In this document: piece by piece, positions 1 to 57,917 of the stretch
Layout of the letters: each line of letters opens with the position of its first letter
How positions within the stretch are numbered: the stretch's first letter is position 1
Position numbers and translations under genes: made by a program
Notes under the pieces: generated by a model
What the model saw: only the letters and a program-made list of their open reading frames with translations
What the model was told of the DNA's origin: nothing
Databases searched by the model: none
DNA from: an uncultured Oscillospiraceae bacterium
GTDB taxonomy: Bacteria > Bacillota > Clostridia > Oscillospirales > Acutalibacteraceae
DNA length: 57,917 bases
Assembly (NCBI GenBank): GCA_949283785.1
Contig: CASDTR010000024.1
Coordinates: 1 to 57,917 of the forward strand
Reading direction: 5' to 3'

Positions 1-95
1 ATATAGTTATTCTCTTTTACATATTGTAAAGATATATTGAAATTTAAATCAAATATAAAATCTGTTTGCAAAAACTTTTCTTTACTGTTTATTAA

Positions 96-104
96 TGATA
101 TAAT
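96..104 (+). promoter_or_regulatory. Extended -10 promoter element upstream of the MscS gene
   Basis: TGATATAAT matches the extended -10 consensus (TG-N-TATAAT). A good -35 is missing; the best 16-spaced candidate is the weak TTTTCT at 77-82. It lies 30 bp ahead of the MscS start and likely drives the MscS-CDF pair. Confidence 0.5.
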
Positions 105-133
105 TATGAGAATACAGACAGGAGGGAAAAGTT

Positions 134-952
134 ATGGTTGAAAATTTGCAGGAATGGACGAGGAACAATCTTGTAAAAAAATTGATTGAGTTTCTTCCTC
201 ACTTAATATTGGCTGCAATAATTTTAGGAGTAGGTTTTTGGCTGTCAAATCTTGTAGGCAAGATAGTGGTCAAAACTTTAAAGGCAAGAAATCTTGATCC
301 TACCATTTATCCTTTTGCTGCGAAGGTAATTTCTTTGCTGCTGAAATTCGGAGTGATTATTTCCGCACTTTCAACTTTGGGAATCAATCTCAACTCTTTT
401 ATTGCCGCTATCGGCGCAGCAGGAGTTACGGCAGGTGTCGGTTTAAAGGACAGCATATCCCAGTTTGCGAGCGGATTTCAGATACTTATCAACAAGCCGT
501 TTAAAGTAGGGGACTATGTAGAGCTTGAAAATGTTTCGGGAACTGTTGTTGAAATCGGGATAATGGACACCGTTCTTAAAACTATAGACAACAAAAGGAT
601 CATAATTCCGAATTCTCATATAACAAGCAACAATATAATCAATTATACCGCAGCCGATACGCGAAGGCTTGATTTGGTTTTCGCTATCAGCTATGACGAT
701 GATATTTTTAAAGCGAAAGAAGTTCTTTTAAACGTTGCCGATTCTCACGATATATGTCACAAAGATCCTGCACCGTTTGTGGCGGTCAAGGAACACGGCG
801 ACAGCGGCGTAATGCTGGTGCTTCAGATGTGGTGCGACAGTGATAAATACTGGAGTCTTTACTATTCCGTTCAGGAAAAGGTTAAGCTTGCCTTTGACGA
901 AAACGGTATAACGATTCCGTACAATCATCTTGATGTCTCTGTTGTGAAATAA
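134..952 (+). CDS. Small-conductance mechanosensitive channel, MscS family
   Basis: This 272-residue protein is a small MscS-type channel that opens under membrane tension to release solutes during hypo-osmotic shock. Three hydrophobic segments lie at about residues 18-40, 60-82 and 86-108. The third is the Gly/Ala-rich pore helix, running into the family signature (GAAGVTAGVGLKDS, then QFASGFQIL and PFKVGDYVE), followed by a cytoplasmic beta domain with the IPNSHI motif. The length matches the minimal YggB-like form. A strong site (GGAGGG) precedes the ATG. The next gene, a cation efflux pump, starts 23 bp downstream, so the two are probably co-transcribed. The family call is secure; gating and ion preference cannot be read from sequence. 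Confidence 0.93.
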   Translation: MVENLQEWTRNNLVKKLIEFLPHLILAAIILGVGFWLSNLVGKIVVKTLKARNLDPTIYPFAAKVISLLLKFGVIISALSTLGINLNSFIAAIGAAGVTAGVGLKDSISQFASGFQILINKPFKVGDYVELENVSGTVVEIGIMDTVLKTIDNKRIIIPNSHITSNNIINYTAADTRRLDLVFAISYDDDIFKAKEVLLNVADSHDICHKDPAPFVAVKEHGDSGVMLVLQMWCDSDKYWSLYYSVQEKVKLAFDENGITIPYNHLDVSVVK

Positions 953-975
953 ATCGGATTAGAGGTCAGTGCGAT

Positions 976-2142
976 ATGACAAATATGCTTATAAAGCTTT
1001 TTATAAAGGACTCGGATAATGTAAAGGATGCCAAAGTAAGGGAAAAATACGGAATACTCGGCGGTTCTGTCGGCATCGTCTGCAACATTATCCTGGCGAT
1101 TTCAAAATTTTTGGTCGGAACTTTTTCAAACAGTATTTCGATTACTGCTGATGCCGTCAATAACCTTTCTGACGCGGGCTCTTCCATAGTCACCGTATTC
1201 GGTTTTAAAGCTGCCAGTAAGCCCGCCGACGATGAGCATCCTTTCGGCCACGGTCGGCTTGAATACATATGCGCTTTGATAGTTTCCTTTCTTGTTTTGA
1301 TGATGGGCTATGAACTCATCAGGTCATCAATAGATAAGATTATCAATCCCGCGCCGCTCAAATTCAGCTGGCCCGCCGTTGCAGTGCTCATTCTTTCAAT
1401 CTGTGTGAAGCTTTGGATGGCTTTCTTTAACAACCGTCTCGGAAAGCGCATCAATTCTCCTGCCATGACCGCCGTTGTGGCTGACAGCCTCAGCGATACG
1501 GCTGCCACCGCTGTGTCGATGATTTCCCTTATCTGCGCGGCTTTTACCGATATACCTCTTGACGGTTACATGGGAATCATAGTTGCCCTTTTCATTTTTG
1601 CTTCAGGAATAGGTATATTGAAGGATACAGTAGGTCCGCTTTTGGGAGAAAGCCCTTCACCTGAGCTTGTAAAGGATTTTCAGGATAAAATTTTGTCCTA
1701 CGACGGCGTCGTAGGAGTGCATGACATCATAATACATAACTACGGCCCGAACCGCACCTTTGCCTCTGCCCATGCCGAGGTACCTGCGGATGCGGACATA
1801 ATGCAGAGCCATGATACCATCGACCTCATTGAACGCGATATTTATAAGGAATTCGGGATATTTACCGTGATTCATCTTGATCCTATTGTAACGGACGACG
1901 AAAATGTAGCACAGCTGAAAGAGAATGTTATCGCAATTGTAAAAGGTATAGATGAAAGACTTTCAATCCATGATTTCCGTGTGGTTGTGGGACCCACTCA
2001 TACGAATATAGTTTTTGATCTTGTAAAGCCCCACAAGTTCCAGATGAAAGATTCACAGCTGAAAAAAATTATAGAGGAAAAAGTAAAAGAGCTTGATAAA
2101 CGCTACTTTATTGTGATTACTTTTGAGTACAGCTACATTTAA
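976..2142 (+). CDS. Cation diffusion facilitator (CDF) metal efflux transporter
   Basis: A 388-residue CDF transporter, expected to export a divalent metal in exchange for protons. It has about six membrane segments up to residue ~210, the conserved HPFGHGR loop at 88-94, and a cytoplasmic C-terminal domain. The TM2 metal site reads N62xxxD66 and the TM5 site D170xxxD174. The usual zinc-type arrangement is DxxxD in TM2 and HxxxD in TM5, so zinc is not the obvious substrate; an Asn/Asp set with no His is compatible with manganese or iron. The metal assignment is inference. The start has GAGGT about nine bases upstream. A strong terminator follows the stop codon. Confidence 0.9.
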   Translation: MTNMLIKLFIKDSDNVKDAKVREKYGILGGSVGIVCNIILAISKFLVGTFSNSISITADAVNNLSDAGSSIVTVFGFKAASKPADDEHPFGHGRLEYICALIVSFLVLMMGYELIRSSIDKIINPAPLKFSWPAVAVLILSICVKLWMAFFNNRLGKRINSPAMTAVVADSLSDTAATAVSMISLICAAFTDIPLDGYMGIIVALFIFASGIGILKDTVGPLLGESPSPELVKDFQDKILSYDGVVGVHDIIIHNYGPNRTFASAHAEVPADADIMQSHDTIDLIERDIYKEFGIFTVIHLDPIVTDDENVAQLKENVIAIVKGIDERLSIHDFRVVVGPTHTNIVFDLVKPHKFQMKDSQLKKIIEEKVKELDKRYFIVITFEYSYI

Positions 2143-2162
2143 TTTGCCATAAATTTTTTGCC

Positions 2163-2201
2163 GCAGCGCACGCATTTAATTAAAGCGTGCGCTGCTTTTT
2201 T
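2163..2201 (+). terminator. Rho-independent terminator after the CDF gene
   Basis: Perfect 11-bp stem (GCAGCGCACGC at 2163-2173 with GCGTGCGCTGC at 2185-2195), an 11-nt AT loop, then six T residues. Confidence 0.93.
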
Positions 2202-2312
2202 AATTGACGCAACATTTTTTTTGGTTTGGCAGGGAATTTGTCATAGAATTTGAAAATATTTTTGTATTTGTCCCTTGTTTCAAGAAATAATTATGTATTT
2301 TAATAAAAGTGC

Positions 2313-2340
2313 TTTACTTTTTTTGATTTAGTGTTAAAAT
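2313..2340 (+). promoter_or_regulatory. Sigma-A type promoter of the Lrp-pnt unit
   Basis: TTTACT at 2313-2318, a 16-bp spacer and TAAAAT at 2335-2340, with TG one base ahead of the -10 (extended -10). It lies 20 bp before the regulator start. Confidence 0.6.
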
Positions 2341-2359
2341 ATACAAAAAGAGGGTGAGG

Positions 2360-2830
2360 ATGTCAATTATTATGGATAAAATAGATATAAAAATACTTAA
2401 CTGCCTTAGAAAAAACGCTCGTGAAAACGCTTCAGTTATAGGCGAGAAAATAAGCATGTCCGTTTCAGCCGTTATTGAACGTATACGCAAGCTTGAGAGT
2501 TCAGGGATTATTAAGGGGTATACGGTTATAATCGACCAAGAATGTGTCGGCAAAGACGTTATGGCGACTGTTTCTGTCGGAATCGAGCATCCGAAATACA
2601 ATTCGGGATTCATAGATTTTGTTAACAGAAACAACTATATTGTGGAATGTCACTACATAACGGGAGATTTTGACTTTCTTCTGAAAGTTATCGCCGACTC
2701 AACTACCTCTCTTGAAAAAATTCTCAACGACATAAAAAGTGTGCCTGGAATTTCTCTTACAAGAACGAATATCGTTCTTTCTACGGTAAAAAATGACAGC
2801 ACGGTTTTAGTTGAAACGCTGCTCCGGTAA
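2360..2830 (+). CDS. Lrp/AsnC-family transcriptional regulator
   Basis: This 156-residue protein has an N-terminal winged helix-turn-helix (about residues 3-60, IDIKILNCLRKNARENA followed by a recognition helix with VIERIRKLESSGII) and a C-terminal RAM-type alpha/beta domain that usually binds amino acids. Family members form octamers that sense amino acids. ATG 2360 is chosen because AGAGGG lies five bases upstream; GTG 2354 and ATG 2372 are in-frame alternatives. The transhydrogenase operon starts 61 bp downstream with no terminator between, so control of, or co-transcription with, pnt is likely. The effector is unknown. Confidence 0.9.
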   Translation: MSIIMDKIDIKILNCLRKNARENASVIGEKISMSVSAVIERIRKLESSGIIKGYTVIIDQECVGKDVMATVSVGIEHPKYNSGFIDFVNRNNYIVECHYITGDFDFLLKVIADSTTSLEKILNDIKSVPGISLTRTNIVLSTVKNDSTVLVETLLR

Positions 2831-2891
2831 CTGTGCCAAAGGCTTATATTAGGAATTATTTAAACTTAAATATAAACAGGAGGAAAAGACT

Positions 2892-4049
2892 ATGATTATC
2901 GGTATTCCAAAGGAAATAATGCATGATGAGGGACGTGTTTCCGCAATCCCGGAGACAGTCAAAAAAATGGTGGCCGACGGAGCCGCTGTACTTGTTGAGA
3001 GCGGTGCAGGCGCAGGTTCATTTTACAGTGACGAAGAGTATAAAGCTGCAGGTGCGGAGCTTGTTGACGACGTAGCCGAGGTCTATGAGAGAGCTGACGT
3101 TATACTTAAGGTTAAAGAGCCTCTCTTTAACGAAGCGAAAGGTGTTCACGAAGTTGATATGATGAAAAAGGGACAGTATCTTATCACCTTTATTCATCCT
3201 GCGTCTCCCGTAAACCACGAAATGGTAAAGAAGCTTGCCGCAAAGGGAGTTATCTCTATAACCCTTGACGGTATTCCCAGAATTTCGAGAGCCCAGAATA
3301 TGGACGCTCTTACCTCAATGAGCACATGCGCAGGCTATAAGGGAATCATGCTCGCTGCAAATGATCTTGCAAAATTTGTTCCTCAGATTTTCTGCGCTGT
3401 CGGTATGATAAAGCCCGCCAATGCAATGGTAATCGGAACAGGCGTCGGTGGCCTTCAGGCAATCGCGACGGCAAAGCGTCTTGGAGCAGTAGTATATGCG
3501 GCGGATATCAGACCTGACGCTGCTGAGCAGGCGAAAAGCCTCGGCGCTAAGGTCATAGATCTGGGAGTTCCCGCTTCCGAGGCAGTAGGCGAAGGAGGAT
3601 ACGCAAAGCGTATTTCCGACGAGTGGCTTCAGAAAGAGCGTGCGGTTATAGCGGAACACATCAAGGATATGGATATCGTTTTCTGCAGCGCCCTTATTCC
3701 CGGAAAGCTTGCTCCTATCCTTGTAACCGAGGATATGGTAAAGTCAATGAAGGCGGGTTCAGTTATAGTTGATATTTCAATCGACCAGGGCGGCAACTGC
3801 GAAATCACAACTCCCGGCGAGAGAGACGTGAAGCACGGCGTTGTTCTTGAGGGTATTAAGAATATTCCCGGTATGCTTCCCACCAGCTCAACATGGATGT
3901 TTGCAAACAATATTTACAATCTCCTCAAATTCCTTGCCAAGGACGGAGAGATGGCACTCGATATGAACGACGTTATAGTTCAGTCAAGTCTTGTAACGAT
4001 CGACGGCGAAATTGTACATAAGGGTGCAAAAGAGGCTATGGGTCTTTGA
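2892..4049 (+). CDS. pntAA: Transhydrogenase alpha subunit 1 (domain I, NAD(H)-binding), PntAA
   Basis: Soluble domain I of the proton-translocating nicotinamide nucleotide transhydrogenase, 385 residues, which binds NAD(H) and exchanges hydride with domain III. The RQD loop that reaches the nicotinamide is intact (R130, Q135, D138 within PRISRAQNMD), as is the dinucleotide fold (G182-T-G-V-G-G187), with D205 after the second strand favouring NAD over NADP. Alanine dehydrogenase is homologous, but the RISRAQNMD loop, the neighbouring pntAB and pntB and the split gene layout favour PntAA. AGGAGG lies ten bases before the ATG. This three-gene split is common in bacteria. Confidence 0.93.
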   Translation: MIIGIPKEIMHDEGRVSAIPETVKKMVADGAAVLVESGAGAGSFYSDEEYKAAGAELVDDVAEVYERADVILKVKEPLFNEAKGVHEVDMMKKGQYLITFIHPASPVNHEMVKKLAAKGVISITLDGIPRISRAQNMDALTSMSTCAGYKGIMLAANDLAKFVPQIFCAVGMIKPANAMVIGTGVGGLQAIATAKRLGAVVYAADIRPDAAEQAKSLGAKVIDLGVPASEAVGEGGYAKRISDEWLQKERAVIAEHIKDMDIVFCSALIPGKLAPILVTEDMVKSMKAGSVIVDISIDQGGNCEITTPGERDVKHGVVLEGIKNIPGMLPTSSTWMFANNIYNLLKFLAKDGEMALDMNDVIVQSSLVTIDGEIVHKGAKEAMGL

Positions 4050-4077
4050 TTTCGGCATAAAAGCTCAGATGTTTTAT

Positions 4078-4106
4078 ACGGGGTGCCATAACAGCACCCC
4101 GTTTTT
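4078..4106 (+). terminator. Intra-operon hairpin with short T run between pntAA and pntAB
   Basis: A 9-bp stem (ACGGGGTGC at 4078-4086 with GCACCCCGT at 4094-4102), a 7-nt loop, then TTTT. The pntAB ribosome site GGAGG follows at once. It is probably a partial terminator or mRNA-processing boundary that lets soluble domain I be made in excess of the membrane subunits. Confidence 0.6.
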
Positions 4107-4117
4107 CGGAGGTAGAC

Positions 4118-4414
4118 ATGAAAGAATTAATTTATGTGGTTATTTTCATAGCCGCAACTTTAATAGGATATAAAATAATCAATAATGTGCCGAGCCTTCT
4201 TCACACACCTTTAATGTCGGGTATGAACGCCCTTTCGGGAATAACGATTCTCGGCGCCCTTACTGCGACGGCTCTGGCGATGGGAACGGGAAATAAAATT
4301 TTAGGTGTTATCGCGATTTTCCTTGCCATGATAAACGTTGCGGGAGGCTTCGGTGTTACGGGCCGTATGCTGCGCATGTTCAATAAAAAGCACGGGGAGG
4401 ACGACAAACAATGA
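4118..4414 (+). CDS. pntAB: Transhydrogenase alpha subunit 2 (membrane domain), PntAB
   Basis: A 98-residue membrane protein with three hydrophobic segments (about 2-20, 33-55 and 60-80). It corresponds to the first part of transhydrogenase domain II that, in split enzymes, is encoded between the NAD-binding subunit and PntB. It is identified mainly by length, membrane topology, the VPSLLHTPLMSGMNALSG stretch typical of PntAB, and position. The stop overlaps the pntB start by 4 bp (ATGA-type junction), implying translational coupling. Together with the N-terminal part of PntB it forms the proton channel. Confidence 0.9.
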   Translation: MKELIYVVIFIAATLIGYKIINNVPSLLHTPLMSGMNALSGITILGALTATALAMGTGNKILGVIAIFLAMINVAGGFGVTGRMLRMFNKKHGEDDKQ

Positions 4415-6912
4415 CTGATTTGATTTATTACATCATTTGCGGCGTCCTTACTGTCGGCGTGCTTGTGGGAATAGCTCTCATGAGCAAGGTAAAGCTGGCT
4501 CCTACGGGAAACCGTCTCAGCGCGGTATGTATGGCGGCGGCTATCGGCGTGACACTTTATAAGAATGAAATTCTGACTGATTGGATGCTGTGGGCTGCCA
4601 TGGCCGCAGGTCTGATCGCGGGACTTATCTGGGCTAAGAGAATCAAAATGATTGAAATGCCTGAGGTAGTTGCACTTTTTAACGGCTTCGGCGGAGCGGC
4701 GTCAGCGCTTGTGGCCTTTATTTCTGTTGTAGGTCATCAGAGCACAAGTAAATTCGCCCTTGCCACAGGCGGACTCGCTCTTGCAATAGGCGTTGTGACC
4801 TTTGTAGGCAGTGCCATTGCTGCGGGAAAGCTACACAAGGTTATTTCCCAGCGCCCCGTGGTATTTAAGGGACACAGCACTGTTACAACTCTTTCTCTTT
4901 TGATTGTCGCAGTGACGGTTGTACTTATCACTTTTGAGGTATCGATTCTTGTAAGCTGTATCCTCTGCGCAGTTTTCAGCGCCGTATTCGGATATGCGTT
5001 TTCAATTCGAGTGGGCGGTGCGGATATGCCCATAACTATTTCCCTTCTTAACTCCTTCAGCGGCGTTGCGGGAGCGATTGCAGGTATGGCCATCGGTGAT
5101 CCTCTCCTTATAGCCATCGGTGGAGTTGTCGGTGCTTCGGGTCTGCTTCTTACTCAGATCATGTGCAAGGCCATGAACCGTCATCTCATAGACATCCTTC
5201 TCGGAAAGACCTCTGTTTCTGGAACGGTCAAAAAGGCGGAGGTTAAGAAAGAGGAAAAGGCGGAAGAAAAAATCACCTCTGCCGCTGAGGAAACAGAAAA
5301 AGAAAAAACACCTGCCGAAATTTTAAATGAGGCAAAGAAAGTTATAATCATTCCTGGCTACGGTATGGCGTTGGCTCAGGCTCAGCACCTTGTAAAGCAA
5401 TTGAGCGATAAGCTTGAGGCCAAGGGAGCGCAGGTCAAATTCGCCATTCACCCTGTAGCGGGCAGAATGCCGGGACACATGAACGTGCTTCTGTGCGAAG
5501 CCGACGTACCCTATGAAAAGCTCTACGAAATGGACGACATCAACCCTGAGTTTTCCGAAACAGATGCGGTAATTATAATCGGAGCAAACGACGTTGTGAA
5601 CCCCGCCGCAAAGGAAGCGGAGGGCACGCCTATTTACGGAATGCCCGTTCTTGATGCAGACAAGGCGAAACATGTAATAATCTGCAACTACGACTTAAAA
5701 CCCGGCTACGCGGGAGTAGAAAATCCTCTTTACAGTAAAGAAGAGGGCGTGACTCTCCTTTTGGGAGACGCCTGCGAGACCCTCGGCAACCTTCTTAAAG
5801 ATATGGATGCAAAACTTGAAAAGGTTTCGGATGGCGAAAAAGCCGAAGAAAAAGAAGAGGAATACATAAAGGTTATCAATGAGGCAAAGAAAGTCATAAT
5901 CATCCCGGGCTACGGTATGGCGTTAGCTCAGGCTCAGCATCTTGTAAAGCAGCTGAGCGATAAGCTTGAGAATAACGGGGCGGAGGTAAAATTTGCAATA
6001 CATCCGGTTGCGGGAAGAATGCCGGGACACATGAACGTGCTTCTGTGCGAAGCCGACGTACCATATGAAAAGCTCTACGAAATGGACGACATCAACCCTG
6101 AGTTTTCCGAAACAGATGCGGTAATTATAATCGGAGCAAATGACGTTGTGAACCCCGCCGCAAAGGAAGCGGAGGGCACGCCTATTTACGGAATGCCCGT
6201 TCTTGATGCTGACAAGGCGAAACATGTAATAGTCTGCAACTACGACTTAAAACCCGGCTACGCGGGAGTAGAAAATCCTCTTTACAGCAAGGAAGATGGA
6301 GTGACCCTCCTCTTGGGCGACGCAAACAGCACATTGCAGAAGCTCATTTCGGCTATCGGAAAAGCTTCTGAGGAGAAAGATGCTTCGGCAGAGAAGGAAG
6401 CGGAAAAAGGAACTCCCGCAAAAATTCTCTCGGAAGCCAAGAAAGTCATAATAATCCCGGGCTACGGAATGGCGTTGGCTCAGGCTCAGCACCTTGTAAA
6501 GCAGCTGAGCGATAAGCTCGAAAACAACGGAGCGCAGGTCAAATTTGCCATACATCCCGTTGCGGGAAGAATGCCGGGACACATGAATGTGCTTCTGTGC
6601 GAAGCCGATGTCCCCTATGAAAAGCTCTACGAAATGGACGACATCAACCCTGAGTTTGCCGATGCCGATGCTGTAGTTATAATCGGCGCCAATGACGTTG
6701 TAAACCCTGCCGCAAGAGAAGCGGAGGGTACGCCCATTTACGGAATGCCTGTTCTTGACGCAGACAAGGCGAAGCATGTTATTATCTGCAACTATGACTT
6801 AAAACCAGGCTATTCGGGAGTTGAAAATCCTCTTTATACTAAGGAAACAGGAGTGACGCTCCTGTTAGGCGATGCCTGCGAAACCCTTAAAGAGCTTCTT
6901 TCATTATTTTAA
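4411..6912 (+). CDS. pntB: Transhydrogenase beta subunit with three tandem domain III copies, PntB variant
   Basis: PntB is normally about 460 residues: a membrane half and one nucleotide-binding domain III. This protein has 833. Residues 1 to ~265 are the multi-helix domain II, including the NGFGGAASALVAF segment. A charged Lys/Glu linker (~266-300) leads to domain III copy 1 (~300-468), copy 2 (~485-652) and copy 3 (~668-833), joined by acidic or charged linkers of roughly 15-20 residues. Each copy has GYGMALAQAQ, AGRMPGHMNVLLCEADVPYE, IIGANDVVNPAA or its V variant, and GYxGVENPLY. The NADP 2'-phosphate motif Lys-Arg-Ser of E. coli PntB is replaced in all three copies by Asn-Tyr-Asp (N426, N610 and N794 start each triplet). 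The frame is open throughout, so the expansion is coding. Nucleotide specificity and the use of three copies are open questions. Confidence 0.9.
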   Translation: MTDLIYYIICGVLTVGVLVGIALMSKVKLAPTGNRLSAVCMAAAIGVTLYKNEILTDWMLWAAMAAGLIAGLIWAKRIKMIEMPEVVALFNGFGGAASALVAFISVVGHQSTSKFALATGGLALAIGVVTFVGSAIAAGKLHKVISQRPVVFKGHSTVTTLSLLIVAVTVVLITFEVSILVSCILCAVFSAVFGYAFSIRVGGADMPITISLLNSFSGVAGAIAGMAIGDPLLIAIGGVVGASGLLLTQIMCKAMNRHLIDILLGKTSVSGTVKKAEVKKEEKAEEKITSAAEETEKEKTPAEILNEAKKVIIIPGYGMALAQAQHLVKQLSDKLEAKGAQVKFAIHPVAGRMPGHMNVLLCEADVPYEKLYEMDDINPEFSETDAVIIIGANDVVNPAAKEAEGTPIYGMPVLDADKAKHVIICNYDLKPGYAGVENPLYSKEEGVTLLLGDACETLGNLLKDMDAKLEKVSDGEKAEEKEEEYIKVINEAKKVIIIPGYGMALAQAQHLVKQLSDKLENNGAEVKFAIHPVAGRMPGHMNVLLCEADVPYEKLYEMDDINPEFSETDAVIIIGANDVVNPAAKEAEGTPIYGMPVLDADKAKHVIVCNYDLKPGYAGVENPLYSKEDGVTLLLGDANSTLQKLISAIGKASEEKDASAEKEAEKGTPAKILSEAKKVIIIPGYGMALAQAQHLVKQLSDKLENNGAQVKFAIHPVAGRMPGHMNVLLCEADVPYEKLYEMDDINPEFADADAVVIIGANDVVNPAAREAEGTPIYGMPVLDADKAKHVIICNYDLKPGYSGVENPLYTKETGVTLLLGDACETLKELLSLF
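5308..6899 (+). repeat. Three tandem in-frame repeats inside pntB (domain III copies)
   Basis: Repeat units start near 5308, 5863 and 6412; copies 1 and 2 are offset by 552 bp (184 codons). Copies 1 and 2 are almost identical at DNA level over about 270 bp (5469-5740 with 6021-6292, about half a dozen differences by eye, mostly silent). Their first thirds are clearly more diverged. Copy 3 differs more evenly. The pattern suggests old duplication with later gene conversion between copies 1 and 2. Confidence 0.92.
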
Positions 6913-6928
6913 AATCAAAAAAATCCAT

Positions 6929-6973
6929 GCCGATTTAAACAGCCTAAAAAGCTGATTTTAAATCGGCTTTTTT
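6929..6973 (+). terminator. Rho-independent terminator after pntB
   Basis: Perfect 11-bp stem (GCCGATTTAAA at 6929-6939 with TTTAAATCGGC at 6957-6967), then six T residues. Confidence 0.92.
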
Positions 6974-7017
6974 CATATTTAGACCACTCACGGGATAAAA
7001 TAGAAAAAAGGAGTTTG

Positions 7018-7974
7018 ATGAATATGGCAAATGATAACAGAAAGGTCGTTCTTATCGGTACAGGCATGGTGGGAATGAGCTTTGCCTACGCGCTTTTAAA
7101 TCAGGGAGCCTGCGATGAGCTGGTTTTGATAGACGTTGCAGCTGAAAAAGCTATGGGCGAAGCGATGGATCTAAATCACGGCCTGGCTTTTGCTCCGTCG
7201 AATATGAAAATCAAAAGCGGAGATTACAGCGACTGCACAGATGCAGATATAATTGTTTTGAGTGCGGGAGCCGCCCAGAAGCCCGGGGAATCAAGGCTTG
7301 ATCTTCTTCAGCGGAACGCGGATATTTTTCGCTCCATTATCGGTCAGGTCACACAGTCGGGCTTTAACGGAATTTTCCTCGTAGCCACAAATCCCGTTGA
7401 TATTATGACGAAAATAGTCTGTGAGCTTTCGGGCTTTAATTCCCATCGTGTAATAGGCACGGGAACGGTACTTGATACCTCAAGGCTTAGGTATCTTTTA
7501 GGCAGCTATTTTAATGCAGATCCTCGCAATATTCACGCCTATGTCATAGGCGAACACGGAGACAGCGAGTTTGTTCCCTGGTCCCAAGCGATGTTTGCCA
7601 CAAAGCCCATAATTGACATATGCGAAGAAAGCGGAAATGATTTTTCTGTAGATGAGCTTGAAAAAATCGCCGTAGAAGTCCGTGACGCGGCGCAGAAAAT
7701 AATTACGGCAAAAAAAGCCACTTATTACGGTATAGGTATGGCAATGCTCAGAATTACTAAGGCGATTTTCGGAAACGAAAACAGTGTGCTGACGGTTTCT
7801 TCAATGATGAAAGGGGAATACGGTCAGAACGGAATTTTTGCGGGAGTGCCGTGCATAGTTAACCGAAACGGTGTAAGAAAAATTTTAACCCTGAACCTTA
7901 CTGATGAGGAACTGGAAAAATTTAACAATTCCTGCAAAATTTTAGAGGAGACTTTGGGAAAGCTTAAATTATAA
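7018..7974 (+). CDS. ldh: L-lactate dehydrogenase
   Basis: NAD-dependent L-lactate dehydrogenase, 318 residues, reducing pyruvate to L-lactate at the end of fermentation. It has the Rossmann motif GTGMVG (15-20), an Asp ending the second strand (LID, D39) as expected for NAD, an active-site loop with Arg (QKPGESRLDL) and the catalytic His motif GEHGDSE. The L-2-hydroxyacid dehydrogenase family also includes malate dehydrogenases; the loop residue (Gln in AAQKPG) and length fit lactate dehydrogenase. GGAG is four bases before ATG 7018; ATG 7024 (316 residues) is equally possible. It sits behind the transhydrogenase but after a terminator, so it is its own unit. Confidence 0.9.
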   Translation: MNMANDNRKVVLIGTGMVGMSFAYALLNQGACDELVLIDVAAEKAMGEAMDLNHGLAFAPSNMKIKSGDYSDCTDADIIVLSAGAAQKPGESRLDLLQRNADIFRSIIGQVTQSGFNGIFLVATNPVDIMTKIVCELSGFNSHRVIGTGTVLDTSRLRYLLGSYFNADPRNIHAYVIGEHGDSEFVPWSQAMFATKPIIDICEESGNDFSVDELEKIAVEVRDAAQKIITAKKATYYGIGMAMLRITKAIFGNENSVLTVSSMMKGEYGQNGIFAGVPCIVNRNGVRKILTLNLTDEELEKFNNSCKILEETLGKLKL

Positions 7975-8002
7975 AAACGAAATATTTTGACAATACAAAA
8001 GA

Positions 8003-8045
8003 TAACCACGAATGAAGCTTTAATAAAAAGCATTATTCGTGGTTA
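8003..8045 (+). terminator. Hairpin after ldh
   Basis: Stem TAACCACGAAT (8003-8013) with ATTCGTGGTTA (8035-8045), with an inner GCTTT/AAAGC stem. The T run is poor, so termination strength is uncertain. From here to the next gene (8046-8223) I see nothing recognisable. Confidence 0.55.
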
Positions 8046-8223
8046 ATTTCACGCTGAATATTTAAATTAAAGTTATTTTGTAAATATCGTTTCCAAATCG
8101 CTGCAAAAGGAAACAAGCTAAGTGCCGTGTCCCATGCCTCGATATTTTACTGATAAGTAAAAAGCGTACTCATATACTTATTTTTTGCAGGTATCCTTGT
8201 AATCTCCGCTCTTCTGACGATTT

Positions 8224-8775
8224 TTACATAAGCTTTTCGTTATAATGAGCGCGCTCTCCGCCTATGAATTTGGGCCTCGTTCTGGCGCATATTATATTTG
8301 CCTCTCCGATTTTTTTTACACTCAATCTTACGGGAACGGCTACCTTTTTAAGATGCATACCTATAAGCGTACCCCCTATATCTATTCCCGCGTCGGCCTT
8401 TATTTCCTCAACCGTTGCGGGATTTTCGAAAGCCTTATAAGCGGTAGTGGCAAATGAGCCGCCCGCTTTGGGCATAGGCACTGCGTTTACAATTTCAAGC
8501 CCCTGTTTCTCGGCTGCTGCTTTTTCGGTAATTATAGCGCGGTTAAGATGCTCGCAGCATTGGGCGGCAAGAAAAATCCCTTTTTCCTTCAAAATCGGAT
8601 AAATTGCGTTAAAGCAGGTCTCGGCAGCTTCAAGGCTCGAATCGGTGCCGATTTTTTCTCCCACCATTTCGCTGGAAGAGCAGCCTATTACCACTATATC
8701 GCCGCTTTTAAGTTCTGCGGCTTCTATAAGCTCGTTAATCGCCGTTTCTGCATTTTTTTTAATATTTTCAAACAT
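8224..8775 (-). CDS. UPF0340 / TIGR01440 family protein (YwlG-like)
   Basis: A 183-residue conserved protein of the UPF0340 family, common in Firmicutes and without an established function that I know of. Recognisable stretches are GDIVVIGCSSSEMVGEKIG near residue 25, QCCEHLNRA near 95, PKAGGSFATTAYKAF and a C-terminal RPKFIGGERAHY. The two adjacent Cys and the His of QCCEH look like possible metal or catalytic residues (inference). CAGGAG precedes the ATG at normal spacing. The gene is transcribed away from spoIVB with a 180-bp divergent region between them. Confidence 0.85.
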   Translation of the reverse strand: MFENIKKNAETAINELIEAAELKSGDIVVIGCSSSEMVGEKIGTDSSLEAAETCFNAIYPILKEKGIFLAAQCCEHLNRAIITEKAAAEKQGLEIVNAVPMPKAGGSFATTAYKAFENPATVEEIKADAGIDIGGTLIGMHLKKVAVPVRLSVKKIGEANIICARTRPKFIGGERAHYNEKLM

Positions 8776-8955
8776 AAAATCATCTCCTGAACGCTTGACA
8801 TATATACTACTACTGCTTTTAAAAAATTTAAATAAGCAAATTATACAAATTTTTTATTGTCTCCAAATTCACCCGACGCGGTATTTAATTACCGCAAATA
8901 AATTGTCGCAAAAAAGGTAAATTAGTTGTGCGGCATTTATTAAGGAGGTGAAAAA

Positions 8956-10182
8956 ATGAGAAAAGCAGTAAAAATCACCGCAGGATTTATTTCGGTAATC
9001 ACTATTTTGATTTTGATTCTTATGGTATTTGCATATTACTTTCTGCCCGCAAGTTATTTTGTCACGGATGAAAGAAATATTACCATAAAAAATATTTATT
9101 CTATCAGCTGCTTTGAAGAAAATGAAAATCAGGTAAATTCTTCCGAGGAAACGCCTTTGGAAAAAACCGTGAAAAAAGATATTACTCTGTTTAACGTAAT
9201 ACCTGTAAAATCCGCCGAAGTGACGAGGATACAGCGAAAGTATGTCATTCCCGGCGGAAATATTTTCGGTATACGGCTTTATACGAGCGGCGTCATGATC
9301 GTAGGGATGCAGGATATTACCACGGAAAAAGGCAGCGTAAATCCCGCGGAGAAAGCAGGGCTGAAAATAGGAGATATAATTACCCATGTCAATGGCGAAG
9401 AGGTAAATAAAAACAAGGATATAATGTGGCTTTTTGAAAGCTCAGACGGGAAAGGCATCAATATAGAGTATATAAGAGGTGAAAAGACCTATTCAACGGT
9501 TTTGTATCCGCAGCTTTCAAAGGATGACAGTAAATACAGAGCGGGACTTTGGGTGAGAGACAGTACGGCAGGAATAGGCACAATGACATATTACGATGAA
9601 GAAAACAATATTTTTGCAGGCCTCGGACACGGGATCTGCGACGTGGATACAGGCGAAATAATGCCGCTGCTGGGAGGAGACATAGTTGAAGCCGTTGTCA
9701 GCAGCTGTACTAAAGGCAGCGAAGGGACGCCAGGTGAGCTGATAGGAGCTTTCAGCGGAGCAGTGACGGGAAATTTGGTGCTGAATACTGCGGCGGGAAT
9801 TTACGGCACAACTATCGGCGAAATAAAAGTCAGCGCAGAAAAGATACCTGTTGCGACAAAGCAGGAGGTGGAATCGGGCAAGGCGTATATTATTTCCACA
9901 ATAGACGGTAAGACTCCTGAAAAGTTCGAAGTAGAAGTAAAAAAAATTTTTGCGGGGGATTCCGGTTATAAAAATATGGTGGTAAAAGTGACGGACAGCC
10001 GTCTTATCGATGTAACGGGCGGTATAGTGCAGGGTATGAGCGGCAGTCCCATAATACAAAACGGAATGCTCATCGGTGCAGTGACCCATGTTTTCGTAAA
10101 TGACCCGCTGCAAGGGTATGGTATATATGCTGAAAAAATGATTGAAATTTCAGACACTTTGACTGAGGACGCTGATGATTAA
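8956..10182 (+). CDS. spoIVB: Stage IV sporulation protein B (SpoIVB), S55 serine peptidase
   Basis: A 408-residue forespore-secreted protease that, in Bacillus, cleaves SpoIVFA and so triggers pro-sigma-K processing. It has an N-terminal membrane/signal segment (~8-30), a PDZ domain (~112-185, with GLKIGDIITHVNGEEV), and the S55 domain with the catalytic His motif GLGHGICD (H225) and Ser motif GMSGSP (S362). The length is close to the Bacillus protein. AGGAGGTG lies just before the ATG. spoIVB next to spo0A is a deeply conserved arrangement in endospore formers, which supports the call. Its target sigma factor, sigK, is encoded 4 kb downstream. Confidence 0.95.
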   Translation: MRKAVKITAGFISVITILILILMVFAYYFLPASYFVTDERNITIKNIYSISCFEENENQVNSSEETPLEKTVKKDITLFNVIPVKSAEVTRIQRKYVIPGGNIFGIRLYTSGVMIVGMQDITTEKGSVNPAEKAGLKIGDIITHVNGEEVNKNKDIMWLFESSDGKGINIEYIRGEKTYSTVLYPQLSKDDSKYRAGLWVRDSTAGIGTMTYYDEENNIFAGLGHGICDVDTGEIMPLLGGDIVEAVVSSCTKGSEGTPGELIGAFSGAVTGNLVLNTAAGIYGTTIGEIKVSAEKIPVATKQEVESGKAYIISTIDGKTPEKFEVEVKKIFAGDSGYKNMVVKVTDSRLIDVTGGIVQGMSGSPIIQNGMLIGAVTHVFVNDPLQGYGIYAEKMIEISDTLTEDADD

Positions 10183-10255
10183 GGGAACCGCATGGCATAA
10201 TAAAAGTCAAAACCAATAGTTTTGGAAAATTATACCATTTTTTGCCAAAAGACTA

Positions 10256-10284
10256 TTGCCAACTGATGGATTAAATGGTAAAAT
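10256..10284 (+). promoter_or_regulatory. Sigma-A type promoter of spo0A
   Basis: TTGCCA at 10256-10261, a 17-bp spacer and TAAAAT at 10279-10284 with TG at 10276-10277. The transcript would start just ahead of the spo0A ribosome site. I found no clear 0A box by eye. Confidence 0.7.
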
Positions 10285-10314
10285 ATGGTAGAACAAAAAA
10301 CGGAGGTTTTGAAA

Positions 10315-11088
10315 ATGGAAAAAACAACAAAAATTATGATTGCAGAAGAAGGAACAGAATTCGGAAAAAGCTGCAGCAGCGTTTTGAGAAACGACGGATT
10401 TGACGTATCCATGGTCGCGAAAGACGGCGCGCTTGTAATAGACCGAATCAATGAGATAAAGCCCGACGTTCTCATTATGGACAGCTTTATGCCTCATGTG
10501 GACGGCTTGGGAGTGCTTTCCAATTTCAGAGAGCATCGTCCCGAGAAAAAACCAATCGTAATGCTTATGTCAAGTGTGGATAATGCAGAGTTTGAAAAGG
10601 AGGTTATTTCAGCAGGCGCAGATTACTATTTTCTCAAACCCTTTGATGTTGATGTGCTTTCTCAGCGCATCAAACAAATTACCGCGTGGAAAAATCGTAA
10701 TGTTAAGGGTGATATGTCCGAAATCGACAGCACTGAGGACCTTGAAGTCATTGTCTCTGAAATAATGCATCAAATAGGCGTCCCCGCCCATATAAAGGGA
10801 TATCAGTACCTTAGAACGGCGATTATTTTATCAATAAACGACAAAATGATGCTGGAATCTGTCACTAAAGTCCTTTATCCGACAGTGGCAAAGCTTTATA
10901 AAACTACTCCGTCCCGTGTAGAGAGGGCAATAAGGCACGCGATCGAAGTTGCTTGGGACAGGGGCGACGTAGATGTTCTCAGCTCCTATTTCGGATATAC
11001 CATTCAGAACACAAGAGGCAAGCCCACCAACAGCGAATTTATTGCCATGATAAGTGACAAGCTTCGTTTGAAGCTTAAAATTGCGTAG
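10315..11088 (+). CDS. spo0A: Stage 0 sporulation protein A, master response regulator
   Basis: Spo0A, 257 residues, the phosphorelay output regulator that commits the cell to sporulation. The receiver domain covers residues ~5-122 with the phospho-acceptor D56 (VLIMDSFMP) and conserved Lys K108 (YFLKPFD). The Mg-binding acidic pair, usually Asp-Asp, is E11-E12, and the conserved Thr is Ser (S86). The C-terminal DNA-binding domain (~145-255) has [28 protein letters not shown] and [13 protein letters not shown] 10315 is chosen because GGAGG lies nine bases upstream; an in-frame ATG at 10285 has no such site. Identity is certain from the C-terminal domain and spoIVB linkage. Confidence 0.96.
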
Positions 11089-11119
11089 CATCAAATCCGT
11101 AGTTTCCTGAATTAAAAAT

Positions 11120-11166
11120 CCTCCCGACGGTAATACTTTAAATGTAAAGCCGTGGGAGGTTTTTTT
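11120..11166 (+). terminator. Terminator-like hairpin whose 3' arm contains the sigG ribosome-binding site
   Basis: CCTCCC (11120/11121-11125) pairs with GGGAGG (11154-11159), CGG (11128-11130) with CCG (11150-11152), and CTTTA (11136-11140) with TAAAG (11145-11149). Seven T residues (11160-11166) follow, then the sigG ATG at 11167. GGGAGG is the sigG Shine-Dalgarno sequence, so the same fold could end spo0A transcription and hide the sigG translation start. Confidence 0.8.
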
Positions 11167-11934
11167 ATGAAATTTAATAAAGTTGAACTGTGCGGAGTAA
11201 ACACTTCAAAGCTGAAAGTGCTTAAGGAAAAAGAAAAAGTGGAACTGCTCAAAAAAATAAGGGAGGGGGACAAAAATGCTCGCAGCGAGTTGATAAACGG
11301 GAATCTGCGTTTGGTTTTAAGTGTTATTCAGCGTTTTACAAACAGAGGCGAAAATCTTGACGATCTCTTTCAGGTGGGCTGTATCGGACTTATTAAAGCT
11401 ATTGATAATTTTGATGTAAATCAAAACGTACGTTTTTCCACTTATGCAGTCCCAATGATCATAGGGGAGATCAGGAGATATCTGAGGGACAATAACTCGG
11501 TAAGGGTCAGCCGTTCTCTTCGTGATACCGCTTATCATGCAATGCAGATTAAAGAGCGTCTTACAAATGAAAATCAGAAGGAGCCGACAGTTGAAGAGAT
11601 AGCGAAAGAGATGAATATTAAGAAGGAAGAGGTAGTCATGGCGCTGGAAGCCATTGTAGAGCCCGTATCTCTCTATGAGCCGCTGTATAACGACGGAGGA
11701 GATACGATTTATGTTATGGATCAGGTAGGCGACAGCAACAGCGACGATAACTGGATTGATGAAATAGTTTTTAAGCAGTCGATAGAAAAACTCAGCGACA
11801 GAGAGAAAAAAATACTTTCCATGAGATTCATGCAGGGCAAAACCCAGACAGAGGTTGCAAGGGAAATAGGAATATCTCAGGCGCAGGTATCGAGGCTCGA
11901 AAAAAGCGCAATTAATAATATAAAGAATAAGTAA
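11167..11934 (+). CDS. sigG: RNA polymerase sporulation sigma factor G
   Basis: Late forespore sigma factor, 255 residues. It opens with the sigma-G signature (NKVELCGVNTSKLKVL), then region 2 (NGNLRLVLSVIQRF, DLFQVGCIGLIKAIDNFD, FSTYAVPMIIGEIRRYLRD), region 3 with SRSLRDTAY, and region 4 with GKTQTEVAREIGISQAQVSRLEK. The block EPLYNDGGDTIYVMDQ is near the Bacillus sigma-G sequence. The start is set by GGGAGG seven bases upstream. Its ribosome site lies in the hairpin described just upstream. sigE, often paired with sigG, is not in the window. Confidence 0.95.
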   Translation: MKFNKVELCGVNTSKLKVLKEKEKVELLKKIREGDKNARSELINGNLRLVLSVIQRFTNRGENLDDLFQVGCIGLIKAIDNFDVNQNVRFSTYAVPMIIGEIRRYLRDNNSVRVSRSLRDTAYHAMQIKERLTNENQKEPTVEEIAKEMNIKKEEVVMALEAIVEPVSLYEPLYNDGGDTIYVMDQVGDSNSDDNWIDEIVFKQSIEKLSDREKKILSMRFMQGKTQTEVAREIGISQAQVSRLEKSAINNIKNK

Positions 11935-11939
11935 AATCA

Positions 11940-11987
11940 AGCAGCCAGCTGAAATTCAAGTTCAGTTGACTGCTCTTCTTTTTTTAG
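11940..11987. terminator. Convergent terminator between sigG and the glycosidase gene
   Basis: Stem AGCAGCCAGCTGAA (11940-11953) with TTCAGTTGACTGCT (11961-11974; a few mismatches or wobbles), then a T-rich tail on the plus strand. It lies between converging genes. Confidence 0.8.
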
Positions 11988-11989
11988 AA

Positions 11990-13963
11990 TTATAAAGCTA
12001 TTTCCGTTTCTTCGCCTGATTTAATGATTATATCCTCTTTGCCTGAAACAGACATGATATAGTTATCGCTGTTTCGTTTAACTTTTATATCTATCTCTTT
12101 TCCGCAGAGTGTGAGGCTGTCTATTTCCGTAAAATCCCAGCTGCTCGGCAGGGAGGGCTTTAAGATGAATTTATTAAAGCCTATGGGTCTGATTCCCAAA
12201 ATGCCCTCCGAAAAGATCCTCAGATACAGTCCGCTTTCGGCAGAAAGCTGCGCCTGATTTCCCTCAGGGTAGGCTTCAACGGCGTAAGGGATGTGATTTC
12301 CGAGAAGTCTCGCTTTAGAGTAAGCGTTGAGCAGTTCGAGGCTGCGGTCAGCTTCGCCGCAGCTGAAAAGTCCTCTCAGGGCGTAAAGGGTAGAGCGATC
12401 CCAGAATGTCTTTTCTCCGCTTCTTGTAACAAGACCCTCTTCCATTCTCAGTTTGTCGGAAAACAGCGCGTCGGCGGTTCCCTTTGCTCTGTCGAAAATC
12501 CCAACCGTAAGGGGCATACATATCCATGAACGAAGGCGTTTTTCTTCGCTGCAATATCTGTATGTATCATAGCCTTCGACATTTTCTTCAAAGTAATTTT
12601 TGATGCCGTCTCTTATAATCTGTGCTTTATTTCTGTAATATTCGGCTTCTGAGGTTCTTCCCTTTTCCTCAAGAATATATGAAAAGTTCAAAAGGGCGTC
12701 ATAGGCTATGCATGATGTCGTAAGGTTTGCTTTTCCGCTTTCAAAGCGGTTCTCCAGCTCGTCGCTGTCACTTGCTACGACATTATTTTCATTTATCTGT
12801 GAAATGGTAAAATCGGCACAGTCTTTGATGGCATCTGTGAACTTATCGGCAAGCTTTTTGTCTCCTGAGGCCAGAACAAATCTTGAAGCTCCGTAGGCAT
12901 ACATGGCGCTGTCGCCTCTGTCTTTTGCTCCGTGCCAGATGCCGTCGCCTTCAGCCACAATGCTTGTTATAAGCGCTTGGTCGGGCGAAATGTATTTCTT
13001 ATAGAGGTTGTAGCAGTTTACGGACTGTTCAAATCCTGTTTTATAACCCAAATATCCGAAAAGGGGATTTATGTATTCGCATTGATCGTTTGTCCAAAGC
13101 GCCGCGTAATATCCTCCGCCTCCAGGTGAATGCATGAGCCCGTTTTTGGTCTTGTATATGCTTTCACAGGCTCTTATCTTTGCAAAGCGGCACATGGAGT
13201 TAATTGTATCGTCAGGAGTTTTCACAACCATTTTTTTGTCAAGGTCCGCTATCAGCTCGAGTCGCATTTTAAGCTGCTTTTCTCCGTCCAAATTAAGATC
13301 GGAGGCATTGAGATTTGTACCGCAATAATAGGCGAAAATTGTTTTGCTTTCTCCTGATTCTATGGTGAATCCGCTTTCGCTTACGGTGCAGCATAGCTTA
13401 TACTGTTTTCTTTCATGTCCGAAAATTTTAGGGGTAACATGTTGCCCGTCGTTGTTTATGCATTGGACCGTTAATGTCTGTGAACTTCCGTTAGTCATGG
13501 TGATTTTTTCCGTAAGGCAGGGAGCGTCAGGGGCAGTGAAAATTTCTCTCTTTATATAAACGTTTTTGTCGTAAGTTTCAATAGTTAAAATACCGCTGAA
13601 AATGAATTTTTTAACCTTTTCTGAAAGCTTCTGTCCGCCGACTGCAAAAGTAGCACCGCGGAAATTATGATCTTGGCTTGAATGTGTATTGTTAGGGTAC
13701 ATGCGAAGGGTCGGAAAAACAACATGGCGCATGATTTTAAAATTACCTTCTCTGTCGTGCCCGTAGCTGATTATGCTCGAAGCATAAAATCCCGACATTT
13801 CCACATGATTTCCGTATTCCTGATTATCTTTTGCACTGTATACAATGTTTTTTCCCTCAAGAAAATGGTACGTTTCGCTCTTTGCTTTTGGTATTTTAGC
13901 AAAGGAAGCGAAAAAGGGTATTCTCGGTCTTTTGATATTTCCATGAAGCAAGCCTGACAGCAT
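11990..13963 (-). CDS. Six-hairpin (alpha/alpha-barrel) glycosidase-like protein
   Basis: A 657-residue protein with the look of a six-hairpin glycosidase: an N-terminal beta-rich region (~1-230) and an alpha-helical barrel (~235-600) with Trp- and acidic-rich motifs (AALWTNDQCEYINP, AEGDGIWHGAKDRGDSAMYA, EKTFWDRSTLYALRG, YPEGNQAQLSAESGLYLR) and a small C-terminal beta region. No signal peptide is seen, so it probably acts in the cytoplasm on imported oligosaccharide. I cannot place it in a specific GH family (GH63, GH78, GH94 and GH15-like barrels all share the fold). TTAGGAGG fixes the start. It sits between sigG and sigK on the opposite strand, an odd place for sugar metabolism. Confidence 0.7.
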   Translation of the reverse strand: MLSGLLHGNIKRPRIPFFASFAKIPKAKSETYHFLEGKNIVYSAKDNQEYGNHVEMSGFYASSIISYGHDREGNFKIMRHVVFPTLRMYPNNTHSSQDHNFRGATFAVGGQKLSEKVKKFIFSGILTIETYDKNVYIKREIFTAPDAPCLTEKITMTNGSSQTLTVQCINNDGQHVTPKIFGHERKQYKLCCTVSESGFTIESGESKTIFAYYCGTNLNASDLNLDGEKQLKMRLELIADLDKKMVVKTPDDTINSMCRFAKIRACESIYKTKNGLMHSPGGGGYYAALWTNDQCEYINPLFGYLGYKTGFEQSVNCYNLYKKYISPDQALITSIVAEGDGIWHGAKDRGDSAMYAYGASRFVLASGDKKLADKFTDAIKDCADFTISQINENNVVASDSDELENRFESGKANLTTSCIAYDALLNFSYILEEKGRTSEAEYYRNKAQIIRDGIKNYFEENVEGYDTYRYCSEEKRLRSWICMPLTVGIFDRAKGTADALFSDKLRMEEGLVTRSGEKTFWDRSTLYALRGLFSCGEADRSLELLNAYSKARLLGNHIPYAVEAYPEGNQAQLSAESGLYLRIFSEGILGIRPIGFNKFILKPSLPSSWDFTEIDSLTLCGKEIDIKVKRNSDNYIMSVSGKEDIIIKSGEETEIAL

Positions 13964-14189
13964 TAATTAATCCTCCTAAAGTAAATCTGAAATCAGGTAA
14001 GTGGGATATATAAATATCCTGCTTTTTTGCAGCAAAATTATATCACAAATAAATTATATATAAAATGCGGAAAAACACTCAATAATTTATAAATTATATC
14101 AATTTTGCCCGTCTTTCATGTGAGGGGACGTGCAAAGAGAAATTTAAGTAAGCATATATTTTTTTATAAACTTTTAAGGAGGAATAGTT

Positions 14190-14891
14190 TTGTTTGCCGA
14201 ACTTATAAATTTGATGATAAGCAGTCTTATTTATTTTGCTCTTCATCTTTCCGGACCGAGCTCATTTCCAAAGCCGTTATCAGCTCAAAAGGAGAGAGAA
14301 TATCTGGAAAAAGCGAAAAAAGGGGATATGGAGTCCCGCGAAAAACTAATAGAGCACAATTTGCGTCTTGTAGCCCATATCATCAAAAAATATTATGCAT
14401 CTTACAGCGAACAGGATGACCTGATTTCAATAGGCACTATCGGATTGATAAAAGCGGTGGACAGCTTCAAATATGAAAAGGGGACTCGTCTTGCCACATA
14501 TGCGGCAAGATGCATAGAAAATGAAATACTGATGTATTTTCGCAATCAGAGAAAGACGGCGCAGGATGTTTACATAAGCGAACCAATTGATACGGACAGT
14601 GAAGGCAATCCGCTGACATTAATGGATATTATAAGCGTCAATGATACCATAGCGGACGATATTGATTTGAAAATAAAAACTCAAAGGCTTTATGAGTTTG
14701 TGTCAGAGATTCCTGATGAACGTGAAAAGAGGATAATAGTAAAAAGATACGGCCTTGACGGACGCAAGCCTCTAACACAGCGGGAAATTGCGTTTGAGGA
14801 AAGCATTTCAAGGTCCTATGTATCAAGAATTGAAAAAAAGGTACTGCATGATCTCAGGATGCAGTTTTTAAAAGCGGAAAAAAAGAAATAA
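14190..14891 (+). CDS. sigK: RNA polymerase sporulation sigma factor K (pro-sigma-K)
   Basis: Late mother-cell sigma factor, 233 residues, made as an inactive precursor. Residues 1 to ~20 are a hydrophobic pro-sequence removed in Bacillus by SpoIVFB after SpoIVB signalling. The mature part contains FPKPLS, EHNLRLVAHIIKKY, DLISIGTIGLIKAVDSF, LATYAARCIENEILMYFR and region 4 with SISRSYVSRIEKK. The start is TTG at 14190, set by AAGGAGG seven bases upstream. The gene is uninterrupted, so there is no skin-type element here. Finding spoIVB and sigK in the same window fits the known cross-compartment checkpoint. Confidence 0.95.
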   Translation: MFAELINLMISSLIYFALHLSGPSSFPKPLSAQKEREYLEKAKKGDMESREKLIEHNLRLVAHIIKKYYASYSEQDDLISIGTIGLIKAVDSFKYEKGTRLATYAARCIENEILMYFRNQRKTAQDVYISEPIDTDSEGNPLTLMDIISVNDTIADDIDLKIKTQRLYEFVSEIPDEREKRIIVKRYGLDGRKPLTQREIAFEESISRSYVSRIEKKVLHDLRMQFLKAEKKK

Positions 14892-14918
14892 ATTAAGGTC
14901 TGTTTTAAACATCAATAG

Positions 14919-14982
14919 GCTCGTAGAAAAATCATTTTTCGGCGTGTAACTGCCGGAAACGGTTTTTCTTCGAGCTGATTTT
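14919..14982 (+). terminator. Probable terminator after sigK
   Basis: GCTCGTAGAAAAA (14919-14931) pairs with TTTTTCTTCGAGC (14963-14975), with a two-base internal mismatch and an inner GGC/GCC stem, followed by TGATTTT. Confidence 0.65.
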
Positions 14983-15150
14983 ATCCTTAGAGTAAGTTTC
15001 GCTGTCAGTCTTTAAAATTATAAAACAGAATTCGAACTGATAAAAATAGCGGCTGCTGAAACGGATGAGTGAACACGCTTCGCTGTGGTTATTTACAACA
15101 ATATTATAAATATTGAAATTGATATTTTGTTAACATTGCACGCAATTTCA
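14983..15150. other. Intergenic stretch before the AOR operon promoter
   Basis: Together with the terminator and promoter this makes a 325-bp gene-free gap after sigK. I see no further gene, no convincing molybdenum/tungsten-cofactor riboswitch and no clear repeat. The promoter lies so close to the ferredoxin start that a riboswitch downstream of it would not fit. Confidence 0.5.
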
Positions 15151-15179
15151 TTGACTTTTTCTTTATTAACTGATATACT
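15151..15179 (+). promoter_or_regulatory. Strong sigma-A type promoter of the AOR/tungsten operon
   Basis: TTGACT (15151-15156), a 17-bp spacer and TATACT (15174-15179) with TG one base ahead of the -10. The expected start is near 15186, leaving a leader of about 30 nt before the ferredoxin ATG. It probably drives all tightly packed genes to 26202. Confidence 0.8.
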
Positions 15180-15216
15180 AATAAAAAAGTTGTTCCTTTT
15201 TTAGGAGGGATGGTTC

Positions 15217-15642
15217 ATGGCGTATCGCATTACTGACTTATGCATAGGATGTACTCTTTGCGCGAGAAATTGTCCTGTAGGCGCTGTTGTCGGTACGGTG
15301 AAGCAGCAGCATAAAATCGAAGAAAAGCGCTGTGTTGAATGCGGTGTTTGCGCAAATTTCTGTGCCAAGGGAGCCATTGTAAAGTCTGACGGGTCAGTGG
15401 CAGAAAAAATACCGAAAGACAAATGGAAAAAGCCCGTTATTGACACCAACAGGTGCAGCGCATGCTCCATGTGTGTTGTTGCTTGCGGCTTTTCCTGTAT
15501 TAAGATTTCCTATCCCGTAAAGCAGGGAGATCTAGATGTGTTTGCGGTACTGGTTAAGCCTGAAAAATGTGTAGGATGCTGCCTTTGTGAAGAAGCATGT
15601 CCTTTAGGTGCAATTACTATGAAAGAAGGTGGAGCAAAATGA
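15217..15642 (+). CDS. Polyferredoxin with four 4Fe-4S motifs, AOR electron partner
   Basis: A 141-residue polyferredoxin. Four cysteine clusters can be seen: CIGCTLCARNC near residue 9, CVECGVCANFC near 41, CSACSMCVVAC near 80 and CVGCCLCEEAC near 113. Each could hold one 4Fe-4S centre. Its coding end overlaps the start of the aldehyde:ferredoxin oxidoreductase gene (ATGA junction), so it is almost certainly the enzyme's electron-transfer subunit, passing electrons from aldehyde oxidation to ferredoxin pools or the reverse. AGGAGGG is well placed before the ATG. It is the first gene of the operon. Confidence 0.93.
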   Translation: MAYRITDLCIGCTLCARNCPVGAVVGTVKQQHKIEEKRCVECGVCANFCAKGAIVKSDGSVAEKIPKDKWKKPVIDTNRCSACSMCVVACGFSCIKISYPVKQGDLDVFAVLVKPEKCVGCCLCEEACPLGAITMKEGGAK

Positions 15643-17543
15643 TTCTGCCTGTATACGCAAAAATCAACATGACAAACGGTGAATGGGAGAGATTTCCTAT
15701 TTCACAGGAGCTTTTTTCAAAATATTTGGGTGGCAAATCCCTCGGAGCGAGATTGCTCACCGATCTAACGGAGCCCGGTATTGACTGCTTTGCGCCGGAA
15801 GCTGTGCTTATTGTCAATACAGGACCCATGAACGGAACGGGCGCGCCGAGTTCGGGCCGTTTCAATATGACTTTTAAAAACGTGCTCACAGGCGGCATTG
15901 CCTCTTCAAACTGCGGAGGAACATTCGGAATGCTGCTGAAAAAATCGGGATTTGACGGCCTGATCATAACGGGAAAAGCGGACGAGCTGAGCAAAATTAT
16001 AATTGAAGACGGAGATATACATATTGAAAAATGTCCCGAACTTGCGGGACTGAATACCGAAGAGGCTCAGGAAAAACTGCCTAAGAGATACGGAAAGCTG
16101 GTTATTGGCCCTGCCGGAGAAAACCTTGTAAGATACGCCCTTGCTGCCAGCGGCGAGCGCGTTGCGGGACGCTGCGGGGCAGGAGCCGTAATGGGCAGCA
16201 AAAATTTAAAGGCCATTATTGCATTCGGAACTAAAAAAGTGGAAAAATATGATCCCAAAGGGTTTGCGGAGCATACAAAAAAGTGGGTGGACGCCCTTAA
16301 AAAGCATCCAATGACGGGAAATGGACTACCAAGATACGGTTCGGCGGGACTTCTTTCAAAGGCTAATGCGTCGAGCGCTCTTCCAACTCATAATTTCAGC
16401 AAGGGACAGTATGAGCATGCCCATGATATAAGCGGAGAAACCCTTGCCGAGACAAAGCTCGTGAGAAACAGCGGCTGTGTAAGCTGTCCTATACGCTGCG
16501 AGAGAAGGGTAAAGGTAGGCGGAAAAGAGGTCAAGGGACCGGAATATGAGACTCTCTGTCTCTTCGGTTCTAACATTGACAGCAACGATCTTGATTTGAT
16601 AAACGCCATTAATTATGATGCCGATGTTTTGGGCATGGATACCATTTCACTGGGGGGAACCATTGCTTTTGCCATGGAGCTCCAGGAAAAAGGAATGGCT
16701 GATTTCGGCCTTAAATTCGGATGCGTCGAGGATTTGCGGACCGCTATAAGCGATATAGCGTATCGCAGGGGAAAAGTGGGCGAGCTTGCAGAAGGCAGCA
16801 AGAGGCTCAGCGAAAAGTACGGGGGAAAGGAATTTGCCATTCACTCGAAAGGTCTTGAGCTTGCCGCCTATGAGCCCAGAAGAAGCACAGGCATGGGACT
16901 CGGATACGCTACATCCAACAGAGGCGGATGCCACCTTAACGGAGGCTATCTCGCGCTTATGGAATCGGTGGGAGTCGTGAGCATGAACGCTCAGACGCCG
17001 AAGGGCAAGCCTGAGCTTACCGTGTTTTTCCAAAACGCTATGGAGGCATGTTCCGCTGCCGGTTTCTGCCTGTTTACGATGCAGGCCATCGTACCTTCAC
17101 TGATTTTCAAATACGGCTCGGCAAGCTTTGTCAGCCGCGCTTTCGGTCAGGCGCTGCTTATGGTAAGACCTGTTCTTGGCAAGGTGTGGCATCTTATGCC
17201 GTGGATATTGCCGGTAAATATGATGCTTATGCCTCACAGTAAATCAATAAAGCTGGCTACGGGAATACCCATGACAATGGGTAAATTCGTAACCGTAGGA
17301 GAGAGAGGATACAATACCGAAAGGCTTTATAATCTGCGTGAGGGCCTTACCTGTGAGGATGATTCCCTTCCCGATCGTCTTACCAAGGTGCAGCAGGACC
17401 CGAAACGAAAAGATACGGTCGTAGATTTAAAAACAATGCTTCCCGTCTATTACAAGGTCAGAGGCTGGGATTCAAAGGGCGTGCCGACAGCGAAACGTCT
17501 TGAAAAACTCGGAATTCCCGTTGAGCAGAGAAAGGAGGGGTGA
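15639..17543 (+). CDS. aor: Tungsten-type aldehyde:ferredoxin oxidoreductase (AOR)
   Basis: A 634-residue AOR-family enzyme that interconverts aldehydes and carboxylates using a metal bis-pyranopterin and one 4Fe-4S cluster. The cofactor-binding N-terminal domain has TGPMNGTGAPSSGRFNM and GGIASSNCGGTFG. The cluster ligands are C280, C283 and C287 (CVSCPIRC) plus C477 (GFCLFT), as in the archaeal enzyme. NYDADVLGMDTIS is the usual second pterin motif. ATG 15639 overlaps the ferredoxin stop and follows a GGTGGAG site; an upstream in-frame ATG at 15597 has no good site. The co-operonic TupABC tungstate importer argues that tungsten is used. The natural substrate is unknown. Confidence 0.93.
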   Translation: MILPVYAKINMTNGEWERFPISQELFSKYLGGKSLGARLLTDLTEPGIDCFAPEAVLIVNTGPMNGTGAPSSGRFNMTFKNVLTGGIASSNCGGTFGMLLKKSGFDGLIITGKADELSKIIIEDGDIHIEKCPELAGLNTEEAQEKLPKRYGKLVIGPAGENLVRYALAASGERVAGRCGAGAVMGSKNLKAIIAFGTKKVEKYDPKGFAEHTKKWVDALKKHPMTGNGLPRYGSAGLLSKANASSALPTHNFSKGQYEHAHDISGETLAETKLVRNSGCVSCPIRCERRVKVGGKEVKGPEYETLCLFGSNIDSNDLDLINAINYDADVLGMDTISLGGTIAFAMELQEKGMADFGLKFGCVEDLRTAISDIAYRRGKVGELAEGSKRLSEKYGGKEFAIHSKGLELAAYEPRRSTGMGLGYATSNRGGCHLNGGYLALMESVGVVSMNAQTPKGKPELTVFFQNAMEACSAAGFCLFTMQAIVPSLIFKYGSASFVSRAFGQALLMVRPVLGKVWHLMPWILPVNMMLMPHSKSIKLATGIPMTMGKFVTVGERGYNTERLYNLREGLTCEDDSLPDRLTKVQQDPKRKDTVVDLKTMLPVYYKVRGWDSKGVPTAKRLEKLGIPVEQRKEG

Positions 17544-17548
17544 ATTTT

Positions 17549-17797
17549 ATGGCGATTGTGCGTTATTACGGTGAGCTTGCGGCAAAAATGGGGGTAAAAG
17601 AGGAAGAGTACCCGGGAAATACAGTGTCCCAGGTGTTGACTAAGATAAAAAAGGCCCACGGTTCCGATTTATACCATGAGGCTAAAAGATGTCATATAAT
17701 CGTAGACCACTGCAACGCCGGAAGCGAAAAAGGTTTCAGAACTCCGGTGGAGGAAAACAGCGTCGTAGAGTTTATCCCTGTATGCGGTGGAGGATAA
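17549..17797 (+). CDS. MoaD/ThiS-like sulfur carrier protein
   Basis: An 82-residue beta-grasp protein ending in Gly-Gly (PVCGGG), the C-terminus that is adenylated and thiocarboxylated in sulfur carriers such as MoaD. Its place between AOR and a ThiF/MoeB-like activating enzyme points to the dithiolene sulfur step of pyranopterin synthesis. ATG 17549 is used because AGGAGGGG lies about eight bases upstream; GTG 17540 overlaps that site. No MoaE, the usual partner, is encoded in this operon. A pathway-specific carrier for tungsten pterin is plausible but inferred. Confidence 0.88.
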   Translation: MAIVRYYGELAAKMGVKEEEYPGNTVSQVLTKIKKAHGSDLYHEAKRCHIIVDHCNAGSEKGFRTPVEENSVVEFIPVCGGG

Positions 17798-17814
17798 ACG
17801 GAGGGAGCTGAGAA

Positions 17815-18552
17815 ATGGAAAACGAAAACAGGTATGAAAGGCAGATAGACATACCGCAGATAGGCATTCAGGGACAAAAGAAGCTGTCACAGTCAAGTAT
17901 ACTTGTTGTGGGAGCGGGAGGTCTCGGCGCACCTTTACTTTACGCTCTTGCGGGAGCCGGTATTGGTCATTTGACGATTGTTGACGGAGATTATGTATCA
18001 ATGGGCAATCTCAACAGGCAGTTTCTGTATTCTCAGGCTGAAATAGGTTTCAGAAAAGCCGATATGGCGGCTGTGAGGCTCAGACGCTTTAATCCCGAGA
18101 TACAGGTAGACGCGATTCATCATCACGCCCGTCCGAATAATGTTGAGCCCCTTGTGGACGGCAAGGATATGGTGATTGTGGCCGCAGATAATATTGCAAC
18201 TCGTCTGCTTTTAAACAGAGTCTGCGCAAAACGAGGCGTTCCGCTTATAAACGGCGGAGTCGAAGGAATGTATGGGGCCCTTATGGCTATTGAGTACGGA
18301 AAAACGCCGTGTCTTGAATGTTTTTATGCTCATACGGCGGCAAAAAGAGAGAGCGGCACAGCTCTGGGAGCTGTCAGTTCGGTTATCGCTTCTCTTATGG
18401 CAAATACGGCCATAGAGATGCTTCTTGAAAAAAATCCGATTCCCGGTGAGATGCTTCTTTACGACGGGGTGCGTCTTACACTTGAAAAGGTACCTGTATC
18501 CCGTGACCCCCATTGCCGTATATGCGGCGAAAGCGAAAATAATCAAATGTAA
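17815..18552 (+). CDS. MoeB/ThiF/HesA-family adenylyltransferase (sulfur-carrier activating)
   Basis: A 245-residue E1-like enzyme that adenylates the C-terminal Gly of a MoaD/ThiS-type carrier. The nucleotide fold is GAGGLGAPLLYAL near residue 35, followed by DGDYVSMGNLNRQFLYSQAEIG and an Arg/Lys pair (GFRKADMA). Cys pairs CLEC near 163 and CRIC near the C-terminus are likely zinc ligands. The gene lies directly after the carrier gene, which supports pairing of the two. MoeB, ThiF and HesA cannot be told apart by sequence alone; the molybdopterin/tungstopterin context favours the MoeB role. Confidence 0.88.
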   Translation: MENENRYERQIDIPQIGIQGQKKLSQSSILVVGAGGLGAPLLYALAGAGIGHLTIVDGDYVSMGNLNRQFLYSQAEIGFRKADMAAVRLRRFNPEIQVDAIHHHARPNNVEPLVDGKDMVIVAADNIATRLLLNRVCAKRGVPLINGGVEGMYGALMAIEYGKTPCLECFYAHTAAKRESGTALGAVSSVIASLMANTAIEMLLEKNPIPGEMLLYDGVRLTLEKVPVSRDPHCRICGESENNQM

Positions 18553-18567
18553 ACGGAGAGGTGTAAA

Positions 18568-19404
18568 ATGAAAAAAGCGGTTTCTATAATATTATGTATT
18601 GTTCTGTTATTTACTCTCGCAGCCTGCGGAGCGGCTGAGGAAGAAAAGAATACCGTAATAAGGCTTTCGACGACAACTTCCGTAAACGACAGCGGACTTT
18701 TGCCTTATTTACAGCCCTATTTTGAAGATGATACAGGATATACACTCGAAATAACCTCAGCAGGAACAGGGGCGGCAATTGAAAAGGGCCGTACAGGTGA
18801 CGCCGATTGCCTTCTTGTTCACGCAAAGGCCAGTGAAGAGGAATTTATTGCCGAAGGATACGGCGTAGAACGAATTCCCTTTATGTATAATTATTTCGTT
18901 ATTGTCGGTCCCGCTGATGACCCTGCCGGAGTAAAGGACGCTGCAAATGCTACAGAAGCCTTTAAGAAAATTGCCGAAAACGGAGAGACTCCTTTTATTT
19001 CAAGAGGAGATGACTCAGGTACTCATAAAGCTGAGCTTGCCCTTTGGGAAAAAGCAGGCGTTACTCCCGAAGGTCAGAAATGGTATGTTTCAACGGGTCA
19101 GGGAATGGGAGCTTCTCTTGTAGTTGCCAGCGAGCAGCAGGGATACATTTTCACCGACAAAGGAACATATCTTGCCCATGAGAAGAAGGATACCCTTTCT
19201 CTCCTTATGGAAGAGAGCGAAGAACTGAAAAATACTTATTCCATGATAGCGGTAAGTCCAGATAAATGGCCCGACACTAATATTGACGGTGCCAATGCGT
19301 TTATTGAATGGATGCAAAGCGAAAAAGCCACCGCTCTCATTGCCGAATACGGTGTTGCCGATTACGGTCAGGTGCTGTTCTTTATAGGACAGGGCGATGC
19401 ATGA
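18568..19404 (+). CDS. tupA: Tungstate ABC transporter substrate-binding lipoprotein TupA
   Basis: A 278-residue extracytoplasmic binding protein. It has a lipoprotein signal (LAAC, lipidated C20) and the TTTS motif T35-S38 that marks TupA-type tungstate binders, as well as SRGDDSGTHKAE in the second lobe. TupA proteins bind tungstate very tightly and prefer it over molybdate. GGAGAGGTG precedes the ATG. It overlaps the permease gene by 8 bp. Clustering with AOR and pterin genes agrees with tungstate supply for that enzyme. Confidence 0.93.
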   Translation: MKKAVSIILCIVLLFTLAACGAAEEEKNTVIRLSTTTSVNDSGLLPYLQPYFEDDTGYTLEITSAGTGAAIEKGRTGDADCLLVHAKASEEEFIAEGYGVERIPFMYNYFVIVGPADDPAGVKDAANATEAFKKIAENGETPFISRGDDSGTHKAELALWEKAGVTPEGQKWYVSTGQGMGASLVVASEQQGYIFTDKGTYLAHEKKDTLSLLMEESEELKNTYSMIAVSPDKWPDTNIDGANAFIEWMQSEKATALIAEYGVADYGQVLFFIGQGDA

Positions 19405-20086
19405 TTTTGCACAGGCGCTGCTGCTGATTTTTACGGGAGATGCCGAACTGTGGGGAATAATATGGGTCACACTGAAGATGTCATTTTTCAGCACCGTAAT
19501 TTCTTCACTTATCGGGTTTTCTCTCGGCGCAGTCATCGGCAGCTGCCGTTTTCCCGGGCAAAATATATTACTGAATATAACGAGCACCCTGATGAGCCTG
19601 CCTCCCGTGGTGGCAGGCTTATTGGTGTTTATGCTGTTATCGCGTTCAGGCCCATTCGGTCAGCTCAGGCTTCTGTATACGGTTGAGGCAATGGTAATAG
19701 CCCAGGTTGTGCTGATAACTCCGATAATTGCGGGCATGTCGGCTGCCGTTTTAGAGCGTCAGTCACAGCCCGTTCTCGAAACCTGTGTGGGTCTCGGGAT
19801 GTCCTTTTTCAGGAGCAGAAAGATGCTTTTATGGGATTGCCGCAGCCAGCTTGTAAGCGTTGTATTGGCGGGGCTGGGACGTTCTCTTGCCGAGGTCGGT
19901 GCGGTACAGCTTGTAGGAGGCAACGTTCAGGGAAAAACAAGGGTAATGACAACGGCCATAATGCTCGAGACCAATATGGGCAGATTTGATTTTGCTCTTG
20001 CTCTCGGTGTGATACTTCTCGTTTTAGCGTTTATTTTAAATATTTTTGCACGGCGGATAGAGAGGAGGACCCACAGTGAGGCTTGA
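19397..20086 (+). CDS. tupB: Tungstate ABC transporter permease TupB
   Basis: A 229-residue permease with about five or six membrane segments. The EAA-type cytoplasmic loop reads LGMSFFRSRKMLLWDCRSQLVSVVLAGLG (given in part at about residues 132-165), followed by GRSLAEVGAVQLVGGN, characteristic of Tup/Wtp permeases. It overlaps tupA at its start and tupC at its end (11 bp), so translation of the three transporter genes is coupled. Function follows from this context and the AEVGA motif. Confidence 0.92.
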   Translation: MHDFAQALLLIFTGDAELWGIIWVTLKMSFFSTVISSLIGFSLGAVIGSCRFPGQNILLNITSTLMSLPPVVAGLLVFMLLSRSGPFGQLRLLYTVEAMVIAQVVLITPIIAGMSAAVLERQSQPVLETCVGLGMSFFRSRKMLLWDCRSQLVSVVLAGLGRSLAEVGAVQLVGGNVQGKTRVMTTAIMLETNMGRFDFALALGVILLVLAFILNIFARRIERRTHSEA

Positions 20087-20777
20087 AAATCTAAAGAAAA
20101 CCTATGGCCAAAGAACGGTGCTTCAAATTTCCTGTCTCGAAGTTACGGAAGGGACCAGACTTGCAGTATTGGGACCGAACGGAAGCGGTAAAAGCACCAT
20201 GCTGAAAATCCTTGCGGGCGTAATAAAAAACGACGGGGAAGACATGTTTCTGTCTCATTGCGGTTACCTTCCTCAAAGGAGCTACGCTTTTGACAGAACG
20301 GTCATAAAAAATGTTGAATCTGCTTTATGGGATTTGCCCAGGTCAAAGCGAAGGTCGGCGGCTGAAAATGCTCTCAGAAAAACCGGAATGCTGTCGCTGT
20401 CGCAGGCTCAGGGAAAAACTCTCAGCGGAGGAGAGATGCAGCGTCTCGCCCTTGCGAGAGTGCTTGCACGAGAGCCGAAAATCCTTCTTTTGGATGAGCC
20501 GACTGCGGCCTGCGATATTGAGAGTGAGACGCTGATTGAAAAAGCCCTGAAGCGGTGGAAGGGAACTCTTATTTTTTCAACTCATTCTCCTGCTCAGGCA
20601 ATGCGTCTGTCCGATAGAGCAATTTTTCTGGAAAACGGAAAAATACTTGAAAGCGGCGAAACAGCAGAGATGCTGATGAATCCGAAGAGTGAAAGAGTGC
20701 GGGAATATATGAGCCATTGGAGGGTCGAATATGCTCAAGGTAATAACGATGCATCAGGCGTCGGAGATGATCTATGA
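20076..20777 (+). CDS. tupC: Tungstate ABC transporter ATP-binding protein TupC
   Basis: A 233-residue ABC ATPase powering tungstate import. It has Walker A GPNGSGKST (33-41), a Q-loop at GYLPQ, the signature LSGGEMQRLALARVL near residue 120, Walker B ILLLDEPTA and the switch His (FSTHS). The start is GTG 20076, preceded by AGAGGAGG. It overlaps the following moeA by 47 bp, the largest overlap in the operon. No regulatory TOBE domain is present at the C-terminus. Confidence 0.92.
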   Translation: MRLENLKKTYGQRTVLQISCLEVTEGTRLAVLGPNGSGKSTMLKILAGVIKNDGEDMFLSHCGYLPQRSYAFDRTVIKNVESALWDLPRSKRRSAAENALRKTGMLSLSQAQGKTLSGGEMQRLALARVLAREPKILLLDEPTAACDIESETLIEKALKRWKGTLIFSTHSPAQAMRLSDRAIFLENGKILESGETAEMLMNPKSERVREYMSHWRVEYAQGNNDASGVGDDL

Positions 20778-21930
20778 TACTTTTGAACCTTTATGTCAAT
20801 ACGAAACCGTATCTCTTCCCGAAAGCTTTGGCAGAGTTTTGGCTGAGGATATAATCGCGAAAGAAAATATCCCTCCTTCTGACCGCTCCATGGTGGACGG
20901 ATACGCAGTTAGAGCCTGCGATACCTTCGGAGCTTCTGAGGCGATTCCTGCGCTTTTGCGTCTCAGTGGAGAAATAGCCATGGGTGAAATGCCGCGAGAG
21001 CCAATCAGTGAGCATTGCTGCGTCAAAATTCCGACAGGTGGATTTCTTCCTGCGGGAGCCGATGCGGCGGTGATGATAGAATATACCGATCTTTTGCCCG
21101 ACGGAACGGTCTGCGTAAAGAAGCCGGCTGCTCCGGGCAGTCATCTTGTCCTTTGCGGAGACGATGTGCGTAAGGGGCAGCGTATACTTAAAGCTGGGAG
21201 CGTCATAGGTGTCGGTGAGACAGGCGCTTTGGCGGCTTTGGGAGAGTATGCGGTGCCGGTTACGAAAAAAATCCGTGTTGCTCTTTTTTCGACCGGAGAT
21301 GAGATCACCGAGATAAACAGAGCAGATTCCGAAGGACAAATGCGCGATGTAAACAGATATGCACTAAGAGCTTTGATTGAAAAGTACGGCGGTACGGTTG
21401 TGGATTTAGGAATAATCCCAGATGAAGAAGAAAAGCTCAGAGAAGCGGTACTGAAAGGAATACAAAGCTGCGACATGGTAGTTTTCAGCGGAGGCACCTC
21501 GGCGGGAACACGCGATTTCGGTGAAAGAGTTTTAGAAAAAAACGGCAGAATTTTATGGCACGGCCTTGCCGTAAAGCCGGGAAAGCCAACCCTTGCGGCC
21601 GAAGTGTCAGGTAAGCCCGTTTTGGCGCTTCCCGGTCATCCTATGGCTGCATGTCTGATTTTCATGATATTGGGAAAAACAGTCATGTGTGCTTTGGAAG
21701 ACAGAAAAATGAGCGATAAAAAGGTCAGTGCAGAGAGTTCACAATCAGTTTCGGCTAACGACGGCAGAGAGCTGATTCTTCCCGTTTTTCTTAAGGGAGG
21801 AAAAGCGGTGCCTGTCAGAAGCAAGAGCGGACTTATCACAAAACTCTCACAGGCCGACGGATATATAATTGTCAGCAGAAACTGTGAGGGGCTCAGTGAA
21901 GGAGAAAAAGTTGAGGTAACACTTTTTTAA
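20731..21930 (+). CDS. moeA: Molybdopterin molybdenum/tungsten transferase MoeA (copy 1)
   Basis: A 399-residue MoeA, which inserts the metal oxyanion into adenylylated pyranopterin. It carries the MoeA signatures VDGYAVRACDTFGA, GGFLPAGADAAVMIEYT, the MoCF domain with STGDE and FSGGTSAGTRDFGE, and GKPTLAAEVSGKPVLALPGHPMA (split here by position ~290-315). ATG 20731 has GGAGGG upstream and lies inside the tupC end. A second MoeA gene follows at once. In tungsten-using organisms paired MoeA paralogs are thought to separate Mo and W insertion; which one does which cannot be read here. Confidence 0.92.
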   Translation: MLKVITMHQASEMIYDTFEPLCQYETVSLPESFGRVLAEDIIAKENIPPSDRSMVDGYAVRACDTFGASEAIPALLRLSGEIAMGEMPREPISEHCCVKIPTGGFLPAGADAAVMIEYTDLLPDGTVCVKKPAAPGSHLVLCGDDVRKGQRILKAGSVIGVGETGALAALGEYAVPVTKKIRVALFSTGDEITEINRADSEGQMRDVNRYALRALIEKYGGTVVDLGIIPDEEEKLREAVLKGIQSCDMVVFSGGTSAGTRDFGERVLEKNGRILWHGLAVKPGKPTLAAEVSGKPVLALPGHPMAACLIFMILGKTVMCALEDRKMSDKKVSAESSQSVSANDGRELILPVFLKGGKAVPVRSKSGLITKLSQADGYIIVSRNCEGLSEGEKVEVTLF

Positions 21931-21953
21931 AATCGTCGAAAGGTTTTGATCAT

Positions 21954-23858
21954 ATGGCGTTTTCATATCTTGACAATTTACCTGTTGAAAGGGCGAAGGA
22001 ATTATTCATAAATGCCGTAAAAGAGGCTGTTCCGATTCCCGATGAGGAATATGTAAATACGGCTGATGCCGACGGGCGCATCACCTCCAAAGGCGTTTAC
22101 GCAAAAATCTGCGCTCCCCACTATCATGCCTCGGCTATGGACGGTATTTCCGTAAAAGCGTCGGATACTTTCGGCGCAGGAGAGACAACGCCTATAGTTC
22201 TCCGTAAAGAAAGCTTTCACTGGGTAGATACGGGCGATCCTATTCCGAAGGGAGACGACGCCGTTATCATGATAGAGGAAGTCGTCAGAGAAGGAGAAAA
22301 CGTCAGGATTTTTTCTGCGGCATCTCCATGGCAGCACATACGGCAGATAGGTGAGGATCTGTGCGCGGGAGATATGATTTTACCGAGCTTTACGGAAATA
22401 ACGCCGGAAGCGCAGGGAGCTCTTCTTGCAGGAGGCGTAATAAACGTATCGGTTGTAAAGAGACCGACGGTAGCAGTGATTCCTACGGGAGATGAGCTTG
22501 TAGCGCCCTGTGAGGAACCGAAATCGGGAGAGATCATCGAGTTTAACACAACGATTTTTTCATCCATGTTAAAGCGCTGGGGATGCATACCGAAGGTATG
22601 GGATATTCAGCCGGATGAGCCCGAAAAGATTACGGCTGCCCTGAAGGAAGCGGCGGCAACGTGTGACGCGGTTCTCCTCAGTGCAGGCAGCAGCGCGGGA
22701 CGCGATGATTACAGCGTCGGATGTATAGGTCAGGTGGGCAAAGTCCTCTGTCACGGTGTCGCCATGAAACCCGGCAAACCCGTTATTCTTGCCATGGCGG
22801 GTAAAGTGCCCGTAATGGGTGTACCGGGTTATCCTGTTTCGGCGGTTCTTGCGCTTCAGGAGTTTTTTTGTCCCGTGGCAAACTGGCTCTGCGGACGCAA
22901 TGAGAACGGATATGAGTTTAAGGATTCGGCAACGCTTTGCCGCAGCGTTGTAAGCTCACTGAAATACAGGGAGCTTGTCAGAGCACGTCTCGGCTTTGTT
23001 GAAGGCAAGTTAACAGCGGCGCCTCTTCAGAGAGGAGCAGGTGTTATCAGCAGCCTTGTGAAAGCGGACGGAATAATAGAAATTGAGCAGGACCGTGAAG
23101 GCTGCGAAGCTGGAGAAAAAGTGCCGCTTCGGTGCTTATGCGACAAAAGCAAAATTATAAATTCACTTATAGTGACGGGAAGCCACGACCCACTCATTGA
23201 TGAAATAGCCGATATAGCAAAGCGCATTGACCGAGATGCAAAAATTGCTTCGAGCCATGTGGGAAGTACGGGAGGACTTCTCGCCCTCAAGCGACATGAA
23301 GCCCACATGGGAGGGATACATCTTCTCGGAGAGGACGGAATCTATAATATAAACGCCATCAAAAGCTTTTTCGAAAAAGACGAGGTAATCCTTGTAAAAG
23401 GTGTCGGAAGAATACAGGGACTTATGACGGCTGCGGGAAATCCCTTAGGCATAAAGGATTTTTCAGATGTCTCCAAAGGTTTTCGCTATGTAAATCGTCA
23501 GGGAGGCAGCGGCACAAGGGTGCTTTTCGATTATCTGTGCAGGGAACACGGAATTTCACCGCAAAGCGTCAACGGCTGGAACCGTGAAGAGATGACCCAT
23601 ACCGCAGTAGCGGCTCAGATAGCTTCCGGAACAGGGGATTTGGGACTGGGCATTTTTTCCGCCGCAAAGCTCTACGGTCTCGACTTTGTACCTGTGTGTA
23701 CGGAAAACTATGATTTTGCGGTGCTCAGAAGCGCATGGGAGCTTCCACAGACCAAGATGTTTATCTCCATTCTCAGAAGTGAGGAGTTTAAAAAACGTCT
23801 TGAAGCTCTCGGCGGATATACGGCGGAAAACATCGGGGAGGTGCTTCAATGGAGCTGA
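21954..23858 (+). CDS. MoeA (copy 2) fused to a substrate-binding-like (COG1910) domain
   Basis: A 634-residue fusion. Residues 1 to ~400 form a full MoeA (MDGISVKASDTFGAGE, GDDAVIMIEEV, IPTGDE, SAGSSAGRDDYSV, GVPGYPVSAVLAL). Residues ~410-634 are a PBP-like domain (VTGSHDPLIDEIA, HVGSTGGLLALKRHEAHMGGIHLL, RQGGSGTRVLFDYL, SGTGDLGLGIFSAA). Such fusions are known in archaea and anaerobes; the second domain is thought to bind an oxyanion or sense metal supply. No signal peptide exists, so the domain is cytoplasmic. It is clearly diverged from the MoeA upstream and overlaps moaC by 10 bp. Confidence 0.92.
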   Translation: MAFSYLDNLPVERAKELFINAVKEAVPIPDEEYVNTADADGRITSKGVYAKICAPHYHASAMDGISVKASDTFGAGETTPIVLRKESFHWVDTGDPIPKGDDAVIMIEEVVREGENVRIFSAASPWQHIRQIGEDLCAGDMILPSFTEITPEAQGALLAGGVINVSVVKRPTVAVIPTGDELVAPCEEPKSGEIIEFNTTIFSSMLKRWGCIPKVWDIQPDEPEKITAALKEAAATCDAVLLSAGSSAGRDDYSVGCIGQVGKVLCHGVAMKPGKPVILAMAGKVPVMGVPGYPVSAVLALQEFFCPVANWLCGRNENGYEFKDSATLCRSVVSSLKYRELVRARLGFVEGKLTAAPLQRGAGVISSLVKADGIIEIEQDREGCEAGEKVPLRCLCDKSKIINSLIVTGSHDPLIDEIADIAKRIDRDAKIASSHVGSTGGLLALKRHEAHMGGIHLLGEDGIYNINAIKSFFEKDEVILVKGVGRIQGLMTAAGNPLGIKDFSDVSKGFRYVNRQGGSGTRVLFDYLCREHGISPQSVNGWNREEMTHTAVAAQIASGTGDLGLGIFSAAKLYGLDFVPVCTENYDFAVLRSAWELPQTKMFISILRSEEFKKRLEALGGYTAENIGEVLQWS

Positions 23859-24337
23859 CCCATACAAATGAAAGCGGACAGGTACACATGGTAGATGTCG
23901 GTGAAAAAGAAATTACAAGACGGGAAGCCGTTGCTCACGGACTTGTGCGCATGAAGGCAGAGACACTCAGTCTCATTAAAGATAACCTTATAAAGAAGGG
24001 CGACGTGCTTTCGGCGGCGAGAATTGCGGGGATAATGGCAGCAAAGCGCACGGGAGAGATTATTCCCTTATGCCATACCGTGCCGCTGAGCTCGGTGGAA
24101 ATTGATTTTAATTTAATTGAACCCGATGCAGTTGAGATTATCGCCGAAACAAAATGTGATTTTAAAACGGGAGTCGAAATGGAAGCCTTTACCGCCGTTT
24201 CGGCAGCGGCTCTGACAATTTACGATATGTGCAAAGCCGTTGACAGAGGCATGGAGATAGGTGAAATATATCTTATTATGAAATCGGGCGGCCGCTCGGG
24301 AACTTATGTCAGGTCGGAGGAAGAGAGCGATGCTTGA
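23849..24337 (+). CDS. moaC: Cyclic pyranopterin monophosphate synthase MoaC
   Basis: MoaC, 162 residues, completes the MoaA-initiated rearrangement of GTP into cyclic pyranopterin monophosphate. Diagnostic stretches are VDVGEKEITRREAVAHG, KRTGEIIPLCHTVPLSSVEI, KTGVEMEAFTAVSAAALT, the catalytic region YDMCKAVDRGMEIG, and KSGGRSGTY. Family-typical length. It overlaps its neighbours on both sides (10 bp upstream, 8 bp with moaA). Confidence 0.95.
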   Translation: MELTHTNESGQVHMVDVGEKEITRREAVAHGLVRMKAETLSLIKDNLIKKGDVLSAARIAGIMAAKRTGEIIPLCHTVPLSSVEIDFNLIEPDAVEIIAETKCDFKTGVEMEAFTAVSAAALTIYDMCKAVDRGMEIGEIYLIMKSGGRSGTYVRSEEESDA

Positions 24338-25265
24338 CCGATTCGGAAGAATTATAAATTATCTTCGGCTTTCGGTGACGGAAAAGTGTCAGCTCAATTG
24401 CGGTTACTGCCGAAGCGGGGAAGCTTGCAAATGCGGGGATGAGCTTACCGCAGAACAGCTGATTCAGATTTCGAGAGTGTGCGTAAGTTTAGGCATAAGC
24501 AAAATCCGTCTTACAGGCGGGGAACCGCTTATGCGTGGGGATATTATAGATATAGCTGAGGAAATCGGCAAACTGGAAGAGCTGAAAGAGCTCACTATGA
24601 CCACAAACGGCCAAAAGTTAGATCTTTGTGCATCCGAGCTTTATAAGGCGGGTATCAAAAGAATAAATATAAGCCTCGATTCCCTCGACTCGGAGCGTTA
24701 CAAAAGCATGACAGGCGGAAATATAGAAAGAGTTCTTTCCGGGATAGAAGCGGCCAAAAAAACGGGAATGAACCCTGTAAAGATAAATGTGGTGCTGTTA
24801 AAAGGGATAAATGACGGCGAAATGGAAAACTTTTTACGTTTTTCAAAGGAATGCGGTTTGATTTGCAGGTTTATTGAGCTGATGCCCCTTGGAAAGTTCA
24901 GCGAAAATCCTGAGCTTCGCATAACCATGAATGATATTTTGAAGCAGCATCCTGAACTTAAATCAACAGGCAGAGTGTTAGGGGCGGAAAGGGAATTCAG
25001 ATTTGAAAACAGTACGACGGCAGGGATAATTGCGCCTATGAGCGAGCCCTTTTGCGCATCCTGCAACAGAATACGCATACTTTCAGACGGCACCCTGCGT
25101 CCGTGTCTCGGATGTGATTTAGAAATCCCTCTCGGCGGCTTCTTGGGGGGAGCGGATGAAATACTTGCCGCCGAAATAGAAAAGGGAGTTCAGGATAAAC
25201 CTATGAGATATACGATGAGGGACTGTGAAAAGCCTTTTCGTGATATGAGCAGAATCGGAGGATGA
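24330..25265 (+). CDS. moaA: GTP 3',8-cyclase MoaA (radical SAM)
   Basis: MoaA, 311 residues, converts GTP to 3',8-cyclo-GTP with two 4Fe-4S clusters. The SAM cluster is C20xxxC24xxC27 (CQLNCGYC). The second cluster is CASCNRIRILSDGTLRPC near residues 245-262. Also present are RLTGGEPL, ISLDSLDSERY, and the essential C-terminal Gly-Gly (last two residues). ATG 24330 has CGGAGG nine bases upstream and overlaps moaC; an in-frame start at 24306 would add eight residues without a matching site. Confidence 0.95.
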   Translation: MLDRFGRIINYLRLSVTEKCQLNCGYCRSGEACKCGDELTAEQLIQISRVCVSLGISKIRLTGGEPLMRGDIIDIAEEIGKLEELKELTMTTNGQKLDLCASELYKAGIKRINISLDSLDSERYKSMTGGNIERVLSGIEAAKKTGMNPVKINVVLLKGINDGEMENFLRFSKECGLICRFIELMPLGKFSENPELRITMNDILKQHPELKSTGRVLGAEREFRFENSTTAGIIAPMSEPFCASCNRIRILSDGTLRPCLGCDLEIPLGGFLGGADEILAAEIEKGVQDKPMRYTMRDCEKPFRDMSRIGG

Positions 25266-25269
25266 TTTT

Positions 25270-26202
25270 ATGGCAGTTATTGTTTCAATTAATTTAAGTG
25301 AAGAAAAGGGAACCGTGAAGATTCCTCAAAGGGACGGAAGGCTTATTGCCGAAAGAGGACTGGAGGGAGACGCTCATGCGGACGGAAGCAACCGTCAACT
25401 GAGTCTTCTCGCAAGGGAGAGTATTGAGAGATTGGAGAACGAAAGCGGTATTATTCTTGAAAACGGAGTTTTTGCGGAAAATCTAACTACAAAGGGAATA
25501 TCTCTCCATGATATTCCGATAGGCACAAAGCTTTGCGCAGGTCCCTGTCTTTTGGAAGTGACACAGATTGGCAAGGAGTGCCACAATGACTGTGTGATAA
25601 AGCATCGAGTGGGAAAATGCGTGATGCCGCAGGAGGGCGTTTTCTGTAAAATCCTGAGAGGCGGCACTTTGAAACCTGGTCAGTCAATATGGCGTGCTGA
25701 TTCTTTACCGAGAGTTTTTCTGCTGATTGCCAGCGATAAAGCCAGCGCCGGTATAAGAAAGGACGGCTGCGAAAAAGCTTTGAGGGAATTCATAGGGGAC
25801 AGATGTGAGATCGTGGACTGTCAAATCCTCCCCGATGAGCGGAGAGCTATTGCAGACTGCATGGCGGATGTTGCTGATAGTTATGCTGCCGACTTTCTTT
25901 TTACCTGCGGCGGTACGGGCTTTTCTCCCCGTGACGTGACTCCCGAGGCGACCTCGGACATAATAGACCGCAGCGCTCCCGGAATAGCGGAGGCTATGCG
26001 GGCTTACAGTTTTAAAATTACTCCAAATGCTGTCTTATCGAGAGCAAAGGCAGGAATAAGAAAGCAGACTCTTATTGTAAATCTCCCCGGAAGCCCGAAA
26101 GCGGCCTGCGAGTGTCTCGATATAATTTTTCCTGCATTGTATCACGGCTGCGAAGTGCTCAGGGGAGCGGCTTATGAGTGTGGGGGAAAATCAAGTAAAT
26201 AA
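25270..26202 (+). CDS. MOSC domain - MogA/MoaB fusion protein
   Basis: A 310-residue two-domain protein. Residues 1 to ~145 form a MOSC domain (GDAHADGSNRQLSLLA, GVFAENLTTKGISL, IGKECHNDC with its conserved Cys pair), a fold that carries sulfur or metal-sulfur centres in cofactor maturation. Residues ~150-305 are a MogA/MoaB domain (LIASDKASAGIRKDGC, FTCGGTGFSPRDVTPEAT, LIVNLPGSPKAACE), which adenylylates pyranopterin before metal insertion by MoeA. It is the last gene of the operon. AATCGGAGGATG gives an SD ahead of the start. MOSC-MoaB fusions occur in other anaerobes. Confidence 0.92.
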   Translation: MAVIVSINLSEEKGTVKIPQRDGRLIAERGLEGDAHADGSNRQLSLLARESIERLENESGIILENGVFAENLTTKGISLHDIPIGTKLCAGPCLLEVTQIGKECHNDCVIKHRVGKCVMPQEGVFCKILRGGTLKPGQSIWRADSLPRVFLLIASDKASAGIRKDGCEKALREFIGDRCEIVDCQILPDERRAIADCMADVADSYAADFLFTCGGTGFSPRDVTPEATSDIIDRSAPGIAEAMRAYSFKITPNAVLSRAKAGIRKQTLIVNLPGSPKAACECLDIIFPALYHGCEVLRGAAYECGGKSSK

Positions 26203-26328
26203 CCATAAAGACTTCAAGGTTCTGTTTTTACTGTAAATGCAGATTATTGTTTTTGATAATAAGATATTTATGTCAAAAATTAGTTTTATTATAACAGAAG
26301 GAAAATGGTAAAAATCTGATTACAGCAG

Positions 26329-26358
26329 GCGGCAGAAAAGTTCTGCCGCTTTTCCTTT
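26329..26358 (+). terminator. Terminator after the AOR/tungsten operon
   Basis: Perfect 9-bp stem GCGGCAGAA (26329-26337) with TTCTGCCGC (26341-26349), AAG loop, then TTTTCCTTTG. Confidence 0.85.
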
Positions 26359-26422
26359 GTATGTGAGTTATTTTTAGCTAAAAAAATCTATAATGAATTT
26401 GAAATTTAAGAGGTGGACCGAC

Positions 26423-26917
26423 GTGGAATATGTATATAAGAAGGCAGATTCAGTGACATTGGAAAAAATCTGGGATAAGAATATAAAAGGACATGAAGGC
26501 GACAACTGCTGGCTTAAATGGAAAAATGAAATGATTAAATATAACGCTGACGGAAAAGCAGTGACGTTTGTCATACTTTGTGATAATGAACCGATAGGCG
26601 AGGGAACGCTGCTGTTGTCTCCGCAATGTAAAGCCGTACGGCACAGAAAAATACTTTGCGACGGAGAATGTATTGCTAATTTAAATGCTTTAAGAATCCA
26701 AAAGGAATATGAAAATAAAGGACATATTTCAAAACTCCTAAGAGAAATTGAGAAATACGCCCTGAAAAACGGTTATTCTTATTTAAGCATAGGGGTAGAA
26801 GCAAAGGAAACTCGAAACCTTTCGATTTATTTGCACTGGGGTTTTACCGAGTTTATAAAGTCGTATAAAGAGGAAAGAAGGCTCGTACTGTATTACAGAA
26901 AAAAGCTGAGACAGTAA
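26423..26917 (+). CDS. GNAT-family N-acetyltransferase
   Basis: A 164-residue GCN5-type acetyltransferase. The acetyl-CoA region is at about 85-125 (IANLNALRIQKEYENKGHISKLLREIEKYALKNG in part), where Q/RxxGxG/A is degenerate (QKEYENKGHI), and the C-terminal strand-helix is IGVEAKETRNLSIYLHWGFTEF. The substrate cannot be predicted. GTG 26423 is chosen because AAGAGGTGG lies six bases upstream; the longer reading from ATG 26393 has no ribosome site. It stands alone between the tungsten operon and a convergent hypothetical pair. Confidence 0.8.
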   Translation: MEYVYKKADSVTLEKIWDKNIKGHEGDNCWLKWKNEMIKYNADGKAVTFVILCDNEPIGEGTLLLSPQCKAVRHRKILCDGECIANLNALRIQKEYENKGHISKLLREIEKYALKNGYSYLSIGVEAKETRNLSIYLHWGFTEFIKSYKEERRLVLYYRKKLRQ

Positions 26918-26924
26918 ACAGCGG

Positions 26925-27284
26925 TTACTTTTTATTAAGCCTATAAACGTTTTTTCCGTTTTCTCTAATCTCTGTTATTTCCTTCTGTGTTACCATGTAT
27001 GGCAGAAGCAGGTCAATAAATTCATCAGGATTTGTGACAGCTATTGTGCGTCTTGAGAAAGCGGGCGTCGCTTTAAGGTTCTTAATAAGCTCTCTTAGTT
27101 CAAACCGTGTCATCCCTTCGCTTTGCCGCAGGGCTTTTTTTATTTTAGCTGCTCCTTTTGAATAAAGCAGTTTGGTGTCATCCTTAGCTGTGCGCTGAGA
27201 TCTGACAAGTCCCCAGCCGTATATGATCATTGTTGCCGCCGTAAACATCAGAACATAGGGGAGATAGGAAAGGATTTCTTTCAT
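26925..27284 (-). CDS. Small membrane-anchored protein, winged-helix-like C-terminus
   Basis: An unrecognised protein of 119 residues. It has one N-terminal membrane helix (~6-27, YLPYVLMFTAATMIIYGWGL), then a Lys/Arg-rich cytoplasmic region. A helix-rich segment (ELRELIKNL ... FIDLLLPYMVTQKEITEIRENGKNVYRL in parts) resembles a winged-helix module by pattern only. The start overlaps the stop of the PqqD-like gene (ATGA), with GGAGG upstream, so the two are co-translated and probably work together. Confidence 0.6.
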   Translation of the reverse strand: MKEILSYLPYVLMFTAATMIIYGWGLVRSQRTAKDDTKLLYSKGAAKIKKALRQSEGMTRFELRELIKNLKATPAFSRRTIAVTNPDEFIDLLLPYMVTQKEITEIRENGKNVYRLNKK

Positions 27285-27637
27285 TTCGCGCTTTCCTCCA
27301 TCCATGTAATAAACCCGTTGTCATGGAGAATCTCCAAAAATTTTATGACCCTTGAAAGAGCCTTTTCCATATCAGGATAGGCTTTTTCTGTTTTCAGGGC
27401 AACATCATAAACATTTGATTTTCCGTCTACGGCGTTCCATACAAAGCTGCCGTATTCATCCATTTTGATTTGGCTGACGCGGGGTTTATGAAAAAACTTC
27501 TGAGCTATTTTATGATAAAATCCTGTCCATTCTTTAAACAGGACTACAACTCCGTCCTCATTTGTCTTGAATTCCACCTCAGGATTTTTTACGGGCACAA
27601 ATTCCAAATAGTTTTGCTTTTTTGATTTTCGGGACAT
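27281..27637 (-). CDS. PqqD-like (peptide chaperone fold) protein
   Basis: A 118-residue protein resembling the PqqD family, small winged-helix-like domains that in RiPP pathways present a precursor peptide to a radical SAM enzyme. Recognised parts are a basic N-terminus, AQKFFHKPRVSQIKMDEYGSFVWNAVDG, then VYDVALKTEKAYPD and a helix ending in LEILHDNGFI. No radical SAM partner or precursor peptide is visible nearby, so a RiPP role is unsupported. AAGGAG is eight bases before the ATG. An IS110 element begins just upstream and may have removed its original promoter region. Confidence 0.7.
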   Translation of the reverse strand: MSRKSKKQNYLEFVPVKNPEVEFKTNEDGVVVLFKEWTGFYHKIAQKFFHKPRVSQIKMDEYGSFVWNAVDGKSNVYDVALKTEKAYPDMEKALSRVIKFLEILHDNGFITWMEESAK

Positions 27638-27689
27638 ATCTTTTTATGCTCCTTGTATTATAGAGTAGTAGTTATTAGAGCCCCTCTCC

Positions 27690-27779
27690 AAGGGCTGTGC
27701 TACACTGTAAGGGATGTTGTGGATTGGTGCAAAACTCCTACCACAAGATGGTTCTTGAAAGGTTCCAACCACAGCCCTT
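27690..27779 (+). ncRNA. Candidate IS110 bridge (seek) RNA
   Basis: AAGGGCTGTG (27690-27699) pairs perfectly with CACAGCCCTT (27770-27779). Inside, TTGTGG (27717-27722) pairs with CCACAA (27741-27746) around an 18-nt loop, leaving two long unpaired strands (27700-27716 and 27747-27769). An outer stem holding a large internal loop in the 5' end of an IS110 element is the layout described for bridge RNAs. The unpaired 3' strand contains CTTGAAAG (27754-27761), the reverse complement of CTTTCAAG in the right flank (29192-29199). RNA limits are not known. Confidence 0.4.
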
Positions 27780-27891
27780 TGCAGTTTTGTTAATCAGTTA
27801 AATACCGCCAGACGGTTTATGTGGAACAAGGCTACAAAAGCAAAGTGTTCTGTGGAACAGCATCACAAATATACCGTTGGAGGTTTTTGGA

Positions 27892-29070
27892 ATGATTGAT
27901 TCTGTTGGTATCGATGTGGCAAAGGATAAGCACGACTGCTTTATCCAGAGTTCTGAGGGCGAAGTCCTGGCGGATGTGTTTACCATCTCTAACAATATGG
28001 ATGGATTCAATATCCTGCTGGAGAAAATCCGGACCTGCACCTCCCCCCAGGACAAAATAAAGGTAGGGCTTGAGGCTACCGGGCATTACAGCTACAATCT
28101 GCTGGGGTTTCTTTTGGACAATGGTCTGGCCACCTATGTCTTGAACCCTTTACGCACAAACCTCTACCGCAAAAGTCTCAGCCTCAGAAAGACCAAAACC
28201 GACCGGGTAGATGCACGAACGATTGCGGCTATGCTGTTATCCGATGCAGGCCTCAAACCCTACACAGATACAGCATACCACAACGAGGAACTAAAGTCAC
28301 TCACCAGATATCGTTTTGACAAAGTAAAAGAGCGTGCCAAGCTGAAAAGCTCGGTTTCCAGACTGGTCTGCATCCTGTTTCCTGAGTTGGAGAAGCTGGT
28401 TCCAATGCTCCACATGGTCTCTGTCTATGCCCTGCTGGAGGAGTTTCCGGGAGCCAAACAGATTGCCGGAGCACACCTGACAAGGCTGAAATCCCTTCTC
28501 GCGAATGCCTCAAAGGGACGCTACAAGCGGGATATGGCGGTATCGATTCGGGATGCCGCACGAAACTCCATTGGTTCTAAAATGCCTGCCAAGTCCCTGG
28601 AATTACAGCACACCATCCGGCTCATCCGGGAACTGGATGCTGAGATCGACGAGATCGAAGCGGAGATCGAGACTATGATGGAGGAAATCCATTCTCCCAT
28701 CACCACCATTCCAGGCATTGGCTGCCGCATGGGAGCCATGATCCTGGCGGAGGCCGGGGATCTTTCTCGCTTTGACTCTCCAGATAAGCTGCTGGCTTAC
28801 GCTGGAATGTCACCGTCTACTTACCAATCCGGGCAACTGAAAAACTGTTACCCACACATGGAGAAACGGGGCTCCAGATACCTGCGTTACGCACTTTTCA
28901 ACGCCACCAAATATGTCTGCCTTTGGGACCCAACCTTTTCCACTTATCTGGCAAAGAAACGGGCAGAGGGCAAGCACTACAATGTAGCCATTTCCCACGC
29001 AGCCAAGAAGCTGGTGCGGCTTATCTTCGCCATGGAGAAATCCAGGCAACCCTATCGCTCTGTAACCTGA
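27892..29070 (+). CDS. IS110-family transposase (DEDD recombinase)
   Basis: A 392-residue transposase. The N-terminal RuvC-like DEDD domain opens with VGIDVAKDKHDCF (D8) and carries GLEATGHYS and KTDRVDARTIA. The C-terminal transposase-20 domain has the helix-hairpin PGIGCRMGAMILAEAGDLSRF and AYAGMSPSTYQSGQ, with the Ser residue expected of IS110 enzymes (SPSTYQSG). Both domains are complete with no frameshift, so the element may be active. ATG 27892 follows GGAGG; an in-frame ATG at 27877 overlaps this site. Confidence 0.95.
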   Translation: MIDSVGIDVAKDKHDCFIQSSEGEVLADVFTISNNMDGFNILLEKIRTCTSPQDKIKVGLEATGHYSYNLLGFLLDNGLATYVLNPLRTNLYRKSLSLRKTKTDRVDARTIAAMLLSDAGLKPYTDTAYHNEELKSLTRYRFDKVKERAKLKSSVSRLVCILFPELEKLVPMLHMVSVYALLEEFPGAKQIAGAHLTRLKSLLANASKGRYKRDMAVSIRDAARNSIGSKMPAKSLELQHTIRLIRELDAEIDEIEAEIETMMEEIHSPITTIPGIGCRMGAMILAEAGDLSRFDSPDKLLAYAGMSPSTYQSGQLKNCYPHMEKRGSRYLRYALFNATKYVCLWDPTFSTYLAKKRAEGKHYNVAISHAAKKLVRLIFAMEKSRQPYRSVT

Positions 29071-29203
29071 GCGGCAACCACTTGAATTGCCAGCAGGGGT
29101 CTGACAAGACCTCAGCTTTGCTATGCCCTTTTTGAACCAGCTGTGTTTGACCACCACCATTCATTTTGAGGGTTGACTTTTAATAGTTAATCTTTCAAGT
29201 AAA

Positions 29204-29232
29204 ACCGGTCTGCTCAGACAGAACAGACCGGT
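29204..29232 (-). terminator. Terminator of the OPT transporter gene
   Basis: ACCGGTCTG (29204-29212) with CAGACCGGT (29224-29232). On the minus strand this is followed by a TTTT run, as expected for a terminator of the minus-strand gene. Confidence 0.85.
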
Positions 29233-29252
29233 AAAATAATTAAAGCATCAGA

Positions 29253-31151
29253 TTATTTTTCTGCGCTTTTCTTTTTTCTGCCGAAACAGACATAAGCAAG
29301 CGAGAGAAGCAGAAGAGCAAATACGATCAGACCGCCGATTTTGCCGATTGAAAAATACTTGGAAACATCAATCTGGATGTTAAGAGCCGCTAAAGCAGCA
29401 AGGATAATTCCCATGAGACCCTCACCTGCAATAAGACCGGATGTATAAAGAGTTCCTCTTTCTGTTCCCGACTTGTGTTCCTCGTCGGAAATGCCTTTTT
29501 TGCGATCAACAAACCAGCGTACAACGCCTCCTGCCATGATTCCGGCGCTGAGGCTGAAGGGAAGGTACATTCCGACAGCGAAGGGCATAACGGGTATTTT
29601 AAGGATTTCAACTACGATAGCAATAAATACACCGATAAGAATAAGTGCCCAGGGAAGCTCAGCGTTCATTATTCCTTCAACAAGCATTTTCATCATAGTT
29701 GCTTGAGGAGCAGGTATTTCTTTACCGCCGAACTCCCATGCGGAGTTGAGAAGGTTAAGGACGAAACCTATTGAGGCAGCAGATACTACCACGCCTATGA
29801 TTTCACCTATCTGCTGCTTTTTAGGAGTTGCTCCCACAATGAAGCCTGTTTTAAGATCCTGAGAACAGTCGCCGGCAATTGCAGCGATAACGCATATGAT
29901 TCCGCCTATGGCGATAGCACCAGTCATACCTGTGACGCCAACGGTTCCTGTGGATTTAAGCAAAATGGTAGTAATGATTATGGTTGCTATGGCCATACCT
30001 GAAACAGGGTTGTTTGAAGAACCGATGAGTCCGACCATACGAGAGGAAACAGTGGCGAAGAAGAAACCGAAAACAACAACAATAATTGCACCAAGAAGGT
30101 TTACGGGGAAGGCAGGAAGGAGCCAAATTGCTATTGCGATGACAACCATGGTGATTATGAGGGCAGGCATGGGAATGTCTCTTTCAGTGCGAAGGGACGA
30201 GGGACCCGTTGTGCGCTTGCCCATACTCTGCATGGCTTTTTTGAAAGTCTTAATGATAAGAGGCATGCTCTTAATAAGGCTTATAATACCGCCGGTGGCA
30301 ACTGCGCCGGCTCCGATATATTTGACATAGGTTCCCCAAAGGTCACCGGGGGCAAGGGTTGAAATCGGATCTGTGCCCGGGAAAATGGTTGCATCAGCGC
30401 CGAAGAGCGCAATAATAGGCATTATTACGAACCAGCTTAATGCACCACCGGCAAAAAGATAGCTTGAAATTTTTGTTCCGCAGATGTAGCCTACGCCGGC
30501 AAGGGCGGGCAAAACCTGGATTCCGACGGAAGAACCTTTATAAGAGGAAATATCATAGCCTATTTCACTGGGGAAAACTTTTAAGCCGTCAGTAATGAAC
30601 TTGTAAAGAGCAGAAATTCCGAGACCTGCAAAAACGATGCCGGCTTTGCTTCCGCCTTCTTCTCCGGCAAGAAGAACCTCGGCACAGGCCGTACCTTCCG
30701 GGAAGGGAAGTGTTCCGTGTTCTTCAACTATGAGAGCCTGGCGGAGGGGGACCATGAACACAACGCCGAGTATACCGCCGACAAGAGCTACAAGAGCAAG
30801 AGTGATAATGCTCGGTGTGCTGATCGTGCCTTCCTTTGCCCATATAAAGAGGGCAGGGAGTGTGAAAATGGCGCCTGCTGCAACAGATTCACCAGCGGAA
30901 CCGATTGTCTGAACTATGTTGTTTTCGAGAATGGAATCTCTGCGCAGGATAATTCTGATAATTCCCATTGACAAAACAGCGGCCGGAATGGAGGCGGAAA
31001 TGGTCATTCCTACACGCAGTCCGAGATAAGCATTTGCCGCGCCGAATACTACAGCGAGTATTATGCCGATGATAATAGATGTCACTGTGAATTCAGGGAC
31101 AATGCGATCAGCAGCAATATACGGCTTAAAGTCGTTGTTTTTGTTTGACAT
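29253..31151 (-). CDS. OPT-family oligopeptide transporter
   Basis: A 632-residue polytopic membrane protein with roughly 14-16 hydrophobic segments, of the OPT family of proton-driven peptide (or metal-chelate) importers. Typical stretches are GAANAYLGLRVGMTISASIPAAVLSMG, GSAGESVAAGAIFTLPAL (parts, ~40-110), GGDCSQDLKTGFIVGATPKKQQIGE in part (~415-445) and GSSNNPVSGM. GGGG precedes the ATG. The next gene is a dipeptidase, so uptake of small peptides followed by hydrolysis is the likely joint job. Substrate range is unknown. Confidence 0.9.
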   Translation of the reverse strand: MSNKNNDFKPYIAADRIVPEFTVTSIIIGIILAVVFGAANAYLGLRVGMTISASIPAAVLSMGIIRIILRRDSILENNIVQTIGSAGESVAAGAIFTLPALFIWAKEGTISTPSIITLALVALVGGILGVVFMVPLRQALIVEEHGTLPFPEGTACAEVLLAGEEGGSKAGIVFAGLGISALYKFITDGLKVFPSEIGYDISSYKGSSVGIQVLPALAGVGYICGTKISSYLFAGGALSWFVIMPIIALFGADATIFPGTDPISTLAPGDLWGTYVKYIGAGAVATGGIISLIKSMPLIIKTFKKAMQSMGKRTTGPSSLRTERDIPMPALIITMVVIAIAIWLLPAFPVNLLGAIIVVVFGFFFATVSSRMVGLIGSSNNPVSGMAIATIIITTILLKSTGTVGVTGMTGAIAIGGIICVIAAIAGDCSQDLKTGFIVGATPKKQQIGEIIGVVVSAASIGFVLNLLNSAWEFGGKEIPAPQATMMKMLVEGIMNAELPWALILIGVFIAIVVEILKIPVMPFAVGMYLPFSLSAGIMAGGVVRWFVDRKKGISDEEHKSGTERGTLYTSGLIAGEGLMGIILAALAALNIQIDVSKYFSIGKIGGLIVFALLLLSLAYVCFGRKKKSAEK

Positions 31152-31193
31152 ATTCTAAACCCCTTTCTGAAACGTGGGTGATTTTATGAATAA

Positions 31194-31202
31194 ATTATAA
31201 CA
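31194..31202 (-). promoter_or_regulatory. Extended -10 promoter of the OPT gene
   Basis: On the minus strand this reads TG-T-TATAAT, a full extended -10. No convincing -35 sits 17 bp upstream. It lies about 45 bp ahead of the start codon. Confidence 0.55.
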
Positions 31203-31276
31203 TTTTTAGACATAAAGAACATCAATATTTTGACAAAACTTTGTTTTTGATAAAAGAATACAAAAACCGAATATTC

Positions 31277-32734
31277 TCATTGTGCGAGTTGCTCAAGGAC
31301 TTTTGTGAGAAGAACATAGAAACGTTCAAATGAATCCAAGGGTAAATACTCGTCAGGCGTATGGCAGCCTTTTATAGTAGGTCCGACGGCTATCGCGTCA
31401 AGTCCGGGTATGGCATCAGAGAAAAGGCCGCACTCGAGACCTGCATGAATCGCCTCTATTTTAAGTTCATTATTAAACAGTTCTTTATAAGTTTTGCAGA
31501 ATACCTCTCTTATGGGCGAATCGTCTTTAAAAGCCCAGCCCGGATATTGTCCGGAGATTTCGGTATCAAAGCCGAAGGTGTCAGCCAGCAGCTTTAATGT
31601 ATCCTTTGTCTCCTGCTGAAGGGAAGCTACAGAACTTCTCGGTGCAAATACCAATTTCATGTTTTCGTTTTCCGCAGAGATAATTCCCAAATTTAGAGAA
31701 GTGACTACAAAATATCCCTGCTTAGGGTTTCGGCGGCGTATACCGTTAGGGGCGAGGCAAAGAGCGTTTATCAGAGCTTTGGTATCTTTTTCCGAAAATA
31801 CCGAAATATTTCCGCTTTCACAAACCGTTATTTCATATTTGAAATCGGGTTCGGCAGATACTATTTCCTCGGAAAACTCACGGCACATTTTCTCTGTTGT
31901 TTTTGCTGCTTCTTGTGCGGCTTCAGTCTCTTTAAAACATATACTGGCCACACATTCACGCGGAATCGCGTTATCTTTGGTTCCGCCGCTGAAAGACACA
32001 AGCAGAGCCTGCTTATTTTGAGATATTCTGTAAAGGAGACGTCCCATCAGTTTATTGGCATTGTATCTTTCTTTATCAATATCGGTTCCGGAATGACCGC
32101 CCAGAAGCCCCGAAAAGGATATTGTTATGACGCTGCCACAAGCCGTTTCTTTAACTGCTTTTCGTGTAAGGGTATATCTCATTCCACCTGCGCAGCTGAC
32201 GGTTGCGACTCCCTCTTCTTCGGAGTCGAGGTTTATCATGGTGCGCGCTTTGAGAAGAGACTTGTCCAGAGTGACGGCGCCGTTAAGGCCAACTTCCTCT
32301 TCCGTTGTAAATACGCATTCAATGGGCGGATGCTTTAGGGAATCATCGTCAAGAATGGCCATCATAAGCGCTGCGGCAGCACCGTTATCTCCGCCGAGAG
32401 TTGTGCCGTCGGCACGAAGAATACCGTTTTCGACGATCAATTTAATGCCGTCTTTATCAAAATCATGTACAACGCCTGCTTTCTTTTCACAGACCATGTC
32501 AAGGTGTCCCTGAAGCATTACGGCGGGTTTGGCCTCTGCTCCCGAAGAGGCGCGCTTTTTAATTACAACGTTATAAGCGTTATCCTGATACGCTTCGAGG
32601 TTTCTTTCCTTTGCAAAAGTTACGAGGAAATCGCTTAACGCTTTTTCGTTGCCCGAGTTTCTCGGAATTGCGCTGATATCTTCAAAAAAACGGAAAAGTG
32701 ATTCCGGTTGATAGCCTTTAATTTTGTACTCCAT
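31277..32734 (-). CDS. pepD: Aminoacyl-histidine dipeptidase PepD (M20 family)
   Basis: A 485-residue cytosolic metallodipeptidase with broad Xaa-His and dipeptide activity in relatives. The two-zinc site motifs are present: GHLDMVCEK (His and Asp), LGGDNGAAAALM (bridging Asp), FTTEEEVGLNGA (catalytic and ligand Glu), NLDSEEEG (Asp ligand) and a C-terminal GPTIKGCHTPDEYL (His ligand). The lid domain with GLLGGHSGTDIDKERYNANKLMGRLL in part is complete. AAGGAG is ten bases before the ATG. It is read in the same direction as the OPT gene downstream but has its own promoter; OPT has its own too. Confidence 0.95.
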   Translation of the reverse strand: MEYKIKGYQPESLFRFFEDISAIPRNSGNEKALSDFLVTFAKERNLEAYQDNAYNVVIKKRASSGAEAKPAVMLQGHLDMVCEKKAGVVHDFDKDGIKLIVENGILRADGTTLGGDNGAAAALMMAILDDDSLKHPPIECVFTTEEEVGLNGAVTLDKSLLKARTMINLDSEEEGVATVSCAGGMRYTLTRKAVKETACGSVITISFSGLLGGHSGTDIDKERYNANKLMGRLLYRISQNKQALLVSFSGGTKDNAIPRECVASICFKETEAAQEAAKTTEKMCREFSEEIVSAEPDFKYEITVCESGNISVFSEKDTKALINALCLAPNGIRRRNPKQGYFVVTSLNLGIISAENENMKLVFAPRSSVASLQQETKDTLKLLADTFGFDTEISGQYPGWAFKDDSPIREVFCKTYKELFNNELKIEAIHAGLECGLFSDAIPGLDAIAVGPTIKGCHTPDEYLPLDSFERFYVLLTKVLEQLAQ

Positions 32735-32804
32735 AATTGCATACTCCTTAATAAAACGTCATAATAAAAAACAAAATCTTGGTTGTGATTGTATTGCTGA
32801 TATT

Positions 32805-32833
32805 ATTTTATCATATCTCAAAGATAAAGACAA
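32805..32833 (-). promoter_or_regulatory. Sigma-A type promoter of pepD
   Basis: On the minus strand: TTGTCT, a 17-bp spacer and TAAAAT, with TG one base ahead of the -10. It lies about 70 bp upstream of the pepD ATG. The gene-free stretch 32735-33084 otherwise holds only the tRNA promoter on the other strand. Confidence 0.7.
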
Positions 32834-33011
32834 TTTTCTTAAATGCCGAGATTTTCAGTTATATTTTGACAATTTGGCAGTTTAATATTCTGATAGTAAA
32901 CTTTTTGAACGAAGAGAGAAATATTTTATCGTATTTTTATTAAAAAGGATGAAGACATAAAAACAGTTATAATTATAAGCGTGTGAACATAATAAAAAAT
33001 TCAAATTTTTG

Positions 33012-33040
33012 TTGACAAACCACACAGAAGATGGTATTAT
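33012..33040 (+). promoter_or_regulatory. Promoter of the tRNA pair
   Basis: Consensus TTGACA (33012-33017), a 17-bp spacer and TATTAT (33035-33040), preceded by TG. It is the strongest -35 in this region and lies 45 bp before the first tRNA. Confidence 0.85.
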
Positions 33041-33084
33041 AACTCTTGCTGATGTCGCCGAAACAGTTCGGCAGATATTCAAGC

Positions 33085-33161
33085 GGGCCATTAGCTCAGT
33101 TGGTTAGAGCAACCGGCTCATAACCGGTCGGTCCGGGGTTCGAGTCCCTGATGGCCCACCA
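33085..33161 (+). tRNA. tRNA with CAU anticodon (Met, or lysidine-modified Ile2)
   Basis: A complete cloverleaf of 77 nt including an encoded CCA. Acceptor GGGCCAT pairs with ATGGCCC, the D arm is GCTCAG...GAGC, the anticodon loop holds CAT, and the T arm is CCGGGGTTCGAGTCCCTG. CAU anticodons serve elongator Met, initiator Met and Ile2. The first-pair G-C excludes the usual initiator type; Met and Ile2 cannot be separated by eye. Confidence 0.95.
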
Positions 33162-33165
33162 TTTT

Positions 33166-33241
33166 AGGGGTATAGCTCAGTTGGTAGAGCAGCGGTCTCC
33201 AAAACCGCGTGCCGAGGGTTCAAGTCCTTCTGCCCCTGCCA
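33166..33241 (+). tRNA. tRNA-Trp (CCA anticodon)
   Basis: 76 nt including encoded CCA. Acceptor AGGGGTA pairs with TGCCCCT, the anticodon stem is GCGGT/ACCGC around CTCCAAA (anticodon CCA), and the T arm is GAGGGTTCAAGTCCTTC. It is co-transcribed with the upstream tRNA (4-bp gap). Confidence 0.95.
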
Positions 33242-33248
33242 ATACGAA

Positions 33249-33276
33249 ACGGCTGCTTACAGAGCAGTCGTTTTTT
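33249..33276 (+). terminator. Terminator of the tRNA operon
   Basis: ACGGCTGCT (33249-33257) with AGCAGTCGT (33263-33271, one G-T wobble), then six T residues. Confidence 0.9.
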
Positions 33277-33302
33277 GTTGTATATATAAATATGCAGAAT
33301 TG

Positions 33303-33470
33303 AAAAGGACTTGAACCCGTGAGGGTCTGAGCGTTGAGAAAACAGTTCAGCTAACTGTTTTTAGCGAAGAGCGGGGAGGCGGGTACTGAAATTCGCAGAA
33401 TTTTGGTCGCCGAGCCAACAGTATGCAAGGCAAAGCCACAGCATACGCCGAGTCCTTCTGTCCCTGCTAA
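33303..33470. repeat. Structured intergenic element bounded by inverted tRNA-like ends
   Basis: The left end AAAGGACTTGAACCC is the reverse complement of the tRNA-Trp T-arm sequence, and the right end GAGTCCTTCTGTCCCTGC copies the 3' end of tRNA-Trp with changes, so the ends are inverted relative to each other. Between them lie three hairpins: AAAACAGTT/AACTGTTTT (~33339-33363), ACTGAAATTC/GAATTTTGGT clamped by GGCG/CGCC (~33378-33412), and GTATGC/GCATAC with an inner GGC/GCC (33421-33446). It has no ORF. It may be a miniature mobile element or a structured RNA. Confidence 0.5.
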
Positions 33471-33614
33471 AAACCTTTATTTGACCTGCTTCGGCTGAAT
33501 AAAGGCTTCTTAATTTCTGATTATGCTGTGGGTATTTTTTTTTGCTGTTTCGGTTTATAAAAGCGGAATTAATATTACGAAGCCGTGTAAAAAACTTTTA
33601 CATAACGAAATTTT

Positions 33615-33651
33615 AAGCACAATCTGCCGATAAGGGCGGATTGTGCTTTTT
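33615..33651 (+). terminator. Strong hairpin between the structured element and the tetR gene
   Basis: A 14-bp stem AAGCACAATCTGCC (33615-33628) with GGCGGATTGTGCTT (33635-33648, one wobble), followed by T residues on the plus strand. It could end transcripts arriving from the left or, less well, tetR transcripts on the minus strand. A smaller hairpin, CCTTTATT/AATAAAGG, is at 33474-33505. Confidence 0.7.
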
Positions 33652-33666
33652 CTCTGAAATCAGCTT

Positions 33667-34242
33667 TTACTCCATAAATTCCTTCAAATTTGTAAGAGCG
33701 CTTTTATTTATAGAAAAGAGAAGCTCACAGATGACATTTTCGCTTGTTTTGTAATCTGAGCGAACCCATTGGAGAATTATTCCGGTACTTCCGTTAAGAA
33801 TGTATGAAAATATATACTGTTCTACGTTTGTGAGAAAAGTTATATTTAGATTTTCAATGAATTTAATAATAGACCTTTGCATAAAACGGGATTTAAATTT
33901 AGGGTCAGCGGAATCTATTAAAAGAGTACGGAAAACTTTATCATTTTCCTTCATATATTGCAAAAATGATAAAATATATTTATGAGCTCCAATGTTGTTT
34001 TCTTCACCTATTTTTTTTAAGTGCTCTTCCGTAGCTTCAATGATTTCATCCTCGAGCTCTTGCAGCAAGTCCTGAGGTTCGCTGTAGTGCGCGTAAAATG
34101 TAGAACGATTGAGGTTTGCACGGTCACAAAGCTCTCTGACTGAAATTTTATGAATGTCACCTTTTTCATGCAGCAGGTCGATCATCGCATTTTTAAACAT
34201 AAGCTTGGAAAGTCTTGTTCTCTGGTTATTTTTTGTATTCAT
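33667..34242 (-). CDS. TetR/AcrR-family transcriptional regulator
   Basis: A 191-residue TetR-type repressor. The N-terminal helix-turn-helix is at ~10-60 (ISVRELCDRANLNRSTFYAHYSEPQDLL in part). The C-terminal helical half (~75-190) should bind a ligand or another protein and resembles the TetR_C domains of Clostridia regulators such as DhaS-type proteins. It is divergent from the symporter gene, sharing a 150-bp region that holds a promoter with a palindrome in its spacer, so control of the symporter is the natural inference. The ligand is unknown. Confidence 0.88.
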   Translation of the reverse strand: MNTKNNQRTRLSKLMFKNAMIDLLHEKGDIHKISVRELCDRANLNRSTFYAHYSEPQDLLQELEDEIIEATEEHLKKIGEENNIGAHKYILSFLQYMKENDKVFRTLLIDSADPKFKSRFMQRSIIKFIENLNITFLTNVEQYIFSYILNGSTGIILQWVRSDYKTSENVICELLFSINKSALTNLKEFME

Positions 34243-34306
34243 CTCATTATCCCACCATAATCATTTGTTATGTCGTTTTTATATCAACCATTATATAAAC
34301 TGGTGA

Positions 34307-34335
34307 TTGTTAAAACAACACGTTGTTGCTATAAT
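34307..34335 (+). promoter_or_regulatory. Symporter promoter with a palindromic operator in its spacer
   Basis: TTGTTA (34307-34312), a 17-bp spacer and TATAAT (34330-34335). The spacer contains AACAAC-AC-GTTGTT (34314-34327), an inverted repeat between -35 and -10, the classic position for a TetR-type operator. Confidence 0.7.
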
Positions 34336-34393
34336 ATCAGTGTAATATAAATTCCGCCAAGTGTCAAGCGGAATAAAAAAAGGAGTAGAAGTT

Positions 34394-36586
34394 ATGCTTA
34401 AAGTATTCAATTCTCCGCTTTTACACACAAAAGTAAAAAGCGACCAAGTGCAGAAAAGCGAAAAATGGCTGGGATACCTGCTCGGTCCCGCAGGCGCTTT
34501 GCTTTTAAATGCAGTTCTCGGTACATATTTAAATGTATATTATACCGATGTGCTTAACTTGACCTCAGTATGGGGAGGCGTATTTTTAACTGTTTTTCCC
34601 ATTGTTTCAAAAATCATTGATGCGATTACAAACGTTATAATGGGATATATTATCGACCATACAAAAACCAAAGAGGGTAAAGCCCGGCCCTGGCTTTTGA
34701 TTTCGGCTCCTCTGCTTACGATTACGGGGATACTTTTGTTTGTTGTTCCCCGCGGCAGCCAGCTTGTACAGGTTATTTGGGTAATGCTTTCTTATAACCT
34801 TTTTTATTCATTTGCTTATACAATATTCAATATGAGCCATAACCTCATGGTGCCCCTTTCAACCAGAAATACATTACAAAGAGGTTCTCTTTCGGTTTTT
34901 AATCAGATTACTACCATAATGGTTAGCGGAATCATAGTAGCACTGATTTTCCCCATGGTTGTTATGCCGATGATAGGTGTCGACAGGTCTAAATGGATTA
35001 TCACCATGAGCGTGCTGTCCATAATCGCATTTCCTCTTACGCTGCTGGAATACTTTTTTACTAAAGAGCGTGTTACGCAGGAGCAGCTGGAACAAGAGGA
35101 AAAGAAAATCCCGTTCATTATGCAGCTGAAAATTGTGCTTGCGGATAAATATATGATTGTTATGTTTGCATATTTTTTAATAAGCACACTCGCTGCACAG
35201 CTCAAAAATTTAGGTTTGGTTTATTACTGCAACTATGTACTCGGTACATATAACGACGGTATTACTCAAATGCTCGTTTCGGTTATAGGCGGTATACCTA
35301 TGGGTATCGGTATATTTGCCGTATGGCCGCTTGCAAAAAGAATAGGAAAAAGAAATCTGACTTTATTCGGATTCCTGCTTGTTTCATTAGGAAGTCTAAT
35401 TTGCTGGCTGGCACCTACAAATCTTTATATTGTTCTGATCGGACAGTTTATTAAAAATATCGGCGGGTTGCCCTGCTCTTATGTCTTTATGGCTTTGTTT
35501 GCCGACGGACTCGACCATCTTGAGTGGAAGAGCGGCATTCGCTGTGACGGAACCGCCATGTCAATATACAACATTATTGCAGTTGCCATAGTCGGCGTAG
35601 GCATGGCGATATTTAATGCCATGATTGCGGGAGCGGGATATATTGCTCCTCAGTTTATAAACGGAGAAACGATAGCGGCTGTTCAGCCTGCAGCCGTTAA
35701 ATTATCAAAGCATTGGAGCTCTATCGAAAACGAGAGCGCCAAAGAGATATGGAACGGTAGAACTCTCCTAACAAGGGATATACAGGACTATTACACCTAC
35801 GAAATGAAAGAAAGAAAGGTATCGGCAAACACGGTCATTCACCGCCACGCCAATATTCACAAGGCGCTGAAATACGCCGTTAAAATCGGCTTGATTAACA
35901 GCAATCCGTCCGATCGGATTGAACGGCCGAAGAAAGAAAAATTCGTCGGCAGTATTTATAATCAAGAGGAACTTGAACAGCTATTTGAGGTTGTCAAAGG
36001 CGACCCGATAGAGCTTGCCGTTATTCTCGGCGCTTTCTATGGCCTGCGCCGCAGCGAAGTCGTGGGGCTGAAATGGAATGCGATTGACTTTAAGCAGAAA
36101 ACCATCACGATTCGTCATACTGTTACCCAAGTGACCCTCGACGGCAAAAGCCAGATCATTCAGAAAGACAGAACCAAGACGAAATCCAGCTACCGTTCGC
36201 TTCCGCTTATCCCGCCGTTCGAGGAATTGCTTTACCGCCTGAAAGCACAACAGGAGATGAATCGGAAAATGTGCGGAAAAGGCTACTGCAACGATTTCAG
36301 GGAATATATCTATGTCAATGAGATTGGAGAGCTTATCAAACCGGGCTACATCACACAGCACTTTCCGTTGGTTCTCAAAAAGAATGGCTTGCGGAAAATC
36401 CGATTTCACGACCTACGCCATAGTTGTGCGAGCTTGCTTTACGCAAATGGGGTAAGCCTGAAAGAGATTCAGGAATGGTTGGGACACAGTGATATTTCAA
36501 CAACCTCGAATATCTACACCCACCTTGATTTTTCTTCAAAGATTGCTTCGGCAAATGCGATTATTTCCGTTTTCCCTACGGAATGA
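34394..36586 (+). CDS. Chimera: truncated GPH sugar:cation symporter fused to tyrosine recombinase catalytic domain
   Basis: One open frame of 730 residues built from two unrelated genes. Residues 1 to ~440 are a GPH-family (melibiose-type, MFS fold) symporter with about 10 membrane helices ([24 protein letters not shown] in part, [45 protein letters not shown]); the last helices are missing. Residues ~455-730 are the core-binding remnant and catalytic domain of a phage/ICE integrase, with catalytic R552 (YGLRRSE), HDLRHS, LGHSDIS and nucleophile Y708 (NIYTH). The recombinase lacks its arm-binding N-terminus. ATG 34394 follows AAGGAG. It is most likely a deletion joint. Both halves are probably inactive as originally used; a mis-assembly cannot be excluded. 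Confidence 0.85.
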
Positions 36587-36590
36587 GCAA

Positions 36591-36667
36591 AAATGTCCCC
36601 CCAAAAACAGCCCGAAAATAGGAGGGACATTTCAAAAAAAGAAAGTCCCTCGCAATTTGCGAGGGAC
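36591..36667. repeat. Cluster of inverted repeats between the recombinase end and tRNA-Leu
   Basis: AAATGTCCC (36591-36599) pairs with GGGACATTT (36624-36632), and GTCCCTCGCAA (36645-36655) with TTGCGAGGGAC (36657-36667). The GGGAC core occurs four times in under 80 bp. These may be the recombinase gene's terminator plus recombinase arm sites of the lost element. Confidence 0.55.
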
Positions 36668-36679
36668 AGGGTAAAAAAG

Positions 36680-36715
36680 GAAAAGCCCGCAAACCCTTGA
36701 TATTACTGGGCTTGC
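36680..36715 (-). terminator. Terminator of tRNA-Leu
   Basis: On the minus strand a stem of GCAAGCCC with GGGTTTGC (36708-36715 with 36689-36696; one wobble) is followed by GGGCTTTTCC and a T run. Confidence 0.7.
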
Positions 36716-36729
36716 GAGCCATTGATTTC

Positions 36730-36817
36730 TGGTGCCGGTGGTGGGACTCGAACCCACACGGGTGATTAGCCCAACGGATTTTGAGTCCGTCACGTCTGCC
36801 AATTCCATCACACCGGC
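36730..36817 (-). tRNA. tRNA-Leu (CAA anticodon)
   Basis: 88 nt with encoded CCA on the minus strand. Acceptor GCCGGTG pairs with CACCGGC; the anticodon arm is GGACTCAAAATCC (anticodon CAA). A long variable arm (TTGGGCTAATCACCCG) marks a class II tRNA, and the T arm is GTGGGTTCGAGTCCCAC. Its 3' end faces the recombinase fragment, the usual attachment position for tyrosine-recombinase elements. Confidence 0.96.
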
Positions 36818-36897
36818 ACATAACTCTGATATTATAACCTAAAAATTTTTCAAAAGCAATAGAGTTTTTAAAGTTTGTTTTAAATTGCTTATGTCTA

Positions 36898-36926
36898 TTG
36901 TTATTTGCTCTTTTTGATGATAAAAT
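36898..36926 (+). promoter_or_regulatory. Sigma-A type promoter of the pyrB unit
   Basis: TTGTTA (36898-36903), a 17-bp spacer and TAAAAT (36921-36926), with TG one base ahead of the -10. The leader is only about 30 nt, so no PyrR-type attenuator fits there. Confidence 0.75.
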
Positions 36927-36963
36927 ATGAAAAATAATATATGGTACCGGAAGGAGAAGGATT

Positions 36964-38031
36964 GTGAAAAATTTCAGTTTGATTGATCTTGATCAGCTTT
37001 CCGAAAAAGAGCTGAAAAGCATCATTGATGCAGCGGGAAAAATTAAGGCTAATCCTGCTGATTACATGGAGTGTTGTCACGGAAAAATAATGGCAACGCT
37101 TTTTTATGAGCCTTCTACGCGTACCCAAATGTCGTTTCAAACAGCAATGATGCGCCTGGGCGGCAAAGTGGTGGGCTTTTCCGATCCCGGAAGCTCTTCC
37201 GTTTCAAAAGGTGAGACCCTAAAGGATACGGTCAGGATCGTAAGTGCCTATGCTGATATTGTAGTTATCCGTCATCCTCAGGAGGGCGCTGCGTATGCGG
37301 CATCGCTTTATTCGCGCAAGCCAGTTATAAATGCAGGCGACGGCGGACATCTTCACCCAACTCAGACCTTAACGGATCTTGTTACTCTTTCCCAAGAAAA
37401 AGGTACGCTCTCTGGACTGACGATAGGAATCTGCGGAGACATTAAAAACGGGCGCACAGTACATTCACTTGTAAAAAGCTTATCGAAATATGACAATAAA
37501 TTTGTACTGATTTCAACTCCCGAATTGCAGTCACCGCAGTATATAAAAGATATACTTAACGCAAGCGGCTGCAAGTATTCCTTCTGCAACACCCTCGAAG
37601 AGGCAATGCCTTATCTTGACGTGCTCTACATGACGAGAATACAGCAGGAGCGTTTTTCGAGTAAGGAAGAATATGAGCGGCAAAAAGGGGTTTATGTTCT
37701 CGACAGGGCGAAACTCAGTCTAGCTAAAAAGGATTTAAAAATACTTCATCCTCTGCCTCGTGTAGATGAAATTACAAACGATGTGGACGATGACCCCAGG
37801 GCAAAATATTTTCAGCAGGCAGAGTACGGAATGTATGCAAGAATGGCTCTTATTCTGAATATGATTGAAAAGGGTCAGGATGTTATTCCTTCCAAAAAGG
37901 AATCAACTCACAGTGTTTGCTGCGCGAATCCATCCTGCATAACCGCCCATGAAAAATATCTGCCCCATCTTTTCAGAGAGACAGGTGATATGCTTGTCTG
38001 CAAATACTGCGATGACAGAACTCTTCTGTAA
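36964..38031 (+). CDS. pyrB: Aspartate carbamoyltransferase with fused PyrI-type zinc-binding tail
   Basis: Catalytic chain of aspartate transcarbamoylase, second step of pyrimidine synthesis, 355 residues. The carbamoyl-phosphate site FYEPSTRTQMSF (~47-58), HPQEGAA, HPTQTLTD and HPLPRVDE are all present. PyrB normally ends near residue 305-310. Here ~45 more residues follow, with C320xxxxC325 and C346xxC349 (CANPSC ... CKYC), the same zinc-ligand pattern as the C-terminal zinc domain of the regulatory chain PyrI. The PyrI allosteric nucleotide-binding domain is absent. The start follows GGAGAAGG (a GTG or TTG is not needed; ATG is at 36964 after GTG-like bases). No other pyr gene is adjacent. 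Confidence 0.9.
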   Translation: MKNFSLIDLDQLSEKELKSIIDAAGKIKANPADYMECCHGKIMATLFYEPSTRTQMSFQTAMMRLGGKVVGFSDPGSSSVSKGETLKDTVRIVSAYADIVVIRHPQEGAAYAASLYSRKPVINAGDGGHLHPTQTLTDLVTLSQEKGTLSGLTIGICGDIKNGRTVHSLVKSLSKYDNKFVLISTPELQSPQYIKDILNASGCKYSFCNTLEEAMPYLDVLYMTRIQQERFSSKEEYERQKGVYVLDRAKLSLAKKDLKILHPLPRVDEITNDVDDDPRAKYFQQAEYGMYARMALILNMIEKGQDVIPSKKESTHSVCCANPSCITAHEKYLPHLFRETGDMLVCKYCDDRTLL

Positions 38032-38038
38032 CGGAAAG

Positions 38039-38608
38039 ATGCGCATCTGTGTTTTGAAAGGCTCGCCTAACGGCGATGGCGCGACGCAGAGGATGCTCGA
38101 TGAATTTCTCAGAAGGTTTCCGTATGCTTCGGCTGATATTTTTGATGCATACTCGATAAAGGCAAAACCGTGTACTGATTGTAAATTTTGCAGCAGTGCT
38201 TTCGGCTGCGCTTCAAAAGACCTTGATGACTTTTTCAAAGCCTATGAAAGCTGCGATATATTTGTCACCGCTTTCCCGATATACTTTCTCTCTCTGCCTT
38301 CTCCTATGAAAAGTATTCTTGACAGATTTCAAAAGTATTTTTCGGCAAGATTTTCATTGAACATCAGGCATCCTGTTGAAAAGGAAAGAGCAGGCGTTCT
38401 GATTTCAAGCTGCGGCAGCGATGATGAAACGGGATTTTCCGTGGCTTTGAAGCAGTGGAAAATGGCTTTTTCGGTATCGGGCATAAAAAAAACGGAAACG
38501 GTTTTTCTCTCGTATACCGATTCGGAAGGATGTGCTGAGTCAAAATATTTGCCGCAGATAGAAAAAGCAGTTTGTCAAATCAATAATTTTTTAAAAGGGG
38601 ATAAATGA
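38039..38608 (+). CDS. Iron-sulfur flavoprotein-like NAD(P)H:FMN reductase
   Basis: A 189-residue flavodoxin-fold protein. The FMN phosphate loop is LKGSPNGDGATQRML near the N-terminus. A cysteine set C45-C48-C51-C57 (CTDCKFCSSAFGC) matches the 4Fe-4S motif of iron-sulfur flavoproteins, and TAFPIYFLSLPSPMKSILDR in part is the usual FMN contact region. It would move electrons between ferredoxin, flavin and unknown acceptors. ATG 38039 is chosen as the start of the fold, eight bases after the pyrB stop; in-frame ATGs at 38012 and 37949 overlap pyrB. It overlaps thioredoxin by 4 bp. Confidence 0.85.
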   Translation: MRICVLKGSPNGDGATQRMLDEFLRRFPYASADIFDAYSIKAKPCTDCKFCSSAFGCASKDLDDFFKAYESCDIFVTAFPIYFLSLPSPMKSILDRFQKYFSARFSLNIRHPVEKERAGVLISSCGSDDETGFSVALKQWKMAFSVSGIKKTETVFLSYTDSEGCAESKYLPQIEKAVCQINNFLKGDK

Positions 38609-38931
38609 TTATGTCAGCGGTTCATGTAACACTTGATAATTTCAGGGAAGAAGTGCTTCGCAGTGAGTTGCCCGTGCTTGTGGATTTCTGGGCAGATTGG
38701 TGCGCTCCCTGCATGATGCTTGCGCCTATAATTGAGGAGATTTCCGACGAGCTGGACGGAAAAGTAAACGTATGTAAAATCGACGTCGATCAGGCTCAGG
38801 ATCTTGCAGCGGCTTACGGGGTTATCAGTATACCTACTCTTATGATTTTCTCAAAAGGAAAAGAAGTCGAACGCACTGCGGGATATATGCCGAAAGAAGA
38901 CGTTCTTGCTTTTGTAGAAAACAGTATATAA
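38605..38931 (+). CDS. trxA: Thioredoxin
   Basis: A 108-residue thioredoxin with active site W32-C33-A-P-C36 (ADWCAPCMM) in place of the commoner WCGPC, Asp at DFWADW, cis-Pro in SIPTLMIF, and a C-terminal helix. Family-typical length. It is translationally coupled to the flavoprotein gene (ATGA), suggesting a reductase-thioredoxin partnership in an organism that may also have ferredoxin-linked thioredoxin reduction (inference). ATG 38611 is an alternative start two codons in. The preceding AAAAGGGG is the ribosome site. Confidence 0.93.
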   Translation: MIMSAVHVTLDNFREEVLRSELPVLVDFWADWCAPCMMLAPIIEEISDELDGKVNVCKIDVDQAQDLAAAYGVISIPTLMIFSKGKEVERTAGYMPKEDVLAFVENSI

Positions 38932-39019
38932 TTAAACATTAGACACACGGCAAAAGTATGGTAAGTTTGCGCAGAGTCATTTTATTTTTCATCAAAACGG
39001 ATGTTTTTTGACAAAGCAA

Positions 39020-39066
39020 AGCCCTGACGGTCGGAAAAATTCTTATTACGTCCGTCAGGGCTAGTT
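39020..39066. terminator. Convergent terminator between trxA and amt
   Basis: Perfect 11-bp stem AGCCCTGACGG (39020-39030) with CCGTCAGGGCT (39052-39062), then AGTTTT on the plus strand. Confidence 0.85.
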
Positions 39067-39094
39067 TTATATAATGACGTTAAATGAAATATTT

Positions 39095-40849
39095 TTATTC
39101 AACGTCCTGTAATGCGTCATATCCCTCTTCACCGGTGCGGATTTTTACAACGTTTTCAACGTCGTATACGAAAATTTTACCGTCTCCGATATGGCCGGTA
39201 TACAGAACAGCTTTTGCTGTTTCGATGACGCTCCTTACCGGAACCTTGCTTACGACAATATCAATCTGTACCTTGGGAAGGAGGCTTGCCTCGACAGGAA
39301 TGCCGCGGTAATATTCCTGTTTTCCCTTTTGAATGCCGCAGCCGAGGACATGAGACACAGTCATTCCGGTGATTCCGATATTGACAAGGGCTGCTTTAAG
39401 AGTTTCGAATTTTGACTCTTTGCATATAATTTCAATTTTTGTAAATTTAGGCGACCCTTCCTCGAAAGACGGAACTTTTTTTATCTCAATGGCCTCTGCG
39501 ACGGGAATTTCGCCTGTTACGGCGACAGCGTCTTTATATCCGTAATCGAGGTTTTCAACTGCCGGAGCGAAATCTGCGTATGCGTTTGGAAGTCCGTGCT
39601 CTGTGCTGTCAAGTCCCTTGATTTCTTCTTCTTCGGACACTCTCAGTCCCACGGTTTTCTTAATGATAAAAAAGGTTAAGAGCATGGCTGCGGTTGTCCA
39701 GACGAGCACGGCTGCGATGCCGAGTAACTGTATGCCGAGAAGTTTTGCGCTTCCTGTGTAAAATAATCCTTTAAGACCCGCAGGGGCATTGGGGTTTGCA
39801 AGTAGGCCAACTGCCAAAGTACCCCATACGCCGTTGGCAAAATGGACTCCGACAGCGCCTACCGGGTCATCAATGTGCAGCTTTAAATCAAGAAATTCTA
39901 CTACAACTACAACTAAAACGCCTGAAACAATGCCGACGATAATTGAACCTAATGCGTCAAGAGCATCACAGCCGGCCGTTATGCCCACAAGACCTGCAAG
40001 TGAAGCATTCAGACACATGGAAACATCAGGTTTGCCGTTTTTAATCCATGTGAATATCATCGTAGTACATGTAGCAACGGCGGGCGCAATGGTTGTTGTA
40101 AGGAAAATTGAAGCGAGCGAGTTTTTATCCCAAGCGGCAGCGCCGTTGAAGCCGTACCAGCCGAACCAGAGTATGAAGCATCCGAGAGCTCCTAGAGTAA
40201 TGGAATGACCGGGTATAGCGTTTACTTTTTTGACTTTACCGCTGCTTTTATCTCTGACATATTTTCCGAGGCGAGGACCTACCATGGCGGCGCCTATAAG
40301 AGCGGTGAGTCCTCCGACTGTATGAATTGCTGCGGAACCCGCAAAATCGTGGAATCCGAGCTGCGAAAGCCAGCCCTGTGAATTCCAGATCCAACCGGCC
40401 TCTATGGGGTAGACAACAAGGGAAATCACCGCAGAGTAGATACAGTAGGAAATAAACTTTGTCCTTTCTGCCATGGCTCCCGAAACAATGGTAGCGGCTG
40501 TTGCGCAGAATACAAGATTAAAGACGAAGCTTGAAGCGTTTTCGGAAATGAATCCTCCGAAATCAGTAAAAATCTCAAGATTTGGAACACCGATGATTCC
40601 CATTACGTAATCTTCTGCCATCATCAATGAAAATCCGAGAAAAATAAACATCACCGTACCGATGCAGAAATCCATAAGATTTTTCATTATGATATTTCCG
40701 GCATTTTTTGCTCTGGTGAAACCTGTTTCCACCATAGCAAAACCGGCCTGCATGAAAAATACCAGAGCTGCTCCGATAAGAAACCAAACACCGAAAACTT
40801 CGCTTGTGGCTGCTTCTTCAATTAGCCTGGTTATTTCTTCCATTGTCAT
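39095..40849 (-). CDS. amt: Ammonium transporter fused to a C-terminal PII signal domain (Amt-GlnB)
   Basis: A 584-residue fusion. Residues ~15-430 are an Amt channel with 11 expected helices (FFMQAGFAMVETGFTRAKN, GSAAIHTVGGLTALIGAAMVGPRLGKY and VHFANGVWGTLAVGLLA in parts), including the pore His residues. After a ~35-residue linker, residues ~465-584 are a PII domain: T-loop YYRGIPVEASLLPK, B-loop TGHIGDGKIFV and C-loop IRTGEEG. PII normally blocks Amt from the cytoplasm according to ATP/ADP and 2-oxoglutarate; here sensor and channel are one chain. The start is ATG 40849, with GAGGAG about nine bases upstream; in-frame ATG 40858 overlaps that site. Confidence 0.93.
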   Translation of the reverse strand: MTMEEITRLIEEAATSEVFGVWFLIGAALVFFMQAGFAMVETGFTRAKNAGNIIMKNLMDFCIGTVMFIFLGFSLMMAEDYVMGIIGVPNLEIFTDFGGFISENASSFVFNLVFCATAATIVSGAMAERTKFISYCIYSAVISLVVYPIEAGWIWNSQGWLSQLGFHDFAGSAAIHTVGGLTALIGAAMVGPRLGKYVRDKSSGKVKKVNAIPGHSITLGALGCFILWFGWYGFNGAAAWDKNSLASIFLTTTIAPAVATCTTMIFTWIKNGKPDVSMCLNASLAGLVGITAGCDALDALGSIIVGIVSGVLVVVVVEFLDLKLHIDDPVGAVGVHFANGVWGTLAVGLLANPNAPAGLKGLFYTGSAKLLGIQLLGIAAVLVWTTAAMLLTFFIIKKTVGLRVSEEEEIKGLDSTEHGLPNAYADFAPAVENLDYGYKDAVAVTGEIPVAEAIEIKKVPSFEEGSPKFTKIEIICKESKFETLKAALVNIGITGMTVSHVLGCGIQKGKQEYYRGIPVEASLLPKVQIDIVVSKVPVRSVIETAKAVLYTGHIGDGKIFVYDVENVVKIRTGEEGYDALQDVE

Positions 40850-41009
40850 ACTAAACATCTCCTCTGATTTTAAATTAACATCTGAGGGCTTTGATAAGCT
40901 CAAAGATAAATTTTGCCGCTGCTCTGCTGCATGCTCAAGATCTGAAATTTTGTGCTGAATCGTTAAGCGCGGAGAAAAATACAGGCGGCTGTTTTATCCA
41001 CACGGATCC

Positions 41010-41102
41010 TTAATACTTAAAGTCCGTATGTACTGCGGTGTGTCCCACGGCCAAAGGCAAAAGCCAAGGAATTTGAATTCCGCAATTCAGTGCTTGACCC
41101 AT
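41010..41102 (-). CDS. Possible 30-residue leader peptide upstream of amt
   Basis: A short frame starting MGQALNCGIQIPWLLP and ending in TDFKY, with AAGGGGGG eight bases before its ATG, a far better ribosome site than chance would often give. It lies inside the amt leader, after the terminator-like hairpin. It contains two Gln codons and one Asn codon, too few to argue strongly for classical attenuation. Product and role are unknown; it could equally be a short regulatory uORF or an accident. Confidence 0.35.
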   Translation of the reverse strand: MGQALNCGIQIPWLLPLAVGHTAVHTDFKY

Positions 41103-41122
41103 TGAGGATTCCCCCCTTCGCC

Positions 41123-41266
41123 GATAAAATGAAAAAGGCAAAGACATCCTTCTTGCAATAGCGAAAGACGTCTTTGCCTTTTTGTGAATATGTTTTATTT
41201 GGTATGATAAAACATAAAGGCGTCTTTGAACATAGATGCTCAAAGACGCCTTTGCCTTTATGTTTT
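41123..41266 (-). promoter_or_regulatory. Structured amt leader with terminator-like hairpins
   Basis: In minus-strand order: hairpin 1 pairs AAAACATAAAGGC...GTCTTTGA with TCAAAGAC...GCCTTTATGTTTT (about 41266-41209, with a six-base AAAGGC bulge). A middle hairpin ATGTTTTAT/ATAAAACAT (about 41216-41191) shares the last bases of hairpin 1. Hairpin 2 pairs AAAAAGGCAAAGAC with GTCTTTGCCTTTTT (about 41184-41131), ending in a T run. The 5' arms of hairpins 1 and 2 are near-identical, so alternative pairing is possible. Confidence 0.65.
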
Positions 41267-41268
41267 GC

Positions 41269-41297
41269 ATTGTACATCTGCGAAATTTGTTTGTCAA
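41269..41297 (-). promoter_or_regulatory. Sigma-A type promoter of amt
   Basis: Minus strand TTGACA (41292-41297), a 17-bp spacer and TACAAT (41269-41274). The predicted start near 41262 places the hairpins at the very 5' end of the transcript. Confidence 0.75.
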
Positions 41298-41475
41298 CAC
41301 TTTAGAAATCGATTTTGCAAATTCCAGGTATATATGCATAAATCACTAACAATATTACTATTTTTTGTTTATTTTTACTTTTAGCCGCAAGGGATTATGA
41401 TTTTCGGCAATAAGCAAACATCTGGAAAGGTGATTATATATGAAGCGTACGTCTGTGCCTTTTTATTTTCACATG

Positions 41476-41504
41476 TTGCCCTTAACTTGCTGTTATGCTA
41501 TAAT
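41476..41504 (+). promoter_or_regulatory. Sigma-A type promoter of the ruvC operon
   Basis: TTGCCC (41476-41481), a 17-bp spacer and a perfect TATAAT (41499-41504) preceded by TG-C. It likely starts the long run ruvCAB-ecf-truA. Confidence 0.8.
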
Positions 41505-41542
41505 AAAACGAATATTAATGTTTTACGAAGGAGCAGACAGCG

Positions 41543-42046
41543 TTGAGAGTTTTGGGGATTGACCCGGGATACGCAATTGTAGGTTACGGGGTCATAGACT
41601 ATATAGGCAACAAATTCAGCGTAGTAGAATACGGCGCCGTTACAACGCAGGCGGGTCTTCCCTTTGACAGAAGGCTTGAAACCATTTACGACGATATTAC
41701 TGCTATAATGCTCCGAACTTCTCCTCAGGCGCTTTCAATGGAAAAGCTTTTCTATAATAACAACGCAAAAACCGTAATCGACGTAAGTCAGGCAAGGGGT
41801 GTTCTGATGCTTGCGGCAAGAAAAACCGGACTTGAGGTTTTCGAGTATACTCCTCTTCAGGTAAAGCAAAGCGTTGTGGGATACGGCAGGGCCGAAAAAA
41901 AGCAGGTCCAGGAAATGACACGGCGAATACTGGGTCTCGAATCAATTCCGAAGCCCGACGATACCGCCGACGCTCTGGCAATGGCTATATGCCATGCTCA
42001 TTGCAGCGGTTCCCTTATTGGCAGACTTAAAACAAGGGGGTACTGA
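41543..42046 (+). CDS. ruvC: Holliday junction endonuclease RuvC
   Basis: RuvC, 167 residues, cuts Holliday junctions held by RuvAB. The catalytic acids are visible: D7 (LGIDPGYAIVGYG), Glu in SMEKLFYNNNAKT, and the two Asp of KPDDTADALAMA. The substrate-binding SQARGV stretch is present. It starts with TTG at 41543, set by GAAGGAG nine bases upstream and by the family N-terminus. The ruvC-ruvA-ruvB order is the usual one. Confidence 0.96.
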   Translation: MRVLGIDPGYAIVGYGVIDYIGNKFSVVEYGAVTTQAGLPFDRRLETIYDDITAIMLRTSPQALSMEKLFYNNNAKTVIDVSQARGVLMLAARKTGLEVFEYTPLQVKQSVVGYGRAEKKQVQEMTRRILGLESIPKPDDTADALAMAICHAHCSGSLIGRLKTRGY

Positions 42047-42048
42047 TT

Positions 42049-42654
42049 TTGTTCTATTCTCTTACGGGAAATATAATTTACTCGGATTTAAATTCGGTTG
42101 CCGTAGAGTGTTCGGGCGTAGGCTTTAAGTGCTTTACTACCATGAACACTCTGAGGAAAATCGGAGGCAGCGGCAGCAAAGTTACCCTCTATACTCATCT
42201 TAACGTCCGCGAGGACGCACTCGACCTTTTCGGATTTGCCGATACATATGAGCTTGATTTTTTCAAGCTCCTTATTTCAGTATCAGGTGTCGGTCCTAAG
42301 GCTGCTCTTGCCATTCTTTCAGAACTTGATCCGGACAAGCTTGCTCTGTGCATAGCCTCAGGTGACAGCAAAGCCATAACAAAAGCACAGGGAGTGGGAC
42401 CGAAGCTTGCTCAAAGAGTAGTTTTGGAGCTTAAAGATAAAGTTAAAGGTATCGCGCATGAGGACGCAGAAGGTTATGACCTTGCGGCTGCTGAGGCTGC
42501 GGCAAGCTCTGCGGCGGGTTCTGAGGCAGTGAGCGCTCTCATGGTGCTCGGATATACACAAAGCGAAGCTGCGACAGCTGTCGGAAAGCTCGATCAGTCG
42601 CTGTCGGTGGAAGAAATGATAAAGCAGGCGCTCAGGTCGCTTGCCGGAAGGTGA
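42049..42654 (+). CDS. ruvA: Holliday junction branch migration protein RuvA
   Basis: RuvA, 201 residues, the junction-binding tetramer that loads RuvB. It has the N-terminal OB fold with GVGF, the helix-hairpin-helix pair (LISVSGVGPKAALAIL and AQGVGPKLAQRVVLEL), and a C-terminal helical domain (SEAVSALMVLGYTQSEA) that contacts RuvB. The start is TTG 42049 with AAGGGGG upstream. Confidence 0.96.
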   Translation: MFYSLTGNIIYSDLNSVAVECSGVGFKCFTTMNTLRKIGGSGSKVTLYTHLNVREDALDLFGFADTYELDFFKLLISVSGVGPKAALAILSELDPDKLALCIASGDSKAITKAQGVGPKLAQRVVLELKDKVKGIAHEDAEGYDLAAAEAAASSAAGSEAVSALMVLGYTQSEAATAVGKLDQSLSVEEMIKQALRSLAGR

Positions 42655-42659
42655 TTTAA

Positions 42660-43685
42660 ATGGAAACAGATTTTGAAAACAGAATAGTCGCTCCCGAATT
42701 TCTCTCCGCCGATTCGGATATAGAAATTTCGCTGCGTCCGAAAACGCTGGATGAATATATCGGACAGGAAAAGGCGAAGGAAAATTTAAGGGTTTATATT
42801 GAAGCGGCGCGTAAAAGGGGAGATACTCTTGACCATGTGCTCCTCTACGGCCCGCCCGGCCTCGGAAAAACCACTCTTGCGGGTATTATAGCCAATGAGA
42901 TGGGAGTAAATATCAGAATAACATCGGGTCCTGCCATTGAAAAGCCGGGAGATCTTGCGGCTCTTCTCTCAAACCTTGATGAAGGCGATGTGCTTTTTAT
43001 TGATGAAATCCACCGTCTTTCAAAAAGCGTTGAAGAGGTGCTGTATCCTGCAATGGAGGATAACAGCCTTGATATAATCATAGGCAAAGGCCCGTCGGCA
43101 AGATCAATAAGAATTGATTTGCCCCACTTTACCCTTGTAGGCGCTACCACAAGAGCAGGTCAGCTTACAGCGCCTTTGCGCGACAGGTTCGGAGTCATTC
43201 TGCGGCTGGAACTTTACACTCCCGAACAGCTCGGACAAATCGTTCACAGAAGTGCGGGAATCCTCGGAATAGAAATTGATGAAGAGGGAGCGGTCCAGAT
43301 AGCGTCACGTTCTCGAGGAACTCCGAGAATCGCTAACCGACTTCTTAAAAGGGCAAGGGATTTTGCCCAGGTTGTAGGCAACGGTGTTATTACAAACGAA
43401 AGCGCCTGTATTGCCCTTAACAGAATGGAAATTGATGAGCTGGGTCTCGACTCCATCGACAGACGTCTTTTGACGACAATGATCAAGAATTATAACGGAG
43501 GCCCCGTCGGCCTTGAAACCATTGCCGCTGCTATCGGCGAAGAGGCTATTACCATTGAGGACGTCTATGAGCCGTATCTTATGCAGATAGGTTTTTTGAG
43601 CAGAACTCCCCGCGGCAGAATGGTGACTCCTGCTGGATATGCGCATCTCGGCATGGAATCCGACGGTCAGCAGCGGCTTATATGA
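42660..43685 (+). CDS. ruvB: Holliday junction branch migration ATPase RuvB
   Basis: RuvB, 341 residues, the AAA+ motor for branch migration. It has [12 protein letters not shown], Walker [10 protein letters not shown], Walker B FIDEIHR, sensor 1 GATTRAG, the arginine finger region LRDRFG, and a winged-helix C-terminus ([21 protein letters not shown]). It begins five bases after ruvA. Confidence 0.97.
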
Positions 43686-43709
43686 ATTTTATCGAAGGGA
43701 ATTTGAAAA

Positions 43710-44573
43710 ATGCGAGCTTCACTCCAGTGGAAGGATTATGAACTTATAGATTGCTCCTGCGGAGAACGTCTTGAAAGATGGGGACAGCATATTCTCATCC
43801 GTCCCGACCCGCAGGTCATATGGAAAACTCCTAAGAAAAATCCTCTTTGGAAAAACGCCGATGCGCGTTATATTCGCTCCAATACAGGCGGCGGAAGGTG
43901 GGAGGTTTATAAAAAGCTTCCCGACCGCTGGGAAATAAGCTACAGAGATTTATCTTTTAATATAAAGACCATGGGCTTTAAGCATACCGGCCTTTTCCCC
44001 GAACAGGCGGTAAACTGGGATCTTATAAGAGAGATCATCAGAGACGCAGGAAGGCAGGTAAAGGTTTTGAACCTTTTTGCATATACGGGCGGGGCTACCG
44101 TAGCTGCTCTTGCCGAAAACGCTCAGACCGTACATGTGGACGCCTCAAAAGGAATGGTTTCGTGGGCCAAGGAAAACGCGGTCTCTTCGTCTCTTTCAGA
44201 CCGAAGCGTAAGGTGGCTTGTGGATGACTGCATCAAGTTTGTGCAGAGGGAAATAAGAAGAGGCAACAAATACGACATAATAATCATGGATCCGCCTTCA
44301 TACGGAAGGGGCCCCGGCGGAGAGGTGTGGAAGCTCGAGGATTCAGTATACGAATTTGTGGAGCTTTGCTCTCAGGTGGTTTCGGACAACGCTCTCGCGC
44401 TGTTTTTAAATTCCTACACTACAGGCCTTTCCTCAGCAGTAATGGAGTATATTTTGTCAGCTGTGATGTGTCCTAAGTTCGGAGGGAATGTGAGCGGAGA
44501 TGAAATAGGCCTTAAAGCCACATCTTCGGGGCTTATCCTTCCCTGCGGTGCCACCGCAATTTGGAGAAAGTGA
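43710..44573 (+). CDS. Class I SAM-dependent methyltransferase (RlmI/RlmK-like)
   Basis: A 287-residue methyltransferase resembling the catalytic domain of 23S rRNA cytosine methyltransferases. The SAM loop is LNLFAYTGGATVAAL near residue 115; HVDASKGMVSWAKENA is the acidic strand-2 end, and IIMDPPSYGRG is the catalytic motif 4 for base methylation. The PUA domain of RlmI is absent. The target (rRNA position or other RNA) is not determined. It follows ruvB by 24 bp in the same operon and overlaps or abuts ecfA1. Confidence 0.85.
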   Translation: MRASLQWKDYELIDCSCGERLERWGQHILIRPDPQVIWKTPKKNPLWKNADARYIRSNTGGGRWEVYKKLPDRWEISYRDLSFNIKTMGFKHTGLFPEQAVNWDLIREIIRDAGRQVKVLNLFAYTGGATVAALAENAQTVHVDASKGMVSWAKENAVSSSLSDRSVRWLVDDCIKFVQREIRRGNKYDIIIMDPPSYGRGPGGEVWKLEDSVYEFVELCSQVVSDNALALFLNSYTTGLSSAVMEYILSAVMCPKFGGNVSGDEIGLKATSSGLILPCGATAIWRK

Positions 44574-44586
44574 GAGACAGTGTCAG

Positions 44587-45441
44587 ATGAAAAATCCTAT
44601 TATCCGATTTCAGAATGTAAGCTTCAGATATGACAGTGAAGAAGAGGGAGTGGAGCTTCCCTTAGTTGCTCAGAATCTGAATCTTGATATTTACGAGGGA
44701 GAGTTTGTGGCTGTCCTCGGCCATAACGGGTCAGGAAAATCCACTTTGGCAAAGCTCACCAATGCTATTTTGCTTCCCAGCTCAGGCAAGGTTTTAGTTG
44801 ACGGCATGGATACAAGCGACGATGACCTGAAAATCAAAATCAGACAAACCGTTGGAATGGTTTTCCAGAATCCCGATAACCAGATCGTTGCCACAATAGT
44901 CGAAGAGGACGTGGCCTTCGGTCCCGAAAATCTCGGCGTAGAGCCTGAAGAAATACGCCGAAGAGTAGATGAATCCCTCAAAGCCGTGGGTATGTATGAA
45001 TTCAGGAAAAGAGAGCCTCACAGGCTTTCTGGAGGCCAAAAACAGCGTGTTGCCATTGCGGGTATAATCGCCATGATGCCGAGATGCATAGTTCTTGACG
45101 AGCCCACCGCGATGCTTGACCCGAGGGGCAGACAGGAAGTGATGTCCACAATGCTCAAGCTAAACCGTGAAATGGGGATGACCGTTGTATTCATAACTCA
45201 CTTTATGGATGAGGCCGTAAAGGCTGATAGGGTGGTTGTTATGGATGACGCCGAGATCATAATGGACGGAAAGCCGAAAGAGGTTTTCAAACAGGTGGAA
45301 AAGCTCGAAAAAATAGGTCTTGACGTTCCGCAGCCTACAAAGCTGGCTCAGCTTTGTAGGCGAGAAGGCTATGATTTGCCTGACGACATTCTGGATGTAT
45401 ACGAATGCATTGAGAAACTTACTGCCTTTTTGGAGGAATAG
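44587..45441 (+). CDS. ecfA1: ECF transporter ATPase subunit EcfA1
   Basis: First ATPase of the energy-coupling factor module for vitamin and metal uptake, 284 residues. It has Walker A GHNGSGKST, Q-loop VFQNPDNQIVATIVEEDVAFGPEN (in part), the signature LSGGQKQRVAIAG, Walker B CIVLDEPTAMLDP, and the switch His. ATG 44587 fits the family N-terminus (KNPIIRFQNVSFRYD), though the ribosome site is weak; coupling to the methyltransferase stop 11 bp upstream may compensate. No S-component gene is adjacent, so this is the shared module. Confidence 0.93.
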   Translation: MKNPIIRFQNVSFRYDSEEEGVELPLVAQNLNLDIYEGEFVAVLGHNGSGKSTLAKLTNAILLPSSGKVLVDGMDTSDDDLKIKIRQTVGMVFQNPDNQIVATIVEEDVAFGPENLGVEPEEIRRRVDESLKAVGMYEFRKREPHRLSGGQKQRVAIAGIIAMMPRCIVLDEPTAMLDPRGRQEVMSTMLKLNREMGMTVVFITHFMDEAVKADRVVVMDDAEIIMDGKPKEVFKQVEKLEKIGLDVPQPTKLAQLCRREGYDLPDDILDVYECIEKLTAFLEE

Positions 45442-45443
45442 CA

Positions 45444-46307
45444 TTGTCTGTAATCAAAACGGAAAATTTGACGCACATTTATAACAGGGGAACCCCTTTT
45501 CAAATGGCGGCAATAGAAAATGTAAATATAGAAATAGAAAAAGGCGAGCTTGTAGGAATTATCGGACACACAGGTTCGGGAAAATCTACCCTTATCCAGC
45601 ACCTTAACGGCCTTTTAAAGCCTGAAAGCGGAAGGATATATTTAGACGGTGAAGACATCTGGGCTGACAAGTCCAAAATCAGAAACGTAAGGTTTAAAGT
45701 CGGTCTTTGCTTTCAGTATCCCGAATATCAGCTTTTTGAGGAGACTGTTTATAAAGATATCGCATTCGGGCCCTCAAATATGGGACTGAGCGAAGATGAA
45801 ATCGACAAAAGAGTAAGAGAAGCTGCTTTATTTGTAGGTTTAAAAGAAGAATATCTTGACAAATCACCCTTTGACCTTTCGGGAGGAGAAAAGCGCAGAG
45901 CCGCCATTGCGGGAGTGATGGCAATGAGGCCCGAGGTTCTCATTATGGACGAGCCCACGGCGGGCCTTGACCCAAAGGGCAGGGATCGCATTCTTTCAAT
46001 GCTGAGGGAATACAGAGAAGAGACCGAAAGCACGGTCCTGCTTGTTTCCCACAGCATGGAGGACGTTGCAAAGCTCGCTACTAAGGTGCTTGTCATGAAC
46101 AACTCACACGCAGTTATGTACGGAGATGTGGCTGAGATATATTCAAAAGGCGATGAGCTTTCAAAAATGGGTCTCAACGTTCCTCAGATAACCAGGGTCT
46201 TCATGGGCCTGAGAGCCAGAGGCTTTGATGTAAGCGAGGGAATATACACGGTTGAGCAAGGATTAAAGGAAATCATTAGACTTAAAAAGGAGAGTGGCGG
46301 AAAGTGA
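45444..46307 (+). CDS. ecfA2: ECF transporter ATPase subunit EcfA2
   Basis: Second ATPase of the ECF module, 287 residues. It has Walker A GHTGSGKST, QYPEYQLFEETVYKDIAFGP in part (Q-loop), signature LSGGEKRRAAIAG, Walker B VLIMDEPTAGLDP and HSMED. Family-specific N-terminal LTHIYNRGTPFQMAAIENV. The start is TTG 45444 with TGGAGG upstream. It pairs with EcfA1 and EcfT. Confidence 0.95.
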   Translation: MSVIKTENLTHIYNRGTPFQMAAIENVNIEIEKGELVGIIGHTGSGKSTLIQHLNGLLKPESGRIYLDGEDIWADKSKIRNVRFKVGLCFQYPEYQLFEETVYKDIAFGPSNMGLSEDEIDKRVREAALFVGLKEEYLDKSPFDLSGGEKRRAAIAGVMAMRPEVLIMDEPTAGLDPKGRDRILSMLREYREETESTVLLVSHSMEDVAKLATKVLVMNNSHAVMYGDVAEIYSKGDELSKMGLNVPQITRVFMGLRARGFDVSEGIYTVEQGLKEIIRLKKESGGK

Positions 46308-47119
46308 TTAAAGATATTACGATTGGACAGTATTTTCCCGCTGACTCTTTTCTGCACCGTCTCGATCCGAGGACAAAACTTGTAATGACCTTTGTGTTCA
46401 TAGTAACGGTATTTGTTTCAAAAAACTTCTTTAATCTGGGCTTGGTATGCCTTGTGGTCGTCGCTGCCGTAGCGGTTTCAAAAGTGCCTGCAAAGATCAT
46501 TTTTAAAAGTCTCAAGGCGATTACCGCTCTTGTTATTTTTACGGCTGCAATAAATATTTTCTTTGTCGAAACAGGCAATACACTTATAAAGTACGGATTT
46601 ATTCACATCACAGACGGCGGCGTATATACTGCGATTTTTGTTGCTATCAGAATTATCTGTCTCATTATAAGCAGCTCACTTTTGACATATACGACCACTC
46701 CCACAATGCTTACCGACGCAATCGAATGGAGTATGAAGCCCCTTAAATTTGTTAAAATTAACTCTCATTATATTGCCATGATAATGACGATTGCCCTCAG
46801 GTTTATTCCCACCCTTATTGATGAAATCGACAGAATTATGAGCGCTCAAAAGGCGAGGGGTGCCGATATGGAGACGGGAAACTTTCTCCAGCGCATCAAA
46901 GCCATGATACCTATTTTTGTCCCTCTGCTTGTTTCTTCATTCCGCAGGGCCTATGAGCTTGCCTTTGCCATGGAATGCAGATGCTACAGCGGCGGTGAGG
47001 GCAGAACAAGAATGAAGCAGATGAAATTTAAAGGCAGGGATTTTGCCGCAGGCTTTGCAGTTGCGGCGATACTTGCCGGTGTTATCGCTTTAAATGTTTT
47101 TGTAGCTCCGGTGATGTAA
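46304..47119 (+). CDS. ecfT: ECF transporter transmembrane subunit EcfT
   Basis: The membrane scaffold of the ECF module, 271 residues, with about five or six hydrophobic segments. It has the HRLDPRTKL N-terminal signature, and the two coupling motifs that dock on the ATPases are visible as AQKARGADMETG and the later AFAMECRCYSGG, each with the Ala-Arg-Gly or Cys-Arg pattern typical of EcfT. The start is GTG 46304, overlapping the ecfA2 stop by 4 bp. Confidence 0.95.
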   Translation: MIKDITIGQYFPADSFLHRLDPRTKLVMTFVFIVTVFVSKNFFNLGLVCLVVVAAVAVSKVPAKIIFKSLKAITALVIFTAAINIFFVETGNTLIKYGFIHITDGGVYTAIFVAIRIICLIISSSLLTYTTTPTMLTDAIEWSMKPLKFVKINSHYIAMIMTIALRFIPTLIDEIDRIMSAQKARGADMETGNFLQRIKAMIPIFVPLLVSSFRRAYELAFAMECRCYSGGEGRTRMKQMKFKGRDFAAGFAVAAILAGVIALNVFVAPVM

Positions 47120-47120
47120 A

Positions 47121-47873
47121 ATGAGAAACATATTGCTTTCTTTATCGTTCGACGGCACTAATTACTGCGGGTGGCAGATACAGCCAAACGGAGACACTGT
47201 TCAGCAGCGCATTCAGGACGCCTGTTCGCTTATTACGGGAGAAAACGTTACTGTTACGGGGTGCAGCAGGACCGATTCAGGCGTTCATGCAAATAATTTT
47301 TGCTGTACGTTCAGAACGGTGAAGGAGATGTCCTGTGAAAAAATGATATATGCCCTTAACGGTAATCTGCCTGATGATATAGCGATAAAGTCGTGCAGAG
47401 AAGTTCCCGAAAGCTTTCATCCGAGATATGACTGCACAAAAAAGGAATACATTTACAGGATATGGAACTCACGGATAAAAAATCCCTTTGAGTATACACA
47501 TTCTTTGCAGTACAAAAGACAGCTGGATGCCGAATTGCTCAATGAAGCGGCGAAAAAATTTATCGGTACCCATGATTTTAAAGGCTTTTGCTCAGCAGGA
47601 AGCAGCGTACAGTCAACAGTTAGAACGATATATGACGCATCGGTTACAAGATACGGTGATATGGTTGTGTTTACCGTATGCGGAAACGGTTTTCTTTATA
47701 ATATGGTGCGAATTATGGTCGGAACTCTGCTGATGATTGCGGAAGGCAAAACAGATAAAAATGATTTTGAGGAAATAATTTTGTCCGGAGACAGAGAAAA
47801 AGCCGGGATAACAGTACCGGCTAAGGGATTGTTTTTGAATAAGGTTTATTACGGAGGTGAATTCTTTGGCTGA
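47121..47873 (+). CDS. truA: tRNA pseudouridine synthase A (TruA)
   Basis: TruA, 250 residues, makes pseudouridine at positions 38-40 of the tRNA anticodon stem. The catalytic D52 lies in GCSRTDSGVHA. Also visible are LSFDGTNYCGWQIQPN, PRYDCTKKEYIYRI and GNGFLYNMVRIMVGTL. The order ecfA1-ecfA2-ecfT-truA is widely conserved in Firmicutes; the ribosomal protein genes that often flank it are absent here. Confidence 0.96.
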   Translation: MRNILLSLSFDGTNYCGWQIQPNGDTVQQRIQDACSLITGENVTVTGCSRTDSGVHANNFCCTFRTVKEMSCEKMIYALNGNLPDDIAIKSCREVPESFHPRYDCTKKEYIYRIWNSRIKNPFEYTHSLQYKRQLDAELLNEAAKKFIGTHDFKGFCSAGSSVQSTVRTIYDASVTRYGDMVVFTVCGNGFLYNMVRIMVGTLLMIAEGKTDKNDFEEIILSGDREKAGITVPAKGLFLNKVYYGGEFFG

Positions 47874-49041
47874 AAAATCAAAAAAGAGGGAAAAAAGCGG
47901 AAGAAAGAATTGGCTAAAGCCGTTTCTCATTATTCTCGTCATATTGATGCTTGCTATCCTTGCTGTCAATACATTTACAGGAACAACGATTTCCGGAATA
48001 AGCGGAACTTTTTCGGGATATATAGAAAAGCTCGGAAGCTCAGACGGATACCCCTATGATATTGTGTCTGAAAACACCGAAAACGTATATCCGTCGGATT
48101 CGAACATAATATTGCTTACTGATGTTTACGCAAGAATTTTATCTCCCGGTGCAAAACTGAAACTTAACGTGCAACACAATTATTCAGCACCGGTCATAGA
48201 TGCGAACGGTGCGCGGTTTATTATTTATGATCGCGACAGTAAAAATTACAGAGTTGTTAACGGCAAAACAGTATCGGATGAAATGGAAGCTGAGGGGAAT
48301 ATACTCACCTGCGATATGGCTTCAAACGGCAGTTTTTGCGTGGCGTCAAGGTCACTGCAGACGGCCAGCACATTTACCGTTTATGACAGAAAATTTAACG
48401 AAGTGTTCAAATGGAATTCATCTTCCGATCATATTATTGACGTTGCCCTTACTGATAACGGAAAAAATGTAGCCGTCGCTGCATTGGGAGCTGAAAACGG
48501 TGAAGTTTATTCGAAAGTATTGATTTTTGATGTAAAATCCTCTGAATCACTGGCAGAATTTAAGTTCAGTTCAACTGCGGTTGCAGATTTGCATTTCACT
48601 TCCAAAGGTTATCTTTATATCGTTGGCGATAATATGTTTACAATAATTGATAAGGACAGAAAGGAAATCAAGAGTCAGGAGACCTTTGAAAACGGAGCTT
48701 TGAAATTTGTTTCGGTGGGAGAAAACGGCGAGACAGCCGTAATGTTTTCAAAATATGGAAGCGATAACACAGGAACGATTAAATATTATTCCTATAAGGG
48801 AGAAGTAACTTTTTCATTTGACAGCAAGTCGTCTGTATATGCATTAGCGGCAGGAAAAAATAAATTTGCCGTTTACTACGGTGACGAAACGGTCATCTAC
48901 AACAATAAAGGGGAAGAAAAGGGAAAGATTAAATGTACGGCCGATTATGATAAGATTTTCTTTGCGGGTTCTGAGCTTTACTTGTGCCGTACTGGAAGAA
49001 TTGATACTTTTTCTTCTCTGGAAGATTCATCGGACAGTTGA
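47866..49041 (+). CDS. DUF5711-family membrane-anchored beta-propeller-like protein
   Basis: A 391-residue protein with a basic N-terminus, one membrane helix (~20-40: PFLIILVILMLAILAVNTF) and a large outward domain made of repeated beta-strand units (YDRDSKNYRVVNG, YDRKFNEVFKWNSSS, IDKDRKEIKSQETF), consistent with a beta-propeller. I recognise it as DUF5711, a Clostridia family of unknown function. TTG 47866 is used (GGAGG nine bases upstream); it overlaps truA by 8 bp. Confidence 0.75.
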   Translation: MAEKSKKREKSGRKNWLKPFLIILVILMLAILAVNTFTGTTISGISGTFSGYIEKLGSSDGYPYDIVSENTENVYPSDSNIILLTDVYARILSPGAKLKLNVQHNYSAPVIDANGARFIIYDRDSKNYRVVNGKTVSDEMEAEGNILTCDMASNGSFCVASRSLQTASTFTVYDRKFNEVFKWNSSSDHIIDVALTDNGKNVAVAALGAENGEVYSKVLIFDVKSSESLAEFKFSSTAVADLHFTSKGYLYIVGDNMFTIIDKDRKEIKSQETFENGALKFVSVGENGETAVMFSKYGSDNTGTIKYYSYKGEVTFSFDSKSSVYALAAGKNKFAVYYGDETVIYNNKGEEKGKIKCTADYDKIFFAGSELYLCRTGRIDTFSSLEDSSDS

Positions 49042-49066
49042 GTATTGTACGCATGTGTGATACAAT
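49038..49066 (+). promoter_or_regulatory. Sigma-A type promoter of cvpA-pgsA
   Basis: TTGAGT (49038-49043, over the upstream stop codon), a 17-bp spacer and TACAAT (49061-49066) preceded by TG. Confidence 0.6.
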
Positions 49067-49099
49067 AAATGACAATTGATAATTTAGTGAGGTGTATTG

Positions 49100-49831
49100 A
49101 TGGTAAATACAGTTTCTTACGGTTGGATTTTAGATATATTTTTTCTTGCATTTGCGGTTTTAACAATAATTATTGCAAGAAAAAAAGGTTTTGTCCTGTC
49201 GCTTCTGGATTTTGCCGCTTTCTTTCTTGCAGTTTTTCTTGCAATTCCTGTCAGTGGCTGGCTTGCTCAGGGAATATATGATACTTTTATTTCTCAGAGC
49301 ATTCTTACCGCTCTTGAAGCACAGCTTCCTTCTTCCGCAACAGGCACAGAAATCGCTGCTCAAGTAAATAACGTTCTTGCGAGTTTTCCGGAATTTGTTA
49401 CAAATTACGCCTCTTCGATAGGCATAGATATTTCTGAGATTTCAAGGCAGGTTTCAGCAGCAGGAGCATCTTCAGGTACGCTTGCTCAAACTGTTGAGGC
49501 AAATATAGTCGCTCCCATCGTTACTGCGGTATGTAAGGCTATAATATTTGTAATTCTTCTTATAGTATTTGCTATCCTTTTGAAAATCGTCGCCAGACTT
49601 ATAAATCAGTTTTTCAAACTTCCGGTTCTTAAAACCCTTAACGGAACTTTAGGTGCAGTGCTTGGTGCAGTAAAGGCGGTGGTCGGAATTGTAATTTTAT
49701 GTGCAGTTATCGGTCTTGTAGGCGATCTTGCGGCAGAAAGCGCTCCCGTGATTAAGAATTCTGTCAATGACTCTGTTGTTGCTGAATTCGTGAACAATCA
49801 TAATCCTATAACAGAATATTTATCCAAATAA
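49100..49831 (+). CDS. CvpA-family membrane protein
   Basis: A 243-residue protein with an N-terminal CvpA pattern (WILDIFFLAFAVLTIIIARKKGFVLSLLDF in part) and four membrane helices, two before and two after a soluble insert (~65-130) rich in Ala and Ser. CvpA-like proteins are linked to colicin V export in E. coli and to envelope homeostasis; the role in Firmicutes is unclear. ATG 49100 has GAGGTG upstream; TTG 49097 is an alternative. Confidence 0.8.
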   Translation: MVNTVSYGWILDIFFLAFAVLTIIIARKKGFVLSLLDFAAFFLAVFLAIPVSGWLAQGIYDTFISQSILTALEAQLPSSATGTEIAAQVNNVLASFPEFVTNYASSIGIDISEISRQVSAAGASSGTLAQTVEANIVAPIVTAVCKAIIFVILLIVFAILLKIVARLINQFFKLPVLKTLNGTLGAVLGAVKAVVGIVILCAVIGLVGDLAAESAPVIKNSVNDSVVAEFVNNHNPITEYLSK

Positions 49832-49845
49832 ATGAGGTGTTGTAA

Positions 49846-50475
49846 TTGAAAGATTTATTCAAGGGCTGCTGGACTGTTCCGAATTTGCTTTCCTTAATCA
49901 GAATCGCTCTTATTCCCGTTTTCGGAGTTCTGTTTTATAACGGTGAGTATCTTTGGGCGGTATTCGTTCTCTTTTTATCGGGCATTTCGGATACTTTAGA
50001 CGGAAGAATAGCCAGAAGATTCAATCAGATAAGTGCTCTCGGCAAGATTCTCGATCCTGTTGCGGATAAGCTTACTCAGATTACAATAGCGATTGTTTTG
50101 TTTCTGGAATTCCGCAAGCCCGAAAGCGGAAAAGCCATGAACATATTTGCTTGGGTATTCCTTTTCTTCCTTGTAAAAGAGCTTCTCATGATTCTCGGGG
50201 GACTGTTTATGCTCTGCAAGGGATTAAGACCCGGAGCCGCCGAGATATACGGAAAAATCGCTACGCTTGTGTTCTATGCCGTTATGACGCTGATTATTGC
50301 CTTCGGCCCTTCATTCGGAGCCTTTACGAATCTCGACGTACCGCCCATGCCCGAATGGCTGATTATGATACTCGTAGTCATTTCCGCAATTGCTACCCTT
50401 GTGGCTTTTTGCAGTTATATACCCGGCTTCTTCAAGCAGCTTAAAGAAGCAAAAAAAGATGAAACAAATAAATAA
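49846..50475 (+). CDS. pgsA: CDP-diacylglycerol-glycerol-3-phosphate 3-phosphatidyltransferase
   Basis: PgsA, 209 residues, commits CDP-diacylglycerol to phosphatidylglycerol. The CDP-alcohol phosphatidyltransferase motif is complete: D49, D52-G53, A56-R57, G66, D70 and D74 (SDTLDGRIARRF ... LGKILDPVADK). About five membrane segments. The start is TTG 49846, with GAGGTG about seven bases upstream, 14 bp after the cvpA stop. Confidence 0.94.
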   Translation: MKDLFKGCWTVPNLLSLIRIALIPVFGVLFYNGEYLWAVFVLFLSGISDTLDGRIARRFNQISALGKILDPVADKLTQITIAIVLFLEFRKPESGKAMNIFAWVFLFFLVKELLMILGGLFMLCKGLRPGAAEIYGKIATLVFYAVMTLIIAFGPSFGAFTNLDVPPMPEWLIMILVVISAIATLVAFCSYIPGFFKQLKEAKKDETNK

Positions 50476-50482
50476 ATTTAAA

Positions 50483-50516
50483 TGCGGGTGCGGCAAAAGC
50501 CGTCCCGCAATAGTTT
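50483..50516 (+). terminator. Terminator after pgsA
   Basis: TGCGGG (50483-50488) with CCCGCA (50504-50509) and inner CGGC/GCCG around AAAA, then ATAGTTTT. Confidence 0.75.
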
Positions 50517-50548
50517 TAATCCTTTAAAAAAGGAGAAATTATCAGTTT

Positions 50549-52852
50549 ATGAAAAATATATTATGCTCAAAATGTAAAAAGCGGCCGGCAGTTATTTTCA
50601 TTTCGAAAATGGAGGGTGATAAAACCACTCCCGAGGGACTTTGCCTTAAATGCGCGATGGAAATGAATATCGGCCCCATTAAACAGATGATGGACAGCAT
50701 GGGTATCACCGAAGAGGATATTGATGCCGTAAGCGAACAGATAAATACCATGATGGAGGAAAACGACGGATTTGAGCCGGGAGGAGCTTCCACGTTTCCT
50801 CTTATGCAGGGTTTATTTAACAGCAGCGATATAGATACCTCCATGCTCGAAAATAATAATGAAGTTTTAAAAGAAACGGAACAGGCCGAAAACGAGGCTG
50901 ATAAGTCAGTGAAAAGCCGCAAAAAGGATAAAAAGAAGCCTAAGCGGAAATATCTGGAGGCTTACTGTACCGATCTTACAAAAAAAGCCCGCGAGGGAAA
51001 AATTGATGCCATAATCGGCCGCGAAAAAGAGATATACAGAGTAATACAGATTTTAAGCCGCAGAACAAAGAATAACCCCTGCCTTATCGGTGAACCCGGC
51101 GTCGGCAAAACCGCCATTGCCGAAGGTCTCGCCCTTAAAGTAGCTGCCGGAATGGTTCCCGCGAAGCTTGCTGATAAAGAGATACATCTTCTTGACCTTA
51201 CCGCCCTCGTTGCAGGAACTCAGTTCAGAGGACAGTTTGAAAGCCGCATCAAGGGACTGGTAGACGAGGTAAAGCAAAACGGAAATATTATTCTGTTCAT
51301 AGACGAAGTACACAACCTTGTGGGAACAGGCGATGCGGAAGGCTCCATGAATGCCGCCAATATACTCAAGCCTGCTCTTTCAAGAGGTGAAATTCAGGTT
51401 ATCGGCGCTACCACATTCAACGAATACAGAAAGCATATAGAAAAGGACGCCGCTTTGGAGCGCCGTTTTCAGCCCGTCAAGGTTGAGGAGCCTTCAATTG
51501 AAGACACCTATGAGATGCTTTTAGGCATTAAGAAATATTATGAGGATTATCATAAGGTACGAATTACCGATTCTCTCGTTCATAAAGCCGTTGTTTTATC
51601 TGAGAGATTTATTACGGACCGTTTCCTTCCCGATAAAGCGATCGACCTTCTCGATGAAGCGTGTACCTGCGCAAATTTGAGAAATAAGTATATCAGCGAA
51701 TATGAAATCAATACAAATAAAATCAAAGAAATGAAGGAAGAGCTTGAAGATCTCGAAAGTGAGACGGAAAACGTTGACTATGAGGGCATAGCAAAGCTCA
51801 GAACAGAGATTATAGCCTGCGAATCCGCAATGCCTGCGCTTGAAAAGGCCGCTTCCGACAATAATGTCACCGAGGACGATATAGCCAGGGTCATAAATCT
51901 TTGGACTGGTATACCCACCCATAAGATTATTGAAAGCGATTTGAAGCGTTTGGCAGGTCTTGAGGATACACTGAAATCTTATATAATCGGTCAGGATGAG
52001 GCTATTGCTCTCGTTTCCGCCGCCATAAGGCGCAACAGAGTACAGATAAGTCCCAGAAGACGTCCTGCTTCATTTATATTTGTCGGTCCCACGGGCGTCG
52101 GAAAAACCGAGCTTGTTAAGCGTTTGGCAGGTGAACTTTTTGAAACGCCGGAAACTCTTATCAGACTCGATATGTCCGAGTTTATGGAAAAGCACAGTGT
52201 TTCGAGGATTATCGGTTCGCCTCCCGGATATGTCGGATATGACGAAGCGGGGCAGCTTACTGAAAAAGTACGCCGCAAGCCATATTCGGTGCTTCTTTTT
52301 GATGAAATCGAAAAAGCCCATCCCGATGTTATGAATATCCTTCTTCAAATCCTTGATGAGGGACGTATAACCGATGCTCAGGGCAGAACGGTGAATTTTG
52401 AAAATACAGTAATCATAATGACTTCAAACGCAGGAAGCGAAAACCGCGAGGGTGCTTTGGGATTTGGCAAAACAGCAGCCAACGCATCTAAGGAAAAAGT
52501 CATGAAGGCACTTTCCGAGTTCCTGCGTCCCGAGTTTATAGGACGTGTTGACGAGGTCGTTGTGTTCAATCCTCTTACACGAGAAAACTATGAAAAAATT
52601 GCGTCTCTTCTGCTTTCGGAGCTTTCGGAGCCCCTCAGGGATAAAGGTATAGCCTTTGCATGGGAAAACGGTGTGGAAGCGATACTTGCCGAGCAGGCAG
52701 ACGGAGCGGTAAGGGGAGCGAGAGAGCTCAGAAATATAATTCGCAGAAAGATAGAGGACAGAATAGCTTCAATTATTGTCGAACACTATGATTCGCCTTT
52801 AAAGGCTATTACGGTTTCCGCTGATGAAAACCTGACAATTACGGCAGTATAA
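50549..52852 (+). CDS. clpE: ClpE-like Clp ATPase with N-terminal zinc finger
   Basis: A 767-residue Hsp100 unfoldase. It begins with a zinc finger (C6xxC9 and C32xxC35), as in ClpE. After a charged linker come two AAA+ modules: Walker A GEPGVGKTA (~186) with LFIDEVHNLVG, and GPTGVGKTE (~513) with LLFDEIEKAHPD. A short coiled region between them (~385-425) matches the ClpE/ClpC middle domain. The LGF tripeptide in EGALGFGKTA is the ClpP-docking loop, so it should feed ClpP. No CtsR gene or operator is evident nearby. ClpC is the alternative name, but the zinc finger favours ClpE. Confidence 0.9.
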   Translation: MKNILCSKCKKRPAVIFISKMEGDKTTPEGLCLKCAMEMNIGPIKQMMDSMGITEEDIDAVSEQINTMMEENDGFEPGGASTFPLMQGLFNSSDIDTSMLENNNEVLKETEQAENEADKSVKSRKKDKKKPKRKYLEAYCTDLTKKAREGKIDAIIGREKEIYRVIQILSRRTKNNPCLIGEPGVGKTAIAEGLALKVAAGMVPAKLADKEIHLLDLTALVAGTQFRGQFESRIKGLVDEVKQNGNIILFIDEVHNLVGTGDAEGSMNAANILKPALSRGEIQVIGATTFNEYRKHIEKDAALERRFQPVKVEEPSIEDTYEMLLGIKKYYEDYHKVRITDSLVHKAVVLSERFITDRFLPDKAIDLLDEACTCANLRNKYISEYEINTNKIKEMKEELEDLESETENVDYEGIAKLRTEIIACESAMPALEKAASDNNVTEDDIARVINLWTGIPTHKIIESDLKRLAGLEDTLKSYIIGQDEAIALVSAAIRRNRVQISPRRRPASFIFVGPTGVGKTELVKRLAGELFETPETLIRLDMSEFMEKHSVSRIIGSPPGYVGYDEAGQLTEKVRRKPYSVLLFDEIEKAHPDVMNILLQILDEGRITDAQGRTVNFENTVIIMTSNAGSENREGALGFGKTAANASKEKVMKALSEFLRPEFIGRVDEVVVFNPLTRENYEKIASLLLSELSEPLRDKGIAFAWENGVEAILAEQADGAVRGARELRNIIRRKIEDRIASIIVEHYDSPLKAITVSADENLTITAV

Positions 52853-52857
52853 AATTT

Positions 52858-52893
52858 AAGGACGGCAGCTTAGTTGCGGCCGTCCTTGCTTTT
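52858..52893. terminator. Convergent terminator after the ClpE-like gene
   Basis: AAGGACGGC (52858-52866) with GCCGTCCTT (52879-52887), then GCTTTTT on the plus strand. Confidence 0.88.
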
Positions 52894-53274
52894 TCAGAAA
52901 ATGCTTTTCAGCGATAACTTTTCTTCATCCCTGATATAATTTGCCTGAGACTTTAATTCGATGCAGTATTCCATATAGTCCTCAGTATTTTTATTTTCGG
53001 CAAAAAATATAATCTTTTCTATTATTCCATCCATGCTTTCCGTCTCCTGGTGAGGAGTGATTGCGGAGAGCATGGATTCTTTTTTTATCCATGTGTTTTT
53101 GATTTTTTGTGCTGTAATCAGCATTTTCTTACTGTCATTCATTTCTGCTGCTTTCAGAGCGGTATCAGACAAATTAATGAGTTCTTTTGTTGTATCGTTT
53201 AAAAACCAATAGCTCAAACTGCATATTGATATAACCGATATAAGCAGAAACACCGCTATTATACTCCGTTTCAA
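52894..53274 (-). CDS. DUF4363-family small membrane protein
   Basis: A 126-residue protein with one N-terminal membrane helix or signal anchor (~4-27) and a helical outside domain containing paired amphipathic helices (LSDTALKAAEMNDSKKMLITAQKIKNTW, given in part). This is the pattern of DUF4363, a family usually encoded with DUF421 proteins in spore formers. Its start overlaps the DUF421 stop by 4 bp, so the two are translated together. Function unknown. Confidence 0.8.
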   Translation of the reverse strand: MKRSIIAVFLLISVISICSLSYWFLNDTTKELINLSDTALKAAEMNDSKKMLITAQKIKNTWIKKESMLSAITPHQETESMDGIIEKIIFFAENKNTEDYMEYCIELKSQANYIRDEEKLSLKSIF

Positions 53275-53948
53275 ATTTTCGGATCCCTTCTCACTATATT
53301 GATTCTCCCGTTTTTATCAGCCGTCATAAGCATAATATCTTTTGGAGAAAGCGCTTTACTTTTAATTATTTTTAATAACTTATCCTCCGTAAGATTGCAT
53401 TCCTTAAATGCCGATTTTTTGATTTCGCCGTCGGATATGACCGTACAGGCCATTCCGCTGTCGGAAGGTTGTATATTAAGCATTTCAGCTGTTACTGTCT
53501 GCTTTTCGGGTTTCAGAAGTACGCTCAGAGAACCGTTTGTTTCGACAATGGCAAATTGAACGTCATTAACGTCAAAAACATCCTTTTGTCTGAGCGCTTC
53601 CGTTAAATCATCAACGGTTAAACGGAGCCTTTTAAGTTGCTTCTGATCAATGGCGCCGTCGCGTATGACAATAATCGAATTTCCTTCAACAGCCGTTCGA
53701 AGCTTCATAAATTTCATACTTGCCGCCGAAAGCAGTATTTCCAAGGATACAAGCAGAAGTACGGCTATGATGCTGCTTAGCAGAGGAAGTGAATTATCCT
53801 GCATCGGAACTGTTACGATTTCTGAAATCAAAATCGTTATTACAAATTCGGCGGGCTGCAATTGTCCGATTTGCCTTTTTCCCATGAGCTTGACCATAAG
53901 TATTACGAAAATATACAAAATTGCTGCCCTTATAAGAGTTACAGTCAC
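53271..53948 (-). CDS. DUF421 (YetF/YcaP-like) membrane protein
   Basis: A 225-residue protein with three N-terminal membrane helices (~5-80, including MGKRQIGQLQPAEFVITILISE, given in part) and two soluble repeats with the family motif (RDGAIDQKQLKRLRLTVDDLTEALRQKDVFDVNDVQFAIVE in parts). DUF421 proteins occur widely in Firmicutes; some members have been tied to spore germination or envelope stress, but no reaction is assigned. It is paired with DUF4363 and sits next to a germination operon on the other strand. Confidence 0.88.
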   Translation of the reverse strand: MTVTLIRAAILYIFVILMVKLMGKRQIGQLQPAEFVITILISEIVTVPMQDNSLPLLSSIIAVLLLVSLEILLSAASMKFMKLRTAVEGNSIIVIRDGAIDQKQLKRLRLTVDDLTEALRQKDVFDVNDVQFAIVETNGSLSVLLKPEKQTVTAEMLNIQPSDSGMACTVISDGEIKKSAFKECNLTEDKLLKIIKSKALSPKDIMLMTADKNGRINIVRRDPKI

Positions 53949-54099
53949 AAAATCATCCTTCCGCTGACAGGAATAAGAATACTTTTATTATGCAAAAAAT
54001 AACCGAGGTTATTCTGATAACATCTTTTATATGTCGGGCAGGGAATAATCTGTGCAAAAAAAGCAATAACAACATTGAGTAAAGGGCGGAAGGTGAAAA

Positions 54100-55623
54100 A
54101 TGATGTTTGATTTTTTAAAAAAGGCAATAGATAAAAAATATGTTTCGGTTAATGATATGCAGGAAGAACCTGAAGTACCTATTAGCTGTTCGCTGAAAGA
54201 AAATATGTCATATCTGAAAGCAAAATTCGGAGGAAGCTTTGATTTACTTATAAGGGAAGTAAAAATCGGAGAAAACGACGCCGCTTTTATTGTCTGCGAC
54301 GGTATGTGCAACAATCTGTTTTTATCTCAGAGCGTCATTTGGCCTATACTGAATTCAAAAAAAATAGTAGGAACTCCCGAAGAAAAAATAGAGATCATCA
54401 AAAAAGTTGTAATAACAGACATTGAAAAAATACAAACAGACAGTATGTCCAAAGTGATTTCGGCTTTGACTTCGGGATTTATAGTAGTTATGATCGACGG
54501 TTCTGCCAAGGTGGCCACCTTCGGTGTTCAGGGATATCCCATGCGAGGCATCGACGAGCCCTCCACCGAGGTACAGGAAAGGGGTGCCAGGGAGGGCTTT
54601 GTTGAAAATTTCAAGATGAATGCAAGCCTCGTGCGCAGAAGGCTCCAGACTCCCGATGCGAGAATTGAGATGATGCAGATGGGTAAATCCTCAGCAACAA
54701 GGGTATGCATCTGCTATATGAATGACAGAGTAGATAAAAGAATTCTCTCAGATGTTAAAAGAAGGCTCAATTCCGCTGAGTTTGATACTGTCTTTGAGTC
54801 TGGATATATTCAGCCATATCTGGATCAGAAAGGTCTTTCCTTTTTCAGCGGCGTAGGTGTCACCGAAAGACCCGATGTATTCTGTTCAAAGCTAACCGAA
54901 GGAAGAATCGGGATAATTGTAGACGGAACTCCCTTTGCCCTTATAGTTCCGTATCTGTTTATCGAAAACTTTCATTCCTTTGATGATTATGCCAACAGAC
55001 CTTATTATGCACTGTTTATAAGACTGCTTAAAATCATTTCCTTTTTCCTGAGTGTGTTTACTCCGGGAATCTATGTGGCCGTAGCAACTTTCAGCCAGGA
55101 GCTGCTGCCGAAAACATTGCTCTTTGACATAATTTCATCCCATGCCAAAACACCGTTCCCCATTTTGCTTGAAGCAGTTATTATCCACATTATTTTTGAG
55201 GTCATGCGAGAGGCAGGACTCAGGCTTCCCAAATCCATAGGACATGCGGCAAGCATAGTTGGCGGTCTGGTAATAGGAGAAGCAGCGGTGTCTGCCGGAC
55301 TTATTGCTCCGCCCATGCTTATTGTGGTAGCCTTAACGGCTATAACCTCATTCGTTGTGCCTAATCTTTATGAACCGATGGCTGTCCTGCGCTTGATTTT
55401 CATTTTTGTTGGAGGCATTATGGGACTTTACGGAATAGGAGTAATATGCATTTTAATTTTGCTTAATATGTGCAGAATAAACCCCTACGGAGTACCTTTT
55501 ATGTCCCCGCTTTCTCCCTTTGAAACGGCAGCCATAAGAGATACGGTTTTGAGACTTGGCTGGAAACAGCTCAGCAGAAGAAAAATGAAAATACAGGATC
55601 TTAACGGAGAGAGGTGTAAATAA
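54100..55623 (+). CDS. Spore germination receptor subunit A (GerA family)
   Basis: A 507-residue GerA-type protein of the inner spore membrane. The N-terminal cytoplasmic part (~20-290) contains RRRLQTPDARIEMMQMGKSS in part and the EGRIGIIVDGTPFALIVP signature; about five membrane helices follow (~300-475), including FTPGIYVAVATFSQELLP and IGHAASIVGGLVIGEAAV. It would form part of the nutrient-gated germinant receptor together with the next two genes. ATG 54100 and 54103 are both behind GGAAGGTG. The germinant is unknown. Confidence 0.93.
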   Translation: MMFDFLKKAIDKKYVSVNDMQEEPEVPISCSLKENMSYLKAKFGGSFDLLIREVKIGENDAAFIVCDGMCNNLFLSQSVIWPILNSKKIVGTPEEKIEIIKKVVITDIEKIQTDSMSKVISALTSGFIVVMIDGSAKVATFGVQGYPMRGIDEPSTEVQERGAREGFVENFKMNASLVRRRLQTPDARIEMMQMGKSSATRVCICYMNDRVDKRILSDVKRRLNSAEFDTVFESGYIQPYLDQKGLSFFSGVGVTERPDVFCSKLTEGRIGIIVDGTPFALIVPYLFIENFHSFDDYANRPYYALFIRLLKIISFFLSVFTPGIYVAVATFSQELLPKTLLFDIISSHAKTPFPILLEAVIIHIIFEVMREAGLRLPKSIGHAASIVGGLVIGEAAVSAGLIAPPMLIVVALTAITSFVVPNLYEPMAVLRLIFIFVGGIMGLYGIGVICILILLNMCRINPYGVPFMSPLSPFETAAIRDTVLRLGWKQLSRRKMKIQDLNGERCK

Positions 55624-55649
55624 GCCTGATGCGCGATTTAGAGGAAAAA

Positions 55650-56675
55650 ATGAATTTAAATCATTTTTTATCAGTTGTGGTCCTGAGCCGTCTCAGTTCA
55701 CTTTTGCTTTTCACGCCGATAACGGGATTCGGGGTTTCAGCTTCCGACAGAATAATAGGCGAAGGTATAGCAACAATAATTGTTGCGCTCATATCAGTTC
55801 CTATTTACAAAGCCTATCAAAAGCGAAATCTTTCTCCCGTCAGCGCTTCGTCAAAAGAAAAATTGCTGTCAGTGGTTCTGATTGTATATTTTTCTTTATG
55901 GCTGATACTTGGAGGGGCTGTATTTTCCTATTTTGCATCGACTCAGCTTCTTGAAGGCGATATTTCACAGTCGTTTTTCATTTTAACAGCGATTATTGCC
56001 CTTTACGGCGCATATGTCGGAGCGCAGGCGCTGGGCAGATGTTCTTTGCTGCTTTTAACTGTTTCTGCTGCCGGCACTGCCGTTATGCTCGTGCTTTCGA
56101 TGGGCAATTTCACTCAATATAATTTAACGCCCGCTTTGCAGAGCAGACCTGTTTCCGTAGCGGAGTACATTGCCTTTTCAGTGGCTTCATCTACAGAAAT
56201 TATTGCAGGCTGCTTTATTGCGGGGAAAACAGAAAGCTTTAAGGGGAGAAATTTGAGGATATGGTATGGTTTATCTCTTGTTTTTTCGTTTGTCCTGCCT
56301 TTATTTTCAGCAGGACTGTTCGGCGATCTTGCAAATGAGCTTCCGTTCCCGGTATTCAAAATTACGTCAGCCGGTAACTACATTTTGTTTTCGCGGCTTG
56401 ATGCGGTTTTTTCCTTTATCTGGATAGCTGCATTTTGTGTGAAGTTGACGTTGATTTTGTATGCTGCAAAAGAATGTCTCGATAAATTTATAGGACGAAA
56501 TAACAATTGGACTGTTTTATTTATATCCGTGATGTCTCTTGTATTATTAAGTCTGTTTTTTGCTACCAGAATTTCCGTAATACCTGACAAGATTATATTG
56601 ATGATTTTGCTGGTATCATTTCTCGCTGCCGCAGCGGCAATTTTTTGGCCGATTTTTAGGAGGAAAAAAGCATGA
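55650..56675 (+). CDS. Spore germination receptor subunit B (GerB family permease)
   Basis: A 341-residue membrane protein with about ten helices, of the GerAB family within the APC transporter fold, the likely germinant-binding subunit. The N-terminus LNHFLSVVVLSRLSSLLLFTP is unusually diverged from the canonical GerAB start, but length, helix pattern, flanking gerA and gerC genes and the KxTE segment support the call. ATG 55650 is preferred because AGAGG lies six bases upstream; ATG 55629 would add seven residues. It overlaps gerC by 4 bp. Confidence 0.85.
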   Translation: MNLNHFLSVVVLSRLSSLLLFTPITGFGVSASDRIIGEGIATIIVALISVPIYKAYQKRNLSPVSASSKEKLLSVVLIVYFSLWLILGGAVFSYFASTQLLEGDISQSFFILTAIIALYGAYVGAQALGRCSLLLLTVSAAGTAVMLVLSMGNFTQYNLTPALQSRPVSVAEYIAFSVASSTEIIAGCFIAGKTESFKGRNLRIWYGLSLVFSFVLPLFSAGLFGDLANELPFPVFKITSAGNYILFSRLDAVFSFIWIAAFCVKLTLILYAAKECLDKFIGRNNNWTVLFISVMSLVLLSLFFATRISVIPDKIILMILLVSFLAAAAAIFWPIFRRKKA

Positions 56676-57775
56676 TAAAAAGAGTATTTACAGTAGTGTT
56701 TACTTTTTTTCTTTTGTCAACGGCCTTGTCAGGATGTAGATTCATAAAAAGTGATATCAGTAAAATGAATGTCATTTTAGCTGTCGGTATTGACGGCAAA
56801 ACAGACAATTATAGTGTATCGGTGCGTGTTTTTGAGGCTTCATCAACCGAGGAGGCGAAAGACGCTAAAACTGCCGTATATTCTTCTTCCGGGAAAACCG
56901 TTTCCGAGGCGGTAAACGGCCTTACCTCAGCAATAGGAAACAATCCGCTTTTATCACAGAGCTCTGTAATAATATTGGGCAGGGAAACAGCAGGAAACGG
57001 AGTAAAAGAAATTTTTGAATATTTTTTGGCGGATGACTATATCGGTCCCAGTGCCGCCGTTGTGGTAAGCAAAACAAAGGCGTCGGATATCATTTTTTCT
57101 GACGAATTAGAGAATTTTCTGCCTACTGACAGATTTACAAATATGATAAGGGCATCATGGGAAAATGGAACCGGCGTAAATACTAAATTTGCTGAAGCGG
57201 TCGTAAAATGCGAAAATAAATTTTCGGATTTTATTTTGCCGGTAATCGAATTCGATTCTGCAAAACATATTGTTACAAAATCCGCCGCTGTTTTCAAAAA
57301 CGACGTTCTCACCGATATTATTGATGAAGATATTATAAAGGGACTACTTTTTTTAAGCGACAGTATTGAGGGCGGCTTTCTTTCTGTTTCAAATGAAGAC
57401 GGCGTGCAGGCTTCATTTGAAATAATCAAATCTTCATCTGTTATACAAACGGATATGAAAAACGAAGAAATTACTCTAAATATTAAAATTACGGCTCAGC
57501 TCAATATAGTGGAGCTGAAAAACGGTACTCTCACGGATGAAACGGTTGAGAAGCTCAATTCGCAATTGAGTGAAACAATAAAAGAATTGGCTGAAAAGTC
57601 ATATGCCTCCGTAATTATTAAAACACAGAGCGATCCGATAAATATAGGAAGAAGACTGTATATTGACAGAAAAATCTCCTCTTCGGTAACAGATGAAGAG
57701 TTCAGAAAAATGCTCTCCGATTCACAGATTGACACCGAAGTAAACGCAAAAATTTCCAGATCAGGTCTTTTTTAA
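56672..57775 (+). CDS. Spore germination receptor lipoprotein C (Ger(x)C family)
   Basis: A 367-residue lipoprotein with lipobox LSGC (C22) and the Ger(x)C layout: an N-terminal domain with VILAVGIDGKTDNYSVSVRVFE in part, then SVIILGRETAGNGVKEIFEYFL, and a C-terminal domain ending in DTEVNAKISRSGLF. It completes the gerA-gerB-gerC operon. In Bacillus the C subunit needs lipidation and faces outward from the inner spore membrane. The ATGA overlap with gerB indicates coupling. Confidence 0.92.
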   Translation: MIKRVFTVVFTFFLLSTALSGCRFIKSDISKMNVILAVGIDGKTDNYSVSVRVFEASSTEEAKDAKTAVYSSSGKTVSEAVNGLTSAIGNNPLLSQSSVIILGRETAGNGVKEIFEYFLADDYIGPSAAVVVSKTKASDIIFSDELENFLPTDRFTNMIRASWENGTGVNTKFAEAVVKCENKFSDFILPVIEFDSAKHIVTKSAAVFKNDVLTDIIDEDIIKGLLFLSDSIEGGFLSVSNEDGVQASFEIIKSSSVIQTDMKNEEITLNIKITAQLNIVELKNGTLTDETVEKLNSQLSETIKELAEKSYASVIIKTQSDPINIGRRLYIDRKISSSVTDEEFRKMLSDSQIDTEVNAKISRSGLF

Positions 57776-57827
57776 AAAAATGGTTCTATGTCAAATGTTG
57801 GGGTAGCCAATAAATAAAGGAGCAGGG

Positions 57828-57865
57828 GAGCAGGCGAAAGTCGGAGACTTTTGCCTGCTCAATTT
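57828..57865 (+). terminator. Hairpin after the germination operon
   Basis: A 15-bp stem GAGCAGGCGAAAGTC (57828-57842) with GACTTTTGCCTGCTC (57846-57860), one wobble and a GGA loop. The T run after it is short (AATTTA), so it could be a processing or protective stem as well as a terminator. Confidence 0.6.
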
Positions 57866-57917
57866 ATGTTAAGCGGCGTCGGCAAACATAAAAAGTATTC
57901 TTTTTCTGAAGCGGTCA

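Follow-up and report, generated by a model that had tools for sequence, protein, structure and literature searches.

The locus and the layout of PntB

The window, i.e. the whole stretch of 57,917 nucleotides analysed here, carries the genes pntAA, pntAB and pntB in the order known from the H+-translocating transhydrogenases of E. coli, R. rubrum and T. thermophilus and from mitochondrial NNT (Table 1), with a PntB-type domain II (dII) and the four-helix part of PntAB adjoining a domain I (dI; PF02233, PF12769, PF01262/PF05222). The unbroken pntB frame encodes dII followed by three complete copies of domain III (dIII), as a sequence-only reading of this DNA had proposed; three separate stretches match the Pfam family PNTB (PF02233), with 1061.8 bits in sum, and an AlphaFold model, with a mean pLDDT of only 71.2, contains three dIII folds. 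The charged linkers described in the same reading coincide with the low-confidence stretches of this model.

Table 1. Features of the pnt locus, in positions of the window
Feature	Coordinates	Strand	Basis
Lrp/AsnC-type regulator, just upstream of pntAA	2354..2830	+	Pfam
pntAA, dI: RQD loop (R130, Q135, D138) and alanine dehydrogenase catalytic R15, K75, H102, D298	2892..4049	+	Pfam, alignment
PntAA Lys75 codon (alanine dehydrogenase Lys75)	3114..3116	+	alignment
PntAA His102 codon (alanine dehydrogenase His96)	3195..3197	+	alignment
PntAA Asp298 codon (alanine dehydrogenase Asp270)	3783..3785	+	alignment
pntAB, four-helix part of dII, channel histidine His29	4118..4414	+	Pfam, alignment
pntB, dII and three dIII copies, 833 aa	4411..6912	+	translation, Pfam, copy comparison, AlphaFold model
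PntB dII, membrane part, residues 1-263	4411..5199	+	PNTB match; model helices 3-263; solved dII structures matched
Charged linker dII to dIII copy 1, residues 264-300	5200..5310	+	pLDDT <50 at 265-297
dIII copy 1, residues 301-466	5311..5808	+	HMM, alignment, model
Copy 1 loop E motif N-Y-D (E. coli K-R-S)	5686..5694	+	alignment
Linker copy 1/copy 2	5809..5862	+	pLDDT <50 at 468-481
dIII copy 2, residues 485-649	5863..6357	+	HMM, alignment, model
Copy 2 loop E motif N-Y-D	6238..6246	+	alignment
Linker copy 2/copy 3	6358..6414	+	pLDDT <50 at 652-666
dIII copy 3, residues 669-832	6415..6906	+	HMM, alignment, model
Copy 3 loop E motif N-Y-D	6790..6798	+	alignment
L-lactate dehydrogenase, next gene downstream of pntB	7015..7974	+	Pfam and family models

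The cores of the three copies (residues 307-454, 491-638 and 675-822) are 93-97% identical as protein and 86.5-92.6% as DNA. Pairs of cores differ at 33-60 of 444 bases, and most of these differences are synonymous (26 of 31, 45 of 55 and 40 of 50 differing codons in the three pairs), which is expected of selected copies and not of a misassembly. An assembly artefact, which the sequence-only reading had named as one finding that would overturn it, has a negligible probability and was dropped; while in other genomes some contigs break off within the array, nothing speaks for an artefact in the window gene, and for the family it is already refuted by arrays in closed genomes. The complete genome of Treponema putidum encodes a chain with two dIII copies, in the window's phylum three genomes consisting of a single contig encode chains with three (G960), four (G1267) and two (G1260), and a second species of the window's genus has the identical three-copy layout at 94% identity.

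Residues of loop E and of domain I

Each copy retains the dIII fold with the glycine motif, the gate pair Arg350/Tyr315 and Asp392 (E. coli numbers), all features of H+-translocating transhydrogenase. Of the earlier statement that every copy has the main family motifs, the glycine motif, the arginine and the aspartate thus stand, whereas the loop E motif K-R-S is replaced by N-Y-D in all three copies, which undermines the label "NADP-binding". According to a passage of PMC9529548, K-R-S (424-426) is located in loop E, and loops D and E set the specificity for NADP(H) over NAD(H). I refer to the PntB subfamily with N-x-D in loop E as NxD and to the canonical chains with K-R-S/G as KR. In counts that contain three chains twice via cut loci (L136/L175, L140/L039, L160/L173), as the copy similarities below also do, the asparagine is present in 177/177 NxD dIII and the aspartate in 174/177, with mostly Y, F or L in between, while K, R and S or G are each present in 39/39 KR dIII. 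K-R-S/G is hence found in none of the NxD domains and in all KR domains, as well as in the aligned chains of E. coli, T. thermophilus and sheep; the two groups do not differ in the glycine motif, R352 or D394. No column from 304 to 464 holds a conserved basic residue that could compensate in the NxD domains; position 430 is a lysine in 121/177 copies and otherwise also N, Q, S or A. The NxD domains are, judged by these motifs, probably not ordinary NADP-binding domains.

Domain I differs as well, with an active site like that of alanine dehydrogenase that the sequence-only reading had not noted. K75, H102, M143, S144 and D298 are present in 106/106 NxD sequences, and the K, H and D among them in 0/41 KR sequences, although the Met, Ser, Asn and Pro shared with alanine dehydrogenase occur in part of the latter too (14, 8, 26 and 22 of 41). 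The equivalent of Arg15 is found in all 90 NxD rows that cover the position (16 are gaps), and it is the one residue of the four essential to alanine dehydrogenase that canonical dI keeps; a section of PMC10401832 reports that replacing Arg15, Lys75, His96 and Asp269 abolishes alanine dehydrogenase activity. PntAA shares with this enzyme (TIGR00518) Arg15, Lys75, Glu76, His96, Met133, Ser134, Asp270-Gln271 and Asn-x-Pro-Gly, and differs from it in the RQD loop with its two-residue insertion, in two more residues after the histidine, and in having membrane partner subunits. The RQD loop (R130, Q135, D138) is complete in 106/106 NxD and 41/41 KR sequences, while its Q and D columns are a gap and a proline in all three alanine dehydrogenases. 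Moreover, the window PntAA scores 200.6 and 197.3 bits against TIGR00518, far under the curated cut-off of 391.85, and the 50 best among the fold matches listed all belong to transhydrogenase dI, including 3p2y, whose title reads alanine dehydrogenase/transhydrogenase. The proton-channel histidine of PntAB, of the T. thermophilus type (His29), is kept in 96/97 NxD and 39/39 KR sequences. The NxD complexes resemble the known H+-translocating transhydrogenases in the dII channel with its histidine, the RQD loop, the dIII fold and its glycine, Arg and Asp motifs, but differ in loop E, in the alanine dehydrogenase residues of dI, and in the number of dIII per chain (one to four, against a single one).

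Occurrence and evolution of the copies

The survey of homologues suggested by the sequence-only reading gave 140 chains, in which several dIII (two to four) occur in 47/101 NxD and 0/39 KR chains; part of this sample consists of the best 80 of 570 loci ranked by score to a three-copy query, and multi-copy chains are over-represented in that part. This count derives from 160 distinct frames with dIII, after leaving out those without dII or a readable loop E motif and removing the duplicates named above; the genome samples searched overlap, and in one of them 3/12 matches, weak ones with E about 5e-4, were not PntB. A less biased view comes from 398 genomes of the window's phylum, 49 of which are above the PNTB cut-off; in at least 20 of these 49, a single open frame contains two or more dIII matches (table read by eye). 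KR chains with several dIII may occur outside the sample. The sequence-only reading knew of no described enzyme with this layout, and searches of open-licence PMC full texts found no description of it; however, it is no one-off, as chains with two to four copies occur in records titled Bacillota, Spirochaetota, Mycoplasmatota, Bacteroidota and Thermodesulfobacteriota.

On the tree of dII, chains have switched between one and several copies at least 22 times. This could indicate that the extra copies arose neutrally through repeat slippage, stay alike through recombination and bring the enzyme no gain, and indeed copies are homogenised within chains in the genomes tested (in the window's genus, 88-93% DNA identity within a chain vs 82-85% between the two genomes, both three-copy), and copies in G1123 and G1036 look decayed. 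Nevertheless, I consider neutrality unlikely, as dN/dS for the copies tested is 0-0.03 between genomes (0-0.06 within chains; three pairs of genomes), three copies are kept in both gene-holding genomes of the window's genus, the 39 sampled KR chains have no array, and of the 113 complete copies in multi-copy chains 109 have every one of the 31 residues checked, the exceptions being three copies in L020 (D428S) and one in L122. Copies are alike in most chains. In L044, L045, L142 and L122, however, one copy resembles its neighbours at only 55-65%, and the value for copy 4 of L035 is 72%, so some copies may have specialised.

NxD and KR are split by one branch, so that dI and dIII changing together counts as a single event and gives no statistical proof of linkage. 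In dI trees rooted with alanine dehydrogenase, the KR clade lies inside an NxD grade, and NxD forms one clade in 1% of bootstraps of the careful tree; yet an NxD clade is not rejected by the AU test (p = 0.41), and the alanine dehydrogenase branch is long. NxD may be an ancestral grade that gave rise to the NADP(H)-specific transhydrogenases, and may illustrate their origin from alanine-dehydrogenase-like enzymes.

Possible function of the array

The reading I favour, tentatively, is a variant of the proton-coupled transhydrogenase in which tethered dIII shuttle hydride, with NAD(H) in dIII and a dI active on amino or oxo acids. PntAA would act as dI and PntAB with PntB as the dII channel, with hydride transfer coupled to protons; the multiplied dIII would form a row of three interchangeable nucleotide-carrying modules on flexible tethers, each exchanging nucleotide at the channel (face-down) and passing hydride at dI (face-up). 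Given the conserved pocket and gate residues, every copy should manage both roles, and one copy could dwell at the channel while another on the same tether serves dI. The 2-oxoacid dehydrogenase E2 chains likewise have one to several near-identical mobile lipoyl domains on flexible linkers. The likeness is analogy only, as dIII has an unrelated fold, would bind its nucleotide non-covalently where E2 has a lipoyl arm, and is tethered to a membrane proton channel. With K-R-S replaced by N-x-D in every copy, the most likely cargo of dIII is NAD(H) or some other nucleotide that lacks the 2'-phosphate; the catalytic set in dI makes a small amino or 2-oxo acid the most likely donor or acceptor of the hydride. 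Overall, the complex would then convert amino acid + NAD+ to 2-oxo acid + ammonium + NADH and couple this to the movement of protons. The flexible linkers, near-identical copies and kept residues fit extra dIII as tethered reactive domains. Against this reading, conserved dI residues alone do not show a substrate, and PntAA falls far below the alanine dehydrogenase cut-off with a transhydrogenase fold; NAD(H) at both sites without another substrate would give only a proton leak, and if NAD at dI were exchangeable, substrate could be oxidised without the coupling. Besides, 54/101 NxD chains are single-copy, so the extra dIII are not required. A further step, to a new class of energy converter made of transhydrogenase parts, a proton-translocating amino-acid (or 2-oxo-acid) dehydrogenase in which an alanine-dehydrogenase-type dI feeds tethered NAD(H)-carrying dIII and the proton channel, possibly as the ancestral grade, seems to me rather doubtful.

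Alternatively, the complex is an ordinary NADPH-making transhydrogenase, as which the family models name it, whose dIII holds NADP(H) with the 2'-phosphate bound by backbone amides, the asparagine or the frequent Lys430, and whose extra dIII only add capacity or speed. This is quite possible, if short of probable: hardly any of the remaining pocket and catalytic residues have changed, that lysine is common, and the NAD-type Asp205 of dI is kept in 106/106 NxD sequences. Conversely, position 430 varies and loop E has no conserved basic residue in or near it, Asp428, in place of the canonical Ser/Gly and kept in 174/177, would repel a phosphate, and the alanine dehydrogenase residues in every NxD dI are left unexplained. 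Other sources of NADPH give mixed evidence that is not decisive. No G6PDH match was found in 7/10 genomes (G000, G002, G960, G1267, G1107, G1328, G1028), whereas 4/10 have a GltA/NfnB-type match above the cut-off; G000 and G002 have such matches below the cut-off only, the best within a 1152-residue frame, and would need to obtain NADPH elsewhere, as they could from an ordinary transhydrogenase. Swapped cofactors (NADP in dI, NAD in dIII) are unsupported, with Asp205 and Arg207 kept in all 106 NxD dI. That undocked copies do not turn over as carriers but store tightly bound nucleotide or sense redox state is improbable; part of PMC5742237 states that isolated dIII binds nucleotide orders of magnitude tighter than dIII in the intact enzyme, but the copies have the same conserved residues and are in most chains alike, not specialised.

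Natural enzymes with one, two, three and four dIII make the alternation of dIII between dI and the channel, which is still debated, testable by carrier number. Provided that the motif changes have the meaning suggested here, bacteria of several phyla have a proton-coupled dehydrogenase, the real reaction of the NxD group may be previously undescribed, and metabolic models that credit its complex with NADPH would be wrong.

Gene neighbours were also considered as a clue to the substrate; they indicate no single one across loci. The sole neighbour that recurs in one orientation and class is the upstream Lrp/AsnC-type gene cluster, present at 8/105 NxD and 0/39 KR loci, many of which have short flanks. 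Other neighbours are few and, named by eye, include a meso-DAP-dehydrogenase-like gene, class III aminotransferases and a nicotinamidase-like gene.

Domain III copies in the window and among homologs

By translation, the PntB of the window is a single open frame of 833 residues, to which the Pfam model PNTB aligns in three separate stretches, domain II included. The domain III cores (residues 307-454, 491-638 and 675-822) are pairwise 93-97% identical in protein and 86.5-92.6% in DNA, and most of their differing codons are synonymous (26/31, 45/55 and 40/50 in the three pairs), so that the three tandem domains of the sequence-only reading hold. The structural model contains three domain III folds, which match the solved ones of R. 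rubrum, T. thermophilus and human, joined by low-confidence linkers (mean pLDDT 71.2, pTM 0.40). About 37 residues link domains II and III in this model, against 14-19 in known enzymes according to a figure legend in the excerpt of PMC5742237. The linkers between copies (72 in all, counting duplicates) span 16-53 residues, with a median of 24, and abound in Ala, Glu, Ser, Gly and Lys.

Gene row around PntB of the window
Gene	Position	Strand	Place in row
Lrp/AsnC regulator	2354-2830		first gene, before PntAA
PntAA	2892-4049		between Lrp/AsnC regulator and PntAB
PntAB	4118-4414		between PntAA and PntB
PntB	4411-6912	+	after PntAB, before L-lactate dehydrogenase
L-lactate dehydrogenase	7015-7974		next after PntB

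SpoIVB peptidase, Spo0A and sigma-70-type domains in the genes after the operon (8956-11934) point to a probable spore-forming lineage for the host. The 657-residue ORF at 11990-13963 (-) has zero Pfam matches at 0.001.

The window's own genome has a single match, to this PntB, and in its genus the gene occurs in 2/3 genomes, with three copies in both. Matches were found in 10/300 genomes at family level, 12/394 at order level (three of them weak), 16/391 at class level, 51/398 at phylum level (49 above the PNTB cut-off) and 6/8 in the genus of Treponema putidum; from a GTDB contig search the best 80 of 570 loci were taken. Pooled and with duplicates merged, these gave 140 distinct chains having domain II and a readable domain III, divided by loop E into a canonical class, K-R-S/G (KR), and a subfamily with N-x-D (NxD), to which the window's PntB belongs. 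All 39 KR chains have a single domain III; NxD chains have one in 54 cases, two in 28 (three, L156, L161 and L056, end at contig ends, and in L129 the second copy is broken), three in 15 (one, L043, is cut at its start) and four in 4. Counting domain III per chain, as the sequence-only reading had proposed, thus yields two to four copies in 47 NxD chains, with frames of 1010-1023 residues for four copies. Arrays lie in the one-contig genomes G960 (3 copies), G1267 (4) and G1260 (2), and the complete T. putidum chromosome NZ_CP009228.1 holds a two-copy array. Going by the titles of the records, chains with more than one copy are spread over Bacillota, Mycoplasmatota, Bacteroidota, Spirochaetota and Thermodesulfobacteriota; several domains III per chain is a widespread layout. 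A full-text search of open-licence papers in PMC found no description of such chains or of the NxD subfamily; the tandem arrangement in the excerpt of PMC7614955 is of whole transhydrogenase genes in apicomplexa, not of domain III.

Nucleotide site and the hybrid PntAA

Loop E aligns as K-R-S or K-R-G in the E. coli, T. thermophilus and sheep chains, and in canonical domain III its Lys and Arg hold the 2'-phosphate, while an Asp at this site favours NAD. In a set of 216 domains, some of them counted in duplicate, all 39 KR have K at position 426 and all 177 NxD have N; position 427 is R in 39/39 KR and Y (71), F (50), L (47) or others in NxD, and position 428 is S or G in 39/39 KR and D in 174/177 NxD, the other three being copies of chain L020, which read N-S-S. 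The remaining class differences are mostly conservative (e.g. S406T, F441Y, F/Y451L), and the glycine motif, R352, Y317 and D394 (E. coli R350, Y315 and D392) are alike in both, save two F317 KR rows. No new conserved basic residue appears in the 177 NxD compared with the 39 KR domains. The earlier term "NADP-binding" is to be revised for the NxD copies, where N-x-D replaces the usual K-R-S/G site; I infer that they probably carry NAD(H). The excerpt of PMC5026163 gave no 2'-phosphate contacts.

The RQD loop, Asp205 and Arg207 of PntAA are present in 106/106 NxD and 41/41 KR proteins, and for the AlphaFold model of PntAA (pLDDT 94.2) transhydrogenase domain I is the best fold match. All 106 NxD proteins also have Lys75, Glu76, His102, Met143, Ser144, Asp298, Gln299, Asn324 and Pro326, which align with Lys75, Glu76, His96, Met133, Ser134, Asp270, Gln271 and Asn-x-Pro of alanine dehydrogenase (AlaDH; three true enzymes, L201, L202 and L211, were compared). 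Of this set, KR proteins have the Lys, Glu, His and Asp in 0/41, Met in 14, Ser in 8, Asn in 26 and Pro in 22; Arg15 is in every covering row (NxD 90/90, with 16 gaps; KR 41/41). In AlaDH, according to excerpts, Arg15 and Lys75 bind pyruvate and Ala at Arg15, Lys75, His96 or Asp269 abolishes activity (PMC10401832), replacement of His96 and Asp270 having the same effect in PMC4691113. NxD PntAA stays below the AlaDH model's cut-off of 391.85, with 170-197 bits in six genomes with a one-piece match and 71-125 bits for each of two pieces in three more, as do two KR proteins (128 and 142 bits). Judged from its residues, NxD PntAA is a hybrid of transhydrogenase domain I and AlaDH features. In AlaDH-rooted trees the KR clade (100/100) is nested in an NxD grade; an NxD clade is not rejected (AU test, p = 0.41). 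As KR and NxD operons coexist in Mariniphaga anaerophila (L195, L196), the two enzymes may not be interchangeable.

Gain, loss and apparent homogenisation of copies

On a quick domain II tree, a single branch divides NxD from KR (SH-aLRT 100). Its 99 NxD rows, in which genome G1036 appears twice, require no fewer than 22 switches between single and multiple copies, a figure that repeat collapse in short-read assemblies could inflate. All 31 residues checked are retained in 109/113 complete copies of multi-copy chains. Over 120-codon cores, dN/dS is 0.007-0.016 for same-position copies of two species of the window's genus (rough, as dS > 1) and 0-0.03 in all copy comparisons of two pairs of Treponema genomes. 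In the window's genus, DNA identity is 88-93% among copies of one chain versus 82-85% between the two genomes, even though the two arrays have position-specific ends in common; recombination thus seems to homogenise the copies.

Some arrays are irregular. Directly past the stop of one two-domain PntB (L158/L186; G1123:C20:83684-84091) lies a partly degenerate third stretch in a 157-residue frame, as if the array were shrinking. In G1036 (L129, L130), of the T. putidum genus, the second domain is broken across two frames; in five relatives both copies are intact. L169 (G1195), L170 (G1048) and L171 (G1361), arrays that run over several overlapping frames or begin a contig with five incomplete copies, are either decaying or assembly errors inside repeats; short frames with PNTB matches and internal TGA and TAG (G1098:C1:468900-469707) point either to gene decay or to a different genetic code.

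Proposed working

In canonical enzymes, according to the excerpt of PMC5742237, one domain III sits at domain I to transfer hydride and the other meanwhile at the channel, two domains I bind one domain III tightly and a second weakly, and isolated domain III holds nucleotide far tighter than in the holoenzyme. Because the gate pair, conserved pocket residues and channel His are intact in the window's complex, each of the three domains ought to be capable of adopting either position. Channel and domain I could then be occupied simultaneously by different carriers on one tether, with the third in reserve. That the extra copies are tethered shuttling carriers is an evenly balanced proposition, and a dehydrogenase substrate at domain I falls slightly short of that. 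The whole, tethered carriers with NAD(H) in domain III and a substrate at domain I, is a tentative best explanation even with weaker forms allowed, and its boldest form, a proton-translocating amino-acid or 2-oxo-acid dehydrogenase built from transhydrogenase parts, is unlikely.

Several points weigh against this explanation. The KR/NxD class change is one evolutionary event, single-domain NxD chains are common, and the gene neighbours name no substrate. Unless a further substrate took part, NAD(H) at both sites would amount to a leak. Moreover, a G6PDH match is absent in 7/10 genomes checked, so NADPH would be needed from elsewhere.

At two loci (L184, L185) the gene directly upstream of pntAA resembles, by eye, a nicotinamidase, a possible link to NAD salvage. 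A 1152-residue frame (G000:C39:26071-27510), matching the GltA/NfnB model below cut-off, is possibly a fused electron-bifurcating transhydrogenase or glutamate synthase.
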